DNA of 64,000 nt from Candidatus Gastranaerophilales bacterium. GTDB lineage: Bacteria > Cyanobacteriota > Vampirovibrionia > Gastranaerophilales > Gastranaerophilaceae. The translations under genes were made by a program, and so were the position numbers. Position 1 is the first letter of the stretch; every line of letters begins with the position of its first letter. Below the pieces are notes generated by a model. The model ran no database searches. It was not told the DNA's origin and worked only from the letters and a program-made list of their open reading frames with translations. Positions 1 to 64,000 of the stretch are shown one piece after another. The DNA is taken from positions 1 through 64,000 of the forward strand of contig CALUWJ010000001.1 of NCBI GenBank assembly GCA_944324455.1. The letters run 5' to 3'.

Positions 1-2
1 CC

Positions 3-126
3 TCTTTTTCATTTCGCCGTTTGAGAGAAAAAAGAAGAAAAGTGAACAATTACTTAAAAGCAAAAGATGTTTGAAATAAATTTCAAAATGGGACAAATCG
101 TTTTTGTCTTCACACACGGCTTACGC
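3..126. repeat. Direct repeat A, copy 1 (124 bp)
   Basis: This copy is identical over 124 bp to positions 236-359, an offset of 233 bp. It contains a palindrome (TTTGAAAT-AA-ATTTCAAA) and ends in a small hairpin (GACAAA 92-97 / TTTGTC 103-108). The hairpin is joined directly to the tag TTCACACACGGCTTACGC at 109-126. The same tag recurs at 342, 477 and 612. No coding function is evident. Confidence 0.9.
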
Positions 127-235
127 TTATTTTTCCATCAGTGGAGTTTTACTTTAGCAAAACATATATAACTTGGGCGAAAGCCCAATAATTATGAGGC
201 AGGCGGAAGTTTTCTTCTTTTCGGTTCACTTTTCT

Positions 236-359
236 TCTTTTTCATTTCGCCGTTTGAGAGAAAAAAGAAGAAAAGTGAACAATTACTTAAAAGCAAAAGA
301 TGTTTGAAATAAATTTCAAAATGGGACAAATCGTTTTTGTCTTCACACACGGCTTACGC
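236..359. repeat. Direct repeat A, copy 2 (124 bp)
   Basis: Second identical copy of repeat A. A 19-bp perfect inverted repeat (224-242 with 262-280) spans its left boundary and could form a long hairpin with a 19-nt loop. The copy ends in the GACAAA/TTTGTC hairpin and the 18-nt tag at 342-359, where the tandem repeat B begins. Confidence 0.9.
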
Positions 360-629
360 GTTTTTCCGCCTGTGGGTATTTCGGCTCCGTTTGGCTAAAG
401 TCGCCAAACAGCCTCAATTATCCTACGGCGGTTTCGTACGGTTACAACAAAAGCAAGTTCAACACTTGCTTTTGTTTTCACACACGGCTTACGCATTTTT
501 CCGCCTGTGGGTATTTCGGCTCCGTTTGGCTAAAGTCGCCAAACAGCCTCAATTATCCTACGGCGGTTTCGTACGGTTACAACAAAAGCAAGTTCAACAC
601 TTGCTTTTGTTTTCACACACGGCTTACGC
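342..629. repeat. Tandem repeat B, period 135 bp (two units plus an 18-bp partial)
   Basis: Units 342-476 and 477-611 match except for one base (g360 versus a495). A partial third unit, 612-629, carries only the tag. Each unit has a GTTTGGC/GCCAAAC inverted repeat (389-395 / 403-409 in unit 1) and ends in a perfect 13-bp hairpin (446-458 / 464-476; 581-593 / 599-611). That hairpin touches the next 18-nt tag. The block looks richer in G+C than the flanking genome. Because 135 is a multiple of 3, a 113-codon frame runs through it; this is judged a by-product of the repeat. Positions 630-720 hold nothing recognisable except the approach to the next gene. Confidence 0.88.
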
Positions 630-720
630 GTTTAAAATTCATCTGTTTGTGCCATGGCAAAAAATCAAATTAATGTAATAATATAAAAGACTTAGGGAGT
701 ATTATTTAAGGGTCCAATTT

Positions 721-1257
721 ATGTTTGATTGTAAAGAAACAGCCATCATATGTATTGACATCCAAGAAAAACTGGTTAATATGCTCAAAAATTCTGCTGA
801 AATAGCACAAAACACAACCAAGTTAATGAAAACGGCAGCAATTTTAGATATAGCTGCAATAATAACGGAACAATACCCAAAAGGGCTTGGCTCAACTATT
901 GAAACAATAAAAAATATTAAAAATTTTAAAACAATAGAAAAAACTACATTCTCTGCTTATCAAACAGAAGAATTTAAAAATGAATTTGATAAATTAAAAG
1001 TAAAAAACGTTGTTATATTTGGTATTGAAACACACATTTGCGTATATCAAACAGTAATTGATTTATTAGAAAAAGGCTTTAACGTTTATGTTGTAAATAA
1101 TTGTTCATCATCAAGAGATGAATTAAACCATAAGACTGCACTCAAACTAATGAGGCAAAAAGGTGCTTTTATAACTACTCTGGAAATTGTATTGTTTGAC
1201 TTTCTTAAAAGTTCAAAACACCCTAATTTCAAAGAAATTCAGGGACTGATTAAATAA
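721..1257 (+). CDS. Isochorismatase-family cysteine hydrolase
   Basis: This 178-aa protein belongs to the isochorismatase-like cysteine hydrolases, which cleave amide or ester bonds of small molecules. The expected triad is visible: Asp13 (CIDIQEK), Lys74 (KTTFSAY) and Cys107 (GIETHICVYQT). The ITEQYPKGLGST stretch is typical of the YcaC-like branch. The length is normal for a single-domain member. An AAGGG about 9 nt before the ATG may serve as ribosome binding site. It is a single gene between the repeat block and a terminator-like hairpin. The substrate cannot be told from sequence. Confidence 0.88.
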   Translation: MFDCKETAIICIDIQEKLVNMLKNSAEIAQNTTKLMKTAAILDIAAIITEQYPKGLGSTIETIKNIKNFKTIEKTTFSAYQTEEFKNEFDKLKVKNVVIFGIETHICVYQTVIDLLEKGFNVYVVNNCSSSRDELNHKTALKLMRQKGAFITTLEIVLFDFLKSSKHPNFKEIQGLIK

Positions 1258-1270
1258 ATGCTTTATATTT

Positions 1271-1298
1271 TAATGCCTTGTTAGAATACAAGGCATTA
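1271..1298 (+). terminator. Hairpin downstream of the isochorismatase-family gene
   Basis: A 10-bp perfect stem (TAATGCCTTG 1271-1280 / CAAGGCATTA 1289-1298) with an 8-nt loop starts 13 nt after the stop codon. The T-rich tail (ACTTTATC) is weak, so this may be an inefficient terminator. Confidence 0.5.
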
Positions 1299-1320
1299 AC
1301 TTTATCTAAAAGAAGAAAAT

Positions 1321-1653
1321 ATGACTGAATCAATAAACTTGAATACTAACGGACTATTTAACCTGCAAAATGATGTAAGAATTACTTCAAACAACATTTT
1401 CAACGCTCAGGATGCTTTTGAAAATTCTTTTGAAGATATTTTATTGGAAGAAGTCTCAAAAGAGCAGCAAGAAAACCAAAAAACAATAAATGAAATAAAA
1501 TTCGCTAATCTTGGCATGCCGTCAGGATTTAATTTAGATACATCATTACTTGAAGAACTTGAAAAAGGAACCCAAGATAGCTCCGATTCAAATTCATATC
1601 AACAAAAAATGCGCGATAGTGCTTATTTAATTGCTGAAAATTTAATTGACTAA
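1321..1653 (+). CDS. Hypothetical protein, acidic, 110 aa
   Basis: I do not recognise this protein. It is rich in Asn, Glu and Ser, has no signal peptide or membrane segment, and has a predicted helical stretch (residues 35-60, EDILLEEVSKEQQENQ). It starts at an ATG preceded by a purine-rich AGAAGAAAA. Its stop overlaps the stop of the convergent ridA by 4 bp. The frame is open for 110 codons and the codon usage resembles its neighbours, so it is probably real. It might be a lineage-specific cytoplasmic protein. Confidence 0.6.
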   Translation: MTESINLNTNGLFNLQNDVRITSNNIFNAQDAFENSFEDILLEEVSKEQQENQKTINEIKFANLGMPSGFNLDTSLLEELEKGTQDSSDSNSYQQKMRDSAYLIAENLID

Positions 1654-2024
1654 TCTTTATAAGCAACAATTTCCACTTCAACCTTAGCACCTTTTGGCAA
1701 TTTTGCTTCAACACAAGAGCGCGCGGGTTTTGATATAAAATAATTTGCATAAATTTCGTTAAAAACTGAAAAGTTAGTCATATCATCTAAAAAACAAGTA
1801 GTTTTAATAACATCATTAAATGAATATCCGGAAGCCCTTAAAAGCGCTTCAATATTTTTCATAACTTGGGTTGTTTGTTCTTCAATTGAGCCATTTAAAA
1901 ATGTATTATCTAGAGGGTTTATTGCAATCATTCCTGAACAATATAAAAACCCATTTGCTTTAATTGCTTGTGAATATGGCCCAACAGGCTCAGGGGCATT
2001 TTTTGTATATATAATTTCTTTCAT
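1650..2024 (-). CDS. ridA: RidA family reactive intermediate deaminase
   Basis: This 124-aa protein is a standard-length YjgF/YER057c/UK114 family member. RidA hydrolyses enamine/imine intermediates such as 2-aminoacrylate released by PLP-dependent dehydratases. Family features are the N-terminal PVGPYSQAIKANGFLYCSGM and the C-terminal ARSCVEAKLPKGAKVEVE, which contains the substrate-binding Arg. The start at 2024 is chosen over an in-frame start seven codons upstream because AAGGAG lies just before it. It follows threonine ammonia-lyase after 10 bp and is the last gene of the operon. That placement matches its role in removing that enzyme's toxic by-product. Confidence 0.95.
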   Translation of the reverse strand: MKEIIYTKNAPEPVGPYSQAIKANGFLYCSGMIAINPLDNTFLNGSIEEQTTQVMKNIEALLRASGYSFNDVIKTTCFLDDMTNFSVFNEIYANYFISKPARSCVEAKLPKGAKVEVEIVAYKD

Positions 2025-2034
2025 TTTTTCTCCT

Positions 2035-3246
2035 TTATTGAACAACAGATAAAATATTATAACCTTTTTTAGCTAAATCTTCTTTAATTTGGTTAAAATG
2101 CTCAAAATTTCTTGTTTCCATCGAAATTTTTAAATAACAATCATTAATGTCTGTTCCCTCACCGCCTTGGTTATGACGAACTCTAATAACATTAGCGCCA
2201 TGTTGAGCAATGATTGAACTAACTTCTTTTAATTGACCTGGTTTATCTAATAATTCCACTGTTATATTCGAAATTCTTCCTGTTTTTAATAATGCTCTAT
2301 TTATAACACGAGATAATATATTTACATCGATATTACCCCCTGAAACAATAGCTACAATATTTTTATCTTTTAGAGGAATTTTATCAAACATTATAGCTGC
2401 AACAGACAATGCTCCTGCGCCTTCTGAAACCATTTTTTCTTTTTCCATTAAAGATAAAACAGCACTTGCAATTTCATCATCCTCAACAAGAATAATATCA
2501 TCTACATATTCATCGCAAATTTTATATGTTAACTCTCCGGGGAGTTTAACCGCTGTTCCATCAGCAAATGTATTAACTGAGCTTAGCTCCAATCTTTTAT
2601 GAGCTTTAAAAGATTCATACATGGAATCTGCATTTTTTGCTTGCACTCCATATACCCTGCAAGTTGGTTTAAGTTGTTTAATTGTAGCTGCAATGCCTGA
2701 AATCAAGCCGCCGCCCCCAATAGGAACAACAATTGCATCTATTTCATCAAGCTGTTCTAAAATTTCAAGAGCAATTGTGCCTTGTCCTGCTATAACATCT
2801 ATATCATCAAAAGGATGAATAAAAACACCCCCTGTTTTTTCTTGAAATTTAACAGCTTCATTATAAGCATCATCATATACACCATCTATTAAAGCAACAT
2901 CAACCCCATAAGCTCTTGTTGCTTCAACTTTAGATAAAGGTGCGGTTGCAGGAATAAATATTGTTGCTTTAATATTATTTTCCCTGCTTGCTAAAGCTAC
3001 TCCTTGCGCATGGTTTCCGGCTGAACAAGCAATAACGCCTTTCTTTTTTTGTTCATCCGATAATTTTGAAATTTTATAATAAGCTCCTCTTAATTTGAAA
3101 GAGCCTGTTAACTGCAAATTTTCTGATTTTAAAAATATCTTATTATTTTTTGATAAAAAATTTGAATGAACCAAGCTTGTTTTTCTTGCTATATTCGATA
3201 AAACCTCTTTTGCTTCATACACCTTATCTAAAGACAATAAATTCAA
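2035..3246 (-). CDS. ilvA: Threonine ammonia-lyase (threonine/serine dehydratase) with ACT domain
   Basis: This 403-aa fold-type II PLP enzyme deaminates threonine to 2-oxobutanoate, and probably serine to pyruvate. The PLP lysine is Lys51 in SFKLRGAYYK. SAGNHAQG binds substrate carboxylate and the GGGGLISG loop binds the PLP phosphate. The last ~80 residues (ISNITVELLDKPGQL onward) form a single ACT-type domain, giving the short IlvA/TdcB-like architecture. The start is TTG with GAGG about 8 nt upstream. It lies 15 bp after the nucleoside phosphorylase and 10 bp before ridA. Catabolic versus isoleucine-biosynthetic use is undecided; no other ilv gene is nearby. Confidence 0.93.
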   Translation of the reverse strand: MNLLSLDKVYEAKEVLSNIARKTSLVHSNFLSKNNKIFLKSENLQLTGSFKLRGAYYKISKLSDEQKKKGVIACSAGNHAQGVALASRENNIKATIFIPATAPLSKVEATRAYGVDVALIDGVYDDAYNEAVKFQEKTGGVFIHPFDDIDVIAGQGTIALEILEQLDEIDAIVVPIGGGGLISGIAATIKQLKPTCRVYGVQAKNADSMYESFKAHKRLELSSVNTFADGTAVKLPGELTYKICDEYVDDIILVEDDEIASAVLSLMEKEKMVSEGAGALSVAAIMFDKIPLKDKNIVAIVSGGNIDVNILSRVINRALLKTGRISNITVELLDKPGQLKEVSSIIAQHGANVIRVRHNQGGEGTDINDCYLKISMETRNFEHFNQIKEDLAKKGYNILSVVQ

Positions 3247-3261
3247 TTTTAAACCTCACTT

Positions 3262-4563
3262 TTATTTATATATTAATTTAGGAGCATTTACTTTTGATGT
3301 AACAATTTCAACAGATTTATTTGCAATGTTTATTGCATCATTTAATTTTTCTTCACTTACATCATCATAATATAATTTCATAATTGTTTCATCTTTTTTA
3401 ACAAAACCACCAACTTTTTTATCTAACAAAACTCCTGCTCCAAAATTAATTTTATCGGATTTTTTATCTCTGCCTGCACCTAATAATTTAGCTGCAAAAG
3501 CAACATCCAAAGCATCCAATTTTGAAATATAGCCTTCTTTTTGAGCCTTAATTTCAAAAATATTTTTCCCGATTTTAAATAAAGAATAATCATTTATTAC
3601 ATCAGGATTTCCGCCTTGCGCTATGATAATTTCTCTAAATTTATTCAGTGCAGTTTTATTTTCAATAACTTCATCGATCATTTTTTTGGCTTCATCATAA
3701 CTATTAGCCTTCTTACAATTAATTAGCGTCTTAATTGCAAGTTCTTGCGTGATTTCATATAAATCAGGAGCATAAAAACCTTTTAAAAATTCAATTGCCT
3801 CGATAACTTCTAAGCTATTACCCACACTTTTACCTAAAGGCTGCTCCATTGAACTTATTACAACATCAATATTTCTATTTAAAAGTTTGCCTGTTTTAAT
3901 CATCAAATCAGCCAATTCTTTTGCTTCAAGAGGAGTTTTTAAAAATGCCCCTGAACCATATTTAACGTCTAGTACAATTGAAGTTGCACCTGAGGCTATT
4001 TTTTTTGATACAACAGAAGCACAAATTAAAGATTTATTATCAACAGTAGCTGTTACATCTCTAAGAGCATAAATTTTACCATCTGCAGGGGTTAAATTAG
4101 GGCTTTGAGATGAAATTGCCACTTTAATATTTTTAATTTGATTATAAAATTCTTCATTAGTTAATTCGCATCTAAAATTAGGAATTGACTCCAATTTATC
4201 TATTGTTCCACCTGTAAAACCAAGCCCTCTGCCTGATAATTTAGCTGTATATACGCCAAGTTGAGCTAAAATAGGAATTAAAACAAGAGTAACTTTATCA
4301 CCAACTCCGCCTGTAGAATGCTTATCTGCAATATTAGGAGAAATAGATGAAAAATCCAAAACATCACCGGAATTTACAAAACTTTCTGTCATATATGCAG
4401 TTTCTTCTTCATTTAAACCTTTAAAACAAACCGCCATAAGCCAAGCCGACATTTGATAATCTTCAATCCCGCCTTTTGTATAATTTTCAACAAGAAAATT
4501 AATTTCTTCTTTAGTATGCGGATGTCCTTCTTTTTTCTTTTGAATTAAATCAACTACTCTCAT
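3262..4563 (-). CDS. deoA: Pyrimidine-nucleoside (thymidine) phosphorylase
   Basis: This 433-aa enzyme converts pyrimidine nucleosides and phosphate to free base and (deoxy)ribose-1-phosphate. The family signature SGRGLGFTGGTIDKLESI is intact. KHSTGGVGDKV supplies phosphate-binding residues. The three-part fold is complete: helical N-domain, glycosyltransferase-3 domain and PYNP C-domain ending in a barrel-sandwich segment. The ATG at 4563 with AAGGAAA upstream is preferred over an earlier in-frame ATG lying inside the rlmH 3' end. It starts 10 bp after rlmH. Thymidine- versus uridine-preferring activity cannot be assigned with certainty. Confidence 0.92.
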   Translation of the reverse strand: MRVVDLIQKKKEGHPHTKEEINFLVENYTKGGIEDYQMSAWLMAVCFKGLNEEETAYMTESFVNSGDVLDFSSISPNIADKHSTGGVGDKVTLVLIPILAQLGVYTAKLSGRGLGFTGGTIDKLESIPNFRCELTNEEFYNQIKNIKVAISSQSPNLTPADGKIYALRDVTATVDNKSLICASVVSKKIASGATSIVLDVKYGSGAFLKTPLEAKELADLMIKTGKLLNRNIDVVISSMEQPLGKSVGNSLEVIEAIEFLKGFYAPDLYEITQELAIKTLINCKKANSYDEAKKMIDEVIENKTALNKFREIIIAQGGNPDVINDYSLFKIGKNIFEIKAQKEGYISKLDALDVAFAAKLLGAGRDKKSDKINFGAGVLLDKKVGGFVKKDETIMKLYYDDVSEEKLNDAINIANKSVEIVTSKVNAPKLIYK

Positions 4564-4573
4564 TTTATTTTCC

Positions 4574-4990
4574 TTATTTATGATATGGTTCATTATTTAA
4601 AATTTTATAGGCTCTATATATCTGCTCCATTAATATTAAAACTGCTTCTTGATGTAAAAAAGTTAATTTTGACATTGAAAATTTAAAATTTGATTTTTTC
4701 CTGACTTCATTATCCAGCCCGTAAGCGCCGCCGATTAAAAATAAAATTTCGTTATAATATCCGTCTTTTTCAATATCATCTAATTTTTTAGCAAATTCTT
4801 CACTGGATAAATTTTTTCCTTCTATTTCCATGGTGATTATAAATGAATTTTGCTTATTTTTAATATATTCTAAAATGCTGTTTACTTCAACAACCTCAAC
4901 ACGTCCTAAAAGGCGCTTTTGATATTCAAAAACGCCTTCTTTATAAAAACTTTCTTTTAATTTTGCTTCAAGTACAACTTTTATTTTCAA
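4574..4990 (-). CDS. rlmH: 23S rRNA (pseudouridine1915-N3)-methyltransferase RlmH
   Basis: This 138-aa SPOUT-class methyltransferase modifies pseudouridine 1915 in helix 69 of 23S rRNA. The AdoMet knot motif FLIGGAYGLDNEV, the MSKLTFLHQEAVLILMEQIY helix and the C-terminal ILNNEPYHK are diagnostic. The start codon is TTG and overlaps the upstream symporter stop as TTGA, which suggests translational coupling. Its length is slightly below the usual ~155 aa, but both ends align with the family. Confidence 0.94.
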   Translation of the reverse strand: MKIKVVLEAKLKESFYKEGVFEYQKRLLGRVEVVEVNSILEYIKNKQNSFIITMEIEGKNLSSEEFAKKLDDIEKDGYYNEILFLIGGAYGLDNEVRKKSNFKFSMSKLTFLHQEAVLILMEQIYRAYKILNNEPYHK

Positions 4991-6306
4991 GCTTGTGCCT
5001 TTTCTTCTGTGCCGGTCAACAATTCATAGTTGAGTTCATTTTCATTATCTGCAATTATCGCAGCAACAACAGCATCCGATGTAACATTGCAAATTGTTCT
5101 CAACATATCAACAAATCTTTCAATTGTAAACAACAATGAAAAACCAACAACCAACTGTTGAGGAGTCAATCCAATACCATTTAAAATAAGGGCAATTGTT
5201 ATCATACCTGCTCCAGGGATACCTGCTGATGTAGATGAAGCAACAATAGCCAATGCTGCTATTTCAAATATTAACAATGGAGATAAATCAATTCCATACA
5301 TTTGTGCTAAAAATATAACCGCAATAACTTGTATAATAGCTGTTCCATCCATATTCAAAGTCGCGCCCAAAGGAAGTACAAAAGAACAAACCCTATTTGA
5401 AATACCTCTTTTCTCACAACATGTAATAGTCAAAGGCAATGTTGCAGAAGATGAAGCAGTACCAAAAGCAACCATTATGGCTTCTGATATTGCACCATAC
5501 AATCTTCCAACTGGAACTTTAGAAAATATTTTAAGCATAAGAGGATAAATAATAAAAAATTGAATACCCAATGCCAAACAAATTGCTATTGCATATTTTG
5601 AAATAACCCCAAAAATTTCAACACCAAAGCTTGAAACAGCAGTAGCAGTAAGTGCAAAAATACCAGGAGCCGCAAGATACATAATCCAATCGGTAACTTT
5701 CATTGTTGCAGCAAATATACTTTCAAAAAATGAAATCAAAGGACGAGAAATCTCGCCTGCTCTTGTTAGAGCAACCGCAAAAACAGATACAAAAATAATT
5801 ATAGGTATCATATTACCGGTTGCCAATGACTCAAAAGGATTTTTTGGAATTAAATCCAAAAATATTTGAACCATATTTTCTTTTTGATATTGTATTGCCT
5901 CTGTCACGCTTCCTTGGATATTTTGTATAATTTCAGGATTAACAAGCCCTTGAGCATTTGCGCCAGGCTGCATAACAAGAGCAATAACCGCCGATATTGA
6001 AACAGCCAAAACAGTTATTATTCCATAATATAAAATCATTTTAAAACCAAACTTTGTAAGCTGTTTTGAATCACCAATATTTGAAATACCGATAATAATT
6101 GCACTTATAACCAATGGCAATACCACCATTTGAATAATATTAATAAATGCTTTAGCTATAAAACTCAATATTGAATAAACTTGACCATAAGACTCTTTAG
6201 GAAAAAATAAGCCGACCAATATACCCAAAATCAACCCGATAAATATATGCCCGTTTCTTTTAATTCCGAGCAAAAGTGCAATTATAACTTGCATATGTAA
6301 ACCCAT
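4987..6306 (-). CDS. Dicarboxylate/amino acid:cation symporter (DAACS family)
   Basis: This 439-aa inner-membrane transporter of the GltP/DctA/SstT family uses Na+ or H+ to import acidic or neutral amino acids or C4-dicarboxylates. The serine-rich hairpin (SSSATLPLT) and the cation/substrate motif LGATLNMDGTA are intact, and about eight hydrophobic segments are visible. GGAG lies 11 nt before the ATG. It is the first gene of an operon with rlmH, a nucleoside phosphorylase, ilvA and ridA. Threonine/serine import would fit the downstream dehydratase, but substrate choice is an inference. Confidence 0.9.
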   Translation of the reverse strand: MGLHMQVIIALLLGIKRNGHIFIGLILGILVGLFFPKESYGQVYSILSFIAKAFINIIQMVVLPLVISAIIIGISNIGDSKQLTKFGFKMILYYGIITVLAVSISAVIALVMQPGANAQGLVNPEIIQNIQGSVTEAIQYQKENMVQIFLDLIPKNPFESLATGNMIPIIIFVSVFAVALTRAGEISRPLISFFESIFAATMKVTDWIMYLAAPGIFALTATAVSSFGVEIFGVISKYAIAICLALGIQFFIIYPLMLKIFSKVPVGRLYGAISEAIMVAFGTASSSATLPLTITCCEKRGISNRVCSFVLPLGATLNMDGTAIIQVIAVIFLAQMYGIDLSPLLIFEIAALAIVASSTSAGIPGAGMITIALILNGIGLTPQQLVVGFSLLFTIERFVDMLRTICNVTSDAVVAAIIADNENELNYELLTGTEEKAQA

Positions 6307-6424
6307 ATATAGTTTTTCTCCATAATACTGTTTTGATTTATTCTACTACTTTTTAAAGATTTTTGCAAAAAATTTCCAACAATAGACGGATTTTAAAGAC
6401 AAAACAAGAAGCTAAAATCAGATT

Positions 6425-6613
6425 ATGGAAAAAGATGAAAAAAAATCAAAGCCTTTTTTGGGAATATTGTTCGAATGCTGCAATGTATATGGAAGAATTT
6501 ATAAAAACAAAGAAGGCACATATTATCAAGGAAGATGCCCCAAATGTATGCGCCAAATTAAAATCAAAATTGGTGAAAACGGAAGCAATACAAGATTTTT
6601 TAAAGCTTATTAA
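6425..6613 (+). CDS. Small Cys-rich (zinc-ribbon-like) protein, 62 aa
   Basis: The protein carries ECCNVYGRIYKNKEGTYY followed by GRCPKCMRQIKIKIG and a C-terminal TRFFKAY. Two Cys pairs separated by a short beta hairpin suggest a zinc ribbon. From memory, similar short proteins occur in cyanobacteria and planctomycetes; their function is unknown. There is no Shine-Dalgarno sequence. A TAAAAT hexamer ends 6 nt before the ATG, as in other apparently leaderless genes here. An overlapping 89-codon frame is judged a shadow because it lacks this pattern. Confidence 0.72.
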   Translation: MEKDEKKSKPFLGILFECCNVYGRIYKNKEGTYYQGRCPKCMRQIKIKIGENGSNTRFFKAY

Positions 6614-6621
6614 AATAAAAT

Positions 6622-6649
6622 CCTCTTTTTGAAAAATATCAAAAAGAGG
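6622..6649 (-). terminator. Rho-independent terminator
   Basis: An 11-bp perfect stem (6622-6632 / 6639-6649) with a 6-nt loop. On the minus strand it follows the 343-aa gene and is followed by ATTTTATTTT, so it mainly terminates that gene. It may also act on the small plus-strand gene whose stop is 9 nt away. Confidence 0.75.
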
Positions 6650-6676
6650 AAAATACAAAGGAATAATTTGATTTTA

Positions 6677-7708
6677 TTAGCCGCTATATGTTTTAAATAC
6701 AGAATCGATTGTTTCTTCAATAACCTTAGATATAGATTCCATTTCAGTTGAAATTGCTTTTTGTTCTGTATCTAATTGATTTAATTTAAGTTCAAGAGAT
6801 TTATCTTCTGTTTGGATTTTTTCAGTTTTTTGATTTATTTTTTCAACTTCTTTTTCATACATTGCTTTATCATAATAATATTGATTCATGGCATCCGTGT
6901 ATGCTGCAGTATCCTCTGATGAACCTGTTGTAATTGAATATGTATTATTCATAAGCTCAGGCGCATCATCACAGCTAATTATTTGTATTGTTGATAATCT
7001 TCCGCTTGAATCCTGTGTTAGGGCTGCTTTTGCTTGAACATTTTGAGAAGTTTTAAGAGCACCTTGGTAATCAAATGTATAATCACCATAATATCTTGTT
7101 TTGCCGTCTACATCTTCAAAAGCAGTTGAATTTAAATCATCTTCAGAAGTATAATATGCAGTTCCGTTTATCATATACATATAAAATGTACCTTCACTCA
7201 ATCCTTGAGATTGCATAATGGTAGATAAGCCTTGATATTTATCATAATCGGATGTAATTTTTGTAATAGTTGAATTATCGGGATCATTTTCGTCATAAGT
7301 AAATGAATTAATCCCTATTTGAAAATTTATATAATTATAATTACCATCTTCATCTTTTTCTACGGTTACAGTAGAATCTTTTGCTTGATATGTGTATGCT
7401 TTTGCAATTTCTTGTTGATATGAAAGCACGACATCATAATAGCCGTCATACTGACCACCATCAGTTATTTTTGTAAAACTTTCAATTTGATAATCTTCAC
7501 TTGTTGAATCAAGAGTATAAGTAGTTTTTGTATAATCATTAACTGAAGGCGGGGTTGGCACATCCAATCTGTTGTAGTCTTCATATAAACCCATAACCTC
7601 ATTGGATAGCGCTGTTCTAGCCTGATTTATCTGTTGCCCCTGATATTCAATATTACTCTTTCTTGCAGTTAAACCAAGAAAGCGAGCTTGACTTGCTGCT
7701 AATCCCAT
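6677..7708 (-). CDS. Hypothetical lineage-specific protein with conserved N-terminal SQxR motif and C-terminal coiled coil
   Basis: This 343-aa protein has unknown function. The N-terminus (MGLAASQARFLGLTARKSN) has a pattern I associate with many Vampirovibrionia proteins. The middle (about 50-270) is rich in Tyr, Thr, Asp and Ser, suggesting a beta-rich exported domain. The last ~60 residues form a coiled coil (KINQKTEKIQTEDKSLELKL) ending in VFKTYSG. The arrangement of N- and C-terminal helices around a variable core recalls axial proteins of flagella, but no flagellar family signature is present. There is no signal peptide. A good site (AAAGGTGA) precedes the ATG. A shorter relative occurs at 21624-21947. 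Confidence 0.75.
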   Translation of the reverse strand: MGLAASQARFLGLTARKSNIEYQGQQINQARTALSNEVMGLYEDYNRLDVPTPPSVNDYTKTTYTLDSTSEDYQIESFTKITDGGQYDGYYDVVLSYQQEIAKAYTYQAKDSTVTVEKDEDGNYNYINFQIGINSFTYDENDPDNSTITKITSDYDKYQGLSTIMQSQGLSEGTFYMYMINGTAYYTSEDDLNSTAFEDVDGKTRYYGDYTFDYQGALKTSQNVQAKAALTQDSSGRLSTIQIISCDDAPELMNNTYSITTGSSEDTAAYTDAMNQYYYDKAMYEKEVEKINQKTEKIQTEDKSLELKLNQLDTEQKAISTEMESISKVIEETIDSVFKTYSG

Positions 7709-7867
7709 ATTGTCACCTTTCCTTTGTATTTATAGACTTAATAACGACAATAGAAATATAATTCTTTAGGATTATTCTATTTTTATTTACATTTGTTAAC
7801 ATATTAAAGTAAGTCCTTTGTATAATAAGACTTTATAAGACTTAATGTTTTTTGGAGAAAAGTCAAA

Positions 7868-8764
7868 ATGAATAATTTAAAATTCATTGATAACCACACC
7901 CATGGCGCATTTGGCGTTAACTTTAATTATGCAAATTATGATGAAATAAAAACAGTTTTAAAAAATCTATACAAAAGAAATATTAAAGGCATTTGCCCGA
8001 CTCTGGTAGGGGAAAGCAACGAAAATATACAAAAACAATTGGCGCTTTTTAATAAAATCAAACAAGAACAGCTAAAACAAACTAAAGATGAAACTTTTAT
8101 TATAGGAGTACATCTTGAAGGAAGCTTTTTAAGCAAAGAAAAATCAGGAATACAAGATAAAAAAGTTTTTAAAATTCCATCAATAACTAATTTTAAAGAA
8201 TTAGTAGGAAAGTATGAAAAAATAATCAAAATAGTTACAATAGCCCCCGAAAATGATATTGATTTAATTGATTATTTAAACGAAAAGAATATTATAACTC
8301 AAGCAGGTCATTCAATTTCGGAATCTTTAAAAAACTGCAAAGGCACAACTCATCATTTTAACGCAATGAATCCCATTCACCACAGAACTCCCTCTATCAC
8401 TCTTGAAGCATTAATAAATGACAATATATATTGCGAGCTTATTGCAGATTTAATTCATACAAATTTAGACATTGTTAAACTAATTCTAAAAACAAAACCA
8501 AAAGATAAAATTATTCTAATCAGCGACAGCCTGCCTATTAGCCATTTTGACAAGGAAATTATATTCTGCAATAAAAAAATATTCCCGCAAGGAAAAGATG
8601 AAAACGGGACTTTAGCAGGCTCTATAAAAACTCTTGATGAAATATGTCATAATTTAATTAAAGAAAAAATAATAACCAAAGAAGAAATTAAAAAAATGGC
8701 TTTTGAAAATCAAATAAAATATCTTAACCTAACTGATAGCGAAGTTGATATTTTAAATCGATAA
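7868..8764 (+). CDS. nagA: N-acetylglucosamine-6-phosphate deacetylase, short form
   Basis: This 298-aa amidohydrolase-fold enzyme would remove acetate from GlcNAc-6-phosphate in amino-sugar catabolism or peptidoglycan recycling. Family motifs in order are DNHTHGAFG (metal HxH), HLEGSFL, TQAGHS, THHFNAM, LIADLIHTN, LISDS and GTLAGS. It lacks the usual N- and C-terminal segments that build the small beta-sandwich domain, which is why it is ~80 aa shorter than typical NagA. GGAG lies upstream of the ATG. No nagB is adjacent. It may form a unit with the following secreted-protein gene 46 bp downstream. Confidence 0.88.
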   Translation: MNNLKFIDNHTHGAFGVNFNYANYDEIKTVLKNLYKRNIKGICPTLVGESNENIQKQLALFNKIKQEQLKQTKDETFIIGVHLEGSFLSKEKSGIQDKKVFKIPSITNFKELVGKYEKIIKIVTIAPENDIDLIDYLNEKNIITQAGHSISESLKNCKGTTHHFNAMNPIHHRTPSITLEALINDNIYCELIADLIHTNLDIVKLILKTKPKDKIILISDSLPISHFDKEIIFCNKKIFPQGKDENGTLAGSIKTLDEICHNLIKEKIITKEEIKKMAFENQIKYLNLTDSEVDILNR

Positions 8765-8810
8765 AAATTATGATAAACTATTTTTAAAATAAGAAAAATT
8801 CGAGGAAAAA

Positions 8811-9296
8811 ATGAACAAAAAAATTATATTATCAATATCTTTTATCGTTATGATGAGTTTAGGCTTAACTCAATTTGCAACAAGCGCTGCAACACAGCCT
8901 GCTAAAAAACCGGCTGCACAAACTTCAAACATAATAAATACAACATCATTAAATATCGTGAATAACCCAAGTAAATATTTAAATAAAACAGTTAAAATGC
9001 AAGCTACATTTGATAAATTTTCAACTTTAGGCTTAGATTACAAAAAAGCATTAAGACCAAGCGACAAATATATCGGAATATTAATTCAAAGAGATGATGT
9101 AATTGACCATAATATCCCATTATCTGAAATGAAAATTTTTCTTAAAAAAGAAATGGCAGAAAAACACATTGATTTAGAAACAGGCGATAAAATTGAAATA
9201 ACCGCAAAAGTATTTTCAACAGCCCTAAACGACCCTTGGCTTGATGTTGAAAATTTAGTTGTAATTAAAAAAATAAAAAAAGAAGAAAAAAAATAA
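8811..9296 (+). CDS. Secreted hypothetical protein, OB-fold-like
   Basis: This 161-aa protein has an N-terminal signal peptide (residues ~1-27, cleavage near TSAAT). The mature part resembles small OB-fold stress proteins: NPSKYLNKTVKMQATFDKF, then LETGDKIEITAKVFSTALND and DPWLDVENLVV. The C-terminus is Lys/Glu-rich. GAGG precedes the ATG, and a TATGATAAACT extended -10-like element lies ~30 nt upstream. The function is unknown; a periplasmic ligand-binding or structural role is possible. Confidence 0.75.
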   Translation: MNKKIILSISFIVMMSLGLTQFATSAATQPAKKPAAQTSNIINTTSLNIVNNPSKYLNKTVKMQATFDKFSTLGLDYKKALRPSDKYIGILIQRDDVIDHNIPLSEMKIFLKKEMAEKHIDLETGDKIEITAKVFSTALNDPWLDVENLVVIKKIKKEEKK

Positions 9297-9326
9297 TAGC
9301 GATAGAATATATTACAGAGTTGGAAG

Positions 9327-11852
9327 ATGAGTGAAGAAAATAAAAAATATTTAACAATCCATGGGCATTTTTATCAACCTCCGAGAGAAAACCCTTGGAT
9401 AGAAGAAATAGAAATACAAGATAGTGCAGCACCTAACCACGACTGGAACGAAAAAATAACTTGGCAATGTTACAGTCCAAACGGTGCATCAAGACTTGTT
9501 GATAGCAACAATTCAATTATTGAAATTTCAAATAATTATCAATATATGAGCTTCAACTTTGGACCAACGCTATTAAGCTGGCTTGAAAAATATGCACCAA
9601 GTGCATATCAAAGAATACTTGATGCCGATAAAAACTCAATTGAATTATACGGTGGACATGGATGTGCTATAGCGCAAGTATATAACCATATAATTATGCC
9701 TTTAGCAAACCAAAATGATAAAATTACACAAGTTATCTGGGGGCTAAAAGACTTTCAAAAGCGCTTCAACAGAAACGCTGAAGGTATATGGTTAGCTGAA
9801 ACCGCGGTTGATGCTCAAACATTAGAAGTTTTAATTGATTGCGGTGTGAAATTTACTATTTTATCACCCCATCAAGCTAAATGTATAAATAAAATCGGCG
9901 AACACAACTGGCAAGATGTTTCTTGGGGCACAATTGACCCATCTCAAGCTTACAGATATTTTGTTGAGGGCACAGATAAACAAAAATATATTGACTTATT
10001 CTTTTATGATGGTTCTATTTCAAAATCTGTTGCTTTTGATAATTTATTACAAGACGGTAAAAAATTCTCATATCGCCTAAATGAAGGCTATGTTGAATCA
10101 AGAAACCATACCCAACTTGTAAATATCGCAACAGACGGCGAAAGCTATGGACATCACACAAAATTCGGAGATATGGCGCTTGCTTATGTTTTAAGAGTTG
10201 GTGCTAAAAATCTTGGTTTTAAGATAACAAACTATGCTCAATTTTTAGAAATATTTCCGCCAAATTATGAAGTAGATATTAAACCCGTTTCATCATGGAG
10301 CTGTGCCCATGGTGTTGGAAGGTGGATGGACGATTGCGGCTGTTCAACAGGAGCCCAACCTCATTGGAATCAAAAATGGAGAAAACCTCTAAGACAAGCT
10401 TTTGACTATTTGAGAGATGAATTAATAAAATTATGCTCAATTCAAGGTACAAAATATTATAAAGATTTTTGGGAAGCCAGAAATAACTATATAGATGTAA
10501 TTTTAGACAGGTCAGAAGAAAACATCAACAAATTCTTTGATGAAAATGCAAAAAAACAACTAAGCCTTCAAGATAAAGTTAAAGCAATCAAATTAATGGA
10601 AATACAGCGTTTTGCACAATTAATGTACACTAGCTGCGGATGGTTTTTTGCTGATATTTCAGGAATCGAAACAACTCAAATTATGAAATATGCACTAAGA
10701 GCAATGGAACTAGCTAGCGAATTCACTAAAACCAACTTCGAAAAAACATTTCTTTCTATTTTGCAGAAAGCAAAAAGTAATGTCATAGAATTTGGAAACG
10801 GCAAAGATATCTATAACCGCTGGGTTAAAACAAGCTCAATAGGAATAGAAAAAATTGCAGCCCAATATGCAATAGAAACGTCTTTTAAAACAGATGAAGA
10901 AAATTTAAAAGATGACAAAAAAACACAGCAACTATATTGCTACAAAATCAAAAAGAATAATCATAAAAGCTATAAAAGCCTAAATAATATTCTTTCTTTC
11001 GGTAAAATCGAAATCTTATCAGATATAACACTAGAAAAAAAAGAGTTTACTTTTTCAATGATTCAGACGCAAAATTTTGAATTTTACTGCGCAATTAAAG
11101 AGTTTACATGTCTTGATGATTTCAATACAGAAAGAAAAGAAATAGCCAAAGTATTTGAAAAAGATACAATAGTATCAACACTGCAGGCTGTTGAGCTTTA
11201 TTACGGTTCAAGATTCTATTCATTAAAAGATATTCCAATGGATAGAAGAAAAACAATTCTTGAAAATCTAATTACTCTGAACCTAGAAAAGGCAACTCAA
11301 ACATATAAAGACTTATATGATAGTTTATTAACGCCAATAAGCTACCTAAATGATTTAGGTATGGATATACCTGAAGGCTTTAGAGTATGCGCAAAATATA
11401 CTTTATTAGGAAATCTTGATAAAGAATTGTCAGAACTAAAAGACTACACAGACGTTGAAAAAACTGAAAAATTAATGAACATCAAAACTCTTTGCGATAA
11501 ATTTTCAATAAAACTAAACAATTCAAAAGCAAATAAAATTTTATCAGATAAACTTAAAGAACTTATTCACAAATTAAAAAATGAAACAAACATAAAAAAC
11601 TCAAAAGAATTACTACATTTCTTTGAGCTATTAGAAAAATTAAAAATCGAAGTTGAAATTTCAAATTCACAAAACATATTCTATGATATGTTTTGCAGAC
11701 ATTTTGAAGATTTGACAAGTAAAATTAAAAATAACAACAAATCACAAGATGAAAGAGAGTTATTATTAAATCTATTATCTATCGGTCAACATCTGAACAT
11801 AAACATGGATTTCTATAAATCAAAGGTTGACTTATTAACAGGTAAGGTTTAA
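9327..11852 (+). CDS. Glycoside hydrolase family 57 protein with DUF3536 domain
   Basis: This 841-aa cytoplasmic protein has no signal peptide. The N-terminal ~320 residues are a GH57 catalytic domain (HGHFYQPPRENPW). The likely nucleophile Glu is near residue 157 (GIWLAETAVD) and the likely acid Asp near residue 270 (TDGESYGHH). The remainder matches the DUF3536 type of extension and is helix-rich with several coiled segments. GH57 enzymes act on alpha-glucans, so a role in glycogen or malto-oligosaccharide metabolism is likely. It overlaps the convergent DUF429-like gene by 4 bp. The GGAAG abutting the ATG is an unusually close ribosome binding site. Confidence 0.9.
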   Translation: MSEENKKYLTIHGHFYQPPRENPWIEEIEIQDSAAPNHDWNEKITWQCYSPNGASRLVDSNNSIIEISNNYQYMSFNFGPTLLSWLEKYAPSAYQRILDADKNSIELYGGHGCAIAQVYNHIIMPLANQNDKITQVIWGLKDFQKRFNRNAEGIWLAETAVDAQTLEVLIDCGVKFTILSPHQAKCINKIGEHNWQDVSWGTIDPSQAYRYFVEGTDKQKYIDLFFYDGSISKSVAFDNLLQDGKKFSYRLNEGYVESRNHTQLVNIATDGESYGHHTKFGDMALAYVLRVGAKNLGFKITNYAQFLEIFPPNYEVDIKPVSSWSCAHGVGRWMDDCGCSTGAQPHWNQKWRKPLRQAFDYLRDELIKLCSIQGTKYYKDFWEARNNYIDVILDRSEENINKFFDENAKKQLSLQDKVKAIKLMEIQRFAQLMYTSCGWFFADISGIETTQIMKYALRAMELASEFTKTNFEKTFLSILQKAKSNVIEFGNGKDIYNRWVKTSSIGIEKIAAQYAIETSFKTDEENLKDDKKTQQLYCYKIKKNNHKSYKSLNNILSFGKIEILSDITLEKKEFTFSMIQTQNFEFYCAIKEFTCLDDFNTERKEIAKVFEKDTIVSTLQAVELYYGSRFYSLKDIPMDRRKTILENLITLNLEKATQTYKDLYDSLLTPISYLNDLGMDIPEGFRVCAKYTLLGNLDKELSELKDYTDVEKTEKLMNIKTLCDKFSIKLNNSKANKILSDKLKELIHKLKNETNIKNSKELLHFFELLEKLKIEVEISNSQNIFYDMFCRHFEDLTSKIKNNNKSQDERELLLNLLSIGQHLNINMDFYKSKVDLLTGKV

Positions 11853-12475
11853 GAAAAAACTTCTCTTGAATACACAGGTATTGAATTAATTTCAAAAATT
11901 TTTCTTGTCTTAATTTGGTTAACAAACTCCATAGCAAACATTGCGCACAATATTGCTTCTAAATTTGATGCAGGAAGCATATTATCAGGAATTTGCGAAA
12001 AACCGTATTTAATTTTTAATGATGTCTGCAAATTTTTACAATCAAGACTTGTTCTTGCAAGAAAATGAGGACACACACCATAAGACTGCCTCAATTGATT
12101 AATATCGCATCTTATTATTTTTATATTTTTATCTTGAATTTTTTTAAATGTATCAACGCATCTTTTTGAAATGCGATTAGTCCAATTATCTTTATTAACC
12201 TTAAAATAATCCCCAAGCATTTTATAATTCTTTGAATGTATGCGCCATTTACCGTCCAATAATTTGTTATCGTATGGAACACTAACGCAAACCACAGAAT
12301 TATTTAAATATGGTGTATTTTCAAAAAAATAATCAATATCAGACGCAAAATAAAATTTATCCATCAACAAAATAGAAGAATTTCTATCTAGTACACAAAC
12401 TGAACTATCGTAATTTGATGAATTAGATAGCGCAACCCCTATAAAAAAATTTTCTTTACTTGACAGACTTTGCAT
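11849..12475 (-). CDS. DUF429-like predicted nuclease (RNase H fold)
   Basis: This 208-aa protein starts at MQSLSSKENFF. FFIGVALSNSSNYDSSVCVL resembles the first beta hairpin of DUF429/RNase H-fold proteins. CVSVPYDNKLLDG, the central Arg/Cys-rich segment and SNLEAILCAMFAMEF fit the second half. Upstream in-frame codons from a TTG at 12511 would add a hydrophobic N-terminus. They have no ribosome site and coincide with promoter bases, so ATG 12475 is preferred. TTGAAA-N17-TATACT-N7-ATG predicts a leaderless mRNA. The family call is tentative because the usual first catalytic Asp is not evident. Confidence 0.6.
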   Translation of the reverse strand: MQSLSSKENFFIGVALSNSSNYDSSVCVLDRNSSILLMDKFYFASDIDYFFENTPYLNNSVVCVSVPYDNKLLDGKWRIHSKNYKMLGDYFKVNKDNWTNRISKRCVDTFKKIQDKNIKIIRCDINQLRQSYGVCPHFLARTSLDCKNLQTSLKIKYGFSQIPDNMLPASNLEAILCAMFAMEFVNQIKTRKIFEINSIPVYSREVFS

Positions 12476-12490
12476 AATTAAGAGTATAAT
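12460..12490 (+). promoter_or_regulatory. Predicted promoter of the ABC exporter gene
   Basis: TTGACA (12460-12465) and TATAAT (12485-12490) are both perfect but separated by 19 nt, longer than the optimum. The start would fall near 12497, giving a ~25-nt leader with AAGGAAA and the TTG start at 12522. It overlaps the opposite-strand promoter and the first codons of the DUF429-like gene. Confidence 0.55.
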
Positions 12491-12511
12491 TAAATATAAA
12501 ACATTTTTCAA
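12483..12511 (-). promoter_or_regulatory. Predicted leaderless promoter of the DUF429-like gene
   Basis: On the minus strand TTGAAA (12511-12506), a 17-nt spacer and TATACT (12488-12483) are followed by 7 nt and the ATG at 12475. This places the expected transcription start at the first base of the start codon. The -10 shares bases with the TATAAT of the divergent promoter. Confidence 0.6.
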
Positions 12512-12521
12512 GGAAATAATT

Positions 12522-14267
12522 TTGAAAATACAGGTTTTTAGAGAAGTTATAGACAGATTTTATAAAAATAAACGCTTTAATTTTTATATTCTTTTTATTT
12601 TGTCATTTATTGCAGGATTATTTGAGCTTATAGGTTTGGTTTTAATTTATCAATTTGTTTTATTCTTAACAAACTCAAATAATAATTTATATTCAAAATC
12701 AATTATAAAATTCTTTCAAAACAATTTTAATATAGAAGATTTTTCAAAAATAGGCTTAATATTAGGCCTCACAATTGCATCAATCTATATCTTAAAAAAT
12801 ATTTATATGTTTTTTTATACCATTTTTTATAGCTCGGTTTTAAGAGATTTATCTCAAACAATGATTAATAAGACAATAAACAATCTAATCTATCAAGATT
12901 ATTTAACCCTTAAATCAATTCCAAAAGATGAAAAACTGAATGCTTTATCAAAAATCAATGTAACCGTTTGGGAATATTGTCAAAAATATATTGTCCTTAT
13001 AACAAACTTAACAATTATAGTTGTACTTATTGCTACGCTATTTATTAAATTCACAAAATGCGCTATAATTGCAAGCACGTTTTTGGGTTTATTAAGCTTA
13101 TTAGAATATAAATTTTTTAAATCAGAATCAAAAAAAATCAGCGAAAAAATATTAAAATTCCACGATACAGCCAATGCAAGCTTATTACCCGTAATTCATT
13201 CTATTGTTGATATTAAGCTAAACAACAAAGAAGATTATTTTTCAAAATCAATTTCAAACATTAATGAACTATTTTCAAAGTTCTCAATAAAAAAACATTT
13301 TAGCAGTATTTTTCATATATATTTCAATGAAATCACAATAATGCTGACTTTTAGTTTAATTTTAATCCTCCTTTTTTACACAAACAATTTCAATAACCAG
13401 CTCATTTTAAGCTCCTTATCAACAATATGCGTTATTATTTTAAGGTTAACTCCTTGCATAAACAGAACTCAAAGCTCGCTATATCTAATTAATACCAATG
13501 AAATTTTTGCAATTAAATTTTTAGAATATGATAAAAAATTTAAACAAATAGAATATAAAAACACTAAAGAAAAACTGCCTTTTAATAGTTCAATAGAAAT
13601 AATTAATGGAAATTTTTCCTATCCTAATTCAGATGAAAAATTCAGTGATATTAATTTAAAAATAAATAAAAATGATTTTATTGGAATAATAGGAAAAAGC
13701 GGCTCATATAAAACAACCCTGATGTTATTGATTTCAGGGCTAATTAGGCTCGATTGCGGTCAATTTAGAGTTGATTACAACAACCTCAATGAAATTGATT
13801 TTAAAAAATGGAGAAACAATTTTTCAATTTTAAGCCAAAATTATAATTTAATTTTTGACAAAGTCAAAGATAATTTTAAAAATAAAGACTACCCTAAAGA
13901 AATATTTAAAAAATTGGAAATTGATAACTTGATAAACAAAAACGTATCAGAACTCTCAAACGGACAAAAACAAAGACTGGCATTAGCACTAACCTTAAAC
14001 CAAGATAAAGAAATTATTATTTTAGATGAAGCAACAAGCGCCATTGATGTTTTATCTGAAGAAAAAATTAATGAAATTTTATTTAATCTAAAAGGCAAAA
14101 AAACAATAATATCAATAGCTCACAGATTACAAATTCTAAAACACTGCAACAAAATTATTTATATGGATGAAAATAAAATTATAGATATTGGAACATTTAA
14201 CTATCTAAAAGAAAAATATTCCGATTTTGAAAAAATAATTAAACTATCAAGCTTTAAATCAACCTAG
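12522..14267 (+). CDS. ABC transporter, fused permease and ATPase (exporter type)
   Basis: This 581-aa half transporter has about six membrane segments in residues 1-310 and a nucleotide-binding domain from ~345. NBD motifs are the Q-loop (SILSQNYN), signature LSNGQKQR (usual LSGGQ), Walker B EIIILDEATSAID and H-loop SIAHRLQ. The Walker A reads GKSGSYKTT: the glycine normally before the catalytic Lys is Tyr396. The start is TTG with AAGGAAA upstream. It would act as a dimer in the inner membrane, exporting a lipid, peptide or glycan. The substrate is unknown and no partner gene is adjacent. It overlaps the convergent TPR gene by 9 bp. Confidence 0.88.
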   Translation: MKIQVFREVIDRFYKNKRFNFYILFILSFIAGLFELIGLVLIYQFVLFLTNSNNNLYSKSIIKFFQNNFNIEDFSKIGLILGLTIASIYILKNIYMFFYTIFYSSVLRDLSQTMINKTINNLIYQDYLTLKSIPKDEKLNALSKINVTVWEYCQKYIVLITNLTIIVVLIATLFIKFTKCAIIASTFLGLLSLLEYKFFKSESKKISEKILKFHDTANASLLPVIHSIVDIKLNNKEDYFSKSISNINELFSKFSIKKHFSSIFHIYFNEITIMLTFSLILILLFYTNNFNNQLILSSLSTICVIILRLTPCINRTQSSLYLINTNEIFAIKFLEYDKKFKQIEYKNTKEKLPFNSSIEIINGNFSYPNSDEKFSDINLKINKNDFIGIIGKSGSYKTTLMLLISGLIRLDCGQFRVDYNNLNEIDFKKWRNNFSILSQNYNLIFDKVKDNFKNKDYPKEIFKKLEIDNLINKNVSELSNGQKQRLALALTLNQDKEIIILDEATSAIDVLSEEKINEILFNLKGKKTIISIAHRLQILKHCNKIIYMDENKIIDIGTFNYLKEKYSDFEKIIKLSSFKST

Positions 14268-14861
14268 TTTATTATAAGCTTCAACAATTTTTTGTGCTTG
14301 TTTTGTTTTCCCAAGCTTTTTGTAACATAAAGCTAAATTATAATAATAATCCTTGTTCAAAGGTTCAATTTCTATTGCTTTTATCAAATTCTTCTTAGCT
14401 TCTTTATAATTTTTTAGCTTAATTTGACAACAAGCAAGATTATAATATGCGCTTGCAAAAGTTTTATTGTATTTTATAGCAAGCTCAAAATTATTAACTG
14501 CCATCAAATAAGACTTTTTAGAAGCAAAAATACAACCTAAATTATAATATGCTTTATAAAATTCATTGTTTTTATCTAATGCTTTGTTTAAATTTTGTAT
14601 TGCAACATTATCATGCTGTTCTTCAAGAGCAATATTAGATAAAAGCAAAAAAACTTCCTCATCTTTTTCGCTTGTCGGAAGATTGTCTAATATTTTAAAA
14701 GCTTCAGAATAATTTTGTGTTGTATATAGGGCAATTGCTTTTTCTTTTAAATCTTTAACGGTCTCATCATCAGAAGCAATACAAACCTGAAAAGAAAAAA
14801 ACAAAAACACAACAAAAATTTTTACCACACGTTTTATATGAATGTATGAAAAATTTATCAC
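14259..14861 (-). CDS. Secreted tetratricopeptide-repeat protein
   Basis: This 200-aa protein has an N-terminal hydrophobic export signal (residues ~10-28, ending near FQVCIAS) followed by four to five TPR units. Consensus positions are clear in AYYNLGCIFASKKSYLMAV, AYYNLACCQIKLKNYKEA and YYYNLALCYKKLGKTKQA. TPRs mediate protein-protein contacts, probably in the periplasm here. The start is GTG with AGAGGAAAA immediately upstream. It converges on the ABC exporter. The partner is unknown. Confidence 0.82.
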   Translation of the reverse strand: MINFSYIHIKRVVKIFVVFLFFSFQVCIASDDETVKDLKEKAIALYTTQNYSEAFKILDNLPTSEKDEEVFLLLSNIALEEQHDNVAIQNLNKALDKNNEFYKAYYNLGCIFASKKSYLMAVNNFELAIKYNKTFASAYYNLACCQIKLKNYKEAKKNLIKAIEIEPLNKDYYYNLALCYKKLGKTKQAQKIVEAYNKLG

Positions 14862-14985
14862 AATTTTCCTCTATGTGTTATATAATAAAATCATACACTA
14901 AAATATAGCATTTGTAAAAAATAATATATTTTATTTTATTTTGTTATAGTATAATAGCATATATAAATATGACAATGGTAATAAT

Positions 14986-16269
14986 ATGAATAGTAGCCTA
15001 GAAGAAAGAACACAGATATACAGAATACCCATTAGACCACAATACAAAAGAAGAAGACGTCCGAAGAAAAACAACAACTTCAATAAATTATTTATTTTGG
15101 TTATGGTGGCAATAATTGCAATTTTTGCATACGTAAATTGGCAAATTAATAACGATTTTACAGCTCAAAATAACTCAAATACAATTTCACCTATAGATTT
15201 AAATTTCAATTTTTCACCAAAAAGACAAAATATTTTATTAATGGGTGTAGATGTTGCATCAAATGAATCAAACCCTTTTAAGGGCAATCGTTCAGACACA
15301 ATGCTATTAATCAGCATTGCTCCGTATGGCAAAAACATAAATGTAATTTCTATTCCAAGAGATTCAAAAGTTTATATCCCCGGAAAAAACAAAGCAGATA
15401 AAATCAACCACGCTTTTGCTTTTGGCGGGGCTAAATTAGCAGTTAAAACGGTTGAAGAAAGCTTTGGTGTTAAAATAAATAATTACCTTGCAATTTCAAA
15501 TGCAGGTGTAATAAAAATGATAGATACATTAGGCGGTTTACCGATATATATTGAAAAAAATATGAAGTATGATGATTATAGCGCCAACCTTCATATTAAC
15601 CTTAAACAAGGCGAACACATCTTGACAGGCAAACAAACCGAAGGATATTTAAGATTTAGACATGATTCTTTCGGCGATATCGGAAGAATACGCCGCCAAC
15701 AATGGTTCTTTAATGCACTCCTAGCAAGACTTAAAGACCCAACTGTTATTGTAAAACTTCCCGAACTATTGAAAATTATGCCTGAATACATTCAAACCGA
15801 TTTATCAGCATACGACTTAGCAAAATATGCAGGAATGGCAAAAAATGTTGACACTTCAACAATACAAATTGCTACCATCCCCGGAGCTCCGTCTACAAAA
15901 GGTGTAATAAGTTATTGGATTATTGATCCTATTAAAACACAAGATTTAATAGACAAAATGGTATATAGAAATAAAACAGAAATCGACCCTAAAGATATTT
16001 CAGTCGGCATTTTATATGCTAATTCAAAAGCTGATAGCGCTAATCAATTAAAACAAGAGCTTGAAGCAAAAGGAATGCAGGTTAAAATGCAAGAAACATC
16101 TTCAGCTGCAAAAAATTATATAGCAATACACAATCTTGATATAACAGGCGAAACAATTACCGATTTAAAAAAAGTAATTCCTGAAATTAAAGATAAACAC
16201 ACAATTTATGACCCAATAGGAATTAATAGGGCAGGAAAAGATTTAACAATTGTAATTTCAGATTTATAA
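14986..16269 (+). CDS. LytR-CpsA-Psr (LCP) family protein with LytR C-terminal domain
   Basis: This 427-aa protein has a short basic cytoplasmic tail (RRRRPKKN), one membrane helix (residues ~30-47) and an LCP domain (~75-240). LCP motifs are NILLMGVD, RSDTMLLISI, ISIPRDSKVY, KINHAFAFGG and the Arg-rich RFRHDSFGDIGRIRRQQ. The C-terminal ~90 residues match the LytR_C domain (VGILYANSKADSANQL). LCP enzymes transfer undecaprenyl-linked glycans to the cell envelope. TATAAT lies ~30 nt before the ATG, and the ribosome binding site is weak. This family is usual in Gram-positives and cyanobacteria. Confidence 0.92.
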   Translation: MNSSLEERTQIYRIPIRPQYKRRRRPKKNNNFNKLFILVMVAIIAIFAYVNWQINNDFTAQNNSNTISPIDLNFNFSPKRQNILLMGVDVASNESNPFKGNRSDTMLLISIAPYGKNINVISIPRDSKVYIPGKNKADKINHAFAFGGAKLAVKTVEESFGVKINNYLAISNAGVIKMIDTLGGLPIYIEKNMKYDDYSANLHINLKQGEHILTGKQTEGYLRFRHDSFGDIGRIRRQQWFFNALLARLKDPTVIVKLPELLKIMPEYIQTDLSAYDLAKYAGMAKNVDTSTIQIATIPGAPSTKGVISYWIIDPIKTQDLIDKMVYRNKTEIDPKDISVGILYANSKADSANQLKQELEAKGMQVKMQETSSAAKNYIAIHNLDITGETITDLKKVIPEIKDKHTIYDPIGINRAGKDLTIVISDL

Positions 16270-16355
16270 AAATACATTGTTTATACTATGATTTTATAGA
16301 TTAAACTATTCTTACGGTTGATTTAATAAATAAAACTATATAAGACAATTTATTT

Positions 16356-16553
16356 ATGAATTACAACCAAAATGAAAAATATTTACTGAAATTTATCTCC
16401 ATGAACAACGAATCTGTTTCAAATAAAAATGATTTACTTGAAGCAATATTTCGCTTGGGTATAAAAATTAATTTCAAAAACAGTAATCCTGTTTATCAAA
16501 TTATAGATGAATTAACTTTTGCCAATCGCTACAAAGATTTAATTAGGAAGTAA
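16356..16553 (+). CDS. Hypothetical protein, 65 aa
   Basis: I do not recognise this short protein (start MNYNQNEKYLLKFIS, end FANRYKDLIRK). It is charged, probably helical, with no signal or membrane segment. Its stop lies one base before the ATG of the CHASE2-GGDEF gene, and its last codons supply that gene's AGGAAG ribosome site, so the two are co-transcribed. It has no clear ribosome site of its own. A role linked to the cyclase is possible but unsupported. Confidence 0.5.
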   Translation: MNYNQNEKYLLKFISMNNESVSNKNDLLEAIFRLGIKINFKNSNPVYQIIDELTFANRYKDLIRK

Positions 16554-16554
16554 T

Positions 16555-18342
16555 ATGAAAGAAGAAAATAAAAAGAAACTTACCTACGTATTATATGCGT
16601 TTATTATTTTTGCACTTTTTTGTTTCTTGGTTTGGATGGGTCATTTTAGAGTATTTCAAGACTTCATTACAAACATTGAACAAAGTTCTTTCGATTTAAG
16701 GCAAACTATTTTATCGAAATACAAAAAGCCCAATAAAGACATAGTAATTTTAGCTGTTGACGATGCAACTTATGAATATATTATGGATAAATACGGTTCT
16801 TGGCCAATATCAAGAAAAATATGGGCAGATACAATCAATTTTATTGAAATTGCAAAACCCAAAAGCATAGTTATGGATTTGCTTTTCGTTAAACCAAATT
16901 TGAATGATATTTCATCAGACAAAGCACTTGTTGAAACAATTAAAAACAACGACAATATATTTTTATCAATGAACTTTGATAACTACAATGACGAAATAAG
17001 AAAATCACCAAAAATAGATGATAAATTTAAATTAAAAATTAAAGACGGATATTTAGAAAACAATGAATATATTACATTCATTAACGCAAGAACAACAATG
17101 AATGAATTAACAAATGCCACAAAAAATATCGGAGCAATAAATGTTACAAGAGATAAAGACGGCATTATTAGAAATGCAACACCTGTATTTAAATATAAAG
17201 GCGATTATTATCCGAATTTATCACTTTTAAGTGCTATGGATTATCTTAATATAGATAGTATATCAATTCTTGACAATAATATAATACTGGATAAAAACCA
17301 TAAAATACCGCTTGATATGAGCCAAAGAGCAATTCTTAACTGGTACGGTAAAAGCGGAAGTTACAAGCACATTCCATTATGGGAAGTAATCAAAGCACAA
17401 AAGGAAAACAATCTTGACTTCATAAATAAAAATTTTAAAGATAAAGTTATTTATATAGGCACAACAGCAACAAGCCTTTCAGATATAAAAAGTGTTCCTG
17501 TTGAATTTAATATGTCTGGAGTTGAATTACATGCAACATTTTTAAATAATATTTTAGATAATAATTTTATTAAAAAATCAAGTATAAAAACAGATTTTAT
17601 AATTTCAATAATTCTTTGTTTAATTGTAGGATACTTTGTTTTAAAAACAGAAAATGTTGCTAAAACTTTCTTATTTTTATTTGCAACTTTGACTATATAT
17701 AGTTTTATTGCATTATTATTAATGCAAATATTCAATTTGTGGATAACAATAATTTTTCCGTTTATAACAACTATAACAACATTTATTTTAATATATTGTG
17801 AAAAATATCTTCTTAAGTCAAAAGATTACGAACAAACATATAAATTAGCCGTTACAGATGGATTAACACAAATATATAACCACAGATATTTCCAAGAGCA
17901 AATGCTAATTAACATCAATAATTACAATAGATACGGACAAATTTTTTCAATAATATTAATGGATATAGATTTCTTTAAAAAATTCAACGATACATACGGC
18001 CACCAATCCGGTGATTGTGTATTACAACAAGTTGCTTCTATATTAAAGAAAAACTCCAGAACATCTGATATAGTTTGCAGATACGGCGGCGAAGAAATGA
18101 CTATCATATTAACAAACACAAACAAAAAAGATGCCGAAATTACAGCAAATAAAATCTGTCAAGCAGTCAGAAATAATCGTTTTACACTTGTAAACGGAGA
18201 AAAAGTAAGAGTTACAATTAGTGTTGGCGTGGCAACTGTTGGTGAAAACGGCTCAACGGCTCAAGAAATTATTGAATACTCCGATAAATGCCTGTACAAA
18301 GCAAAAGAAACGGGCAGAAACAGAGTTGTTGCGCAAATTTAA
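16555..18342 (+). CDS. CHASE2 sensor diguanylate cyclase
   Basis: This 595-aa inner-membrane protein has a membrane helix at ~9-27 and an extracytoplasmic CHASE2 domain (~35-330, with DIVILAVDDATYEY and YIGTTATSLSDIKSVP). Two to three membrane helices follow (~345-420), then a GGDEF domain (~435-595). The active-site motif is RYGGEEM, a functional GGEE(F) type, so cyclic-di-GMP synthesis is expected. RTSD five residues upstream matches the allosteric I-site (RxxD). AGGAAG precedes the ATG. The sensed signal is unknown. Confidence 0.93.
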   Translation: MKEENKKKLTYVLYAFIIFALFCFLVWMGHFRVFQDFITNIEQSSFDLRQTILSKYKKPNKDIVILAVDDATYEYIMDKYGSWPISRKIWADTINFIEIAKPKSIVMDLLFVKPNLNDISSDKALVETIKNNDNIFLSMNFDNYNDEIRKSPKIDDKFKLKIKDGYLENNEYITFINARTTMNELTNATKNIGAINVTRDKDGIIRNATPVFKYKGDYYPNLSLLSAMDYLNIDSISILDNNIILDKNHKIPLDMSQRAILNWYGKSGSYKHIPLWEVIKAQKENNLDFINKNFKDKVIYIGTTATSLSDIKSVPVEFNMSGVELHATFLNNILDNNFIKKSSIKTDFIISIILCLIVGYFVLKTENVAKTFLFLFATLTIYSFIALLLMQIFNLWITIIFPFITTITTFILIYCEKYLLKSKDYEQTYKLAVTDGLTQIYNHRYFQEQMLININNYNRYGQIFSIILMDIDFFKKFNDTYGHQSGDCVLQQVASILKKNSRTSDIVCRYGGEEMTIILTNTNKKDAEITANKICQAVRNNRFTLVNGEKVRVTISVGVATVGENGSTAQEIIEYSDKCLYKAKETGRNRVVAQI

Positions 18343-18345
18343 TCC

Positions 18346-18783
18346 TTAATCAGTTAATTGAAAAGGACATTTTGAACACTTTGCTTTTGGTCTTAAAACT
18401 AAATTATCTTCAAGGTCATATAATTTCGCAATTCTGGTAATTAATTTTTCGCCGCACAAAGGACAATTAATTGAAAAATTAGGATTTGCTGCATTTAATA
18501 ATATCATTTCTCTTATTTCTTCTGATTGAGTTTTGGTTGATATTGAAAAATCAGCTTTTACTTCATATTTTTTTATTTCTTTATTATCGACCTTCAATCC
18601 TTTTGCTAATTTTTGCCTTATTGTTGTAGCCAAAAAAAGCTCCATACCTTGTTCAATTGAATAAATTACATCAATATCAAGACCTGATTTTTCAGCTAAC
18701 TGCTCTAAAGAGAGCCCTAAAGACTCTCTTTTTTGAGCAACATATTGACCTAATGAAATTTTATTTTCTTGTTTTTTATGCAT
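18346..18783 (-). CDS. XRE-family HTH protein with C-terminal zinc ribbon
   Basis: This 145-aa protein has an N-terminal helix-turn-helix (residues ~10-65; SLGQYVAQKRESLGLSLEQL, then DVIYSIEQGMELFL). It also has a C-terminal pair of Cys motifs, CPLCGEKL and CSKCPFQL, that likely bind zinc. The ATG lies inside the end of secF (8-bp overlap), so it is probably co-transcribed with secDF. A DNA-binding regulator is likely; the target is unknown. Its stop is close to that of the convergent diguanylate cyclase. Confidence 0.8.
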   Translation of the reverse strand: MHKKQENKISLGQYVAQKRESLGLSLEQLAEKSGLDIDVIYSIEQGMELFLATTIRQKLAKGLKVDNKEIKKYEVKADFSISTKTQSEEIREMILLNAANPNFSINCPLCGEKLITRIAKLYDLEDNLVLRPKAKCSKCPFQLTD

Positions 18784-19756
18784 TTTGTTTTTTACTTAGA
18801 CGCTCTTTAACAATAGCTAATGTAGTACCCGCAACAAATATTGATGAATATGTTCCGATTGCCACACCGATTATGATAGCCAAAACAAACTCTTTAATTG
18901 TTGAACCGCCGAAGAAATATAGCGCAAATAAAGTAAACAATGTTGTTGCAGATGTATTTATACTCCTTGCCAAGGTCTGATTTATTGATATATTAATTAT
19001 TTCATTTGTAGACTTTTTCTTTGCTAAAAATCTCATATTCTCTCTTATTCTATCAAACACAACAATTGTATCATTAATTGAATAACCTATTACAGTTAAT
19101 ATAGCCGTAATAAATAAGCTATCAACTGTAGTATCAAAGAAAATGCCTTTTATTGCAAAAACTCCCACAACAATCAAAGCGTCATGGATTAAAGCCAATA
19201 AAGCAATCCAGCCATATTCTGTATGAAATCTAAATGAAATATATACAGCCATTGCACCAAAGGCCAATAATAAAGCTATCATAGTATTTTTCAATAATTC
19301 AGAACCTAATGTCGGACCAACGGAATTTACCTGCATAAGTTGAACATTATTATATTCTTTTGTTAATAAATCAGTGGCTTTATTAACGATTTCTTGACCC
19401 TCTTTATCACCTAAAAATGCTGTTCTAATTGAAACAAGATTTTGAGGAGCTTTATTTTCTTCAGATGCAATCTGAGTAGTTGTTTGAATTACAGGGCTTT
19501 TAACTCCGATATTTGTTAAATCTTTTCTCATTTTTTCAATATCGGTTGTTGATATTTTTTTATCTATACTATATTGCAAAATTGTGCCACCTGTAAAATC
19601 AATACCTAATTTTAAAGGTGCATGGTTTTTTTGAGTAACAGATAAAAATATAACCGCTACAATACAAGGAATTAGCAATAGCGCACTAAAACCAACCCAA
19701 GCGTATCTATATTTAACAATATCTAATTTAAATTTATTTTTTTCTGTATTAGCCAT
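18776..19756 (-). CDS. secF: Protein translocase subunit SecF
   Basis: This 326-aa membrane protein works with SecD to drive late stages of Sec export using the proton or sodium gradient. It has an N-terminal membrane helix (~16-38), a periplasmic domain (~40-150) beginning with LGIDFTGGTILQYSI, and five further helices with the signature VIGYSINDTIVVFDRIRENM. It lies 27 bp after secD and overlaps the HTH gene. Length and motif order are normal. Confidence 0.96.
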   Translation of the reverse strand: MANTEKNKFKLDIVKYRYAWVGFSALLLIPCIVAVIFLSVTQKNHAPLKLGIDFTGGTILQYSIDKKISTTDIEKMRKDLTNIGVKSPVIQTTTQIASEENKAPQNLVSIRTAFLGDKEGQEIVNKATDLLTKEYNNVQLMQVNSVGPTLGSELLKNTMIALLLAFGAMAVYISFRFHTEYGWIALLALIHDALIVVGVFAIKGIFFDTTVDSLFITAILTVIGYSINDTIVVFDRIRENMRFLAKKKSTNEIINISINQTLARSINTSATTLFTLFALYFFGGSTIKEFVLAIIIGVAIGTYSSIFVAGTTLAIVKERLSKKQNA

Positions 19757-19783
19757 TTATATATCTCCCGATTATTTCAGTTA

Positions 19784-21094
19784 TTAATCCAAAACACCAA
19801 ATTTTGCTTTTTCGCGTTTTGTTTCTTGTGCAACAAATGTATTTTCGATTTCTTCTTTTTTCAACCCGAATAATTGCGGATATTTCATTTCACTTGAACC
19901 GAATATCAAATGCATAAAATTCTTAGTAACTGTTATTGCGCTAAACATAGATAAACATACGCCAATAATTAATGTAAGCGCAAAGCCCTTTACCATTGAA
20001 GCACCGAAATAATATAGTATTAAACAAGTCATAATTGTTGAAACGTTAGAATCAAAAATACTTGTAAATGCTCTGTCAAAACCGGAATTTATAGCAGTAT
20101 ACAAGCTTCTGCCCATTTTTAATTCTTCTTTTGTTCTTTCAAAAATCAAAATATTAGCATCGATTGCCATACCAATTGAAAGAATAAAACCGGCTATACC
20201 TGTTAATGTAAGAGTTACAGGAATTATTTTAAATATTGCAAAGTTTAGTATGCAATAAATCATCAATGCAAAACAAGAAATCAGACCTAAAACTCGATAA
20301 TATAAAATCATGAAAATCATTACTGCGCTAACACCTATTATGCCTGCGATTTTAGATTTATTTATACTATCTTGACCCAAAGTAGGACCAACCGATTCTT
20401 CTTGTATAATTTCAGCACCAACAGGCAATGCACCGGCATTTAACAAATCAACCATTTCTTTTGCTTCAGTGTATTCAAATCCGCCTTCGCCGCCTGTAAT
20501 TTGAGCTCTGCCACCTGTAATTTGTTCATTTACCCTTGGAGCAGATTGCAATTTACCATTAAAGAAAATTGCCATTTGTTTTCCTGTTAATTCTTTTGTT
20601 AAATCAGAAAATTTTTGAGCTCCTTGAGCATTAAATTCAAGCTCAACCATCCATTCACCTGTTGATGGAGTTGAACCAACCAAAGATTTTTTCAAATCTT
20701 TACCTGTTAAACCAGTTGATTCCCAGCCAATTTCACCATTAGCTCCGACAATCGGACGTTTGAATTCTAATTGAGCAGTTTGACCGATAAATTCTTTTGC
20801 TTTTGATGTGTCGGTTATATTAGGAATTTCAACCAATAATCTTTTTAAACCAACTTTTTGAACAATAGTTTCGCCAACACCCATTGCGTTAACCCTGTTT
20901 TCAATAGCATATTGTAAACTATCCATTATTTCAGGGGTAATCTTTGGAACAGAATCAGAAGTTTGCGCTTCAAGCATTAATCTTGAACCGCCAACTAAAT
21001 CAAGTCCCAAGCTTGTTGGTTTTTTGTAAATAACGAAAATACCTGCTATTGTAATAGCCATAATAATCCAAAAAAGAATTAGTTTATTTTTCAT
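19784..21094 (-). CDS. secD: Protein translocase subunit SecD
   Basis: This 436-aa partner of SecF has an N-terminal helix (~5-22), LGLDLVGGSRLMLE and the first periplasmic segment with ENRVNAMGVGE. The P1 head follows (~150-250), then six-helix membrane domain motifs GFILSIGMAIDANILIFER and AINSGFDRAFTSIFDSN. GAGGA precedes the ATG. It is the first gene of the secD-secF-HTH operon. It is shorter than E. coli SecD because the head domain is compact, which is common. Confidence 0.96.
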   Translation of the reverse strand: MKNKLILFWIIMAITIAGIFVIYKKPTSLGLDLVGGSRLMLEAQTSDSVPKITPEIMDSLQYAIENRVNAMGVGETIVQKVGLKRLLVEIPNITDTSKAKEFIGQTAQLEFKRPIVGANGEIGWESTGLTGKDLKKSLVGSTPSTGEWMVELEFNAQGAQKFSDLTKELTGKQMAIFFNGKLQSAPRVNEQITGGRAQITGGEGGFEYTEAKEMVDLLNAGALPVGAEIIQEESVGPTLGQDSINKSKIAGIIGVSAVMIFMILYYRVLGLISCFALMIYCILNFAIFKIIPVTLTLTGIAGFILSIGMAIDANILIFERTKEELKMGRSLYTAINSGFDRAFTSIFDSNVSTIMTCLILYYFGASMVKGFALTLIIGVCLSMFSAITVTKNFMHLIFGSSEMKYPQLFGLKKEEIENTFVAQETKREKAKFGVLD

Positions 21095-21292
21095 TGAAAA
21101 TCCTCAAATATGTAATATTTGGATAAATTATAACAAAAAAACACACAAAAGTTAAATTATTAAGTAGGATAATATTAATTTTTATAAGATAAGTTGTAAA
21201 GATTTGTATATTTAACTAAAGTTTTTAGCCAAATCAGACGAAATATATAGTGTAATATTTATTTACATAGTGTCAATTTTTATTTCGTTATT

Positions 21293-21328
21293 GTTTTTAT
21301 TAAGATAAGGTTACTTCTTAATAAAAAC
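21293..21328 (+). promoter_or_regulatory. 12-bp inverted repeat in the leader of the 89-aa gene
   Basis: GTTTTTATTAAG (21293-21304) and CTTAATAAAAAC (21317-21328) form a perfect stem with a 12-nt loop. It sits just before the GGAG and TTG start of the next gene. It could be an operator or a leader hairpin affecting translation. The rest of 21095-21349 is AT-rich with no other clear feature. Confidence 0.4.
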
Positions 21329-21349
21329 CAAAAAAGGAGAAACCTCAAA

Positions 21350-21619
21350 TTGCAACAATCAATTAAAGCAAATTTAAAAAGACTGTTAGTTTTCTTGAAT
21401 TATTCAAAGAATTATTTAAGAAGAAACAATCCTGTTAAAATTTTGCAAAAAGAAATTGTTGCAGGTTTAAAAGATGCACTATCCATAAACAAAAAAAGGA
21501 AAATGATTAAATACAAACTAAAATATCAAATGCATCAATTAAACCAAATGGAAAAACTGATAGCTCAAAATAATGAGCACGTTTTTCTAAAGGGTAATAA
21601 ATTTAACGAAATGAGATAA
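21350..21619 (+). CDS. Hypothetical basic helical protein, 89 aa
   Basis: Unrecognised. The protein is very basic (KRKMIKYKLKYQMHQLNQME) and predicted helical throughout. It starts at TTG with GGAG ten nt upstream. Four bases separate it from the coiled-coil gene at 21624, so the pair is likely an operon. The basic charge could favour nucleic acid or acidic-protein binding, but this is only inferred from composition. Confidence 0.55.
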   Translation: MQQSIKANLKRLLVFLNYSKNYLRRNNPVKILQKEIVAGLKDALSINKKRKMIKYKLKYQMHQLNQMEKLIAQNNEHVFLKGNKFNEMR

Positions 21620-21623
21620 GTTT

Positions 21624-21947
21624 ATGTCAATACTACTCTCACAAATGAGACTAGCGCAAATTAACAGTTATAGGGCAGATTTGGAATATAAAATCCAATT
21701 AATCTCCTCAACTAAACTTGACCTATCTTCTCAAATTAATGAATTGGTGGGCCTAGGTTCCGATATGGATCCCGACAGCCCTGAAATGAAAGCCTTAGAA
21801 AAGAAAAAAGAACGTTTATATCAGGCAGAAAAAGCTCTTGATATGCAATTACAAAGATATCAAACACAACTACAAATGATTGAATCAGAAGAACAAGGTG
21901 TTAAACAAAACTTACAAAGTTCAATTCAACGCAGCTACGCTGCTTAA
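21624..21947 (+). CDS. Hypothetical coiled-coil protein, short relative of the 343-aa SQxR protein
   Basis: This 107-aa protein is almost entirely helical. Its N-terminus (MSILLSQMRLAQINSYRADL) shares SQ-x-R, a later Arg and an EY-x2-Q-x-I pattern with the 343-aa protein at 6677-7708. The C-terminal coiled coil (KALDMQLQRYQTQLQMIE, ending IQRSYAA) also resembles that protein's C-terminus, as if it were the same family without a central domain. The function is unknown. GAGATAAG lies just upstream of the ATG. Confidence 0.72.
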   Translation: MSILLSQMRLAQINSYRADLEYKIQLISSTKLDLSSQINELVGLGSDMDPDSPEMKALEKKKERLYQAEKALDMQLQRYQTQLQMIESEEQGVKQNLQSSIQRSYAA

Positions 21948-21951
21948 TAAA

Positions 21952-23247
21952 TTATAAACAATAAACTGCAATTAAGGCTGCTATAATTAGCGCCGTATTG
22001 TAGTGTATAAAAGTCGGAATACAGGTATCTTTTATGTGATTATGTTGGTTATCTGCATTTAATCCTGCTGTCGGACCTAAAGTTGTATCAGATGCTGGTG
22101 AACCTGCATCTCCTAAGGCTGCTGCTGCACACAATAAAACCACTGTTGCAGGAATTGAAAAACCCAATTTCATACACAAAGGAATAAATAATACAGCCAA
22201 AATCGGTATTGTACCAAATGATGAACCTATTCCTATTGTAATTATAAGCCCAATTAAAAGCATAGCTAATGAAGCTAAAAGTTTTGAATGTTCAATATAA
22301 GGTAAAATGCTGTTTAATAGAGAATCAATTCCTCCTGTTTCTTTTAAAACAAGAGCATAACCCGCACACACGAGCATTACAAAAGCAATATAGCCCATTA
22401 AACCAACGCCTTCATTCATTAAAAAATCCATTTTTTTATGCGAAACAGCTCTAAAGCCAAATATTACACCTAACCCAATTAGAGCCCCCAAAGGCAAAGA
22501 CCCGCTTAAAAGCTGCACTATTAAAGTTATAATAGCCCCTAAAAGCGTAATATAATGCCTTTTGTGAAGTTTAGTATCTTGATTTAAATCAATTTTAGAC
22601 TCTATATTTGAATATTGCCTTGGTTTTCTATATGTTATAAAAATTGCAATTAATAACGCAAGAAACATTGCAAAACCCAAAAACCAACTATAATGCCAAA
22701 CTTGAGTTTTTGCAATATTCATGCCATTTTGTGTCATATTATCGGCAATCAGCCCTTGAAATATCAAACCAAAACCCGCAGGAATGGCTATATAAGGAGC
22801 TTTTAGACCAAAAGCCAAAGCACACGCAACAGCCCTTCTATCCAATTTCAACCTATTCATTAAAGGCAATAATGGCGGTATTAAAATCGGTATAAAAGCA
22901 ATATGAACAGGTATTAAATTTTGAGATAAAATCGAAATTACAACCAAAATTCCAATCAAAAGATATTTATTGTTTTTTATAAATTTTGCAATCTTTATGG
23001 ATAAAATTTGTGCTAATCCTGTGTGTGTCATAGCAGCAGCCAAAGTTCCCAATAAAATATAGCTCAATGCCGTTTCAGAATTTTGCCCCATGCCAGAAAT
23101 AAATAAATCCATAATTCTATCGATAGGCATTTTTGCTAATAATCCTGCAACAATTGCGCTTATCATTAACGAAAATAATACATTAACTTTAAGCACACAT
23201 AAAACACATAAAATTATTACAGATATTAAAATAGGGTTTAATTCCAT
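21952..23247 (-). CDS. Na+/H+ antiporter or amino-acid permease family membrane protein
   Basis: This 431-aa protein has 10-12 hydrophobic segments. ALGDAGSPASDTTLGPTAGL and SSFGTIPILAVLFIPL match the NhaC-like/Na_H_antiport families, which also contain amino-acid and short-chain acid carriers such as B. subtilis YuiF. Its ATG overlaps the rdgB stop as TAATG, so it is translationally coupled in the uppS-rdgB operon. The substrate is not deducible. Confidence 0.83.
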   Translation of the reverse strand: MELNPILISVIILCVLCVLKVNVLFSLMISAIVAGLLAKMPIDRIMDLFISGMGQNSETALSYILLGTLAAAMTHTGLAQILSIKIAKFIKNNKYLLIGILVVISILSQNLIPVHIAFIPILIPPLLPLMNRLKLDRRAVACALAFGLKAPYIAIPAGFGLIFQGLIADNMTQNGMNIAKTQVWHYSWFLGFAMFLALLIAIFITYRKPRQYSNIESKIDLNQDTKLHKRHYITLLGAIITLIVQLLSGSLPLGALIGLGVIFGFRAVSHKKMDFLMNEGVGLMGYIAFVMLVCAGYALVLKETGGIDSLLNSILPYIEHSKLLASLAMLLIGLIITIGIGSSFGTIPILAVLFIPLCMKLGFSIPATVVLLCAAAALGDAGSPASDTTLGPTAGLNADNQHNHIKDTCIPTFIHYNTALIIAALIAVYCL

Positions 23248-23822
23248 TATTTGTTATCTTTCAACCAATTTAACACACAATTTAGAGCCTTTGCCCTATG
23301 AGAAACTTTTGATTTTTCAAGGCTTGTTAATTCCGCCATTCCTTTATTTTCTGATTGAACATAAAATATAGGGTCATATCCAAAACCGCCCTCGCCCTTT
23401 GGTTCATACATTATAGAACCATCACAAGTTTGTTCTATTTTATATAAAATTTCGCCTTTATTATTCACTACAACCATGGCGCAGACAAATTTTGCTTTTC
23501 TATTTTCTTTACCTTTCATATTGAAAAGCAATTTTTCAATTCTTTCTTTTGGAGTTGGCGCATATCTTGCACTATATATACCGGGGGCATTATCTAAAGC
23601 TTCAACACACAACCCTGAATCATCAGCCAATGTCAATTTTGTTTTGGCATTTAGGGCAGCAGATTTTGCTTTACAATAAGCATTGCCGATAAAATTATCA
23701 CTATCTTCAACAGGATTAAAATCACCATCAGGCAAAACAAATTCAATATCAAAATCTTTTGCAATTAAATTTATTTCATCTACTTTATGTTTATTTGATG
23801 TTGCAAGAGTAATTTGATACAT
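23247..23822 (-). CDS. rdgB: dITP/XTP pyrophosphatase (RdgB/HAM1)
   Basis: This 191-aa house-cleaning enzyme hydrolyses non-canonical purine triphosphates to monophosphates. Motifs are TSNKHKVDEI, FIGNAYCKAKSAA, LADDSGLCVEAL with the catalytic Asp pair, GEGGFGYDPIF and SHRAKAL. ATG 23822 is preferred over a GTG four codons upstream because it overlaps the uppS stop as TAATG and has GGGG upstream. The operon is uppS-rdgB-antiporter. Confidence 0.95.
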   Translation of the reverse strand: MYQITLATSNKHKVDEINLIAKDFDIEFVLPDGDFNPVEDSDNFIGNAYCKAKSAALNAKTKLTLADDSGLCVEALDNAPGIYSARYAPTPKERIEKLLFNMKGKENRKAKFVCAMVVVNNKGEILYKIEQTCDGSIMYEPKGEGGFGYDPIFYVQSENKGMAELTSLEKSKVSHRAKALNCVLNWLKDNK

Positions 23823-24547
23823 TATTTTCCCCACCTTCTTTGTCTTTTTGCAAATTCTTCAATAGCAAGTGCTAATTTTTCTTTATCAAATTCAGGCCAA
23901 TAAGTATCGGTGATATAAATTTCACTATATGCAATCTGCCACAATAAATAATTACTTATCCTTTTTTCTCCTGATGTTCTAATTAATAAATCAGGATCAG
24001 GAATATTATTTGTATAAAGATATTTTGAAACAACTTCTTCATTAATATCTTGAGATTGTATTTTATCATCTATTATATTCTTAATTGCATGGATAATTTC
24101 ATTTCTTGCACCATAGTTAATAGCAACAGTTAAAACAACTCCTGTATTATTTTTTGTTGTTTCAATTGAATTTGCTAAGATATTTTGAAGATTTTGATTT
24201 AAAGCTTTTAAATCTCCGATAAAATTCATTTTTACATTATTTTCATTTAATTCCTTTAATTCATTTTTTAATGTCGTTGCAAGTAAATCCATCAAAAAAT
24301 CAACTTCTTCTTTTTTTCTGTTCCAATTTTCCGTTGAAAAAGCATACAAAGTAAGATATTTTACACCAAAATCATCACAAGCCCTTGTAACTTTTTTTAG
24401 CGCATCCACACCTTTTTTATGTCCCATCATAGATGGCAAAAGATGTTCTTTTGCCCAGCGTCTGTTGCCATCCATAATAATCGCAATATGTTTTAAATTA
24501 GTATTTTTTACAATGTCTTTTATATCTTTTTCCAATTTTAATTCCAT
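23822..24547 (-). CDS. uppS: Isoprenyl transferase (undecaprenyl diphosphate synthase)
   Basis: This 241-aa cis-prenyltransferase condenses IPP units onto FPP to make the C55 carrier lipid for envelope glycans. Motifs are IIMDGNRRWAKE (catalytic Asp), LTLYAFSTENW, INYGARNEI and PDLLIRTSGEKRISNYLLWQ. AAGGAAAG precedes the ATG. The product is the substrate chain for the LCP protein, UppP and the O-antigen-type glycan genes in this window. Confidence 0.96.
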   Translation of the reverse strand: MELKLEKDIKDIVKNTNLKHIAIIMDGNRRWAKEHLLPSMMGHKKGVDALKKVTRACDDFGVKYLTLYAFSTENWNRKKEEVDFLMDLLATTLKNELKELNENNVKMNFIGDLKALNQNLQNILANSIETTKNNTGVVLTVAINYGARNEIIHAIKNIIDDKIQSQDINEEVVSKYLYTNNIPDPDLLIRTSGEKRISNYLLWQIAYSEIYITDTYWPEFDKEKLALAIEEFAKRQRRWGK

Positions 24548-24639
24548 TTAGCTTTCCTTATTAAAACCTATATAATCTTATCTTAAAATTACAGATAGAA
24601 AAGTAATTATATATTTTTATTAAAATTTTTATTAAAAAT

Positions 24640-24650
24640 TGTGCTAATAT
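24640..24650 (+). promoter_or_regulatory. Extended -10 element of a leaderless gene (padR)
   Basis: TGTGCTAATAT is followed by exactly six bases and the ATG at 24657. No Shine-Dalgarno sequence is present. The spacing predicts transcription starting at the start codon. Confidence 0.55.
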
Positions 24651-24656
24651 AAAAAC

Positions 24657-25148
24657 ATGATTGAAATTGCAATATTATACATATTAAGCAAATATGATGC
24701 CACAATTTATCGTATTTCAAAAACGATAGAGGAAATTTTCTTTGCCTATATTAAATCAAGCACAGGAACAATCAACCCTGCACTAAAAAGGCTTGAAAAC
24801 CTAAGATGTGTAACTTTTATTGAAAAAATGTCAGATGGGGGAATGTTATCTAAAATTTATTCTATAACCTCTGAAGGTAAAAAACACTTAAATGAACTTT
24901 TAATTTCATATTATCCCAAAAACCCTTATCATATTTTAAACGAAACAAAGATAATGCTTTATTGCAGCGATGTTTTAAGTGTGAATGAATTAATTGAATT
25001 TAGGGAAAATCTTAAAAATGTTTTAGAGCTTTATAAAATAAAACTCGAAAAAGGCTTAAATAATGAATATATCTCTCTAAATGAAATCCAAAAAAAGACC
25101 GTTAAAATAACCCTTTTAGAAACAGAAAAACTGCTTGAATTATTATGA
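24657..25148 (+). CDS. PadR-like winged-helix transcriptional regulator
   Basis: This 163-aa protein has a PadR-type winged helix (residues ~5-85; ILYILSKYDATIYRISKTIE, TINPALKRLENLRCVTFIEK, SKIYSITSEGKKHLNELL) and a C-terminal helical dimerisation region. Its stop overlaps the ATG of the radical SAM gene (ATGA). The gene appears leaderless, with an extended -10 ending 6 nt before the ATG. It may regulate this operon, but no operator was found. Confidence 0.78.
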   Translation: MIEIAILYILSKYDATIYRISKTIEEIFFAYIKSSTGTINPALKRLENLRCVTFIEKMSDGGMLSKIYSITSEGKKHLNELLISYYPKNPYHILNETKIMLYCSDVLSVNELIEFRENLKNVLELYKIKLEKGLNNEYISLNEIQKKTVKITLLETEKLLELL

Positions 25149-26458
25149 ATAAAAAAATCAATATGATTGTTGAAAGTGTTATAGAAAACTCAATCGCCAA
25201 TGAATTAGAAATAAAATCAGGCGACAAGATTTTGTCAATCAATAATCAAACTCCAAAAGATATAATTGAATACAGCTTTTTAATTAATGATGAAGAAATT
25301 AACCTTTTAATTGAGCATAAAAACGGTGAATTAGAAGAATATGAAATCGAAAAAGATTTTGATGAAGATTTAGGAATAGTTTTTACTTCGGCTGTTTTTG
25401 ACGGAGTTAAAAGATGTTGTAATCATTGTATTTTTTGCTTTGTAGATCAACAGCCAAAAGGTTTAAGAGAGTCATTATATGTTAAAGATGATGATTGGAG
25501 ATTATCTTATATTCAAGGTACTTATGTTACTTTAACAAATTTATCTGAAAATGATTTTGAAAGAATTGAAAAATACCACATCTCCCCTCTTTTTGTTTCA
25601 ATTCACACTACAAACCCTGATTTAAGAGTCAAAATGACAAGAAATCCAAACGCTAAAAAAATCATGGAGCAATTAAAAAGATTTAAAAAAATAAAAACAA
25701 AAATACACGCCCAAATTGTTCTTTGTCCTTCTATAAATGACGGTGAAGAATTAAAAAGAACTCTTGAAGATTTAAAAAGCGTTAAATCAATTCTAAAATC
25801 AATCGCAATTGTTCCAGTTGGAATATCAAAATATCGAAAAGAAGAATTTAAAAGAGTAGATAAAAAAATAGCACTTGAAACAATTAAAATTGTAGAAAAT
25901 TTTAATAAATCAATAAAAAAACAAATTGCAATGGTTTCAGATGAATTCTTTTTATTGGCAGGTTTAGATGTACCTGAAAAAAAATATTACGGAGATTTTT
26001 TGCAAATTGAAGATGGAGTAGGTGCAATAAGACTTTTAAAGGATAGTTTTAAAAAATGTCTTAAAAAAATGAAAAAACAAATTAAAACTAAGACAAAAAT
26101 AACTATTGCAACGGCACAAAGTGCATATAGGTTATTTTGCGAATTTAAAAAAGAAATCAATGTCAAAAATCTTGAATTTGAAGTTCTTGAAATTAAAAAT
26201 AAATTCTTTGGCGAAGACATAAATGTTGCGGGTTTAATTGTAGGGCAAGATATTATTGATACAATTAAAAATAAAGATATTCAACATTTAATTTTGCCAT
26301 CAGTTATGCTTCAAAAAAACGGCGAAAGCTATAAAGAAGTATTTTTAGACGGCAAAACATTAGATGATATTAAAAATATAAACAAAAATACTCAAATACA
26401 CATTTTAAAAGACTATTACAGCTTTGAAGAAATATTACAAATTATTAACAATTTATAG
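25145..26458 (+). CDS. PDZ / radical SAM / DUF512 family protein
   Basis: This 437-aa protein has an N-terminal PDZ-like segment (~5-65; EIKSGDKILSINNQTP) and a Cys cluster RCCNHCIFCFVDQQP giving CxxxCxxC for a 4Fe-4S cluster. The DUF512 part follows (from ~200), with DEFFLLAGLDVPE and the C-terminal VAGLIVGQDII. This domain set corresponds to the TIGR03279-type family common in cyanobacteria and Firmicutes, whose reaction is unknown. It is coupled to padR by a 4-bp overlap. Confidence 0.9.
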   Translation: MNKKINMIVESVIENSIANELEIKSGDKILSINNQTPKDIIEYSFLINDEEINLLIEHKNGELEEYEIEKDFDEDLGIVFTSAVFDGVKRCCNHCIFCFVDQQPKGLRESLYVKDDDWRLSYIQGTYVTLTNLSENDFERIEKYHISPLFVSIHTTNPDLRVKMTRNPNAKKIMEQLKRFKKIKTKIHAQIVLCPSINDGEELKRTLEDLKSVKSILKSIAIVPVGISKYRKEEFKRVDKKIALETIKIVENFNKSIKKQIAMVSDEFFLLAGLDVPEKKYYGDFLQIEDGVGAIRLLKDSFKKCLKKMKKQIKTKTKITIATAQSAYRLFCEFKKEINVKNLEFEVLEIKNKFFGEDINVAGLIVGQDIIDTIKNKDIQHLILPSVMLQKNGESYKEVFLDGKTLDDIKNINKNTQIHILKDYYSFEEILQIINNL

Positions 26459-26465
26459 TTATTGG

Positions 26466-26507
26466 GCAATTTTTCTCAAGATATATACTTTATATCTACA
26501 TAGAGAG
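26466..26507 (+). promoter_or_regulatory. Shared promoter element, copy 1 (24-aa ORF)
   Basis: GCAAT (26466-26470), 13 nt, then TATACTTTATATCTACA (26484-26500) and AGAGAG. The same order and spacing occur at 51851-51893 before the CopG-like gene. It lies 26 nt before the start of the 24-aa ORF. The -10 is probably TATACT. Confidence 0.55.
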
Positions 26508-26532
26508 TAAAAAATATATCAGGAGAGAAATC

Positions 26533-26607
26533 ATGCAATTAATTAAATTTATCGAAACAATCATCACAAAAGTAAATGAATACGATAGAAAATATCGTCT
26601 TGTTTAA
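26533..26607 (+). CDS. Candidate small protein, 24 aa
   Basis: An ATG with a strong AGGAGAG site seven nt upstream opens a 24-codon frame (begins MQLIKFIETIITKV, ends YDRKYRLV). The product would be an amphipathic helix with a charged tail. It has its own promoter-like element at 26466-26507. A small inverted repeat (ACGATA/TATCGT) covers its last codons, and a T-run follows at ~26630. Unrecognised. The excellent ribosome site is the main argument that it is translated. Confidence 0.5.
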   Translation: MQLIKFIETIITKVNEYDRKYRLV

Positions 26608-26688
26608 TTTATTGTAATGTTTTAACAATTTTTTTTATTATTTTGTTTTATTATAAGTGTATTAGTATAACTTATTTTAGGTAAAATT

Positions 26689-28803
26689 ATGAGCAACGTT
26701 TCTTTGCAGCAAAATGGCTATGTAAATAGCTTGCAACCCGAAATTCGCAAAACAACAAAACAACCGGAGTTTTCTGCTCTTGATAAAGAGCAAATTAAAC
26801 AAGATGCAGTTGAATTAGCCCAACAAGGTCATGAGGCTGTTAAAGAAAACTGGGTTTTTTCAACAATGAGAAACGTTTTTCATATCAAAGACCCCAAAAA
26901 GTTTTTAACTTCTTTAGGTTTAACTTTAACAACGGTTGTTGGTTTAGCCTTTTTAGGCAACAAATCAACAAATAAAATGACAAAACTTGGTCAAAAAGTT
27001 GATGATTTATTGGCAAATAACAAACTTTACCAAAATACGGCGCAAAATTTAAACAATTTAAAGAATAAGACAGTTTCAACATTAAGAAAATCAAAAACCC
27101 TAGATGACGTTTTTGAAACACTTAAAACCAGAAAGGCAACTCCAAAAGCCGACTTAACAAGAGGTTATGGTAGAGGCTTTGTTTCAATTTTTTCTCTTAC
27201 ACCTGTTGATATAATAAAAACAGCATTAAACAAAAAACAAGCAAAATTACCTCAAGGACTTGCTTCTCAATTAGGCAAAAAAAATACACAAAAATTTATG
27301 GAGCTTTTTAGAAGCGACTCTCAAGCCGCATTAGATACATTGAAAAAATTAACAAACGATGAAACAAAAGCTCAAGAAATTTTTAATAATTTAACAAAAG
27401 CCGATGATGAAGTTTTAAATTCAATTAAAAAGCTTGTTGGTGAAAATAAAGCAAAAACCTTCTTTAATCAAATTACTGGATTAAATAAAATCAAAGACAA
27501 CAGAAAATTCTGTTCAGAATTAACAAATGCAATTATAGACAATTTTAATCTTAAAAATAGTTCTGGCAAAGTCAACAAAAAAGCGCTTATGTCTTTCTTT
27601 GAGGGATTACAAAAAGGCAACTATAAAGATGTTGATTTTTCCGAGTTTACAAGCGTTACAATGGACCAAGGCGGTTTAATTGGAGCTTGGTGGCCTGTAA
27701 ATGCAATAAATTCAGTTGGCAAAAAATTATTCAAAGGCAAATGGAAAGAATTCGGTAAAGGCAACCTTGGTGATGCCTTAATTAAATTTAACGATGTAAA
27801 CGGTACCCTAGCGGATACTAAAATCGGTTCTTTAGTTCAAAAATCAATCCTTATACCGACTGAATCAATTTCCAACTTTGTAAACGATAAATCAGGCTTA
27901 GGCGTTATGTTGTGCGCTAGCATTATGAGTTTATATAATAACGTTCAAGATGCACCTAAAGATAAAAAAGTTGCAACCGTTGCAGATGACTATGTAGGAA
28001 CCATGGGTTCAATTGCAATTTCTACTCCATTAGCTTTTGCAACAACATATGGACTTGCAAGTTTAAAAAATCTTGAAGGTACAACAATAAAATCAAAAGT
28101 ATTAAAAAATATCGGCAAATTCTTTGGTATGGGACTTGATAGCATAGCTAAAGACGGAACAATTATTCAAGGAACAAAAAATCCTATCTTTAGATTTGCG
28201 GGCGGTGCCTTAAGGTTTGCTTTGATTATGTTTGTATTTTCAGGAATGTTTTCTAAACCAATCAGAGGGGCAATACATAAGGTCTTTGGAAAACCTTATG
28301 ATAAAATGGAAGAACAAAAAAAAGCAGAATTAGAAGCACAAAAAAATACGATAATTCCTGAATTAGGAATAACTCAAGGTGAATTATTACAAAAAATTCA
28401 AAATAATCCTGAAGCCATCCAAAAACTCCAAACAAATCCTGAATTGATGCAAAAATTGCAAAATAATCCAAAACTCTTGATTGATTTTCTTGACGGGAAA
28501 AATGTTGATTTAAGTTCAGTTTCATCTAAGCCATCTGAAAATGAAAATATACAGCTTCAAATGAGTCCATACAATGCCAATTTAATTAATAAAAGTAAAA
28601 CTCCTAATAACCAATTAAATAAAAATAATACAACTGAAACTGTTGAAACAACAAAAACTGAACCCATAGATACTGCAACATATATCCCATCAAGTGATTT
28701 TGTTGCACCTGTTAATCAATATAGCGATGAACAAACGCAAAAAATAAACAAAGTTATGGCGGATGCAGATAAAGCATTAAAAAGAGCGGAAAAATATATC
28801 TAA
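26689..28803 (+). CDS. Large hypothetical membrane protein with NP-type 10-residue repeats
   Basis: This 704-aa protein is not recognised. It has no signal peptide and a polar, Gln-rich N-terminus. Several hydrophobic segments are visible: residues ~78-98 (FLTSLGLTLTTVVGLAFLGN), ~405-420, ~440-460 and ~505-525 (ALRFALIMFVFSGMF). Around 566-600 is a short repeat of ten residues (QNNPEAIQKL, QTNPELMQKL, QNNPKLLIDF) reminiscent of STI1-type NP repeats. The tail is Thr/Asn-rich. AGGTAAAATT precedes the ATG. It probably belongs to a lineage-restricted family. Confidence 0.7.
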   Translation: MSNVSLQQNGYVNSLQPEIRKTTKQPEFSALDKEQIKQDAVELAQQGHEAVKENWVFSTMRNVFHIKDPKKFLTSLGLTLTTVVGLAFLGNKSTNKMTKLGQKVDDLLANNKLYQNTAQNLNNLKNKTVSTLRKSKTLDDVFETLKTRKATPKADLTRGYGRGFVSIFSLTPVDIIKTALNKKQAKLPQGLASQLGKKNTQKFMELFRSDSQAALDTLKKLTNDETKAQEIFNNLTKADDEVLNSIKKLVGENKAKTFFNQITGLNKIKDNRKFCSELTNAIIDNFNLKNSSGKVNKKALMSFFEGLQKGNYKDVDFSEFTSVTMDQGGLIGAWWPVNAINSVGKKLFKGKWKEFGKGNLGDALIKFNDVNGTLADTKIGSLVQKSILIPTESISNFVNDKSGLGVMLCASIMSLYNNVQDAPKDKKVATVADDYVGTMGSIAISTPLAFATTYGLASLKNLEGTTIKSKVLKNIGKFFGMGLDSIAKDGTIIQGTKNPIFRFAGGALRFALIMFVFSGMFSKPIRGAIHKVFGKPYDKMEEQKKAELEAQKNTIIPELGITQGELLQKIQNNPEAIQKLQTNPELMQKLQNNPKLLIDFLDGKNVDLSSVSSKPSENENIQLQMSPYNANLINKSKTPNNQLNKNNTTETVETTKTEPIDTATYIPSSDFVAPVNQYSDEQTQKINKVMADADKALKRAEKYI

Positions 28804-28805
28804 TT

Positions 28806-28834
28806 AAAAAAGGTCTTTTAAAAAGACCTTTTTT
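28806..28834. terminator. Bidirectional rho-independent terminator
   Basis: A perfect 13-bp stem (28806-28818 / 28822-28834) with a 3-nt loop has an A6 tract on the left and a T6 tract on the right. It lies between the convergent 704-aa gene and the TolC-like gene, so it can serve both. Confidence 0.9.
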
Positions 28835-28838
28835 AATT

Positions 28839-30191
28839 TTAAATTTTAGCTCCTGTTGCTTTATATAAACTAATTTTATCTATATAACAGGCTATTTTAG
28901 AAGATGCAACATTTTGTTCTAAATATAAAAGTGCTTCTTTTTGCTGCAATAAATCCAATTTTGATATTACACCGGTTTTATATTTAGCTTGGCTTAATTT
29001 GTAATCTTTATCTTGTATATTAAAAGCTTTAATGTTATTTTGCAATTTTTCTGTATCAGATTTTAAATTATAAAGAGAGTCATTAATTTCCTGAATAGAA
29101 ACTATATTTGTTTTTTGATATTGTGCTAAAAGTTGTTCATATTTATTTTTTTGCAATTTTAGACTTGCAATTCGAGCAAAACCCGTAAATATAGGTAAAT
29201 CAGCACTTGCCCCTAAAATTGAAAATGCATTTTTCCAATCCATTGCACCAAAAGAAGATGCCGCAACAAAAGTCAACATCCCTAAAATATTAATTGTTGG
29301 CAAGAACTCTTTTTTTGCAACTCTTACATCAATTCCGGCTGATTCTAATTGTTTTTCTAAAGATTTATAATCCGGACGATTTACAACAATTTCAGATGAA
29401 ATTTCATTAGGTACATAAATTTCATTAACTAATTCATCATAAGAAATTCTTTTATATTCATTTATATTGTTTGGACTATCCCCAATTAAAACCGCCATTG
29501 CGTTTAATAAATTTGTTCTGTTTTTTTGATATTCAATTAAATCATTTTGAGCTAAAACGTAAGATTTTTCAGCCAAAATCAAATCAGAAGTTGAGCTTAT
29601 TCCTTCTTGATTGGATATCTTCATTAAATCATATATTTCTTTTCTGTCTTGAGTTAATTTTTCTTGCAACTCAATGATTTTATCAAGCTTAACTATATTA
29701 TAATAAGTTGAACCCACAAGAGATATAATTGCAATATCAGATGCTTGAGTTTGATAAATTGCACCTTGAAGTAATTTTTTTGATGACTTAGTTTTATCCC
29801 AATTTTTGCCAAATATATCAAGCTCATATTGCGCCATTATAGGCAGAGCGATTGAGCCTTGAGTATTTGTTTGCTCAGGGAATTTGGTTAAAAAAGGAGC
29901 AGCCCCCAATGATACCACAGGAAGCTGCCCAGCTCTTGTAGCCATAACATTTATTCTTGCTTGCTCAATTTTTAGTGCAGCAGTTTTTATATCGTAGTTA
30001 TTATTTATAGCAGTTGCTATATACTTTTCTAAATATGGATCGTTTTGCCTTTTCCACCAATCAAAATTTATATAATCAAGAATTGTTTGTTTATTTTCTT
30101 CTTTTCTTTTTTCTAAAATTGCACTTGCTGGATTAACAACAAAGGCAAAATTAAAAAATATTAATAATGTTAATGCGACTATTTTTTTCAT
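28839..30191 (-). CDS. TolC-family outer-membrane efflux protein
   Basis: This 450-aa protein has a signal peptide (residues 1-24, ending NPASA) and two outer-membrane efflux protein repeats. NNNYDIKTAALKIEQARINV and the second-half RPDYKSLEKQLESAGIDVRV are typical, and the helical barrel pattern is clear. The start at 30191 (AGAGGAAAT upstream) is preferred over one 22 codons earlier that would precede the signal peptide. It is divergent from marR-emrA-emrB and shares the control region with the MarR-type palindrome, so it likely forms the outer-membrane channel of that pump. Confidence 0.92.
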   Translation of the reverse strand: MKKIVALTLLIFFNFAFVVNPASAILEKRKEENKQTILDYINFDWWKRQNDPYLEKYIATAINNNYDIKTAALKIEQARINVMATRAGQLPVVSLGAAPFLTKFPEQTNTQGSIALPIMAQYELDIFGKNWDKTKSSKKLLQGAIYQTQASDIAIISLVGSTYYNIVKLDKIIELQEKLTQDRKEIYDLMKISNQEGISSTSDLILAEKSYVLAQNDLIEYQKNRTNLLNAMAVLIGDSPNNINEYKRISYDELVNEIYVPNEISSEIVVNRPDYKSLEKQLESAGIDVRVAKKEFLPTINILGMLTFVAASSFGAMDWKNAFSILGASADLPIFTGFARIASLKLQKNKYEQLLAQYQKTNIVSIQEINDSLYNLKSDTEKLQNNIKAFNIQDKDYKLSQAKYKTGVISKLDLLQQKEALLYLEQNVASSKIACYIDKISLYKATGAKI

Positions 30192-30261
30192 ATTTCCTCT
30201 GATTAAATGGTATCTTATAATTTTATTATTGCATTTTTTATAATAGGATGGTAGCATATTA

Positions 30262-30279
30262 ATGTTGCAAATGCAACAT
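30262..30279. promoter_or_regulatory. Probable MarR operator
   Basis: A perfect palindrome ATGTTGCA-AA-TGCAACAT lies in the 119-bp divergent region between the TolC-like gene and marR. TTGCA-centred palindromes are usual for MarR repressors. It sits 31 bp before the chosen marR start and could control both directions. Confidence 0.68.
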
Positions 30280-30310
30280 GTATTTTATACAACATAAAAA
30301 AGAAACAAAA

Positions 30311-30778
30311 ATGGACTACAAATACTCAACAAAATACGAAGATTCTTTATTTTATCAAATTCATGTGAGCGCTAAAATTTTTCATATGCTTTTTGACCAA
30401 TTTTTTAAAGAATTAAAAATAGGTTTAAGTGCAAACGAACATTTGGCACTAAAAATTATTTCAGAAACAAAAGATTGCTGCCAAAGAGATTTAGCAAGAA
30501 TTCTTCTAAAAGACCGCTCAAACACAGGCAAACTTGTAAATTATCTAAAAGAAAAAGGCTATATAGAAATTAAATTATCAACAAAAAACAATAGACCTGC
30601 TAAAATCTTAACAATAACAAAAAAAGGTGCTGAAATCATAGATAAAATGTCTAAAATAACAGAACCAATCGTCAAAAATATACAGAGCGAAATTTCACCT
30701 GAAGTGATTGAAGAAACAAAAAAATCGCTTCAACATTTTATAAAAGTAGTCGAAAAAGCAGTAAAAACAAACATATAG
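30311..30778 (+). CDS. MarR-family transcriptional regulator
   Basis: This 155-aa winged-helix protein has SANEHLALKIISETKDCCQR, the recognition region DLARILLKDRSNTGKLVNYL and the wing RPAKILTITKKGAEII. The ATG at 30311 is chosen; an upstream ATG lies inside the operator palindrome and is unlikely. It is followed after 9 bp by emrA-like and then emrB-like genes, with the TolC-like gene divergent. It is probably a ligand-responsive repressor of the efflux locus. Confidence 0.9.
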   Translation: MDYKYSTKYEDSLFYQIHVSAKIFHMLFDQFFKELKIGLSANEHLALKIISETKDCCQRDLARILLKDRSNTGKLVNYLKEKGYIEIKLSTKNNRPAKILTITKKGAEIIDKMSKITEPIVKNIQSEISPEVIEETKKSLQHFIKVVEKAVKTNI

Positions 30779-30787
30779 GAGATAAAA

Positions 30788-31774
30788 ATGTCAAGCGAAA
30801 ATATAATAGACAATGAAAACAAACCCAAAAGAATTAAAAAAAGAAAAATTTTAATCCCAATAGCAATTGTCATAACAATTTTAACTTCTATCTATCTTTT
30901 TTATGAGAGTCATTTTCAATCAACAGATGATGCTTATGTTGAAGCAGATATTATCCAGATAACACCAAAAGTATCAGGTCATATTATTGAAAGCTATGTT
31001 AAAGACAATATGGAAGTTAAAAAAGGCGACTTAGTAGCTAAAATTGATGATGAAGTATATATTGAAAAATATAAACAAGCAAAAGCTGCTTATCAAAAAG
31101 CCCTTTTGAACCAAAAAAATGCAAAAGCAAACCTAAGTGCCGTTAATTCTGAAATTCAATTAGCAAAAACAGACCTTGAAAGATATAAAACACTTTATCA
31201 GCAAGGAGCTGTTTCAAAACAAGTCTTGGATAAAGCACAAACAAATTATGATTCTGTTTTAGCGCGTCAAACAAAAGCAAGAGAAGATATTTTTGCCGAT
31301 GGACAAAATGTTGCTGATGCTGATTTAAAAACTCTAGAAGCAATAATGAAGCAAGCAGAGCTTAATTTAAAATATACTAACGTAATTGCGCCAACCACAG
31401 GAACCATTACAAACAGAAGAATTGAAAAAGGAAGCTATGTTTCAGTTGGCGGACCTTTATTTGCAATTGTACCTGATGAAGTATGGATTGTTGCCAATTT
31501 CAAAGAAAATCAGGTGGGTCAAATGCGCCCCGGTCAACCTGTTACAATTAAAGTTGACGCATATAAAAATAAAAAATTTAAAGGTCACGTTGATTCAATT
31601 CAAAGGGCATCAGGTGCAAAATCAAGCCTGTTTCCACCCGAAAACGCTGTTGGTTCATTTGTAAAAATCGTGCAAAGAATTCCAGTTAAAATTGTATTTG
31701 ATGAACCCATAGATAAATCACAATACAACATAGTTTCAGGTATGAGTGTAGTGCCTAAAGTTAAAGTAAAATAG
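30788..31774 (+). CDS. EmrA/HlyD-type membrane fusion protein
   Basis: This 328-aa periplasmic adaptor has one N-terminal membrane helix (~19-38), the lipoyl/barrel-sandwich halves (STDDAYVEADIIQITPKVSG and NVIAPTTGTITNRRIEKGSY) and a coiled-coil hairpin between them (~85-180). A C-terminal beta domain ends in GMSVVPKVKVK. AGGAG precedes the ATG. It links the EmrB-like pump to the TolC-like channel. Confidence 0.93.
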   Translation: MSSENIIDNENKPKRIKKRKILIPIAIVITILTSIYLFYESHFQSTDDAYVEADIIQITPKVSGHIIESYVKDNMEVKKGDLVAKIDDEVYIEKYKQAKAAYQKALLNQKNAKANLSAVNSEIQLAKTDLERYKTLYQQGAVSKQVLDKAQTNYDSVLARQTKAREDIFADGQNVADADLKTLEAIMKQAELNLKYTNVIAPTTGTITNRRIEKGSYVSVGGPLFAIVPDEVWIVANFKENQVGQMRPGQPVTIKVDAYKNKKFKGHVDSIQRASGAKSSLFPPENAVGSFVKIVQRIPVKIVFDEPIDKSQYNIVSGMSVVPKVKVK

Positions 31775-31784
31775 GGGCATAAAA

Positions 31785-33338
31785 GTGGCAAACACAACAC
31801 AGGAAAATTGGCAGCCTAAAAATAACCCTTGGGTAATATGTATTCCATTAATGGTAGCAGCTTTTATGTTTGTTCTGGATGAAACCATAGCTAATGTTGC
31901 TCTGCCATACATGGCAGGAAGCTTCTCTGTTTCAAGACAAGAGAGCACTTGGGTTTTGACCAGTTATTTAATCGCTTCGGGGATTGTAATTCCGTCTGTT
32001 GATTTTTTCAGTAAACTAATGGGAAGAAAAAACTTCTTCATTTTAAGTATAATTATTTTTACCGTTGCTTCATTTCTATGCGGAACATCCCGTTCACTTC
32101 CCGAAATGGTAATAATGAGAATTCTGCAAGGTTTTGGAGGTGGTGCATTACTGCCATTATCTCAAGCAATTATGCTTGAATTATTTCCAATTGAAAAAAG
32201 AGCTCAATCAATGGCCTTATTCGGGCTTGTTGTAGTAATCGCTCCAATCATAGGTCCGGTATTGGGAGGATGGATAACAACAAATTGGTCTTGGCCTTTT
32301 ATTTATTTTATTAATATTCCTGTTGGCATTATGGCAATAGGTTTAGCCAAAAAATTTATCGAAGATCCGCCATACGCCAAAAAACAAGAAAATATAAAAA
32401 TAGATAGTCTTGGTTTTTTTGTTCTTATCGGTTGGCTAACTTGCATGCAGATTGTTCTTGATAAAGGTAATGATGCCGATTGGTTTGGCTCAACTTGGGT
32501 CTGCTGGCTGACATTTTTTGCCGTTGTTTTTGCAACATGGTTTTTCTATATTCAATCAACAAAAAAAGATTCATTGATAGATTTAAGAGTTTTCAAAGAC
32601 AGAAATTTCTTCTTTGGAACAATTGTACAAGTTGTAATGCAAGGAGTTTTGTTAGCTTCACTTGCAATATTACCTCAATTTTTACAAGGCTTAATGGGTT
32701 ACGATGCTTATCTTTCCGGTCTTGCAATGATGCCAAGAGGCATAGGCGCCCTGATGACTGTTATTTTCATTGGAACAATAGGAAGTAAAATAAACAATAA
32801 ACTGCTTGTAATGATGGGGTTAAGTTTATTAAGTATTTCAAGCTTTATGTTATGCGAATTAAATTTAAATATTGCAACAATGAATATTGTAATACCTAAC
32901 TTTATTATGGGTATAGGCATGTCAATGAGCATGATTCCTATTATTACTCTTTCAACTATGACGCTAACAAATGAACAAATGACTAATGCTTCAGGCGTTC
33001 AAAACCTTCTTAAAAACATAGGAGGAGCAATCGGGACATCTATTGTAACTACTCTTATTTCAAGAAAAGCTCAAGCTCATCAAAGCTTCTTGGTTGATAA
33101 TTTAACCATGCTAAATGATAACTTTATTGAAAGATTACAATATTACCAATCAGCTTTTGTTTCTATGTCTAATGATATCCACGCAAACTATATGGCTCAA
33201 ACAATGTTATATAAGCAAATGCTTCAGCAAGCTAATATGGGTGCTTTTAGAGATACTTTTGAAGTATGTGCAATAGCTTGTTTTGTAATAATACCACTCG
33301 TATTGTTTGTTAAAGGAATACCTAAAAAAAATTCATAA
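31785..33338 (+). CDS. DHA2-family multidrug MFS permease (EmrB/QacA type)
   Basis: This 517-aa permease has about 14 membrane helices. Family motifs are LDETIANVALPYMAGSF in helix 1, the KLMGRKNFF loop (motif A) and GPVLGGWITTNWSWPFIYFI (motif C region). The start is GTG with AGGGG upstream, 10 bp after the emrA-like gene. It likely exports drugs, bile compounds or similar amphiphiles using the proton gradient. A terminator follows. Confidence 0.94.
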   Translation: MANTTQENWQPKNNPWVICIPLMVAAFMFVLDETIANVALPYMAGSFSVSRQESTWVLTSYLIASGIVIPSVDFFSKLMGRKNFFILSIIIFTVASFLCGTSRSLPEMVIMRILQGFGGGALLPLSQAIMLELFPIEKRAQSMALFGLVVVIAPIIGPVLGGWITTNWSWPFIYFINIPVGIMAIGLAKKFIEDPPYAKKQENIKIDSLGFFVLIGWLTCMQIVLDKGNDADWFGSTWVCWLTFFAVVFATWFFYIQSTKKDSLIDLRVFKDRNFFFGTIVQVVMQGVLLASLAILPQFLQGLMGYDAYLSGLAMMPRGIGALMTVIFIGTIGSKINNKLLVMMGLSLLSISSFMLCELNLNIATMNIVIPNFIMGIGMSMSMIPIITLSTMTLTNEQMTNASGVQNLLKNIGGAIGTSIVTTLISRKAQAHQSFLVDNLTMLNDNFIERLQYYQSAFVSMSNDIHANYMAQTMLYKQMLQQANMGAFRDTFEVCAIACFVIIPLVLFVKGIPKKNS

Positions 33339-33362
33339 TTTAATACCAAAATCTCAAAAAGC

Positions 33363-33385
33363 AAAGGCTGCATATTGCAGCCTTT
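33363..33385 (+). terminator. Rho-independent terminator of the efflux operon
   Basis: A 9-bp stem (AAAGGCTGC 33363-33371 / GCAGCCTTT 33377-33385) with loop ATATT, followed by TTATTC, 25 nt after the permease stop. Confidence 0.85.
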
Positions 33386-33423
33386 TTATTCTCTTTGTTG
33401 CCTATAAAACTTATAAGCCGTAT

Positions 33424-34314
33424 TTACTTTCTAACTTTTTTTAATTTTGTTTTTTGAAAAATCATAATATATTCATGTTCAAATATGTTAAAACCGCCTG
33501 ATAACGCGCGATATCTCCACAAATTAGCGGTTCTTCCTTTTGCTTTTTCGTTTCCTGTAATATTTTTTACAATAACAGCTTTTGTTACAAAACCAAGTTC
33601 TTCCATTCTTTTTTGACATTCAAAGCCAAGAGAAATATAACGGCTATTTGCATATTTATCACCAATAATTAAAGCGGCAAAACGATTTTGTTCTAATAAA
33701 TCATAACCATTTTTTGCAACCTTTTTAAACAACTCATAAAATTCTTCAGTTGTTTCGCAATTTGATAAGTCCTCTTTTTTATCGGAAAACTTAATAATAT
33801 CATCATAAGGCGGATGCAAAACCAATAATTGCGCTTCTTTTCTACCCATAATCTCAAGGCGGGCTTTAATTTTTTCTTTTATTTCTTCACTTGCGCTATC
33901 CCCTTGAATTATATTTACATCAACAACAAGCTCTTTAGGTGTAAACTTTTCTGAAACATAATCCACCATTTCTTGTTTCAATTCAACCCCAATACATCTT
34001 CTTTGCATATTTCTTGCTTCAATTCCAGTTGTACCCGAGCCAAAAAATAAATCAAGGACTACATCATCTTTTTTTGTATATCTTTCTAATAATTGCGTTG
34101 CAATTTGAGGAATATAATTGCCATGGTAGTCATAACTATGCCCATTTTTCTTTTCACGAGCAGAAAACTCCCACCAAGTGCCTGTTTTTATATTTTCATA
34201 TAATTTCCAATTATTCAAATCAATATCATTATATGGTTTAGTTTTAGGAGCTTTTACCACTTCAAGAGCAGCAGTAGTTTTTTGTTTTTTAGTATTTTTA
34301 GAACTGATTGGCAT
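33424..34314 (-). CDS. Orphan DNA methyltransferase (N6-adenine/N4-cytosine type)
   Basis: This 296-aa AdoMet-dependent methyltransferase has motif I at DLFFGSGTTGIEA and a catalytic motif IV that reads LVLHPPYDD instead of the usual (D/N/S)PPY. Motif I precedes motif IV. The C-terminal half has AALIIGDKYANSRYI and NIFEHEYIMIFQK. The start at 34314 has GGGGAAG nine nt upstream. No restriction enzyme or recognition subunit is adjacent, so it is likely a solitary regulatory or protective methylase. An RNA substrate is not excluded. Confidence 0.82.
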   Translation of the reverse strand: MPISSKNTKKQKTTAALEVVKAPKTKPYNDIDLNNWKLYENIKTGTWWEFSAREKKNGHSYDYHGNYIPQIATQLLERYTKKDDVVLDLFFGSGTTGIEARNMQRRCIGVELKQEMVDYVSEKFTPKELVVDVNIIQGDSASEEIKEKIKARLEIMGRKEAQLLVLHPPYDDIIKFSDKKEDLSNCETTEEFYELFKKVAKNGYDLLEQNRFAALIIGDKYANSRYISLGFECQKRMEELGFVTKAVIVKNITGNEKAKGRTANLWRYRALSGGFNIFEHEYIMIFQKTKLKKVRK

Positions 34315-34440
34315 AATTAAAATCTTCCCCAATTGTAATTAAAAAAAGTATAAATAAATAAGCCCTAAATTAAATCAACCTAATATATTAAAATTTTTTA
34401 AGTTCTGGCAATTTTTTATATTTAGTGGTTTTATCTTGGT

Positions 34441-36033
34441 ATGTTAAACATAAATTCTATAAACTTTAATAAATTTATAGCTGCAACAAAACCAAAAGCT
34501 CCCAATAAAAACAAACTGAGTATTTATTACTACAACGATACCCACGGTAATTCCGATCAAATGGCAGGCGTTGTTGAAGCAGCAAGAAATTTCAAAAAAC
34601 AAAATAAAGATACTGCTCATTTTGTTTTATCTTCAGGAGACAATGTTTCAGGGGCTGACAATAAGAAAAACAGCTATGTTTTTGATTTAATGCAAAATAT
34701 TATGCAAGTTGATGCAACAGCAGCAGGCAACCATGAGCTTGATAATGGTGCAGAAGGCCTAAAAAGCGCAATGAGCGGAAAAAATATTCCTATTGTTGTT
34801 ACAAATGCTGAATTTGATGATGATAGCCCTATGCAACAAATAACAAAAAAATCCATTATTAAAGAACAAAATGGAATAAAATACGGATTTATCGGCACAA
34901 TGCCTATTGATTTTGAAAAATGCACCAAAAAAATCGCGCAAGAAGGCATTGAAGTAATGGACTTTGATGATACAGTTGAAGCCTTGCAAGAAGAAATAGA
35001 TAATTTAAAACAACAAGGAATAAATAGAATAATTCTTTTATCTCATACAGGAAATGAGGTTGAAAAAAAACTGGCTGAAAATCTTGATGGCGTTGATATT
35101 ATAATGGGTGGTCACAGCCATACGGTTATTGATGGCATCAAACAAGGCGAAAATCTTTTAACATCAAAATCAAATGAACCTGTTATTGTTACCCAGGCAG
35201 GAGAAAATGGCAAATATTACGGGCTTTTAGATGTTGAATTTGATGATAACGGCATTATAAAAAAAGCAAGCAACACCTTGGTTCAAAGCCCTCAAAGCGA
35301 AAAAAGCCCTGTTTTAGAATACATAAAAGAACAAAATTTAGGCAAAAGCCCTTTAGTTGCAAAACTTAAAAGCAGTGTTGAAATGCCAAAAAACAGAAGA
35401 ATGGAACCCAATGCTTGGACTAACCTAATGGCAGATTCAATGAGAAATGAACTTGATTGCGATATTGCAATTATCAATTCCGCCAATATCAGAAAAATGC
35501 CAAAAATTGGTAATTTAACTCAAAGAGATATTTCTGAAACAGCACCTATGAAAAATAAACTTCTTAAAACAAAAGTTACTCAGAAACAAATTGTTGAAGC
35601 GATTAAAACTGCAGCAAAAGAAACAATGACCTCTCAAAATGGCGAACCGGGGCTTTTACAAGTAAGTGGTTTAACATATAAAATTAACGACAAAGGTGAT
35701 TTATTAGAAATGAATTTTATAGACAAAAAAGGCAATAAAACACCTATTGATATCAACAACCCATCTGACTCAATAACATATAGCGCTGCTTATGATGATT
35801 TTGTTGCAAGAGATGACGGCGAATATCCTCTTATGGCACCGAAATTTGATGTAGAGCACTTTGATTTTGATAAAGATGATACAACTATTAAATATATTTC
35901 CAAGCTGGAAAACAAGGACAATTTAGAACTTATTGATGATAAAAGACTTGAAATATTGAAAACATCACAACCGCAGCAATTAAGCAATAGTAACCAAAAG
36001 TTCTTAAACTTAACCGTCCCAAAAGCTTCATAA
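34441..36033 (+). CDS. 5'-nucleotidase / UDP-sugar hydrolase family metallophosphoesterase
   Basis: This 530-aa protein has the UshA architecture. The metallophosphatase domain (~25-270) shows YYNDTHGN, SSGDNVSG, AAGNHELDNG, LLSHTGNE and GGHSHT. The 5'-nucleotidase C domain (~300-500) shows INSANIRKMP and SGLTYKIN. No classical signal peptide is visible; the protein starts MLNINSINFNKFIAATKPK, although family members are usually exported. The last 34 codons overlap the convergent uppP gene. No ribosome site is obvious. Confidence 0.88.
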   Translation: MLNINSINFNKFIAATKPKAPNKNKLSIYYYNDTHGNSDQMAGVVEAARNFKKQNKDTAHFVLSSGDNVSGADNKKNSYVFDLMQNIMQVDATAAGNHELDNGAEGLKSAMSGKNIPIVVTNAEFDDDSPMQQITKKSIIKEQNGIKYGFIGTMPIDFEKCTKKIAQEGIEVMDFDDTVEALQEEIDNLKQQGINRIILLSHTGNEVEKKLAENLDGVDIIMGGHSHTVIDGIKQGENLLTSKSNEPVIVTQAGENGKYYGLLDVEFDDNGIIKKASNTLVQSPQSEKSPVLEYIKEQNLGKSPLVAKLKSSVEMPKNRRMEPNAWTNLMADSMRNELDCDIAIINSANIRKMPKIGNLTQRDISETAPMKNKLLKTKVTQKQIVEAIKTAAKETMTSQNGEPGLLQVSGLTYKINDKGDLLEMNFIDKKGNKTPIDINNPSDSITYSAAYDDFVARDDGEYPLMAPKFDVEHFDFDKDDTTIKYISKLENKDNLELIDDKRLEILKTSQPQQLSNSNQKFLNLTVPKAS

Positions 36034-36772
36034 AATATTTTATACATAAATATCCAACAACAAATGAAGCCAATGAGCCAAGAAAGATTGCCTTTAAATT
36101 AAAAGACATGATTTGGCTAAAATCAAGTTCTATTAAAGGATAGGTTAAAGAAGCCAAAAAAATTACGGGTATACTCATCAAAAAAGAAAACCTTGCAGCT
36201 TGAACTCTATCCATACCTTGAAATAATGCTGTACTTATTGTTAAGCCGCTTCTTGAAAACCCAGGGAAAACCGCAAGCCCTTGTGCTATTGCAATAAAAA
36301 TTGATTTTTTTAGCGTGATTTTCTCGTTTCCCTTATACATTTTTTCACTAAATAATAAAATAATACCTGTTATAAATAATAAAATACAAATTAACTGAGG
36401 TTTTGCAATAATAAATTCAACTCTATCCTTTAAGGCTAAACCGATAATTCCTGTTATTACGGTAGATAAAGCGATATAATTAAATATTTTAAAATTCTCA
36501 TCTTGATAATTTTTTTCTTTTAGTGCTTTAAAAAATGAAGAAAATATATTTTTTAAGTCATTGAAAAAATATATTACAACTGCAAATAATGTTGCTAAAT
36601 GCACCATAATATCAAAAAATATTTCTTCTTGGCTAACCGTATTATCGAGCGCAGTTTTTGTAATTAAACCATATAATTCATTTGAAAAAACAATGTGAGC
36701 CGAACTTGATATCGGTAAAAATTCGCTCAACCCTTGGATTGAACCTGTTATTATTGCTTGCAGTGTATGCAT
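35930..36772 (-). CDS. uppP: Undecaprenyl-diphosphatase UppP/BacA
   Basis: This 280-aa membrane enzyme recycles undecaprenyl pyrophosphate to the monophosphate. Motifs are GLSEFLPISSSAHIVF (first catalytic region) and the second region FPGFSRSGLTIS, with about eight helices and the typical C-terminal FGYYCLIAA. AGAGGAT, which is part of the end of queD, serves as its ribosome site 2 bp downstream. Its 3' 104 bp are antisense to the nucleotidase gene. Its length matches the family, so the overlap is not an extension artefact. Confidence 0.95.
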   Translation of the reverse strand: MHTLQAIITGSIQGLSEFLPISSSAHIVFSNELYGLITKTALDNTVSQEEIFFDIMVHLATLFAVVIYFFNDLKNIFSSFFKALKEKNYQDENFKIFNYIALSTVITGIIGLALKDRVEFIIAKPQLICILLFITGIILLFSEKMYKGNEKITLKKSIFIAIAQGLAVFPGFSRSGLTISTALFQGMDRVQAARFSFLMSIPVIFLASLTYPLIELDFSQIMSFNLKAIFLGSLASFVVGYLCIKYFMKLLGRLSLRTFGYYCLIAAVVMFSIFQVFYHQ

Positions 36773-36774
36773 AT

Positions 36775-37140
36775 TTAATCCTCTATCTCAAAATAACTTG
36801 CTCTTGATGTTGGCGTTTCCCAAACATTTACCCTATAAACTTGAGGGATTTTCTCCTGAGCTTTTTTGTATATAAATTTTGCTATAAATTCAGAGCTTGG
36901 GCTTTCATTTTTAAATTCATCCAATTCATTTAAATCTTTATGATCTAAATAATCCATAATTTCATTAACTATTTTTTTAAGAGTCTTAAAATCAACCAAA
37001 ATATTTGATTTATCAAGCTCACACCCACGAGCCACAACCTCAACTTTCCAGTTGTGCCCATGCATATTCTCGCATTTACCCTTATAATTTAGCAAATGAT
37101 GTGCTGACGAAAAATTAGTCTCAACTCTTACTTCAAACAT
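36775..37140 (-). CDS. queD: 6-carboxytetrahydropterin synthase (QueD)
   Basis: This 121-aa enzyme of the 6-pyruvoyl-tetrahydropterin synthase family carries out the second step of queuosine precursor synthesis. The zinc His residues are in FSSAHHLLNYKGKCENMHGH, and the C-terminal NVWETPTSRASYFE carries the catalytic Glu region. There is no Shine-Dalgarno sequence; TATGCTAGAAT ends 6 nt before the ATG. It heads a unit with uppP. Other queuosine genes are not in the window. Confidence 0.93.
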   Translation of the reverse strand: MFEVRVETNFSSAHHLLNYKGKCENMHGHNWKVEVVARGCELDKSNILVDFKTLKKIVNEIMDYLDHKDLNELDEFKNESPSSEFIAKFIYKKAQEKIPQVYRVNVWETPTSRASYFEIED

Positions 37141-37146
37141 AAAATT

Positions 37147-37157
37147 ATTCTAGCATA
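37147..37157 (-). promoter_or_regulatory. Extended -10 of leaderless queD
   Basis: On the minus strand TATGCTAGAAT is followed by AATTTT and the ATG. The identical 11-mer occurs upstream of the GT8 gene at 62220-62230, where a normal leader follows. Confidence 0.65.
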
Positions 37158-37184
37158 AAATTTAAAAGGTCAAATAATTTTGTT

Positions 37185-37195
37185 TATGATAAAAT
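37185..37195 (+). promoter_or_regulatory. Extended -10 of the leaderless thioesterase gene
   Basis: TATGATAAAAT is followed by six bases and the ATG at 37202. It is divergent from the queD promoter in the same 61-bp gap. Confidence 0.62.
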
Positions 37196-37201
37196 TGTTC
37201 T

Positions 37202-37600
37202 ATGAGTCATGCTTTTAAACAAAAAGTATTTTATGCAGACACTGATTCTTATGGTGTTGTTTGGCATGGAAGCTATCTAAGATGGCTTGAAATGGGTCGG
37301 GTATTGTTGTGTGAACAATCAGGATATAAATTATCTGAGCTCGAAGAACAAGATATTGTATTGCCTGTTGCTGAAATGAATGTAAAATACAAGCAATCAG
37401 CAAAGCTTGATGACACAATTATTATTGAAACAAAAATCATAGAAGAAGGTAGATTTTACCTTATTTTTCATCAAACAATTACTGATGAAAAAAAAGAAAA
37501 GACGTATATTGAAGCAACTTTTAAAGTTGTTGCAATACACAAAGATGGAAAACTATATAGGAGTTTACCCGAACAAATACAAAAAATATCTGCTCGGTAA
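37202..37600 (+). CDS. Acyl-CoA thioesterase, 4-hydroxybenzoyl-CoA thioesterase (YbgC/FadM) family
   Basis: This 132-aa hot-dog fold protein has the family motif YADTDSYGVVWHGSYLRWLE, with catalytic Asp15 and the downstream MGR. The second half follows the usual MNVKYKQSAKLDDTIIIET pattern. The length is typical. It appears leaderless, with an extended -10 six nt before the ATG. The natural acyl-CoA substrate is unknown; a role in lipid or envelope metabolism is likely for this family. Confidence 0.9.
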   Translation: MSHAFKQKVFYADTDSYGVVWHGSYLRWLEMGRVLLCEQSGYKLSELEEQDIVLPVAEMNVKYKQSAKLDDTIIIETKIIEEGRFYLIFHQTITDEKKEKTYIEATFKVVAIHKDGKLYRSLPEQIQKISAR

Positions 37601-37601
37601 A

Positions 37602-37622
37602 TAACTGCCATAAAGGCAGTTA
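37602..37622 (+). terminator. Rho-independent terminator
   Basis: An 8-bp stem (TAACTGCC 37602-37609 / GGCAGTTA 37615-37622) with loop ATAAA, followed by TTTTATTTTTT. It lies between the convergent thioesterase and umuC genes. Confidence 0.85.
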
Positions 37623-37624
37623 TT

Positions 37625-38821
37625 TTATTTTTTAGAAATTTCTTTCTTTTTAGCTCCCAAAGTAACAATTCCTTTTCCGAATTTTTCTTCTAATTTATCC
37701 CAAGATTTTGACAATTCTTGTTTTTTTAAATTTTCTCCACCGTCAAAAAGAGAGATTTGCTGTGTTTTAGCGCTTGTCAATTTCATCGCGCAAAACCCTA
37801 CTGAACGATAGATAATTCCTTTTTGATAAAGCTTATCTAAAATTTCTTTTGAATGGTTGATAAGCTCAAACTCTGTATTAGTCGGTAAAATCAAATTAAT
37901 TTTCATATCAAAAACTTGAAAATCTTTTGTTCTTAACATTACAGAAATACAATTAGCTACAAGATTTTCATTTCTCAGTTTTTTACAAACCTTATGGATA
38001 TGCGTATTTAGTTGTTCTTGAATATAATTTTTATCTGTTTGAAATTCCTTAAAACTCTCGCTTCTTGAAACCGATTTAGGTGCTGATGAAACCGCCTGCA
38101 CCGGATTTATAACATTTCCCAATAACTCTTGCTTTAAATCAAGCCCGATTTTACCTAAATTCTTTTTAATCCAAACATCCTCTTGAGACACAAAATCCCA
38201 AGCACTTTGAATTAAATGTTTTTTTAATAAGGCAGTTGTATTTTTCCCAACTCCCCAAACTTCAGAAATCAAGGTAGATTTTAATTCTTCTTGAATTTGT
38301 CTGTAACCTATTTTATAGGTTTTTTTATCTATTTTTATTTTTTGCAGAGCTTTTGCTTTATCGTTTGCAAGTTTAGCCAAAACTTTTGAATAAGAAAGCC
38401 CAACTGAAACATCAATCCCTATTTCACTTTTAATATCTTTAACAATTTTTTCAACAATTTCTTCATAAGAACAATTAAAAGTTTTTCTTAAGCCAGTTAA
38501 ATCTAAAAAAGCTTCATCTATTGAATAAATTTCAACATCGGGAGTAAAATCATAGAGTTTATCCATAACTCTTTTTGATATTTCACAATAAAAAGGTAAA
38601 TTTCCTGATAAAAAAACAACTTTCTTAAATTGATTTTTAACAATAAAATAAGGTGCACCCATTTCAACACCCATTCTTTTTGCTTCGTTGGACCTTGAGA
38701 CAACACAGCCGTCATTATTTGATAAAACACAAACCGGTTTTCCAATTAGTTCAGGTTTTAATAATCTTTCACAAGAAACAAAAAAATTATTACAATCAAC
38801 AAGCGCTATAACTCTTTTCAT
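37625..38821 (-). CDS. umuC: Y-family DNA polymerase (UmuC type)
   Basis: This 398-aa translesion polymerase has VIALVDCNNFFVSCERL with a catalytic Asp, SNNDGCVVSRSNEAK (steric gate region) and the YSIDEAFLDL acidic pair. Helix-hairpin-helix segments (~185-240) and the little-finger domain (to ~350) follow. The C-terminus (LFDGGENLKKQEL) resembles the UmuC tail. The ATG overlaps the lexA-like stop by 4 bp and has AAGGAAA, so it is co-expressed with the SOS regulator. Confidence 0.94.
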   Translation of the reverse strand: MKRVIALVDCNNFFVSCERLLKPELIGKPVCVLSNNDGCVVSRSNEAKRMGVEMGAPYFIVKNQFKKVVFLSGNLPFYCEISKRVMDKLYDFTPDVEIYSIDEAFLDLTGLRKTFNCSYEEIVEKIVKDIKSEIGIDVSVGLSYSKVLAKLANDKAKALQKIKIDKKTYKIGYRQIQEELKSTLISEVWGVGKNTTALLKKHLIQSAWDFVSQEDVWIKKNLGKIGLDLKQELLGNVINPVQAVSSAPKSVSRSESFKEFQTDKNYIQEQLNTHIHKVCKKLRNENLVANCISVMLRTKDFQVFDMKINLILPTNTEFELINHSKEILDKLYQKGIIYRSVGFCAMKLTSAKTQQISLFDGGENLKKQELSKSWDKLEEKFGKGIVTLGAKKKEISKK

Positions 38822-39402
38822 TTTATTTTCCTTGTTATTCCAAGCGCAACGCCAAAAATGGTCAAGCTCTCTTTTGGCCTTATAATCGGATAAGACGAAT
38901 TTTCAGGCTTTAAATAATAACCCATAGAGTCTTTTTTATATGTTTTTAAAGTGAAATCACCGTCTACAACAGCCAAAACAACATCATTTATTTTTGCTTC
39001 AGATGTTTTTTTAATTATTACATAATCACCATCAAAAATACCTATTTCACACATTGAATCGCCTGAAACTTTAAAAACAAAAGTTGATGGGGAATTAATT
39101 TCTAAAATTTCATCAAGAGAAATTCTTTTTTCTATTTTATCATCCATAATGGAAGCAAATCCCGCTTTAACAGATGTTGAAGCAAGATAAGCACCAAATT
39201 GATTTTTATTAATATATAATTTATTATCAGCTGATTCAATTAAATTTTCTTGCTTTAAAACTTCAATATACTGTTTTATTGAATTTTTTGACTTATAACC
39301 AAGTTCATTTTTCAATTTTTCATAACTTGGCAGTGCTCTTTGCTGATATTTTTCTTTTAAATTTTTAAAGAAATCTTTTTGTTTATGTGTTAAATTTTTC
39401 AT
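38818..39402 (-). CDS. lexA: LexA-type SOS repressor / UmuD-like S24 peptidase
   Basis: This 194-aa protein has a LexA-like winged helix (1-60; MKNLTHKQKDFFKNL) and an S24 self-cleaving domain. The cleavage site Ala80-Gly81 (SVKAGFAS), nucleophile Ser116 (GDSM) and Lys153 (FTLKTYKK) have spacings like those of E. coli LexA (84/85, 119, 156). Being fused to umuC, it may serve as both repressor and UmuD-like partner. Its promoter carries a GTAC-N4-GTAC palindrome, and the mRNA appears leaderless. No second lexA is in the window. Confidence 0.9.
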   Translation of the reverse strand: MKNLTHKQKDFFKNLKEKYQQRALPSYEKLKNELGYKSKNSIKQYIEVLKQENLIESADNKLYINKNQFGAYLASTSVKAGFASIMDDKIEKRISLDEILEINSPSTFVFKVSGDSMCEIGIFDGDYVIIKKTSEAKINDVVLAVVDGDFTLKTYKKDSMGYYLKPENSSYPIIRPKESLTIFGVALGITRKIK

Positions 39403-39408
39403 AATTAT

Positions 39409-39437
39409 ATTATGTACAAATGTACATAATTTTTCAA
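39409..39437 (-). promoter_or_regulatory. Predicted lexA promoter (leaderless)
   Basis: On the minus strand TTGAAA (39437-39432), a 17-nt spacer and CATAAT (39414-39409) are followed by six bases and the ATG at 39402. It overlaps the LexA box, so bound repressor would block polymerase. Confidence 0.6.
39410..39429. promoter_or_regulatory. SOS (LexA) box, cyanobacterial type
   Basis: A 20-bp palindrome TTATGTAC-AAAT-GTACATAA lies 7 bp before the lexA-umuC start. The core GTAC-N4-GTAC is close to the cyanobacterial LexA motif (RGTACNNNDGTWCB) and unlike the Gram-positive GAAC or E. coli CTGT boxes. It covers the spacer and -10 of the lexA promoter, as expected for autorepression. Confidence 0.75.
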
Positions 39438-39485
39438 GTAACCAAAAATATTATTTATAAAATCAAAAATTTGAAAATAAAAAAA

Positions 39486-39514
39486 ACGGCTAATTTGTGA
39501 ACAAATTAAGCCGT
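39486..39514 (+). promoter_or_regulatory. Hairpin in the putative leader of the 24-aa peptide
   Basis: ACGGCTAATTTGT (39486-39498) pairs with ACAAATTAAGCCGT (39501-39514) apart from one bulged base. No T-tract follows, so it is not a terminator. It lies ~43 nt before the ORF start and may be a structured 5' leader. Confidence 0.5.
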
Positions 39515-39556
39515 GATGGATAGAATTAGTATTACGGAGTTTATAGAGGAGTTTAC

Positions 39557-39631
39557 ATGCTATTTAATGACTCTGAAAAAAATAATTTGCTAATATTTTA
39601 TTTATTTGTCAATTTTATTTACAAAAGTTAA
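39557..39631 (+). CDS. Candidate small membrane peptide, 24 aa, beside the SOS locus
   Basis: An ATG with an excellent GAGGAG site six nt upstream opens a 24-codon frame. A polar start (MLFNDSEKNN) is followed by a hydrophobic stretch (LLIFYLFVNFIY) and a Lys-Ser end. A strong terminator begins 3 nt after the stop. A candidate promoter (TTCAAG 39433, 17 nt, TATAAA 39456) adjoins the LexA box. The unit resembles SOS-linked type I toxin mRNAs in layout only; no antitoxin RNA was identified. Confidence 0.48.
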   Translation: MLFNDSEKNNLLIFYLFVNFIYKS

Positions 39632-39634
39632 TAA

Positions 39635-39671
39635 TACAATAAAACCCTTGCGCTGCAAGGGTTTTATTGTA
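39635..39671. terminator. Strong bidirectional terminator
   Basis: A perfect 17-bp stem (39635-39651 / 39655-39671) with loop GCT has an A-rich left arm and T-rich right arm. It separates the plus-strand peptide unit from the convergent aminotransferase gene (stop at 39684). Confidence 0.9.
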
Positions 39672-39683
39672 TATTTATAAACG

Positions 39684-40865
39684 CTAAATTTCTTTTAAAG
39701 CCTCAGATAATCTTTTTATTCCTTCTTCAATCGTTTGACTATCAGCATTTGTATAATTTAGGCGCAAAGTATTAACATTTTTTTCATTAACATAAAATGG
39801 ATCACCGGGAACAAAAGCAACGTTTTTTTCTATTGCTTTATTAAATAAATCAACGGATGATTTGCCTTCTTCTAAAGTAACCCAAGAAAACATTCCACCT
39901 TTTGGAATTGTATATTTAACATTTTTCGGGAAATATTTTTCCATAGCTCCAACCATAGCTTCAGCTTGGCTTTTGTATAATTTTTTAATTTTTTCAATAT
40001 GTTTATCTAAATCATTATTATATAAATAATCAGAAATTAAATATTGACCAAAAATATTAGAATGTAAATCAGAAGCTTGTTTTGCAGTTTCAAGCATATG
40101 AATTATTTCTTTGTTTGCAATAATATAACCAAGGCGCATACCGGGGGTTACGATTTTAGAAAAAGAACCAAGATAAATATTTTTTTCTGTCTGATTTAAA
40201 CCGATATAAGGAATTCTTTCCCCATCTTCAAACCTTAATTCACCATAAGGATCATCTTGAATTAATATCATATCTTCATCTTTTATGGCTTCAAAAACTT
40301 CTTTTCTATTTTGAGCACTATAAGTTAAACCTGTCGGATTTTGAAAATTAGGAATTAAATAAGCTAATTTTGGCTTATGAGTTTTAAGAGTTTTCTTTAA
40401 TTCTTCAATATCCAAGCCATCATCATTTAATTTTGTTTGAACAAAATCCGCACTATATAAACAAAAAGCTTGCAACAAACCAAGATAAGACGGTTTTTCA
40501 ACCATTACTTTATCGTTTTCATTTATAAATACTTTTCCGATTAAATCAAGAGCTTGTTGAGAACCTGTTGTAATAATAACATTGTCAATTGTTATCGGCA
40601 TATTCCAGATTTTTTTATATCTATCTACAATATATTGACGCAGACTATCTAAACCAAGAGTTGTAGAATATTGATAAATTTTTGCTCCGTATTTATCGGC
40701 TATTCTGTTCATTGAAATTTTTAATTCTTCTTGAGGAAAAGATATAGGATTCGGCAATCCTCCCGCAAAAGAAATGATTTCCGGTTTTTGTGTAACTTTT
40801 AAAATTTCTCTTATAAAAGATGAGGGTGTTCTTTTAATTCTTTTTGAAAAATACTCTTCAAACAT
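39684..40865 (-). CDS. PLP-dependent aminotransferase (LysN/ARO8-like)
   Basis: This 393-aa class I aminotransferase has SFAGGLPNPISFP, TGSQQALDLIGKVF, YLIPNFQNPTG, the PLP Lys in GSFSKIVTPGMRLGY, and a C-terminal Arg in NTLRLNYT. It matches 2-aminoadipate/branched or aromatic aminotransferases of the MocR-related clade but lacks a GntR domain. The start at 40865 (GGGAGAG upstream) is preferred over one 26 codons earlier. Amino donor and acceptor are not assignable. Confidence 0.9.
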   Translation of the reverse strand: MFEEYFSKRIKRTPSSFIREILKVTQKPEIISFAGGLPNPISFPQEELKISMNRIADKYGAKIYQYSTTLGLDSLRQYIVDRYKKIWNMPITIDNVIITTGSQQALDLIGKVFINENDKVMVEKPSYLGLLQAFCLYSADFVQTKLNDDGLDIEELKKTLKTHKPKLAYLIPNFQNPTGLTYSAQNRKEVFEAIKDEDMILIQDDPYGELRFEDGERIPYIGLNQTEKNIYLGSFSKIVTPGMRLGYIIANKEIIHMLETAKQASDLHSNIFGQYLISDYLYNNDLDKHIEKIKKLYKSQAEAMVGAMEKYFPKNVKYTIPKGGMFSWVTLEEGKSSVDLFNKAIEKNVAFVPGDPFYVNEKNVNTLRLNYTNADSQTIEEGIKRLSEALKEI

Positions 40866-40993
40866 ATATCTCTCCCATATTAAATACTTCAGCAAATAAA
40901 TTTTACTACAAAATACACTCATTGTTAAATGTTGCCAACACAAATTAAAGTGATAATATTTTTTTATCGGTCATACTAATTGAAAGCATTAAA

Positions 40994-42400
40994 ATGTTTA
41001 GCGAAGAAACACATAAACTAAAATGGATTATTTTCACTGTTAGCGCCATTGGCGGTTTTTTAGCCATGATGGATTCAAACACCGTTAACGTAGCACTTTA
41101 TGAAATTGCACAAAACTTTAATATAGATATAGACCATGCCCAATGGGCAGTTACAGCTTATATATTAATCTTATCAACATTTTTGACATTATTTGGCAAA
41201 TTAAATGACCTTGTTTCAAGAAAAAATTTATACGCCTTAGGGTATTTAATTTTTGCTTTAGGCGCATTTTTTAATACAATCTCATTTAATCTTATTTCGT
41301 TAATTTTAGCTCGTGTAGTGCAGGCAACAGGCGCAAGCATACTACTATCAAATAATTATGCTATTATATCTTCAATTTTTAAAGGAAACGAAAGAGCAAA
41401 AGCTCTTGGATTTTCAACTGCTCTAATGGCATTAGCAGGCATGTCAGGACCTATGATTGGCGGTTTTTTAATGCATTATGTAACTTGGAGAGCAATATTT
41501 ATCCCAAGCATAATAATAGGATTAATTGGTGCATATTTTTCAAAAAAATACATCCCTGAAATTGTTCATAAATCTGAATTTAAATTTGATTATTTAGGTA
41601 TGGTATTACAATTAATTGCTATTTTATCAATGCTTTTAGTTATTTCAAAAGGTCATGACTGGGGCTACACCAGCCATAAAATAATAATTTTAAGTATAAT
41701 TTTTATAGTATTTTCAGTTCTTTTTTACTTCCAAGAAAAAAGAATACCCTATCCTGTTATCAATTTTGAACTTTTTAAATCAAAAGTATTCACATACGGA
41801 AATTTTGCACTTTTAATTGCGTATTTTTCACTTTTTACAAATGCACTTTTATTTCCTTTTTATACTCAAGAAGTCCTAAAAGTTAGTCCTTTAATGACTG
41901 CAATTTTAATTATGCCATTTTCTTTTATGTTTATGCTAATGGCGCTTTTAAACGGGAAAATGAGCAAAAAATTACATAGTTCAATTCTAATGACAACAGG
42001 AACAATATTAATAATATTAGGATATATTCTTTTTACAACAATTGATGACAAATTAACCTATTGGAATATAATACTTGCTCAAGCATTGATTGGTGCAGGC
42101 TCAGGATGTTATCAACCAAGCGTTAATGCTTTAATTGTTTCAATTGCACCTATGGGCAAAATGGGTATAGCTTCAGGCATTTTAGCCATGTTTAGAAATG
42201 TCGGCATGCTCTTAGGAATAACAATTTCAGTTAGTATTTTTGATTTTGCTAAAAATAACGCACTCAAAGAAGGTTTTGATTTAACCGACGCTTTCATTAA
42301 AGGCTATCACGCCGCAATATACTGGGCAATAATTTTTGGAATAGTTTGCACAGTTTTGTCTTATATGTCACATAAAGCATATAAACATGAGAAAAAATAA
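40994..42400 (+). CDS. DHA2-type MFS permease
   Basis: This 468-aa transporter has ~14 hydrophobic segments. MMDSNTVNVALYEIAQNF in helix 1, KLNDLVSRKNLYALG (motif A variant) and SGPMIGGFLMHYVTWRAIF identify the EmrB/QacA branch. No membrane-fusion partner is adjacent, unlike the locus at 30.8 kb. The ribosome site is weak (GAAAG). It is likely an exporter of unknown substrate. Confidence 0.9.
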   Translation: MFSEETHKLKWIIFTVSAIGGFLAMMDSNTVNVALYEIAQNFNIDIDHAQWAVTAYILILSTFLTLFGKLNDLVSRKNLYALGYLIFALGAFFNTISFNLISLILARVVQATGASILLSNNYAIISSIFKGNERAKALGFSTALMALAGMSGPMIGGFLMHYVTWRAIFIPSIIIGLIGAYFSKKYIPEIVHKSEFKFDYLGMVLQLIAILSMLLVISKGHDWGYTSHKIIILSIIFIVFSVLFYFQEKRIPYPVINFELFKSKVFTYGNFALLIAYFSLFTNALLFPFYTQEVLKVSPLMTAILIMPFSFMFMLMALLNGKMSKKLHSSILMTTGTILIILGYILFTTIDDKLTYWNIILAQALIGAGSGCYQPSVNALIVSIAPMGKMGIASGILAMFRNVGMLLGITISVSIFDFAKNNALKEGFDLTDAFIKGYHAAIYWAIIFGIVCTVLSYMSHKAYKHEKK

Positions 42401-42488
42401 ACTTATTTTAAGTTTTAGTATATTTTTCTAATGTTATTTGCATTATTTATTTGATGATAGTAAAATTTAAATATAGATTAGTAGTACG

Positions 42489-43163
42489 TTGGTAGCAAAG
42501 TTGCAAGCTAAATTAAAAGATTATATCGATATAATACAAAAAGTTGCAAGGGTAGAATATAAAAGAATACCTTCTCATATGCTTGATTGCGAAGAACTTG
42601 TTTCTATTGGAATTATTGCACTTCAGGCATTATTTAAAGACAAAACCGAAGAAGAAATGACCCATTATAACTCATCTTATATTGCAACTGCCGTTCGTTG
42701 GGCAATAAGAAATGAATTAAGAAACAGATACAAATGGTACACTCTAAAACATAAAAAAGAAGATGGCGAAATAACAGATGAGGAATATAGCGATAACCAA
42801 TCTACACTTGATGTTTCCCCAACAAAAGTAAGAGAAGCAGTCTATGAAACAATTCTTTCAATTGATTCAATCATGGCAGCAAGCTCAGATAACGATTCAC
42901 CTTTTGATTTTATAAAAGATACTTCTGCTACACCCGATGAAAAAGCAGAAATAAGCGAACTTAGCAAACTCATTAAAGAAGCTATTGCAAAACTGCCGCA
43001 AAAAGAAAGAACAATTGTCGAATACAGATTTTATCGAAATATGCAAGTAAAACAAATAGCTCAAATGGTTGGTTTATCAAGTTCTCGAATTACAAGAATA
43101 GTTCAATCGTCCCTAAATACAGTAAGAGAATATTTAAACAGGCGAGGCTTAACAAATTATTAA
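42489..43163 (+). CDS. Alternative sigma-70 family factor (FliA/sigma-28-like)
   Basis: This 224-aa sigma factor has region 2 at ~20-90 (MLDCEELVSIGIIAL, YIATAVRWAIRNELRNRY) and region 4 at ~160-220 (LPQKERTIVEYRFYRNMQ, VGLSSSRITRIVQSSL). The region-4 spacing resembles FliA/WhiG factors. The start is TTG with no clear ribosome site; no ATG lies nearby in frame. It precedes malQ by 30 bp. A flagellar role would fit the presence of fliD but is not shown. Confidence 0.82.
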   Translation: MVAKLQAKLKDYIDIIQKVARVEYKRIPSHMLDCEELVSIGIIALQALFKDKTEEEMTHYNSSYIATAVRWAIRNELRNRYKWYTLKHKKEDGEITDEEYSDNQSTLDVSPTKVREAVYETILSIDSIMAASSDNDSPFDFIKDTSATPDEKAEISELSKLIKEAIAKLPQKERTIVEYRFYRNMQVKQIAQMVGLSSSRITRIVQSSLNTVREYLNRRGLTNY

Positions 43164-43193
43164 TTAACTTAAATTAGACATAGGAGAGGATAA

Positions 43194-45110
43194 ATGTTGT
43201 TGGAAAAAAGTAAATTATTTTCAAAAGAATACAAAGAAACAATCGAAAAAGCACTTTCAGTTTTGGGCAAAAAAAATCTTGCCTTAATTTTACAAGGTGT
43301 AAGTTTTCCTTCAAAAGACAATGAAAATACAGGTTTTGGTACATATAATTCAGATGGCGCTAAAGAACTTTTTGATTTTTCTCAAGGTATTTTTTCTGCA
43401 ATACAATTAGGGCCATGCGGTAAAACAAAATTGTCCGACTCAAGCCCTTATACAGGAACAGTTTTTTCTAAAAATCCTTTGTTTATAAATTTAAAAGAAT
43501 TAACAACATCTAAATGGGATAGAATATTATCCGATAAAACTCTTGAAAAAATAATTGAAATGAATCCCAACAAAAATACAAATAGAGCTGCTTATGTCTA
43601 TGCAATTGAAAATTTAGAGCTTGCATCTAATGAATTTTATAAAAACTTTAAAAAACATGCCTCAAAAGAACTAAAAAAAGAATTTGAAGCTTTCAAAAAA
43701 GAAAATTCTTTCTGGCTTGATAAAGATGCTCTATATGAAGCATTATCCTTAGAAAACAATTCTGATTATTGGCCTCAATGGAAAAGCGAGCTAGATAAAA
43801 CATTATTTGGTTCAGCAGATAAAAAGCAAGCCGAAAAAAGAATAAAAGAAATAGAAAAAAAATATCAAGATACCATTGAAAAATATAAACTTGAACAGTT
43901 TATTGTTCAAAAACAAACAGATGAAACTCTTGAATATACTAAAAAGCTTGGTTTAAAATTAATTGCAGATAGACAAGTTGCATTCTCTGATAGAGACAAC
44001 TGGGCATATCAATCACTATTTTTAGATGGCTGGTGCTTGGGATGTCCTCCTGATTATTTTTCTGAAGACGGTCAAGCTTGGGGCTTTTCTGTGGTTGACC
44101 CTGAAAAACTATTTAATAAAGATGGTTCATTGGGTCCTGCGGGCGAATTGCTTAAAAAACTATATACAAAAATGTTCAAAGAAAACCCAGGTGGCGTTAG
44201 AATTGACCACACAGTAGGCTTAATTGACCCATGGGTATATAAAAAAGGCTGTATGCCAAAAGTTGAAGAAGGTGCAGGAAGATTGTATTCTTCTCCAAAT
44301 CATCCTGAATTGGCTAAATATTCAATCGCAAAAGAAGAAAATATTAACAAAACTCCGATTGAAGGAAAATTCGTTACTCCTGATGACGAAAAATGGCTTG
44401 ACAATCTTTCTGATGAACAAGTTACATTGTACGGAAGAATGATTGAAAAAATCGTTATAGCTTCAGCACTTGATGCAGGACTAAACAAAGACGCAATTAT
44501 AGCAGAAGACCTTGGAACTCTAACATATCCTGTTGTTCAAGTTATGAAAAAATACGGACTTCAAGGAATGAGATTAGTTCAGTTTGTTGTGCCTTATGAA
44601 GAAAATCACCCTTACAGATGCAAAAATATAACCGCAAATTCTTGGGCAATGGTTGGAACCCACGATAATGAACCAATTAGAATGTGGGCTTCTAAATTAA
44701 TTAACACAGAAGACGCTAACCCATATATTAAAAATCTAATTGAAGACTTATGTTCAGAATTTGGAAACAAAGACGAAGTATGGCATAAAATGTACACAGA
44801 TGATAAATATTTCAGTTTTATGAAAATAGTTGAATGTTTTGCTTCAAAAGCCGAAAATATTCAAATTTTCTTTACTGATTTCTTTGGAATTAACGAAGTA
44901 TATAACACCCCCGGAACATCAGGAGACCCAAACTGGACTCTAAGATTGCCTAACAACTTTGTTGATTTCTATAGAGAAAAGCTAAAATCAGAAGAAGCAC
45001 TTAATTTGCCTTTAGTTATGATATATGCTATGAAAGCAAGAGGCTGGGAATTTTATAAAAATCATCAAGATCTTCTTGAAGAACTGGAAAAGCTGGTAAA
45101 TGAAAAATAA
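43194..45110 (+). CDS. malQ: 4-alpha-glucanotransferase (GH77)
   Basis: This 638-aa amylomaltase/disproportionating enzyme transfers malto-oligosaccharide segments. Catalytic motifs are GVRIDHTVGLIDPW (Asp nucleophile), IIAEDLGTLT (acid/base Glu) and GTHDNEP (stabilising Asp), with late NTPGTSGDPNWTLR. It is longer than many bacterial MalQ proteins (~500 aa) because of helical insertions around residues 120-240. AGGAGAGG precedes the ATG. Together with the GH57 enzyme it suggests glycogen turnover. Confidence 0.94.
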   Translation: MLLEKSKLFSKEYKETIEKALSVLGKKNLALILQGVSFPSKDNENTGFGTYNSDGAKELFDFSQGIFSAIQLGPCGKTKLSDSSPYTGTVFSKNPLFINLKELTTSKWDRILSDKTLEKIIEMNPNKNTNRAAYVYAIENLELASNEFYKNFKKHASKELKKEFEAFKKENSFWLDKDALYEALSLENNSDYWPQWKSELDKTLFGSADKKQAEKRIKEIEKKYQDTIEKYKLEQFIVQKQTDETLEYTKKLGLKLIADRQVAFSDRDNWAYQSLFLDGWCLGCPPDYFSEDGQAWGFSVVDPEKLFNKDGSLGPAGELLKKLYTKMFKENPGGVRIDHTVGLIDPWVYKKGCMPKVEEGAGRLYSSPNHPELAKYSIAKEENINKTPIEGKFVTPDDEKWLDNLSDEQVTLYGRMIEKIVIASALDAGLNKDAIIAEDLGTLTYPVVQVMKKYGLQGMRLVQFVVPYEENHPYRCKNITANSWAMVGTHDNEPIRMWASKLINTEDANPYIKNLIEDLCSEFGNKDEVWHKMYTDDKYFSFMKIVECFASKAENIQIFFTDFFGINEVYNTPGTSGDPNWTLRLPNNFVDFYREKLKSEEALNLPLVMIYAMKARGWEFYKNHQDLLEELEKLVNEK

Positions 45111-46275
45111 ACTTTCAAAATTAATATTGATAGCAGGTCTTATAATAATCGGAGCGATGGGCGCTTATGCCTTTTCGTTTCGAAATATGACCCTTGATTT
45201 AATTCAAATATCAGATACTCATATTTCAAATAGACAAGATACAGCTTATAAAGCACTTGGCTCATCAAAAGAACTATTAAAAGACGCAATTGAGCAAATA
45301 AATGAAATCAAAGGGCTTGATTTTGTTCTGTTTACGGGTGATATGGTAGATAGTGCAACAAAAGAAAACTATCATGATTTTTATAAACTTTTAACAAAAT
45401 TAAAGTATCCGTCTTTAAACACATTCGGAAATCATGATTTCCATGGGGAAATGACAAAAGAAGAAGTCTTGGAGACTGTTAAAAACTATAACCCTAACTA
45501 CACTTTTTCTGATACATACTACGCTTTCAGTCCAAAAACAGACTATAGAATAATAATTCTTGATGCAACAATGGAAGATAGCGCTAATGGAACACTTCCA
45601 CAAGAACAACTGCAATTTTTAGACAATGAACTTAGTCAAAATCAAGATAAAATAGTAGTTATAGCACTTCATCATCCATCGGTTGAGCCTTTTGTAGCTA
45701 ATGAACATACTTTATTAAATGCAAAAGATTTTAATGAAATTTTATTAAAATATAAAAACCCGATTGTTGTTTTATCAGGGCACTACCATGCTACAAGATT
45801 ACACCATTGGGGCAATTTAGTTTTTGTATCTACTCCATCATTAGTTACATATCCTATGGCTTTTCGTCATATTAAAATAGTTAATTTTAAAGATAGAGTT
45901 GAATATAAATTTGAATTTATCCCGACAAGACTTGATGAAGTCAAAGAATTAAACAGACAAAGCGTAATATCTTATTCAACATTATCAGGTAATATCTATG
46001 ATAGAGATTTAACTTTTATCTATCATAAAAGACACCCAAAATCAGTGAGATATAAAAGAAATAAAATCAAAAATGCAACCAAACAAACAAAAACATCAAA
46101 AAGAGAAATAAAAAAATTATCTCAAGCAAAAGATATCAAACCCAAAAAACAACCAAAAGAAAAAAAGATAAAAGATACAGAAACTAAAAACAAAAAAAGT
46201 ATATTTAATTTCTTTAAAAAGAAAAATAATATAGAACAAGAACTGCCTCAAACACAACAAGAGCAGGAGATGTAA
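45100..46275 (+). CDS. Membrane-anchored metallophosphoesterase with Lys-rich tail
   Basis: This 391-aa protein has one N-terminal hydrophobic helix (~6-25) and a calcineurin-like phosphoesterase domain (~32-290): QISDTHIS, LFTGDMVDS, FGNHDFHG, ALHHPSVEP and LSGHYHATRLHH. The last ~70 residues are extremely Lys-rich (KQPKEKKIKDTETKNKK) and probably disordered. The ATG overlaps the malQ stop by 11 bp. The substrate is unknown; the tail might bind membrane or nucleic acid. Confidence 0.88.
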   Translation: MKNKLSKLILIAGLIIIGAMGAYAFSFRNMTLDLIQISDTHISNRQDTAYKALGSSKELLKDAIEQINEIKGLDFVLFTGDMVDSATKENYHDFYKLLTKLKYPSLNTFGNHDFHGEMTKEEVLETVKNYNPNYTFSDTYYAFSPKTDYRIIILDATMEDSANGTLPQEQLQFLDNELSQNQDKIVVIALHHPSVEPFVANEHTLLNAKDFNEILLKYKNPIVVLSGHYHATRLHHWGNLVFVSTPSLVTYPMAFRHIKIVNFKDRVEYKFEFIPTRLDEVKELNRQSVISYSTLSGNIYDRDLTFIYHKRHPKSVRYKRNKIKNATKQTKTSKREIKKLSQAKDIKPKKQPKEKKIKDTETKNKKSIFNFFKKKNNIEQELPQTQQEQEM

Positions 46276-46285
46276 AAAGGTTAAA

Positions 46286-47203
46286 ATGAAAGAAATTGCC
46301 ACACAAGAAAATAAATTTAAAATAAAATTCAGAGGAACAAGGGGTTCATATCCTGTTGCTAGAGCAAATTTTTTAAACTATGGCGGCAACACTGCTTGTG
46401 TTGAATTAAAATGCGCAAATCAAACAATAATTCTAGATGCAGGCACAGGAATTATAGATATAGGACAAGATGAAAAATTACAATCAGAACAAAACAACCA
46501 AGTAACAATTTTAATTTCTCATCTTCACCAAGACCATATTCAAGGCTTACCTTTTTATAAACCTTTATATAATTCTTCAAACACAATTAACCTTTTTGGC
46601 TTAAAACCCAATAACGAAAATCTAAAAGAAGCTCTTAAAGCAGTTCTTTTTGATAAAGTTTTTCCGCTTGGAATTGATGAAATTAAAAGCAATTTCAACA
46701 TACAAAATCTTTCACCTAAAAACCTTATAGTAATAAGTCAAGATGGAAAAATAAAGCTATATAATCAAAACGATGATATAAAAACAAACGAAGATGATAT
46801 CATAATTTCAATATATAAAACCCCAATGCACCCTAAAAACGGTTGTTTATGTTTTAAAATTAAATATAGAGAAAAAACTTTAGTATATGCAACAGATAAA
46901 GAAAGTCAAAATGCAAATGATAAAGACTTTATTGAATTTGCAAAAAATTGCGATTGTTTAATCCATGATGCTCAATATACTAATGATGATTATCTAAATC
47001 CTAAAAACCCAAAACAAGGTTTTGGTCATTCCACATTTGAAATGGCTATTGATATCGCTCATCTTACAAAAGCAAAAAAACTTTTCTTTTTCCACTATGA
47101 CCCTGAATATGACGATAATAAATTATCCCAAATTGAAAAAGAATTAACCGAAAAATTTAATTGCGTATTTTTTGCAAAAGAAAACTATGAATTTGAAATA
47201 TAA
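46286..47203 (+). CDS. MBL-fold metal-dependent hydrolase
   Basis: This 305-aa beta-lactamase-fold protein has FRGTRGSYPVARANFLNYGG, NTACVELKC and the metal site ISHLHQDHIQGLPFY. Later metal residues lie in YATDKESQN, CLIHDAQYTNDDY and GFGHSTFEMA. This resembles the PhnP/cyclic-nucleotide phosphodiesterase-like branch. AAGG lies before the ATG, 10 bp after the phosphoesterase gene. The substrate is unknown. Confidence 0.88.
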   Translation: MKEIATQENKFKIKFRGTRGSYPVARANFLNYGGNTACVELKCANQTIILDAGTGIIDIGQDEKLQSEQNNQVTILISHLHQDHIQGLPFYKPLYNSSNTINLFGLKPNNENLKEALKAVLFDKVFPLGIDEIKSNFNIQNLSPKNLIVISQDGKIKLYNQNDDIKTNEDDIIISIYKTPMHPKNGCLCFKIKYREKTLVYATDKESQNANDKDFIEFAKNCDCLIHDAQYTNDDYLNPKNPKQGFGHSTFEMAIDIAHLTKAKKLFFFHYDPEYDDNKLSQIEKELTEKFNCVFFAKENYEFEI

Positions 47204-47777
47204 GATAATTTATATATTATTTTTCATTTCTCTCTTGATGATTTCCTGCGTTTTTGCCGATTCATCTTTGAGAGGTTTAAAAGGCTTTGAAGAAAACACA
47301 ATAGATGCAGCTAAAAATGCAAGATTGCATTCAAATATGGGTAATATTTATTTTGATGAAAAAAACTATACAGCCGCTCTAAAAGAATATCAAATTGCTT
47401 TTAATTTAGTTCCTGATGACCCTGGTTCATCTGTTTATCTATATAATATTGCAAGATGTTTTATTAACCTTGGCGCGCCCGATATAGCAATAAAACCATT
47501 AGAAGGCGCAATTAGCAAAAACTATACAAATTTAATTTATTATGAAACATTGGCTGATTGTTATGTAAAAACAAATACAGCCAAAAAAGAATTAAATAAC
47601 TACTTAAAAAATGCTCAAAATCCTTATAATAAAATAATGGCAGGTTTTATTTATCTTAAAATGGGAGATAAAATAACTGCATTAACAATTTTTGATGATT
47701 TTATTAATGAACATCCCAAAATGATTGTAGTACAAGATATTAAAACGTTAATCAAAAAACTTCAAAATCAAATTTAA
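47187..47777 (+). CDS. Exported TPR protein
   Basis: This 196-aa protein has an N-terminal export signal (MNLKYKIIYILFFISLLMIS; cleavage likely after VFA) and about three TPR-like units (MGNIYFDEKNYTAALKEYQI, YLYNIARCFINLGAPDIAIK, GFIYLKMGDKITALTIF). The ATG at 47187 lies inside the end of the MBL gene; a TTG five codons upstream is less likely. It is the last gene of the malQ operon. A structural or scaffold role is possible. Confidence 0.8.
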   Translation: MNLKYKIIYILFFISLLMISCVFADSSLRGLKGFEENTIDAAKNARLHSNMGNIYFDEKNYTAALKEYQIAFNLVPDDPGSSVYLYNIARCFINLGAPDIAIKPLEGAISKNYTNLIYYETLADCYVKTNTAKKELNNYLKNAQNPYNKIMAGFIYLKMGDKITALTIFDDFINEHPKMIVVQDIKTLIKKLQNQI

Positions 47778-47812
47778 CATAAGTTTAATAAAAGTATTTA
47801 CTTTTAAAAGTG

Positions 47813-47823
47813 TATGCTAAAAT
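47813..47823 (+). promoter_or_regulatory. Extended -10 of leaderless dnaE
   Basis: TATGCTAAAAT is followed by TTAGTT and the dnaE ATG at 47830. No ribosome binding site is present. Confidence 0.62.
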
Positions 47824-47829
47824 TTAGTT

Positions 47830-50800
47830 ATGAAATATGTTCCTTTGCATATACATACGGAATATTCGCTTTTAGACGGAGCCATTAGAATTCCTGACTT
47901 TTATAAGTTTGCAGCAGAAAATGACATGCCTGCAATCGCAATAACAGACCATGGGGTTATGTATGGTTGTGCTGATATGTTCATTGCAAAAAATGAAATG
48001 TTATCGCACATGTTATCTGAAGAAGAACAGGAAATGAAAAAGAAAATCGAAGCCGTAAAACCGATTTTAGGCTGCGAATTTTATATATGCGATGGAGATG
48101 TTCTAGAAGATAGAAACAAAAAAACAATGTATCACTTGGTTTTATTAGCTAAAAACCAAAAAGGATACCACAATCTATGCAAACTTGATTCAATCGCCAC
48201 AACAAAAGCTTATTATTATAAGCCTCGTATTAACCACGAAATCTTAGAACAATATAAAGATGATTTAATATGCTTATCCGCTTGTATTCAAGGTGAAGTT
48301 GCAAGAAATTTTTTAGATGGCAATAAAGAAGAAGCAATTAAAAGAGCAAAATATTATAAAGACCTTTTTGGGGATGATTATTACATAGAGCTTCAAGACC
48401 ATGGTCTTCAAGAACAAAAAGATTCTAACCCATTTTTAATGGAAATAGCAAAAGAATTAAACATTAAAACAGTCATTACAAACGACTCTCATTATTTAAG
48501 AGCTCAAGATGCCGCTTGGCATGATACGTTATTATGCGAACAAACAAAATCATCTAAAGCAAATCCTAACCGATTTAAATTCTCTGTTAATGAATTCTAT
48601 GTTAAAACCGTAGATGAATTAAGAAAAGCTTTTTCTTGGATGGATGAAGATTATTTCAATACTTGTATTGAAAACACTGTTGAAATAGCAGATAAAATCG
48701 ATTTTCAAATGGATAAATTGGAATTTGGAAAAACAAAAGAATATCTTCCAAAATATCCTTGTCCTGATGGTTATGATGAAGTTCAATATTTTGATTATTT
48801 ATGCCGAGAAGGTCTTAAAAAAAGATACGGCGACCCTATTCCCGATGACATCATAAAACGCTATGAATATGAATATGATGTAATTTGTAAAATGGGCTTT
48901 CCGGCTTATTTCTTATTAACTTGGGATTTTATTAACTGGGCAAAAGAACATAAAATTCCCGTAGGCCCCGGCAGAGGTTCAGCTGCAGGCTCAATTGTTG
49001 CATATTCGCTTGGAATAACAGAACTTGACCCAATAAGACACAATCTTTTGTTTGAACGCTTCTTAAACCCGGAACGTATATCAATGCCCGATATAGATAT
49101 TGACTTTTGCCAAAGAAGACGTGGAGAAGTTATTGACTATGTTTCACAACGCTGGGGCGCAGACCATGTTTGTCAAATTATCACTTTTGGTACACTGGCA
49201 GCAAAAGCTGCACTAAAAGCAGTTTGCAGAGTTTATGATATCCCATTTTCTCAAGCAAACACTTGGGCAGGTATGATTCCATCAATGCCGGGGACAAAAT
49301 TAAAAGAAGCCCTAGCTGATGGCATGGAATTAAAAAAACTGTGCGATGAAAACTCTCAAGTTCAAAGTCTTGTAGATGAAGCACTGCACATGGAAGGACT
49401 TAAAAACCAAGTTGGTACACACGCAGCAGGTGTTATTATTGCCCCAAGACCCATGGATGAAATTATTCCTGTTGCTCTTTCAAAAGAAAAAGCCACAACA
49501 ACGCAATATCCTATGGCGGGTATTGAAAAATTAGGCTTATTAAAAATGGACTTTCTGGGGCTTGAAACTTTAACCATTATTCAAGATGCTCTTGACTTAA
49601 TCAAAGCAAGAACAGGAAAAGATATAGATATTAATAATATTCCTCTTGATGATGAAAAAACTTTTGAAATGCTGTCTAAAGGCGAAACAGACGCAGTATT
49701 TCAGCTTGAATCAAGCGGTATGAAAAAATATATAAAACGCTTAAAGCCAACAGTATTTGAAGATTTAGGCGCTATGGTTGCGCTATATCGTCCGGGGCCA
49801 TTAGAAGCAGGCATGGTTGAAGACTTTATAGATAGAAAACATGGCCGCCAAAAAATTGAATATGCTCATCCTTTATTAGAAGGTATTTTAAAAGACACAT
49901 ACGGAACAATCTTATATCAAGAGCAGATTATGGCAATATTCCAGACTCTGGCTGATTACTCCTTAGGTGGCGCTGATATGGTTCGCCGTATGATGGGTAA
50001 AAAGAAACTTCAACAAATGGCAGAACAAAAATCTATTTTTGTTGAAGCAACCGCAAAAAAAGGTATGAGCTCTGAAGCTGCAACAAAACTGTTTGAACAA
50101 ATTGAAAGTTTTGCTAAATATTGCTTTAACAAAGCTCACTCATCAGCTTATGCTTTTGTAGCTTATCAAACAGCATACTTAAAAGCACATTATCCTGTTG
50201 AATTTATGTGCGCAATGCTTACTTCTGTTGCAGATAAACAAGAAAAAACTCAACAATACATTCTCCAATGCCAATCACAAGGAATTAAAGTATTAGCACC
50301 TGATATCAATAAATCAAATTCTCAATTTACACCTGATGATAATAATATTCGCTTTGGTTTAGCTTCCATTAAAAACGTAGGCGAAGCTGTTATTGAACAA
50401 ATTGAAAAAGAAAGAGAAAATAAACCTTTTGAAAGCTTCTATGATTTTTGTTCAAGAGTAGATATGAAATGTTTAAATAAAAGAACCCTTGAAAGCTTAA
50501 TCAAGGCAGGCGCCTTTTCTTGTATTGAAAAATCAAGAAAGCAGCTTTTAGAAAATATTGATAAAGTTGTTGAATTTGTTCAAGCAAGCGCAAAAGCTAA
50601 ATCATCAGGTCAAGTTAGCCTGTTTTCAGCTCTTGGAGGTGAAGCTCAAGAAGAACTCAATATCCCAACATTTCAAATGAGTGGTAATAGCGATGATGAA
50701 TTTTCAGATTCTCAAATTCAGCTTTTTGAAAAAGAATTAATGGGTATTTATGTAACATCGCATCCTTTAGCTTCTATCCAAGGAACCCTGAAATATATCA

Positions 50801-51354
50801 CAACTCAAACTATTTCTGATATTTTTGAAAACCCAAAACCTGACGCTACGGTTACAATTTGTGGTTTATTATCTCAAATTGTACAAAAACCAACCAAAAA
50901 AGACCCGACAAAATTTATTAAAACAGGTACTATTGAAGATTTAACTTCAAGAATAGGGGTTGTTGCTTTTCCTAAAATTGTTGAAAAATATGGCGCATTA
51001 ATTGAATCAGAACAAAAAGTAATCTTAAAAGCAAAAATCAATGTAAAAGATGAAGAAATAAATCTCGCCATAAACGAAGTTAAGCCGATTGAAGAAGTTA
51101 ATTTGGTAACCTTGAAAGTCTTAAAAGAACTGGCAATGGAAGAAAATATACTTCTAAAAGAACTTTTAGCAAAACACAAAGGCGAAAATCCTGTTGTAAT
51201 TGATTTTGAAGCACCTGATGAATTTAATATGCCAAAAAGATTTCAACTGTTAACAAATGACCATTTATGGGTCAGCATTAATGATGATATGAAAAGAGAA
51301 ATAGGTGCGACTTTTAAAGATAAAATGGAAATTAATGTTTTACACCTTAATTAA
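47830..51354 (+). CDS. dnaE: DNA polymerase III alpha subunit
   Basis: This 1174-aa replicative polymerase has an N-terminal PHP domain (HIHTEYSLLDGAIRI), palm catalytic Asp motif SMPDIDIDFCQRRR, GPGRGSAAGSIVAYSLG, GTHAAGVIIAP, fingers around 600-770, (HhH)2 and an OB domain (~1000-1080, ATVTICGLLSQIV). It is full length and standard for DnaE1. The YCFNKAHS site (Cys765), where many cyanobacteria carry the split DnaE intein, is uninterrupted. It appears leaderless. Its 3' end overlaps the convergent zinc-ribbon gene by 8 bp. Confidence 0.97.
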   Translation: MKYVPLHIHTEYSLLDGAIRIPDFYKFAAENDMPAIAITDHGVMYGCADMFIAKNEMLSHMLSEEEQEMKKKIEAVKPILGCEFYICDGDVLEDRNKKTMYHLVLLAKNQKGYHNLCKLDSIATTKAYYYKPRINHEILEQYKDDLICLSACIQGEVARNFLDGNKEEAIKRAKYYKDLFGDDYYIELQDHGLQEQKDSNPFLMEIAKELNIKTVITNDSHYLRAQDAAWHDTLLCEQTKSSKANPNRFKFSVNEFYVKTVDELRKAFSWMDEDYFNTCIENTVEIADKIDFQMDKLEFGKTKEYLPKYPCPDGYDEVQYFDYLCREGLKKRYGDPIPDDIIKRYEYEYDVICKMGFPAYFLLTWDFINWAKEHKIPVGPGRGSAAGSIVAYSLGITELDPIRHNLLFERFLNPERISMPDIDIDFCQRRRGEVIDYVSQRWGADHVCQIITFGTLAAKAALKAVCRVYDIPFSQANTWAGMIPSMPGTKLKEALADGMELKKLCDENSQVQSLVDEALHMEGLKNQVGTHAAGVIIAPRPMDEIIPVALSKEKATTTQYPMAGIEKLGLLKMDFLGLETLTIIQDALDLIKARTGKDIDINNIPLDDEKTFEMLSKGETDAVFQLESSGMKKYIKRLKPTVFEDLGAMVALYRPGPLEAGMVEDFIDRKHGRQKIEYAHPLLEGILKDTYGTILYQEQIMAIFQTLADYSLGGADMVRRMMGKKKLQQMAEQKSIFVEATAKKGMSSEAATKLFEQIESFAKYCFNKAHSSAYAFVAYQTAYLKAHYPVEFMCAMLTSVADKQEKTQQYILQCQSQGIKVLAPDINKSNSQFTPDDNNIRFGLASIKNVGEAVIEQIEKERENKPFESFYDFCSRVDMKCLNKRTLESLIKAGAFSCIEKSRKQLLENIDKVVEFVQASAKAKSSGQVSLFSALGGEAQEELNIPTFQMSGNSDDEFSDSQIQLFEKELMGIYVTSHPLASIQGTLKYITTQTISDIFENPKPDATVTICGLLSQIVQKPTKKDPTKFIKTGTIEDLTSRIGVVAFPKIVEKYGALIESEQKVILKAKINVKDEEINLAINEVKPIEEVNLVTLKVLKELAMEENILLKELLAKHKGENPVVIDFEAPDEFNMPKRFQLLTNDHLWVSINDDMKREIGATFKDKMEINVLHLN

Positions 51355-51742
51355 CTAATACCCTATTCCAAGTTATTTGTTTTAAAATATTATCTTTATC
51401 ATCAACCCATATTTGTGTATTAGAATTAAAATCTTTAAAATTTGGCACAATCTCTTTTAAATAAATAGCATATCTTGCATCAACAAAACTGACTGCATCC
51501 AGTTTTTCAATATAATAATCTTTTTCTCCACAATTTGTGCAATATTTGTCTTGAGGAACAATTTCACCCCAACATAGTTTAGCTTCTCTTTTAATATCAC
51601 ATCTTGAGCACCTTACAATATAGTAATTTTTTACAAGATACTCTCCGCAATCAGGGCAATAACCCTCATTAGAATACAAAAGCGCATTTTTATGATGACA
51701 CTTAGTGTGATTACTAATGAATTTTATTAAAATATTTTTCAT
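51347..51742 (-). CDS. Zinc-ribbon hypothetical protein
   Basis: This 131-aa protein is of unknown function. It has four Cys-rich knuckles: CHH near the N-terminus, YCPDCGEYL, VRCSRCDIKR and YCTNCGEKD, suggesting two zinc ribbons. A C-terminal domain (FVDARYAIYLKEIVPNFKDF) follows. No ribosome site is evident upstream of the ATG. It could be a nucleic-acid or protein-binding adaptor. Confidence 0.7.
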   Translation of the reverse strand: MKNILIKFISNHTKCHHKNALLYSNEGYCPDCGEYLVKNYYIVRCSRCDIKREAKLCWGEIVPQDKYCTNCGEKDYYIEKLDAVSFVDARYAIYLKEIVPNFKDFNSNTQIWVDDKDNILKQITWNRVLVN

Positions 51743-51850
51743 AATTTTTTATTAATGATTAAATAAAAATAATCAAATAAAGGCTTAAATAACTGCAATA
51801 TCTAGATTTTAGGATTTATTAAGAAATATTACAAACAGAAAAAGTAAATA

Positions 51851-51893
51851 GCAATTATTTAATTAAAATATACTTTATATATACAAGAGAGAG
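51851..51893 (+). promoter_or_regulatory. Shared promoter element, copy 2 (CopG-like gene)
   Basis: GCAAT (51851-51855), 13 nt, TATACTTTATATATACA (51869-51885) and AGAGAGAG match the element at 26466-26507 in order and spacing. A 10-codon frame (51894-51926) follows it and precedes the main ribosome site; its translation is doubtful. Confidence 0.55.
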
Positions 51894-51948
51894 ATGAGTA
51901 AAATAAAAATAAGACAAAAACAATAGCATATCAAAAGGAGAATACAAA

Positions 51949-52137
51949 ATGGCAAGAGTTTTAATTTCAATGCCCGAACAATTTTTAAGTCAAATTGATT
52001 CTGTTGCTCAAGGTGAGAACAGAACAAGAAGCGAACTAATTAGAGAAGCTTTAAGAACTTATATAAATCGTTCAAAAATTAGAGAAAACGGATTGGCCTC
52101 CAAAAATGCGGCACTTCTTGAAGCTCTGCTCGATTAA
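51949..52137 (+). CDS. Ribbon-helix-helix (CopG-like) DNA-binding protein
   Basis: This 62-aa protein has a strand with alternating residues (ARVLISMPEQF) and the two RHH helices (LSQIDSVAQGEN, SRSELIREALRTYI with TRSELIREALR). The C-terminal ~20 residues are extra. AAAAGGAG precedes the ATG. No toxin gene follows; the next features are a terminator and rplT on the other strand, so it is a lone regulator or an orphan antitoxin. It shares its promoter element with the 24-aa ORF at 26533. Confidence 0.88.
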   Translation: MARVLISMPEQFLSQIDSVAQGENRTRSELIREALRTYINRSKIRENGLASKNAALLEALLD

Positions 52138-52156
52138 CAGGTTTTAAAATTTGAAA

Positions 52157-52188
52157 AAAGGCTCACACCGCTACCGATGTGAGCCTTT
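52157..52188 (-). terminator. Terminator of the rpmI-rplT operon
   Basis: An 11-bp stem (AAAGGCTCACA 52157-52167 / TGTGAGCCTTT 52178-52188) with a 10-nt loop. On the minus strand it is followed by TTTTTTC. It may also end the CopG-like transcript on the plus strand. Confidence 0.85.
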
Positions 52189-52204
52189 GTGTATATTTTA
52201 GTAA

Positions 52205-52555
52205 TTATTTTGCACTTTGTGCAGTTTCAACCAAAACTTTAAATGCTTCAGGTTCATTAACTGCTAATTCAGCTAACATTTTTCTGTTAACTTGAATGTC
52301 AGCTTTTTTAAGCATATTCATAAATTTAGAATAGCTTAAGCCTAATTCTCTAACTGCAGCATTAATTCTGATAATCCAAAGAGTACGCATATTTCTTTTA
52401 AGAACACGTCTATCTCTGTATTGATATTTTAATTTTTTCATTACAGCGATATTAGCAACTTTGAATATTCTGCTTCTTGCACCAAGAAAACCTTTAGCAA
52501 GTTTTAATATTTTTTTATGTCTTTTTCTTAATACGTTACCACGTTTAACTCTCAT
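52205..52555 (-). CDS. rplT: 50S ribosomal protein L20
   Basis: This 116-aa protein is standard for L20: basic N-terminus [40 protein letters not shown] and [20 protein letters not shown]. It binds 23S rRNA early in 50S assembly and often autoregulates its operon. It lies 13 bp after rpmI. Confidence 0.98.
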
Positions 52556-52568
52556 AGTTCAGCCTTCC

Positions 52569-52781
52569 TTATCTTGTATATTTCTTCATGTACGGTAGTT
52601 CTTTAGCAATCATTGCTAAATTTCCTTCAAAAACTTCAGTTGTACCTGAAAGTCTGTTTTTTCTAGCTGGACTTTTGTGAGCTAATAAGTGTCCTTTTCC
52701 TGCTTTTTGACGAAGCACTTTACCACTTGCGGTGATTTTATAGCGTTTCGCAGCAGATCTGTGTGTTTTCATTTTAGGCAT
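52569..52781 (-). CDS. rpmI: 50S ribosomal protein L35
   Basis: This 70-aa protein has MPKMKTHRSAAKRYKITASG and KGHLLAHKSPARKNRLSG, typical of L35. GGAG precedes the ATG. It is the first gene of the rpmI-rplT operon. infC, the usual upstream neighbour, is absent; instead a 132-bp leader region and the divergent rlmN gene lie upstream. Confidence 0.97.
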   Translation of the reverse strand: MPKMKTHRSAAKRYKITASGKVLRQKAGKGHLLAHKSPARKNRLSGTTEVFEGNLAMIAKELPYMKKYTR

Positions 52782-52812
52782 TTTGTTTCTCCATTTCTAT
52801 TTTATATCCCTT

Positions 52813-52838
52813 GTGGCATACCAAAGCCACTTTAGGCT
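52813..52838 (-). promoter_or_regulatory. Possible L20-type leader with alternative stems
   Basis: In the rpmI leader, GTGGC/GCCAC (52813-52817 / 52826-52830) and AGCC/GGCT (52825-52828 / 52835-52838) share the same bases and cannot form together. L20 often represses its operon through such leader structures. The match is short and the inference weak. Confidence 0.35.
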
Positions 52839-52896
52839 ATTTAATAATATTTTAAAAATAAAGAAAAATCAAGCCAAAATGATATTTTTAATAAGT

Positions 52897-52907
52897 TATG
52901 TTAATAT
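52897..52907 (+). promoter_or_regulatory. Extended -10 of leaderless rlmN
   Basis: TATGTTAATAT is followed by six bases and the ATG at 52914. The region also forms an inverted repeat ATAAGTTA / TAACTTAT that includes the start codon. No ribosome site is present. Confidence 0.6.
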
Positions 52908-52913
52908 TAACTT

Positions 52914-53954
52914 ATGGAAAAGATAACATTAACAAAATTCTCAAAAGAAGAATTAACAGATTATATTATAAAAAATAATGAAAAAAAATTTAGAGCAGAA
53001 CAAATCTTCTCTTGGATTTGGGCTAAAAACGCATCAACATTTAATGAAATGACTGATGTAAAAAAAGAATTCAGAGAATTTTTAAATCAAAATTGCCAAA
53101 TACTTGATTGCAAAATCAAACAAAGGCAAATCTCAAAAGACGGAACCATTAAATATTTAATTCAATTTAATGACGGATTATGTGCTGAAACGGTCTTAAT
53201 GCGTTTTGACAACCGCTCTAACCTTTCTATGTGTGTATCTTGTCAAGTTGGCTGCAAAATGGGCTGCAAATTTTGTGCAACAGGTAAAAACGGATTTAAA
53301 AGAAATTTAGAACCCCATGAAATTGTTTCACAAATTCTTTTAGCACAAATTGATACAGGTTTAAAAATAACAAACGTTGTATTTATGGGACAAGGTGAAC
53401 CTTTGGATAACTTTGAAAACATTAAAAAAGCAATAAAATTAATAAATAAAAATCTTCAAATTTCAATCAGAAGAATGACTCTATCTACATCAGGAATTGT
53501 TCCAAAAATTTATGAACTTACACAAAATGAGCTTATCCCAACCTTGGCTATATCATTGCATGCGCCTAATCATAAAATTAGAGAACAAATTATGCCAATT
53601 GAAAAAAGATATGATATTAACGAATTAAAAAAAGCACTTATTAATTTTAATCAAAAAACAAAAGACAGAATAACAATAGAATACATCTTAATTGGCGGAT
53701 TGAATGACACTAAGGAATGCGCCATAGAATTAATTGAATTTTTAAAAGATATTAAATGCAATATTAATTTAATTCCCTATAATCCCGTAGATGATAATTT
53801 AGGCTTCAAAAAACCAATTAAAAAAGATATGATGAAATTTAAATACCTTCTTGAAGCCTCAGGTAAAAAAGTTACCATAAGACTGGAAAGAGGAGCTGAT
53901 ATTGACGCTGCCTGCGGACAATTAGCAGGAAAAATTAACCAAGATATGAACTAA
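52914..53954 (+). CDS. rlmN: Dual-specificity RNA methyltransferase RlmN
   Basis: This 346-aa radical SAM enzyme makes 2-methyladenosine at 23S rRNA A2503 and in some tRNAs. The cluster motif is GCKMGCKFCATG (CxxxCxxC). Other features are QGEPLDNFENIKKAI, ISLHAPNHKIREQIMP and the C-terminal ADIDAACGQL with the methyl-carrying Cys. It appears leaderless. Its 3' end overlaps the convergent fliD gene by 20 bp. Confidence 0.96.
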   Translation: MEKITLTKFSKEELTDYIIKNNEKKFRAEQIFSWIWAKNASTFNEMTDVKKEFREFLNQNCQILDCKIKQRQISKDGTIKYLIQFNDGLCAETVLMRFDNRSNLSMCVSCQVGCKMGCKFCATGKNGFKRNLEPHEIVSQILLAQIDTGLKITNVVFMGQGEPLDNFENIKKAIKLINKNLQISIRRMTLSTSGIVPKIYELTQNELIPTLAISLHAPNHKIREQIMPIEKRYDINELKKALINFNQKTKDRITIEYILIGGLNDTKECAIELIEFLKDIKCNINLIPYNPVDDNLGFKKPIKKDMMKFKYLLEASGKKVTIRLERGADIDAACGQLAGKINQDMN

Positions 53955-55770
53955 ATGCACTCAATTGGCTGTTTAGTGCAGATATGATTGAATCCATTTT
54001 ATTAAATTGCTTATATAATCTTTCTTCATAAGAAGTTATACGATTAGTTGCACGTTCAATTCTTGAATTCATAGATGTAATTTGCGATTGAATACTATCT
54101 GATTTATTTGCAAAATAACCGTTTTCAAAATCAAGAGCATTTTCAATATCTACAAGCATTTGGTCAAATATGCCGTTATCTGTTTTTGATGTATAGCCGT
54201 CAGATAAAAGCATTTTTACAGATTCAAAATCTTCAGATAATGCTTTATCTAATTTTTCTTCGTCAATCGTTAAATTAACAGCATCAGATTTTGATGTTGA
54301 AATACCAATTTCAGCAAGCATTGAAAAAGCACCATCATTATCGCTTATAGCTGAAGTTACACCTCTAATATTATTCAATAATGAATTTAAACTAGAGTCA
54401 TGCCCTATATTACCTGATGAAGAAGTTTCTGTTCTAATTGTTGTAACTAAGTCATTATAGGCTTTTACGAATGTATTTAGAGCCTCTTTAACTTCTGTAT
54501 AATCAGGAGAAATATCAAGAGTTACATTTTTATCATCTTTTTCATTATTTGAATAATCACTTGTCGGCTTTTTAATTGTAATTGATAAATTTGCAATCCC
54601 TGAAGCTTCGCCTGTAATAGTGTTAGATGAAGAAATAACTTTATTTCCGTTAATATATGCTATTGCATTTTGTCCTAGAGTTTGAGAGCCTTCTGCGAGT
54701 TTTTCATTTTCACCCTCGCCCTCGGTTAATCCTAAGACATTTAATAAATTAGTACCTTCTTCAGACAAACTAATATTACTTTGACCTGTTTGGGTTGAAG
54801 TTAAAACTAATTTGTTTGTTAAAGAATCATAACTTGCCTTAACATTAGCATCAGAATTACCGTTAATTCTTGAAATCAAATTATTCAAAGTTGTTGTTTC
54901 ATTAATTTCAAAATCAACACCGTTAATTGTTATTTTTCCTGTTTGTGCCGGATTTCCGTCTTCATCAAAAAACTTGATTTCACCGAGCCCTGATTCTTGA
55001 CTAACCATAGCAGCACTTGTATTAACCAAAGAAACAGGGTAAGCGCTTTTATAGCCAGAACCGTCTTTTTCATTAAGTTTTAGAGCAGTAACAATATTAG
55101 ATGTGTCTCCGCCTGAACCTATCATAAGATTAGCGGAAGTATCTTCGACATATGTTGTTGAACCGTCAACCACTTGTTCTTTATATGCTTTTATTGAAAA
55201 ATTACCGCTATCATCAACAGAAGCTTGAATTTTGCCATCTGATGCGGTATTAATTTTATCTATTACATCTTGTACTGTATCACTTTGAGCAATTTCAATC
55301 TTATATTCTTTTCCATCTAAAAACATTGAAAAAGTGCCTGCTTTTGCTTGTCCGTTTGCAAGATTAACAAACTTAGCGCTTTCGATATTTTCTTTTGAAA
55401 TTGTACCTAAACTATTTGCACTTTTCGCAATAGTTGAAGTTGCAATTTGCTCAATTTGCAAATCAACATTGGCACTTGCAACGCTACCCGTTGAAATAGC
55501 AGTTGCATAAGCATCATTTGATGAAGTGATAGTTGTATTTGTCCACATATCACTTGATGAATTATATATTGTTGTTGTAAAAGCTTTAAGCGCAGATTGA
55601 AGTGTTGTAAATTTTGTTTTAATGCTTGATATAGTGCTATCTGTCTTTTGTAAACTCTCTAATTTTGTTTGCAGAGGAGTTAAAGATGAAGTCTTTTTAG
55701 CACTAACTAACTGGGAGACCCAGCTTTCAATATCAAACCCTGATCCTACGCCTGTAATTGTAGAAGACAT
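53935..55770 (-). CDS. fliD: Flagellar hook-associated protein 2 (filament cap) FliD
   Basis: This 611-aa protein has the FliD_N domain (ITGVGSGFDIESWVSQLVSA, ~1-100), a Ser/Thr-rich middle with flagellin-hook IN motifs (~280-340; FEINETTTLNNLISRING) and the FliD_C domain (~405-600) ending in a coiled coil (MNSRIERATNRITSYEERL). It is exported by the flagellar type III system and caps the filament during growth. AAAGGAT precedes the ATG. No fliS or flagellin is adjacent. Confidence 0.95.
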   Translation of the reverse strand: MSSTITGVGSGFDIESWVSQLVSAKKTSSLTPLQTKLESLQKTDSTISSIKTKFTTLQSALKAFTTTIYNSSSDMWTNTTITSSNDAYATAISTGSVASANVDLQIEQIATSTIAKSANSLGTISKENIESAKFVNLANGQAKAGTFSMFLDGKEYKIEIAQSDTVQDVIDKINTASDGKIQASVDDSGNFSIKAYKEQVVDGSTTYVEDTSANLMIGSGGDTSNIVTALKLNEKDGSGYKSAYPVSLVNTSAAMVSQESGLGEIKFFDEDGNPAQTGKITINGVDFEINETTTLNNLISRINGNSDANVKASYDSLTNKLVLTSTQTGQSNISLSEEGTNLLNVLGLTEGEGENEKLAEGSQTLGQNAIAYINGNKVISSSNTITGEASGIANLSITIKKPTSDYSNNEKDDKNVTLDISPDYTEVKEALNTFVKAYNDLVTTIRTETSSSGNIGHDSSLNSLLNNIRGVTSAISDNDGAFSMLAEIGISTSKSDAVNLTIDEEKLDKALSEDFESVKMLLSDGYTSKTDNGIFDQMLVDIENALDFENGYFANKSDSIQSQITSMNSRIERATNRITSYEERLYKQFNKMDSIISALNSQLSAFSSYLG

Positions 55771-55909
55771 AATTAAATCCTTTTAACTTTTACATATATC
55801 CATATAATTATACTATAATAGAATTGTTCCACACAACAATTCTATTATAACACATAGATTAAGTTTTATTACATCATATATTAAAAGCATTTTAATAAAC
55901 GAGGAAAAT

Positions 55910-56557
55910 ATGACAATAAAAGGAATTATTTTTGACTTAGACGGCACACTTTTATATACTCTTGAAGATTTGAAAAACAGTGTCAACTATGCACTTAAAA
56001 AATGCAATCTAAAAGAAATTACTCTTGAACAAACAAGAAATTTCGTTGGAAATGGAATAGGCAAATTAATTGAGCGGGCAATTGGAGCAAATCAAGAAAA
56101 ATATCTTGAATGTCTTAAAATTTTCAAACAACACTATATGAAAAATTCAAACATAACAACAAAACCTTATCCAATGGTTATTGAAAATTTAAAACGCTTA
56201 AAAGAAAAAAATATTAAACTGGCCATTTTATCAAATAAAATAGATTCTGAAGTAAAAAAACTCTCAAAATTATATTTTGACAACATTTTTGATATATCAC
56301 AAGGAGAAACACTGAATTTCAATAAAAAGCCCGACCCAAAATCAAGCGAATTTATTATAAAACAGTTTAATATACCAAAAAATGAAATTGTTTTTATAGG
56401 AGATAGCGAGGTTGATATACAAACTGCAAAAAATGCTTCAATTCAATGTTTAAGCGTATTGTGGGGATACAAAGATAAAGATTTTCTAATTAAAAACGGT
56501 GCTGATATTTTATTTGAAAATTTTAAAGATTTGACTGATTATATTTTAAAAAAATAA
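55910..56557 (+). CDS. HAD-family phosphatase (phosphoglycolate phosphatase-like)
   Basis: This 215-aa HAD hydrolase has GIIFDLDGTLLYT (catalytic Asp9 and Asp11), LAILSNKID (motif II), NKKPDPKSSEF (motif III Lys) and FIGDSEVDIQTA (motif IV). The cap is of the helical C1 type, as in Gph. GAGG precedes the ATG. The substrate could be 2-phosphoglycolate or another small phosphate. Confidence 0.9.
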   Translation: MTIKGIIFDLDGTLLYTLEDLKNSVNYALKKCNLKEITLEQTRNFVGNGIGKLIERAIGANQEKYLECLKIFKQHYMKNSNITTKPYPMVIENLKRLKEKNIKLAILSNKIDSEVKKLSKLYFDNIFDISQGETLNFNKKPDPKSSEFIIKQFNIPKNEIVFIGDSEVDIQTAKNASIQCLSVLWGYKDKDFLIKNGADILFENFKDLTDYILKK

Positions 56558-56560
56558 ATT

Positions 56561-56586
56561 AAAAGCCGTCTTTATAGACGGCTTTT
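56561..56586. terminator. Bidirectional rho-independent terminator
   Basis: A 10-bp stem (AAAAGCCGTC 56561-56570 / GACGGCTTTT 56577-56586) with a short loop, flanked by A and T tracts, lies between the convergent HAD and Cys-rich genes. Confidence 0.9.
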
Positions 56587-56604
56587 TAATAATTTTCATT
56601 ATTT

Positions 56605-57168
56605 TTATTTATCTATACCTGTTGATTCAATAACAATAGGTTTATCTTCGGCTTGAGTTGATTTTTGAGATTCAACAGCTTCAGTTTCATTAGTTTTTGT
56701 TTCTTGAACGGCTGGAGCTTTTTCTTCAGTAGTTGATGTTGGTTCTATAGTATTTGAAACAGGCGCTTCAGATGGAGCAACTGTTGATTGTTCAACAGGC
56801 GCAGCTGTTTTTTCAACAACAGGAGCTTTAGTTTCATCTTTTGTCACTTTTTTTGATTTTTTTAGTTTTTTTGATTTTTTATCAGCTTTTACGGCATTTT
56901 CATCATTTTTAGGTTCAACAGCTTGTTTATGGCAAGCACAATCGCAATTTTCATCACATTTTTGATGACATTTGCAATCTTCGCTAGCTTTATCACAGGT
57001 GCAATCTTTACCTTCATGGCATCCGCATTTACAATCAATAGGGCATTCTTTATGACAAGCACAATTACAATCAGGATTAGCACATGGTGCTTTTTCTTCA
57101 GCTAATACAGCTAGACAATTAAACGCCAAAAAAGATAATACTAACAATGTTGAAAAAGTTTTCTTCAT
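56605..57168 (-). CDS. Secreted Cys/His-rich (metallothionein-like) protein
   Basis: This 187-aa protein has a signal peptide (~1-23, ending AVLAEE). A ~55-residue segment holds 16 Cys and four Cys-His pairs in units such as CNCACHKEC, CKCGCHEG, CTCDK and CDCACHK. A Lys-rich stretch (KKSKKLKKSKK) and a long Pro/Thr/Glu/Ala-rich tail follow. The Cys/His density suggests periplasmic metal binding. AAAGGAG precedes the ATG. I know no close named family. The low-complexity tail may be disordered or a wall spacer. Confidence 0.82.
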   Translation of the reverse strand: MKKTFSTLLVLSFLAFNCLAVLAEEKAPCANPDCNCACHKECPIDCKCGCHEGKDCTCDKASEDCKCHQKCDENCDCACHKQAVEPKNDENAVKADKKSKKLKKSKKVTKDETKAPVVEKTAAPVEQSTVAPSEAPVSNTIEPTSTTEEKAPAVQETKTNETEAVESQKSTQAEDKPIVIESTGIDK

Positions 57169-57242
57169 TTTAACTCCTTTCTTAATAACCCATTAAATAA
57201 AGTTATACTAAACTCCTATTTATAAATTGTCAATAATTTAAA

Positions 57243-58115
57243 TTATATTACTAATTCATTCACGTATTGATAATATTCATTATTTTTATAGTTTTTTATT
57301 TTTTCTTTTATTTCCTTGTGACCAATAAAACCCATTCTAACTGCAATTTCTTCAAGACAAGCTATCTTCACTCCTTGGTTTTCTTCAATTGTTTGAACAT
57401 ATTGCCCTGCTTGTAATAATGATTTATGAGTACCTGTATCAAGCCAAGCAAAGCCTCTGCCAAACACTTCAACATTTAGTTTATTTTCTTTAAGATAAAT
57501 TCTATTTAAATCAGTTATTTCTAGTTCACCTCTATTTGAGGGTTTCAAATTTTTAACATATTTTACAACTGAATTATCATAAAAATATAAACCAACTACG
57601 GCATAATCAGATTTAGGATTTTTAGGCTTTTCTTCTATTGAAACAGCCTTATTGTTTTCATCAAATTCGACAACGCCAAACCTTTGCGGGTCTTTAACTT
57701 TGTAAGCAAAAACCGTTGCCTGTTTTTTTTCATCAGCATTTTTGGTAGCTCTTTTTAACATAGAGGAAAATGCTTGCCCGTAAAAAATATTATCCCCCAA
57801 AACAAGCGCAACAGAATCATCTTTAATAAATTCTTCGCCTAAAATAAAGGCTTGCGCTAAACCGTCTGGGTTTTCTTGAATTTTATATGAAAAGTTAACA
57901 CCAAATTGAGAGCCGTCTTTTAAAAGTTTTTTAAAGTTATCTATATCATAAGGTGTGGATATAATTAAAATATCCTTTATCCCTGCAAGCATTAATACAG
58001 AAATAGGATAATAAATCATAGGTTTATCATAAATTGGCAATAATTGCTTAGATACCCCGATTGTACTTGGATATAAACGAGTTCCGAAACCGCCCGCTAA
58101 AACTATTCCTTTCAT
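57243..58115 (-). CDS. rfbA: Glucose-1-phosphate thymidylyltransferase
   Basis: This 290-aa enzyme makes dTDP-glucose, the first step to dTDP-L-rhamnose. Signature: [34 protein letters not shown] and VLGDNIFYG; normal length. It is the last gene of the operon GT8-GT2-rfbC-rfbB-rfbD-rfbA and starts 1 bp after rfbD. Confidence 0.97.
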
Positions 58116-58116
58116 T

Positions 58117-58947
58117 CTAATTATCCCCTCTCAATTTAAGATAATCACTAAGCGCCAATTTCCAATCTCTTGTAAGATTTAATTCTTTAGAATTTTTCAT
58201 TACACTATAAAAAGGTCTTTTTGCTTTTCTTGGAAAATCGTCCGTTAAACAAGGCACTAAATTCACTTTTAAATCAGATTGTTTAAATATTTCAAGAGCA
58301 AATTCATACCAAGTGGCTGAATTGCTTCCGCAAACATGATAAATTCCATAAGGCATTTTTAAAATTTTTTCAATACCGTAAATAAGCTCCATTGTCCAAG
58401 TCGGACAACCTTTTTGATCATTTACAACTTTAAGCTCATCTTTATCTTTTAAAGATATCATTGTCTCAACAAAATTTCTGCCTTTATGGCCATATAGCCA
58501 GCTTGTGCGTGCAATATAAAATTTTTCGCAATATTTTTGAACTTCAAGTTCGCCTTCATATTTGGTTTTACCGTAAACATTTATCGGATTGGGTTTATCA
58601 TCAGGCAGATAAGGGCTATTTTTTGTTCCGTCAAAAACATAATCTGTTGAAATATAAACCATAACGGCATTTATTTCTTTAGCTATTTTTGCAACATTTT
58701 TTGCACCAATAACATTTATTTTATGAGCATTTTCAATATCATCTTCTGCTTTATCAACATTTGTATATGCAGCACAATGAATAATAATATCAGGTTTATA
58801 ATTAGAAACAACTTTTTTTGTCATTTCTTCATTGCAAATATCCAATGTGTCGTAATCAGTTCTTAAAATTTCATATCCCTTTTTTTCAAAATAAGGACAT
58901 AAATCTTGACCCAACATTCCATTTGCACCTGTTACCAACATTTTCAT
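58117..58947 (-). CDS. rfbD: dTDP-4-dehydrorhamnose reductase
   Basis: This 276-aa short-chain dehydrogenase-type enzyme carries out the last step, NAD(P)H reduction to dTDP-L-rhamnose. Motifs are [14 protein letters not shown] (nucleotide binding), the [10 protein letters not shown] Ser/Thr and [10 protein letters not shown] (Tyr/Lys of YxxxK). The ATG overlaps the rfbB stop as TAATG. Confidence 0.96.
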
Positions 58948-59930
58948 TATACAAGACTCGCTTTCTTATCTTCTATTTTTTTCATCCATTCTTGATTAGA
59001 TAAATACCAATCTATTGTCATTTTAATACCTTCTTCAAAAGTAACGGAAGGCTTCCAATCAAGTTCTGATGTAATTTTATCATTTGATATTGCATATCTT
59101 CTATCATGACCTAATCTATCTTGAACATATTCAATAGAACTATCATCTTTTCCCATAGCCTCTAAAATAAGATGAGTTATTTCAAGATTTGTTTTTTCGT
59201 TATGACCGCCAATATTATAAATTTCTCCAATTTTACCTTTATGCAAAACCCTATCTATTGCTTCACAATGATCGTAAACATATAACCAATCACGAACATT
59301 TAAACCATCACCATATACAGGAACTTTTTCACCCCTTAAAAGTTTTGAAATAAAAAATGGAATTAATTTTTCAGGATATTGATATGGTCCATAGTTATTT
59401 GAACAACGAGTATTTAAAGTCGGTAATTTATATGTTTCAAAATAAGCTCTAACCAATAAATCTGCACCTGCTTTTGAAGCCGAATAGGGGCTATTTGGAG
59501 CTAATGGTGTTGTTTCATAAAAATAACCTGTTTTACCTAATGAACCATACACCTCATCTGTTGAAACCTGCAAATATCTTTCAATTTTAAATTCTTTTGC
59601 AGCTTGTAAAAGATTTAGAGTGCCTTCTACGTTTGTTTTTACAAAAATTTCAGGATGTTTAATTGAATTATCTACATGGGATTCTGCAGCAAAATTAACT
59701 ATACAATCAACCTGACTTGTTAATTCTCTTACTAAATTTCTATCGCAAATATCACCATGGACAAATTTATAATTAGGATTATTTTTAATATCATCTAAGT
59801 TTTCAATATTTCCTGCATAAGTCAAAGCATCAAGATTTATTATTTTATAATCAGGATGTTTTTTTAACATATGTCTCACAAAGCAAGAACCAATAAAACC
59901 TGCACCACCTGTAACCAATATACTAGTCAT
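58947..59930 (-). CDS. rfbB: dTDP-glucose 4,6-dehydratase
   Basis: This 327-aa extended SDR enzyme performs the second step, forming dTDP-4-keto-6-deoxyglucose. Motifs are ILVTGGAGFIGSCFVRHML, FAAESHVDNSI, VSTDEVYGSLG and YSASKAGADLLV (YxxxK). The ATG overlaps the rfbC stop by 8 bp with GGAG upstream. Confidence 0.97.
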   Translation of the reverse strand: MTSILVTGGAGFIGSCFVRHMLKKHPDYKIINLDALTYAGNIENLDDIKNNPNYKFVHGDICDRNLVRELTSQVDCIVNFAAESHVDNSIKHPEIFVKTNVEGTLNLLQAAKEFKIERYLQVSTDEVYGSLGKTGYFYETTPLAPNSPYSASKAGADLLVRAYFETYKLPTLNTRCSNNYGPYQYPEKLIPFFISKLLRGEKVPVYGDGLNVRDWLYVYDHCEAIDRVLHKGKIGEIYNIGGHNEKTNLEITHLILEAMGKDDSSIEYVQDRLGHDRRYAISNDKITSELDWKPSVTFEEGIKMTIDWYLSNQEWMKKIEDKKASLV

Positions 59931-60486
59931 TTAATAGCTCCTTTTTATTTATTTTAGATAATTTCGGTTGATTTTCATCTTTTTTAGATAAAATAGGTGT
60001 AAAATCAATACCCCAGTCAATATTTATATCTTCATCACACCAAAGAATTCCCCTATCAGCGCTTGGATTATACTCACCTGATGCTTTATATAACAATTCA
60101 GCACTATCAGACAAAACAACAAACCCATGGGCAAAACCTTCAGGAATATAGAGCATGTGTTTATTGTCTTCAGATAACTCAACTTTTACATATTTGCCAA
60201 AAGTTTTGGAATTGGGACGAATATCAACAGCCACATCATAAATTCTTCCTTTTGAACATCTTACCAATTTAGCTTGAGCATAAGGAGGAATTTGATAATG
60301 CAAACCCCTTAAAACATTTTTAGATGAACAAGAATGATTATCTTGATTAAACTCAACTTTTATTCCATTAGCATAAAAGTCAGATTTTTTATAGCTTTCC
60401 ATAAAAAATCCCCTGTTATCCCCAAAAACTTGAGGTTTCACAAGTATTACATCTTCTATTTCCGTTTTTTCAAAAACAAAGGGCAT
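59923..60486 (-). CDS. rfbC: dTDP-4-dehydrorhamnose 3,5-epimerase
   Basis: This 187-aa cupin epimerase has VLRGLHYQIPPYAQAKLVRC (catalytic His and Lys region), RIYDVAVDIR, YIPEGFAHGF and the C-terminal DEDINIDWGI. ATG 60486 with GGAGG five nt upstream is preferred over a TTG four codons earlier that lies in that site. It precedes rfbB in the operon. Confidence 0.96.
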   Translation of the reverse strand: MPFVFEKTEIEDVILVKPQVFGDNRGFFMESYKKSDFYANGIKVEFNQDNHSCSSKNVLRGLHYQIPPYAQAKLVRCSKGRIYDVAVDIRPNSKTFGKYVKVELSEDNKHMLYIPEGFAHGFVVLSDSAELLYKASGEYNPSADRGILWCDEDINIDWGIDFTPILSKKDENQPKLSKINKKELLND

Positions 60487-60513
60487 CTCATCCTCCAACT
60501 TTAGTTATCTAAA

Positions 60514-61302
60514 TTAACTTCTGCCTTCTTTTATGTATTTAATAATATCTTTTAAAATATTTGTTCTTTTTCTTTCCCAAACATATCTTCCTAAAGGATG
60601 TTTTTTAAAGAAATATTTTTTATTCTTTTCAAAAATACTACCATCCAAGGTTTTACTTGTAGTTGAATGATTATGAAAAATAAAAGAATTGTTATTATAA
60701 GCTAAACTGTAACCTTTATATAGTGCTCTAAAAGATAAATCGTTATCTTCAAAAAAAGCAGGTGAAAAATTTTCATCAAAGAAACCGATTTCATCAATCA
60801 CTTTTCTTTTAAAAATTACACAACTAAAAAACGGGGTTACAACATATTTTAGAGGTGCACTAAATTTTGAAAGATATTTTTTATATCCCGCTAAATAATT
60901 ATTTGCATTTAATTTTGTTTTTTCATTATTTCTTGGAGAAAGCGCACCCAATTGTTCATCTAATTCAAAAGATTTAATTGTATCGACCAGCCAATCGGGC
61001 GTAAATAAAATATCATTATTTAAAAACCCAATATATTCATAATCTTTTTTTAGTGCCTCTTTTAAACCAATATTATTGCCTTTAGAGTACCCTAAATTTT
61101 CAGAATTTTTTATTAATTTTATATTGGAATATTTTTTTTGGCATTCTTCAATAAAATCAACACTACCATCATTTGAAGCATTATCAACTATATATAAATC
61201 AAACAATTCTTCATTTGTATAGTTATACAATGAATTTATATATGGTTTTGTTGCTTCATTTAATTTATTATAAGTCAAAGTAATTAATGCTGTTTTTTTC
61301 AT
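60514..61302 (-). CDS. Glycosyltransferase family 2
   Basis: This 262-aa protein has a GT-A fold nucleotide-sugar domain: ALITLTYNKLNEATK, DLYIVDNASNDGSVDF, LGYSKGNNIGL and the metal-binding LNNDILF. Late FFEDNDLSFRALYKG contains the catalytic ED. Rhamnosyltransferases of O-antigen clusters often look like this, and rfbC follows closely. AAGG precedes the ATG. Confidence 0.92.
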   Translation of the reverse strand: MKKTALITLTYNKLNEATKPYINSLYNYTNEELFDLYIVDNASNDGSVDFIEECQKKYSNIKLIKNSENLGYSKGNNIGLKEALKKDYEYIGFLNNDILFTPDWLVDTIKSFELDEQLGALSPRNNEKTKLNANNYLAGYKKYLSKFSAPLKYVVTPFFSCVIFKRKVIDEIGFFDENFSPAFFEDNDLSFRALYKGYSLAYNNNSFIFHNHSTTSKTLDGSIFEKNKKYFFKKHPLGRYVWERKRTNILKDIIKYIKEGRS

Positions 61303-61303
61303 C

Positions 61304-62197
61304 TTATACCTTGCTAAATAATCTTTTTCTAATATCTCTAAAAGTATATTTTTTTAGTTTTTTAGGAATTTTTTCCATGTATTCTCTATAATCTTGAGGC
61401 GCTTTTTTAAATCTCCAAGGTTTACCGGGAGCGCCCGCATAATGAAGCATTACAGTATTTTCTTTTTCTTTTAACAGATTTTCATCAGAATAAACATTTT
61501 TTAAAAAGGAATATTCCCAAGATTTTTCAAGAGAATCATTATAATAGATACTTTGAAAAACACCATACCTGTAAGGAAGTGCTTTAATATTTTTGGAAGC
61601 TATATTAATTGTATCTAAATCAAAGAATTTCAACCTATCATTAAATTTTTCAATAACTTCATATACCCTTTTTGTAAAATTTTCCTCTCTTAATTTTTTG
61701 CAATTAAAAATAATAAAACTTGAAATATATACTAAATCTTTCTTATTTTCCGGAAAATATTTATGACATATCATATTTTCATTGTTTTTTTCCATTGCAA
61801 CCATAGCGCAATCATATTGCGACATATCTTCATTGTATATTTGCGCTAAATCTCCTTTAAATAATACATCACAATCTGCATAAATAACTTTATCATATTG
61901 TGGCAATAAATCAGGAATTAAAAGCCTGTAATATACAATCTCTGTCCAAGAGCCATGCTTACTTATTGGTGCATCTTTAAATTTTTCTTTTGAAATATAC
62001 TGAAATGTAATTTTATGATTAGTATTTTCAAACATTTTTTGAAATTCAGCAATAGTTTCACTGCTGATATCAGGGTGATATACGTAAATATCATAAGAAG
62101 TGTCTTCTTTAGCGCAATCAATTAAGCTTTTTATTGCAACACTTGCCCCTAACACTATTCTTTTATCAAAAGTAAAAACAACCGGAATAATATTCAT
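61304..62197 (-). CDS. Glycosyltransferase family 8
   Basis: This 297-aa GT-A enzyme has IIPVVFTFDKRIVLGASVAI at the N-terminus, the metal motif YADCDVLFKGDL (DxD) and the C-terminal MLHYAGAPGKPWRF typical of GT8 (LPS glucosyl/galactosyl transferases). The start at 62197 (AAAGGAGAG upstream) replaces an earlier in-frame ATG 13 codons upstream. It is the first gene of the rhamnose operon, with an extended -10 at 62220-62230. Confidence 0.92.
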   Translation of the reverse strand: MNIIPVVFTFDKRIVLGASVAIKSLIDCAKEDTSYDIYVYHPDISSETIAEFQKMFENTNHKITFQYISKEKFKDAPISKHGSWTEIVYYRLLIPDLLPQYDKVIYADCDVLFKGDLAQIYNEDMSQYDCAMVAMEKNNENMICHKYFPENKKDLVYISSFIIFNCKKLREENFTKRVYEVIEKFNDRLKFFDLDTINIASKNIKALPYRYGVFQSIYYNDSLEKSWEYSFLKNVYSDENLLKEKENTVMLHYAGAPGKPWRFKKAPQDYREYMEKIPKKLKKYTFRDIRKRLFSKV

Positions 62198-62219
62198 GAA
62201 CTCTCCTTTAAATACAAAT

Positions 62220-62230
62220 ATTCTAGCATA
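62220..62230 (-). promoter_or_regulatory. Extended -10 of the rhamnose/glycan operon
   Basis: TATGCTAGAAT on the minus strand, identical to the queD element, lies 23 nt before the GT8 start with AAAGGAGAG in between. It is a conventional leadered version of the same promoter type. Confidence 0.6.
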
Positions 62231-62342
62231 AAACATTTTTTTTCAATTAATATATAAATTTTTTTTAAAAAATTTAGCAATTTTTTTATCCAAAATGTTT
62301 TTATTTAAATATGATGTTATCAAGAGTATTAGGAGAGAAAAC

Positions 62343-63137
62343 ATGGCAGAACAATCAGGTCTCATAAGTATGGAAACAGTGCGTTCATACAAAAAAACAA
62401 GCGATGCTTTTAGTGTATTTAGAGGAATAAATCAAGCGCAAAAAAATGAATATGATAACGAAACAGATACTTCAATAATAGATTTAGCAGCACAAAAAGC
62501 TTCTGAAGAAAAAAACTCATCAGCTTTAACAGTTGCACTTAATGATTTTACGCAAAAACTTTGCTCTTTCCACGGAAAAAATTCTTCAAATATAAGCGCA
62601 AAAGATTCAAAAAAACTATTTTTTATTTTTGGCACAGGAAATATATTTGAATCAAAAGAAGGGCAAGAAATTCTGCAAAACGGAAACATATTTCAAAAAG
62701 ATATTTTTACTCAAGCAAGAGCAAAAAACAACGGTATTGAATACGCTCAAGACGATTTAAGCTTAGTTGAAAGTGCTTTAGAATTCGCAAAAGCAGATAT
62801 TGCAGCCATTGAAAAATCTGCAAAACTAGCAGGAGGAGGCCGAGCTGATGGAAAATTGAGCTACAAAGATATTCAATCATACACTGACACAAATGATTTC
62901 ACTATCGTAAAAGACCTTAATTTAGACAACAAAGAAGATTACATTTCAGCTGAAGAATATGCCAGCTACTTACTGGCTGCTGACAGCATCAGTCAATCAA
63001 ATAACGAAGTAACTTTTGAGAACAATAAATCCGATGGAATAATTTCAGCAGATGAAGCATATCTGGTTGAAAAATGCAATGATGCAAAAATTAAAGCAAT
63101 AGCACAAAAATATTATGACAGATACTTTACAAAATAA
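62343..63137 (+). CDS. Hypothetical protein with EF-hand-like motifs
   Basis: This 264-aa protein starts at MAEQSGLISMETVRSYKK, chosen because AGGAGAG precedes the ATG. The second half holds three degenerate calcium-loop motifs: RADGKLSYKD (~180), DLNLDNKEDYISAEE (~205) and KSDGIISADE (~238). No signal peptide or membrane segment is visible. A calcium-responsive or structural role is inferred from these motifs alone. A terminator follows. Confidence 0.72.
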   Translation: MAEQSGLISMETVRSYKKTSDAFSVFRGINQAQKNEYDNETDTSIIDLAAQKASEEKNSSALTVALNDFTQKLCSFHGKNSSNISAKDSKKLFFIFGTGNIFESKEGQEILQNGNIFQKDIFTQARAKNNGIEYAQDDLSLVESALEFAKADIAAIEKSAKLAGGGRADGKLSYKDIQSYTDTNDFTIVKDLNLDNKEDYISAEEYASYLLAADSISQSNNEVTFENNKSDGIISADEAYLVEKCNDAKIKAIAQKYYDRYFTK

Positions 63138-63141
63138 AAAA

Positions 63142-63159
63142 CTGCCCTAAGGCGGGCAG
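63142..63159 (+). terminator. Rho-independent terminator
   Basis: A 6-bp GC-rich stem (CTGCCC 63142-63147 / GGGCAG 63154-63159) is flanked by AAAA and TTTT, four nt after the stop of the EF-hand-like gene. Confidence 0.78.
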
Positions 63160-63179
63160 CTTTTATTATAAACACCCGC

Positions 63180-63320
63180 TTAATTCATAAAGCTTGAAAC
63201 AAGCCACATCAATAACACCAATACTACGGTATATATAATAGTAAAAAGTGCCTCTTTTGCTTGATTTTCGCCATACATTGTTTCGGGTTTTTTATCTAAA
63301 GTTTCATTATTTTCATTCAT
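63180..63320 (-). CDS. Small single-span membrane protein, 46 aa
   Basis: A polar N-terminus (MNENNETLDKKPETMYGENQ) is followed by one membrane helix (LFTIIYTVVLVLLMWLVSSF) and a short end. AAGGAT lies about seven nt before the ATG, 10 bp after the permease stop, so it is probably co-transcribed with the ArsB/NhaD-type gene. Unrecognised. It could be a small accessory subunit of that permease. Confidence 0.65.
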   Translation of the reverse strand: MNENNETLDKKPETMYGENQAKEALFTIIYTVVLVLLMWLVSSFMN

Positions 63321-63330
63321 ATAAATATCC

Positions 63331-64000
63331 TTATCTTAAAAATCTCAGATATATATAAATAGTGCTGATTAAAAGCGAAATAAATACAACGATTACACCA
63401 TATTTCATAAATTTTAAAAATGCAATCGGGTGTCCGTCTTTTGCTGCGTTTTCTGAAACAATAACATTAGCTGCAGCACCAATTATTGTCATATTTCCAC
63501 CTAAGCATGCACCTAAAGACAAGCACCACCATAATGGATAAGCATAGTCTGCTCCCATAACATTTTGAATTTGAGCTATCATAGGGGTCATTGTTGCTGT
63601 ATACGGAATATTATCTATAACTCCTGAAATAATTCCTGATGCCCAAAGAATTATTAACGAGGTTAATTCCTTTGAACCTTGAGTAACATTCAATATCCAC
63701 TCAGCCATAAGTCTTATACCGCCCGATGCTTCAAGTCCGCCAATTATAATGAATAAACCCATAAAGAAAAATATGGTATTCCATTCTACATCCCTTAATA
63801 TTGAATCGGGTTTTTCAAAAATCAAAAGAATGCTGGCGCCAAGCATAGCAACAATTGAAGTATCAATATGTATAATATCACGAAGCATAAAACCAACTAT
63901 TACCAAAAATAATACGGTTAAAGACCTTATCATTAAAGGATAATCAGATATTGAATCAGATGTATCCATTTTTGATACTTCAAGAATTTTTTCAGGGTCA
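63331..64000 (-). CDS. ArsB/NhaD-type anion or Na+/H+ permease, 3' part (cut by window end)
   Basis: The frame stays open to the window edge, so the N-terminus lies outside; the visible part is the C-terminal ~220 residues. Five to six helices are seen with family motifs IDNIPYTATMTPMIAQ and LGACLGGNMTIIGAAANVIV, typical of the ion transporter superfamily (ArsB, NhaD, CitMHS). The protein may export arsenite or exchange Na+ and H+. An internal Met at 63969 is not assumed to be the start. Confidence 0.85.
   Translation of the reverse strand, partial: DPEKILEVSKMDTSDSISDYPLMIRSLTVLFLVIVGFMLRDIIHIDTSIVAMLGASILLIFEKPDSILRDVEWNTIFFFMGLFIIIGGLEASGGIRLMAEWILNVTQGSKELTSLIILWASGIISGVIDNIPYTATMTPMIAQIQNVMGADYAYPLWWCLSLGACLGGNMTIIGAAANVIVSENAAKDGHPIAFLKFMKYGVIVVFISLLISTIYIYLRFLR

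What the first reader, a model, noticed from the sequence alone, without database searches (positions are those of the whole stretch)
6677..7708. Family with shared N- and C-terminal helical modules and a variable core
The 343-aa protein here and the 107-aa protein at 21624-21947 share an N-terminal pattern (SQ-x-R, a later R, then EY-x2-Q-x-I and LS) and similar C-terminal coiled coils. The shorter one lacks the middle domain. Helical termini that pack together around a variable, probably exposed domain is the design of self-assembling axial proteins. Neither matches known flagellin, hook or needle signatures, so this may be an undescribed assembly or secretion-signal system.
Basis: partly seen in the sequence, partly recalled or inferred. 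Interest (0 to 1): 0.55.

Follow-up and report, generated by a model that had tools for sequence, protein, structure and literature searches.

The report
Filament-like proteins of second flagellar secretion system
These two genes belong to an undescribed family of helical-hairpin proteins, some with a variable domain in the turn, that travels with a second flagellum-like secretion machine in a group of gut bacteria, often in genomes where no flagellin was found; what the family does is inferred, not tested.

Summary
The 343-aa protein (6677-7708, minus strand) and the 107-aa protein (21624-21947, plus strand) are a long and a short form of one family: a helical hairpin, with a beta-rich insert in the turn of the long form. 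In 146 genomes of the class the N-terminal module occurs in 70. All 70 match FlhA (69 full-length), but 51 lack a flagellin match. A 21-sequence FlhA tree shows a second lineage beside flagellar FlhA; the window's genome has both. The short form is single-copy in 51 of 52 genomes of the window's family and lies 6.5-15.1 kb from FlhA in all 32 genomes where both sit on one contig. Long forms often have a sigma28-like promoter (23 of 30 upstream regions in held-out loci; 7 of 495 control ORFs). The 343-aa model aligns best with flagellar axial proteins, at Z values that could mean only a shared arrangement; no sequence relation to flagellin was found. Best reading: exported filament or needle subunits, and surface variants, of a second flagellar-type secretion system. 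Export and assembly are inferred. Against it: a sister lineage of that FlhA lacks the module. The papers searched do not describe this system.

The parts
6677..7708 (-). 343-aa long form (P0002): N-terminal helix 2-46, beta-rich insert about 50-265, C-terminal helix 267-341
   Evidence: ORF and translation; family; structure
7742..7768 (-). sigma28-like promoter site TAAAGAAT-N12-GTCGTTA, starting 60 nt before the ATG; the same position in four 87-90% identical orthologues
   Evidence: a consensus match, not a mapped promoter; weak on its own in this copy (51 of 100 shuffles did as well)
21217..21243 (+). sigma28-like promoter site TAAAGTTT-N12-GACGAAA about 106 nt before the 89-aa ORF of the two-gene unit
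   Evidence: a consensus match only
21350..21619 (+). 89-aa ORF (TTG start), counterpart of the 90-91-aa ORF that precedes the short form in L077, L100, L101 and L040
   Evidence: no family match
21624..21947 (+). 107-aa short form (P0001): helical hairpin with a DPDSPE turn; single-copy in 51 of 52 genomes of its family

Best explanation
The family are substrates of a second, flagellar-type type III secretion system (second FlhA lineage with FlhB, FliP, FliQ, FliR, FliO, FliE, a FliF-like ring protein, FliH, a FliN/SctQ-like protein and rod proteins) and build, or decorate, the extracellular needle or filament of that machine. The 107-aa protein is a bare helical hairpin, the likely basic subunit; f3, f8 and f9 genomes carry essentially only such short forms. 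Long members such as the 343-aa protein keep the two hairpin helices for packing and carry a variable beta-rich domain in the turn that would face outwards, as in flagellin. Long members are switched on from sigma28-type promoters. Shown: the family, its two forms, the co-occurrence, the FlhA lineage, the gene linkage, the promoter motif. Inferred: export, polymerisation, surface exposure, the role of the insert.
For: Module in 70 of 146 genomes, all 70 with a PF00771 match and 69 with a full-length one (in G088 only the soluble FlhA-domain protein matches); 51 of the 70 without a flagellin match. Short form in 69 of the 70. FlhA tree of 21 sequences: flagellar and second lineages each 100/100; the split is also 100/100 in a 15-sequence tree without E. 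coli. Window's genome: second cluster on C5 (transglycosylase, FliE, FliF-like, an unnamed protein, FliH, FlhA) and C13 (FliN/SctQ-like, FliO, FliP, FliQ, FliR); two FlhB and two FliP. Short form within 4 kb of a conserved 272-aa gene in 45 of 49 genomes of family f1, and in 16 of the 17 f3/f8/f9 genomes with that gene 38-252 bp from it (the exception is G068). Short form and FlhA on one contig in 32 of 50 f1 genomes, always 6.5-15.1 kb apart. Sigma28-like motif before 36 of 60 long members against 13 of 943 control ORFs; in loci not inspected when the motif was chosen, 23 of 30 against 7 of 495. FliA over its cut-off in 94 of 146 genomes, the 52 of f1 included. VIA-align: 26 of the top 28 rows for the 343-aa model are flagellar axial or cap proteins, the first 12 without exception.
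Against: No export or assembly data. The second FlhA lineage also occurs in families f4-f6, where the module was not found (0 of 25 genomes), so it is not a universal part of that machine unless replaced or too diverged. Structural likeness is weak by the tool's own yardstick: best Z 10.2 (rmsd 4.6, 140 residues) where under 8, or under 13 for long helices, may mean only a common arrangement; Foldseek gives nothing at E<=0.001 (best flagellin E 0.0084, prob 0.33), and the core is low confidence. The short model looks like many coiled-coil hairpins (483 of 942 chains at Z>=8). Only 2 of 38 short-form upstream regions carry the motif within 160 nt. In the window's genome the motif as a whole is not enriched (10 sites, 8 for the reversed control). 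Long genes mostly lie away from the apparatus genes. No sequence relation to flagellin or FlgL. Genomes are related, so counts are not independent.
Confidence: 0.58

Rival explanations
1. Exported but not structural: the conserved ends are a secretion and chaperone-binding signal, and the variable cores are effectors or adhesins delivered by the second secretion system.
For: 7-15 module genes per genome with cores of very different length (proteins of about 243-630 aa) and low core identity (0.29); the genes lie scattered; sigma28-like promoters mark substrates as well as filament genes.
Against: Both ends are conserved and pair as one hairpin, more than an N-terminal signal needs; the conserved short form has no cargo domain.
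Confidence: 0.2
2. Cytosolic coiled-coil parts of the export machine (a FliJ/YscO-like stalk, a chaperone or scaffold), the long members being regulators.
For: The short model is a plain antiparallel coiled coil; rows near the top include CT398, HP0958 and, lower, YscO; single copy beside the apparatus in f1.
Against: Up to 7 short copies per genome in f3 and many insert-bearing paralogues; late-gene-type promoters on the long members; no FliJ-family match.
Confidence: 0.12
3. Leftovers of a decaying flagellum: the flagellin-free genomes merely keep part of a flagellar gene set, as the first genome papers read it.
For: Di Rienzi 2013 (PMC3787301, passages) ascribes missing filament, cap, junction and L/P-ring genes in MEL.A1 to genome reduction; Soo 2014 (PMC4040986, passages) says six of nine Gastranaerophilales genomes keep a subset that would not make a flagellum.
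Against: The retained FlhA is a separate lineage that coexists with flagellar FlhA elsewhere, the window's genome included; the same parts recur in nearly all f1 genomes sampled, and the listed family and FlhA matches have no internal stops.
Confidence: 0.05
4. Minor components of the true flagellum.
For: The window's genome has flagellins and FliD (window 53935-55770), and its C6 paralogue lies next to FlgL and FlgK.
Against: 51 of 70 genomes with the module have no flagellin match, and 9 genomes with flagellin have no module.
Confidence: 0.05

Closest known systems
Flagellin FliC and other flagellar axial proteins (FlgL, FliD, FlgE)
   Same: Conserved helical ends, variable and probably exposed core, sigma28-like promoters, flagellar-type export genes in the same genomes; top structural alignments
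   Different: No sequence relation (PF00669 not matched; hhalign probability 0.1-0.9); only one helix at each end; present where flagellin is not found
Needle subunit of injectisomes (SctF)
   Same: Short helical hairpin with a proline-containing turn (resemblance to the needle turn is recalled, not tested)
   Different: No Pfam or NCBIfam needle match among 17 short forms; longer (about 107-109 aa); insert-bearing paralogues; associated FlhA scores closer to FlhA than to SctV but reaches neither cut-off
Flagellar-type secretion systems kept without a filament (Buchnera basal bodies PMC8109811; flagellar export homologues of Lysobacter PMC7277350; seen as abstracts in a search listing)
   Same: Flagellar export genes in non-flagellated cells
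   Different: Here a second FlhA lineage can coexist with a true flagellum and comes with its own candidate axial family

Membership tests
Flagellin (FliC) | Flagellin_N / Flagellin_C sequence signature | tested here: not met
   No flagellin family for P0001 or P0002 in Pfam or NCBIfam; hhalign against 4 flagellins of the same genome: probability 0.1-0.2
Flagellin (FliC) | Helical ends packing around a variable outer domain | tested here: inconclusive
   Predicted, with low-confidence core and Z values that may reflect a common arrangement
Flagellin (FliC) | Late, sigma28-dependent expression | tested here: inconclusive
   Motif strongly enriched before long members; spacing is one base longer than in the one flagellin promoter examined; no transcript data
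Flagellin (FliC) | Exported and polymerised into a filament | not testable with these tools
   Needs experiment
Injectisome needle (SctF) | Needle family sequence signature | tested here: not met
   No needle family among matches of 17 short forms; only coiled-coil families, best E 5.3e-4 in Pfam and 4.6e-5 in NCBIfam
Injectisome needle (SctF) | Helical hairpin with a short turn | tested here: met
   Predicted helices 2-45 and 53-106, pLDDT 92.4; a very common shape
FliJ/YscO export stalk | Family sequence signature | tested here: not met
   No FliJ or YscO family match
Flagellum (for the associated machine) | FlhA of the flagellar type | tested here: not met
   Window's second FlhA: 684 bits, below the FlhA cut-off of 772; separate clade
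Flagellum (for the associated machine) | Flagellin filament | tested here: not met
   No PF00669 match in 51 of 52 f1 genomes
Flagellum (for the associated machine) | FliE and rod proteins | tested here: met
   FliE over cut-off; rod-type proteins in G004; PF00460 in all 52 f1 genomes
Flagellum (for the associated machine) | Hook, L and P rings, motor | not tested
   No dedicated searches; one of the four PF00460 matches of G004 was not identified
Non-flagellar injectisome | SctV-type gate protein over its cut-off | tested here: not met
   586 bits against 692

The most novel reading that the evidence does not exclude
A further kind of type III organelle, neither flagellum nor classical injectisome: a flagellar-type basal machine that builds a needle or filament from a new hairpin subunit family, in which adding a domain to the turn turned a needle-like subunit into flagellin-like surface variants. 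It would be an independent parallel to the needle and flagellin pair, widespread in non-photosynthetic relatives of Cyanobacteria living in guts.
Probability: 0.42. Interest if true: 0.85.

Novelty: new variant of a known kind. Interest (0 to 1): 0.68.

Why it matters
Flagella-related genes in flagellin-free members of this class have been read as remains of lost flagella (PMC3787301 and PMC4040986, passages). If the reading here is right, many of these gut bacteria carry a dedicated secretion organelle with its own variable surface proteins, a candidate for contact with hosts or neighbours. The short and long forms side by side would also make it testable how an insert in a hairpin turn makes a flagellin-like protein from a needle-like one.

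Tried and rejected
Needle, flagellin, FliJ and effector readings were checked against Pfam, NCBIfam, PHROGs and PDB sequences: no named family; the best matches are coiled coils (PDB CSM1 E 3.4e-4; NCBIfam BexC/CtrB/KpsE in 7 of 17 short forms, best E 4.6e-5). Foldseek on the short model: nothing at E<=0.001, best row a translocator coiled coil at E 0.016. Foldseek on the long model: nothing at E<=0.001.

The first promoter scan covered 27 upstream regions; by match to the textbook motif many were no better than shuffles, the window's own 343-aa gene included (51 of 100), and the site before the 89-aa ORF fell just outside its range. The patterns were written after seeing those sites, so the 4 family hits among 10 sites are not independent; one search is the held-out count. 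Upstream regions include near-identical orthologues and the loci are best matches, so p-values are too small.

The idea that the 272-aa companion is a pore-forming translocator rests on its composition and was not tested; Pfam gives nothing. Co-occurrence was first noted as 70 of 70 for FlhA; in G088 the only PF00771 matches are weak (best 2.8e-48) and not full-length, so the full-length count is 69. In the first tree seven sequences were missed by my motif filter, so it was repeated, with one contig-cut FlhA (G009 C42) still left out; that output warns that the long E. coli branch and the second clade may attract each other. The pair count for f3/f8/f9 left out G068, whose 272-aa gene has no listed short gene on its contig. 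FliI, hook, ring and motor genes were not searched class-wide. Distribution outside the class was not searched by genome; the one scan of 84,980 species used patterns from the 343-aa protein and returned 30 loci, from records titled Gastranaerophilales, Adamsella, Cyanobacteria or uncultured bacterium.

Full report
Observation. Both ORFs exist at the stated places; the 343-aa one is on the minus strand, the 107-aa one on the plus strand. Their relation is weak pairwise (BLASTP E 8e-5). In a held-out test the C-terminal model of 21 long members finds the 107-aa protein at E 3.8e-4 but the N-terminal model only at E 0.11. Relatives of the short form bridge the gap: 34 of 38 and 30 of 38 match the long-form N and C models at 1e-3, against 0 of 760 shuffles, and short and long profiles align at probability 99.7 over the whole short form.

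Anatomy. The short form is predicted as one helical hairpin (helices 2-45 and 53-106, pLDDT 92.4 on a 3-row alignment). The long form keeps both helices (2-46, 267-341; block pLDDT about 77-93) and carries a beta-rich, low-confidence insert in the turn. In 21 long members identity is 0.73, 0.29 and 0.62 for N, core and C. Neither protein reaches a Pfam or NCBIfam cut-off, and PHROGs gives no match.

Family in the genome and class. The window's genome has 5 N-module genes: the two in the window and paralogues on C6, C23 and C4. In 146 genomes of the class the N-module occurs in 70: all 52 of family f1 (7-15 copies outside the window's genome; contig ends may inflate this) and all 18 of f3, f8 and f9 (family sizes). 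The short form occurs in 69 of these 70: one copy in 51 of 52 f1 genomes, 1-7 copies in f3, f8 and f9, where in 17 of 18 genomes the number of short forms is at least that of N-module matches. Short forms therefore seem ancestral and insert-bearing ones an expansion in f1 (inference).

Association with export genes. FlhA (PF00771) matches in 94 of 146 genomes, FliP in 91, FlhB in 93, FliA over its cut-off in 94, Flagellin_N in 28. All 70 N-module genomes have a PF00771 match, 69 of them full-length (G088 lacks a full-length match, and also the short form and the 272-aa companion, which fits a gap in its assembly). In f1 only the window's genome has flagellin (1 of 52), so 51 of 70 N-module genomes have none; 9 genomes with flagellin have no module. 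Fisher tests (p 3e-21 against FlhA, 0.02 against flagellin) ignore relatedness.

A second system. In the window's genome one FlhA lies on C2 with FliP, FliQ, FliR and FlhB, and scores as flagellar FlhA (847 bits, cut-off 772). The other, on C5, follows a transglycosylase gene, FliE, a FliF-like protein (115 bits, cut-off 129.75), a protein without family and FliH, and scores 684 against FlhA and 586 against SctV, under both cut-offs; C13 has a FliN/SctQ-like protein, FliO, FliP, FliQ and FliR. A tree of 21 FlhA sequences puts flagellar FlhA (E. coli, window C2, f3/f8/f9, two f4 rows) and second FlhA (window C5, two f1 genomes, f3/f8/f9 second copies, f4-f6) in two clades with 100/100 support (also without E. 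coli). Within the second clade the module goes with the f1/f3/f8/f9 branch; f4-f6 (25 genomes) have none. At least two copies are present in f3/f8/f9 for FlhA in 17, FliP in 16 and FlhB in 16 of 18 genomes. G004, without flagellin, has FlgB-, FlgC- and FlgF/G-like rod genes and FliA within about 7 kb.

Linkage. In L077, L100, L101 and L040 the order is long member, 272-289-aa gene, 90-91-aa gene, short form; in L077, L100 and L101 the FliE-FliF-FliH-FlhA cluster is nearby. The window keeps only the last two genes (21350-21947); the 272-aa gene of its genome lies on C6. Short form and 272-aa gene are within 4 kb in 45 of 49 f1 genomes, and 38-252 bp apart in 16 of the 17 f3/f8/f9 genomes with the 272-aa gene. 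Short form and FlhA share a contig in 32 of 50 f1 genomes and are then always 6.5-15.1 kb apart.

Promoters. A TAAAG-N14-16-CG motif stands, as a rule, 60-74 nt before long members: 36 of 60 distinct upstream regions, 2 of 38 for short forms, 13 of 943 for other ORFs, 2 of 98 for the reversed pattern. In loci not inspected when the motif was chosen: 23 of 30 against 7 of 495. In the window's genome 4 of 10 sites precede family genes and 3 more precede small unknown ORFs, but 8 sites of the reversed pattern exist, so the motif alone is not specific there. One flagellin gene has a similar site with one base less spacing.

Structure comparison. For the 343-aa model 26 of the top 28 VIA-align rows are flagellar axial or cap proteins (FliC, FliD, FlgL, FlgE, FlgG, FlgD), best Z 10.2, rmsd 4.6 over 140; E. 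coli FliC Z 9.1, rmsd 2.2 over 109; an ion channel ranks 13th at Z 8.3. Many rows are the same family, and the tool warns that such Z values may reflect a common arrangement. Foldseek is not significant. The short model matches coiled coils in general.

Interpretation. The most likely reading is an axial or surface component of a second flagellar-type secretion system, confidence 0.58; rivals are secreted effectors (0.2), cytosolic coiled-coil parts (0.12), flagellar leftovers (0.05) and minor flagellar parts (0.05). Di Rienzi 2013 and Soo 2014 (passages) read incomplete flagellar sets in this group as reduction; Di Rienzi's methods list two flhA genes in ACD20 without comment in the passages shown. 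Searches of the paper library listed no paper on such a system; most subscription papers are not held.

Noticed in passing
L078:7725-9203 (minus): A 492-aa protein in G004 with the FlhA cytosolic domain and no membrane part (PF00771 166 bits over residues 139-481). Similar matches of about 500 aa occur in many f1 genomes. A free FlhA docking domain is unusual.
   Followed up: partly
L077:585-1403, L136:795-1667, L040:10794-11663: Conserved 272-290-aa protein beside the short form, in 67 of 146 genomes; glycine- and alanine-rich, no family.
   Followed up: partly
L088:4252-4638, L090:5122-5391, L093:1028-1534 (minus strands): Three small ORFs without family directly downstream of sigma28-like sites in the window's genome; possible further members of the regulon.
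   Followed up: no
53935-55770 (minus): FliD, the flagellar cap protein (PF07195, PF02465); belongs to the true flagellum of this genome.
   Followed up: partly
62295-63137 (plus): 280-aa protein with aspartate-rich, EF-hand-like stretches (read by eye); the only NCBIfam match is a sub-cut-off one to a secreted-effector family at E 0.00097, probably chance.
   Followed up: no
1321-1653 and 26689-28803 (plus): 110-aa and 704-aa ORFs without an NCBIfam match.
   Followed up: no
337-678, and near contig starts in L012, L080, L093: Similar repeat-derived translations recur near contig starts; probably a repeated element that breaks the assembly.
   Followed up: no
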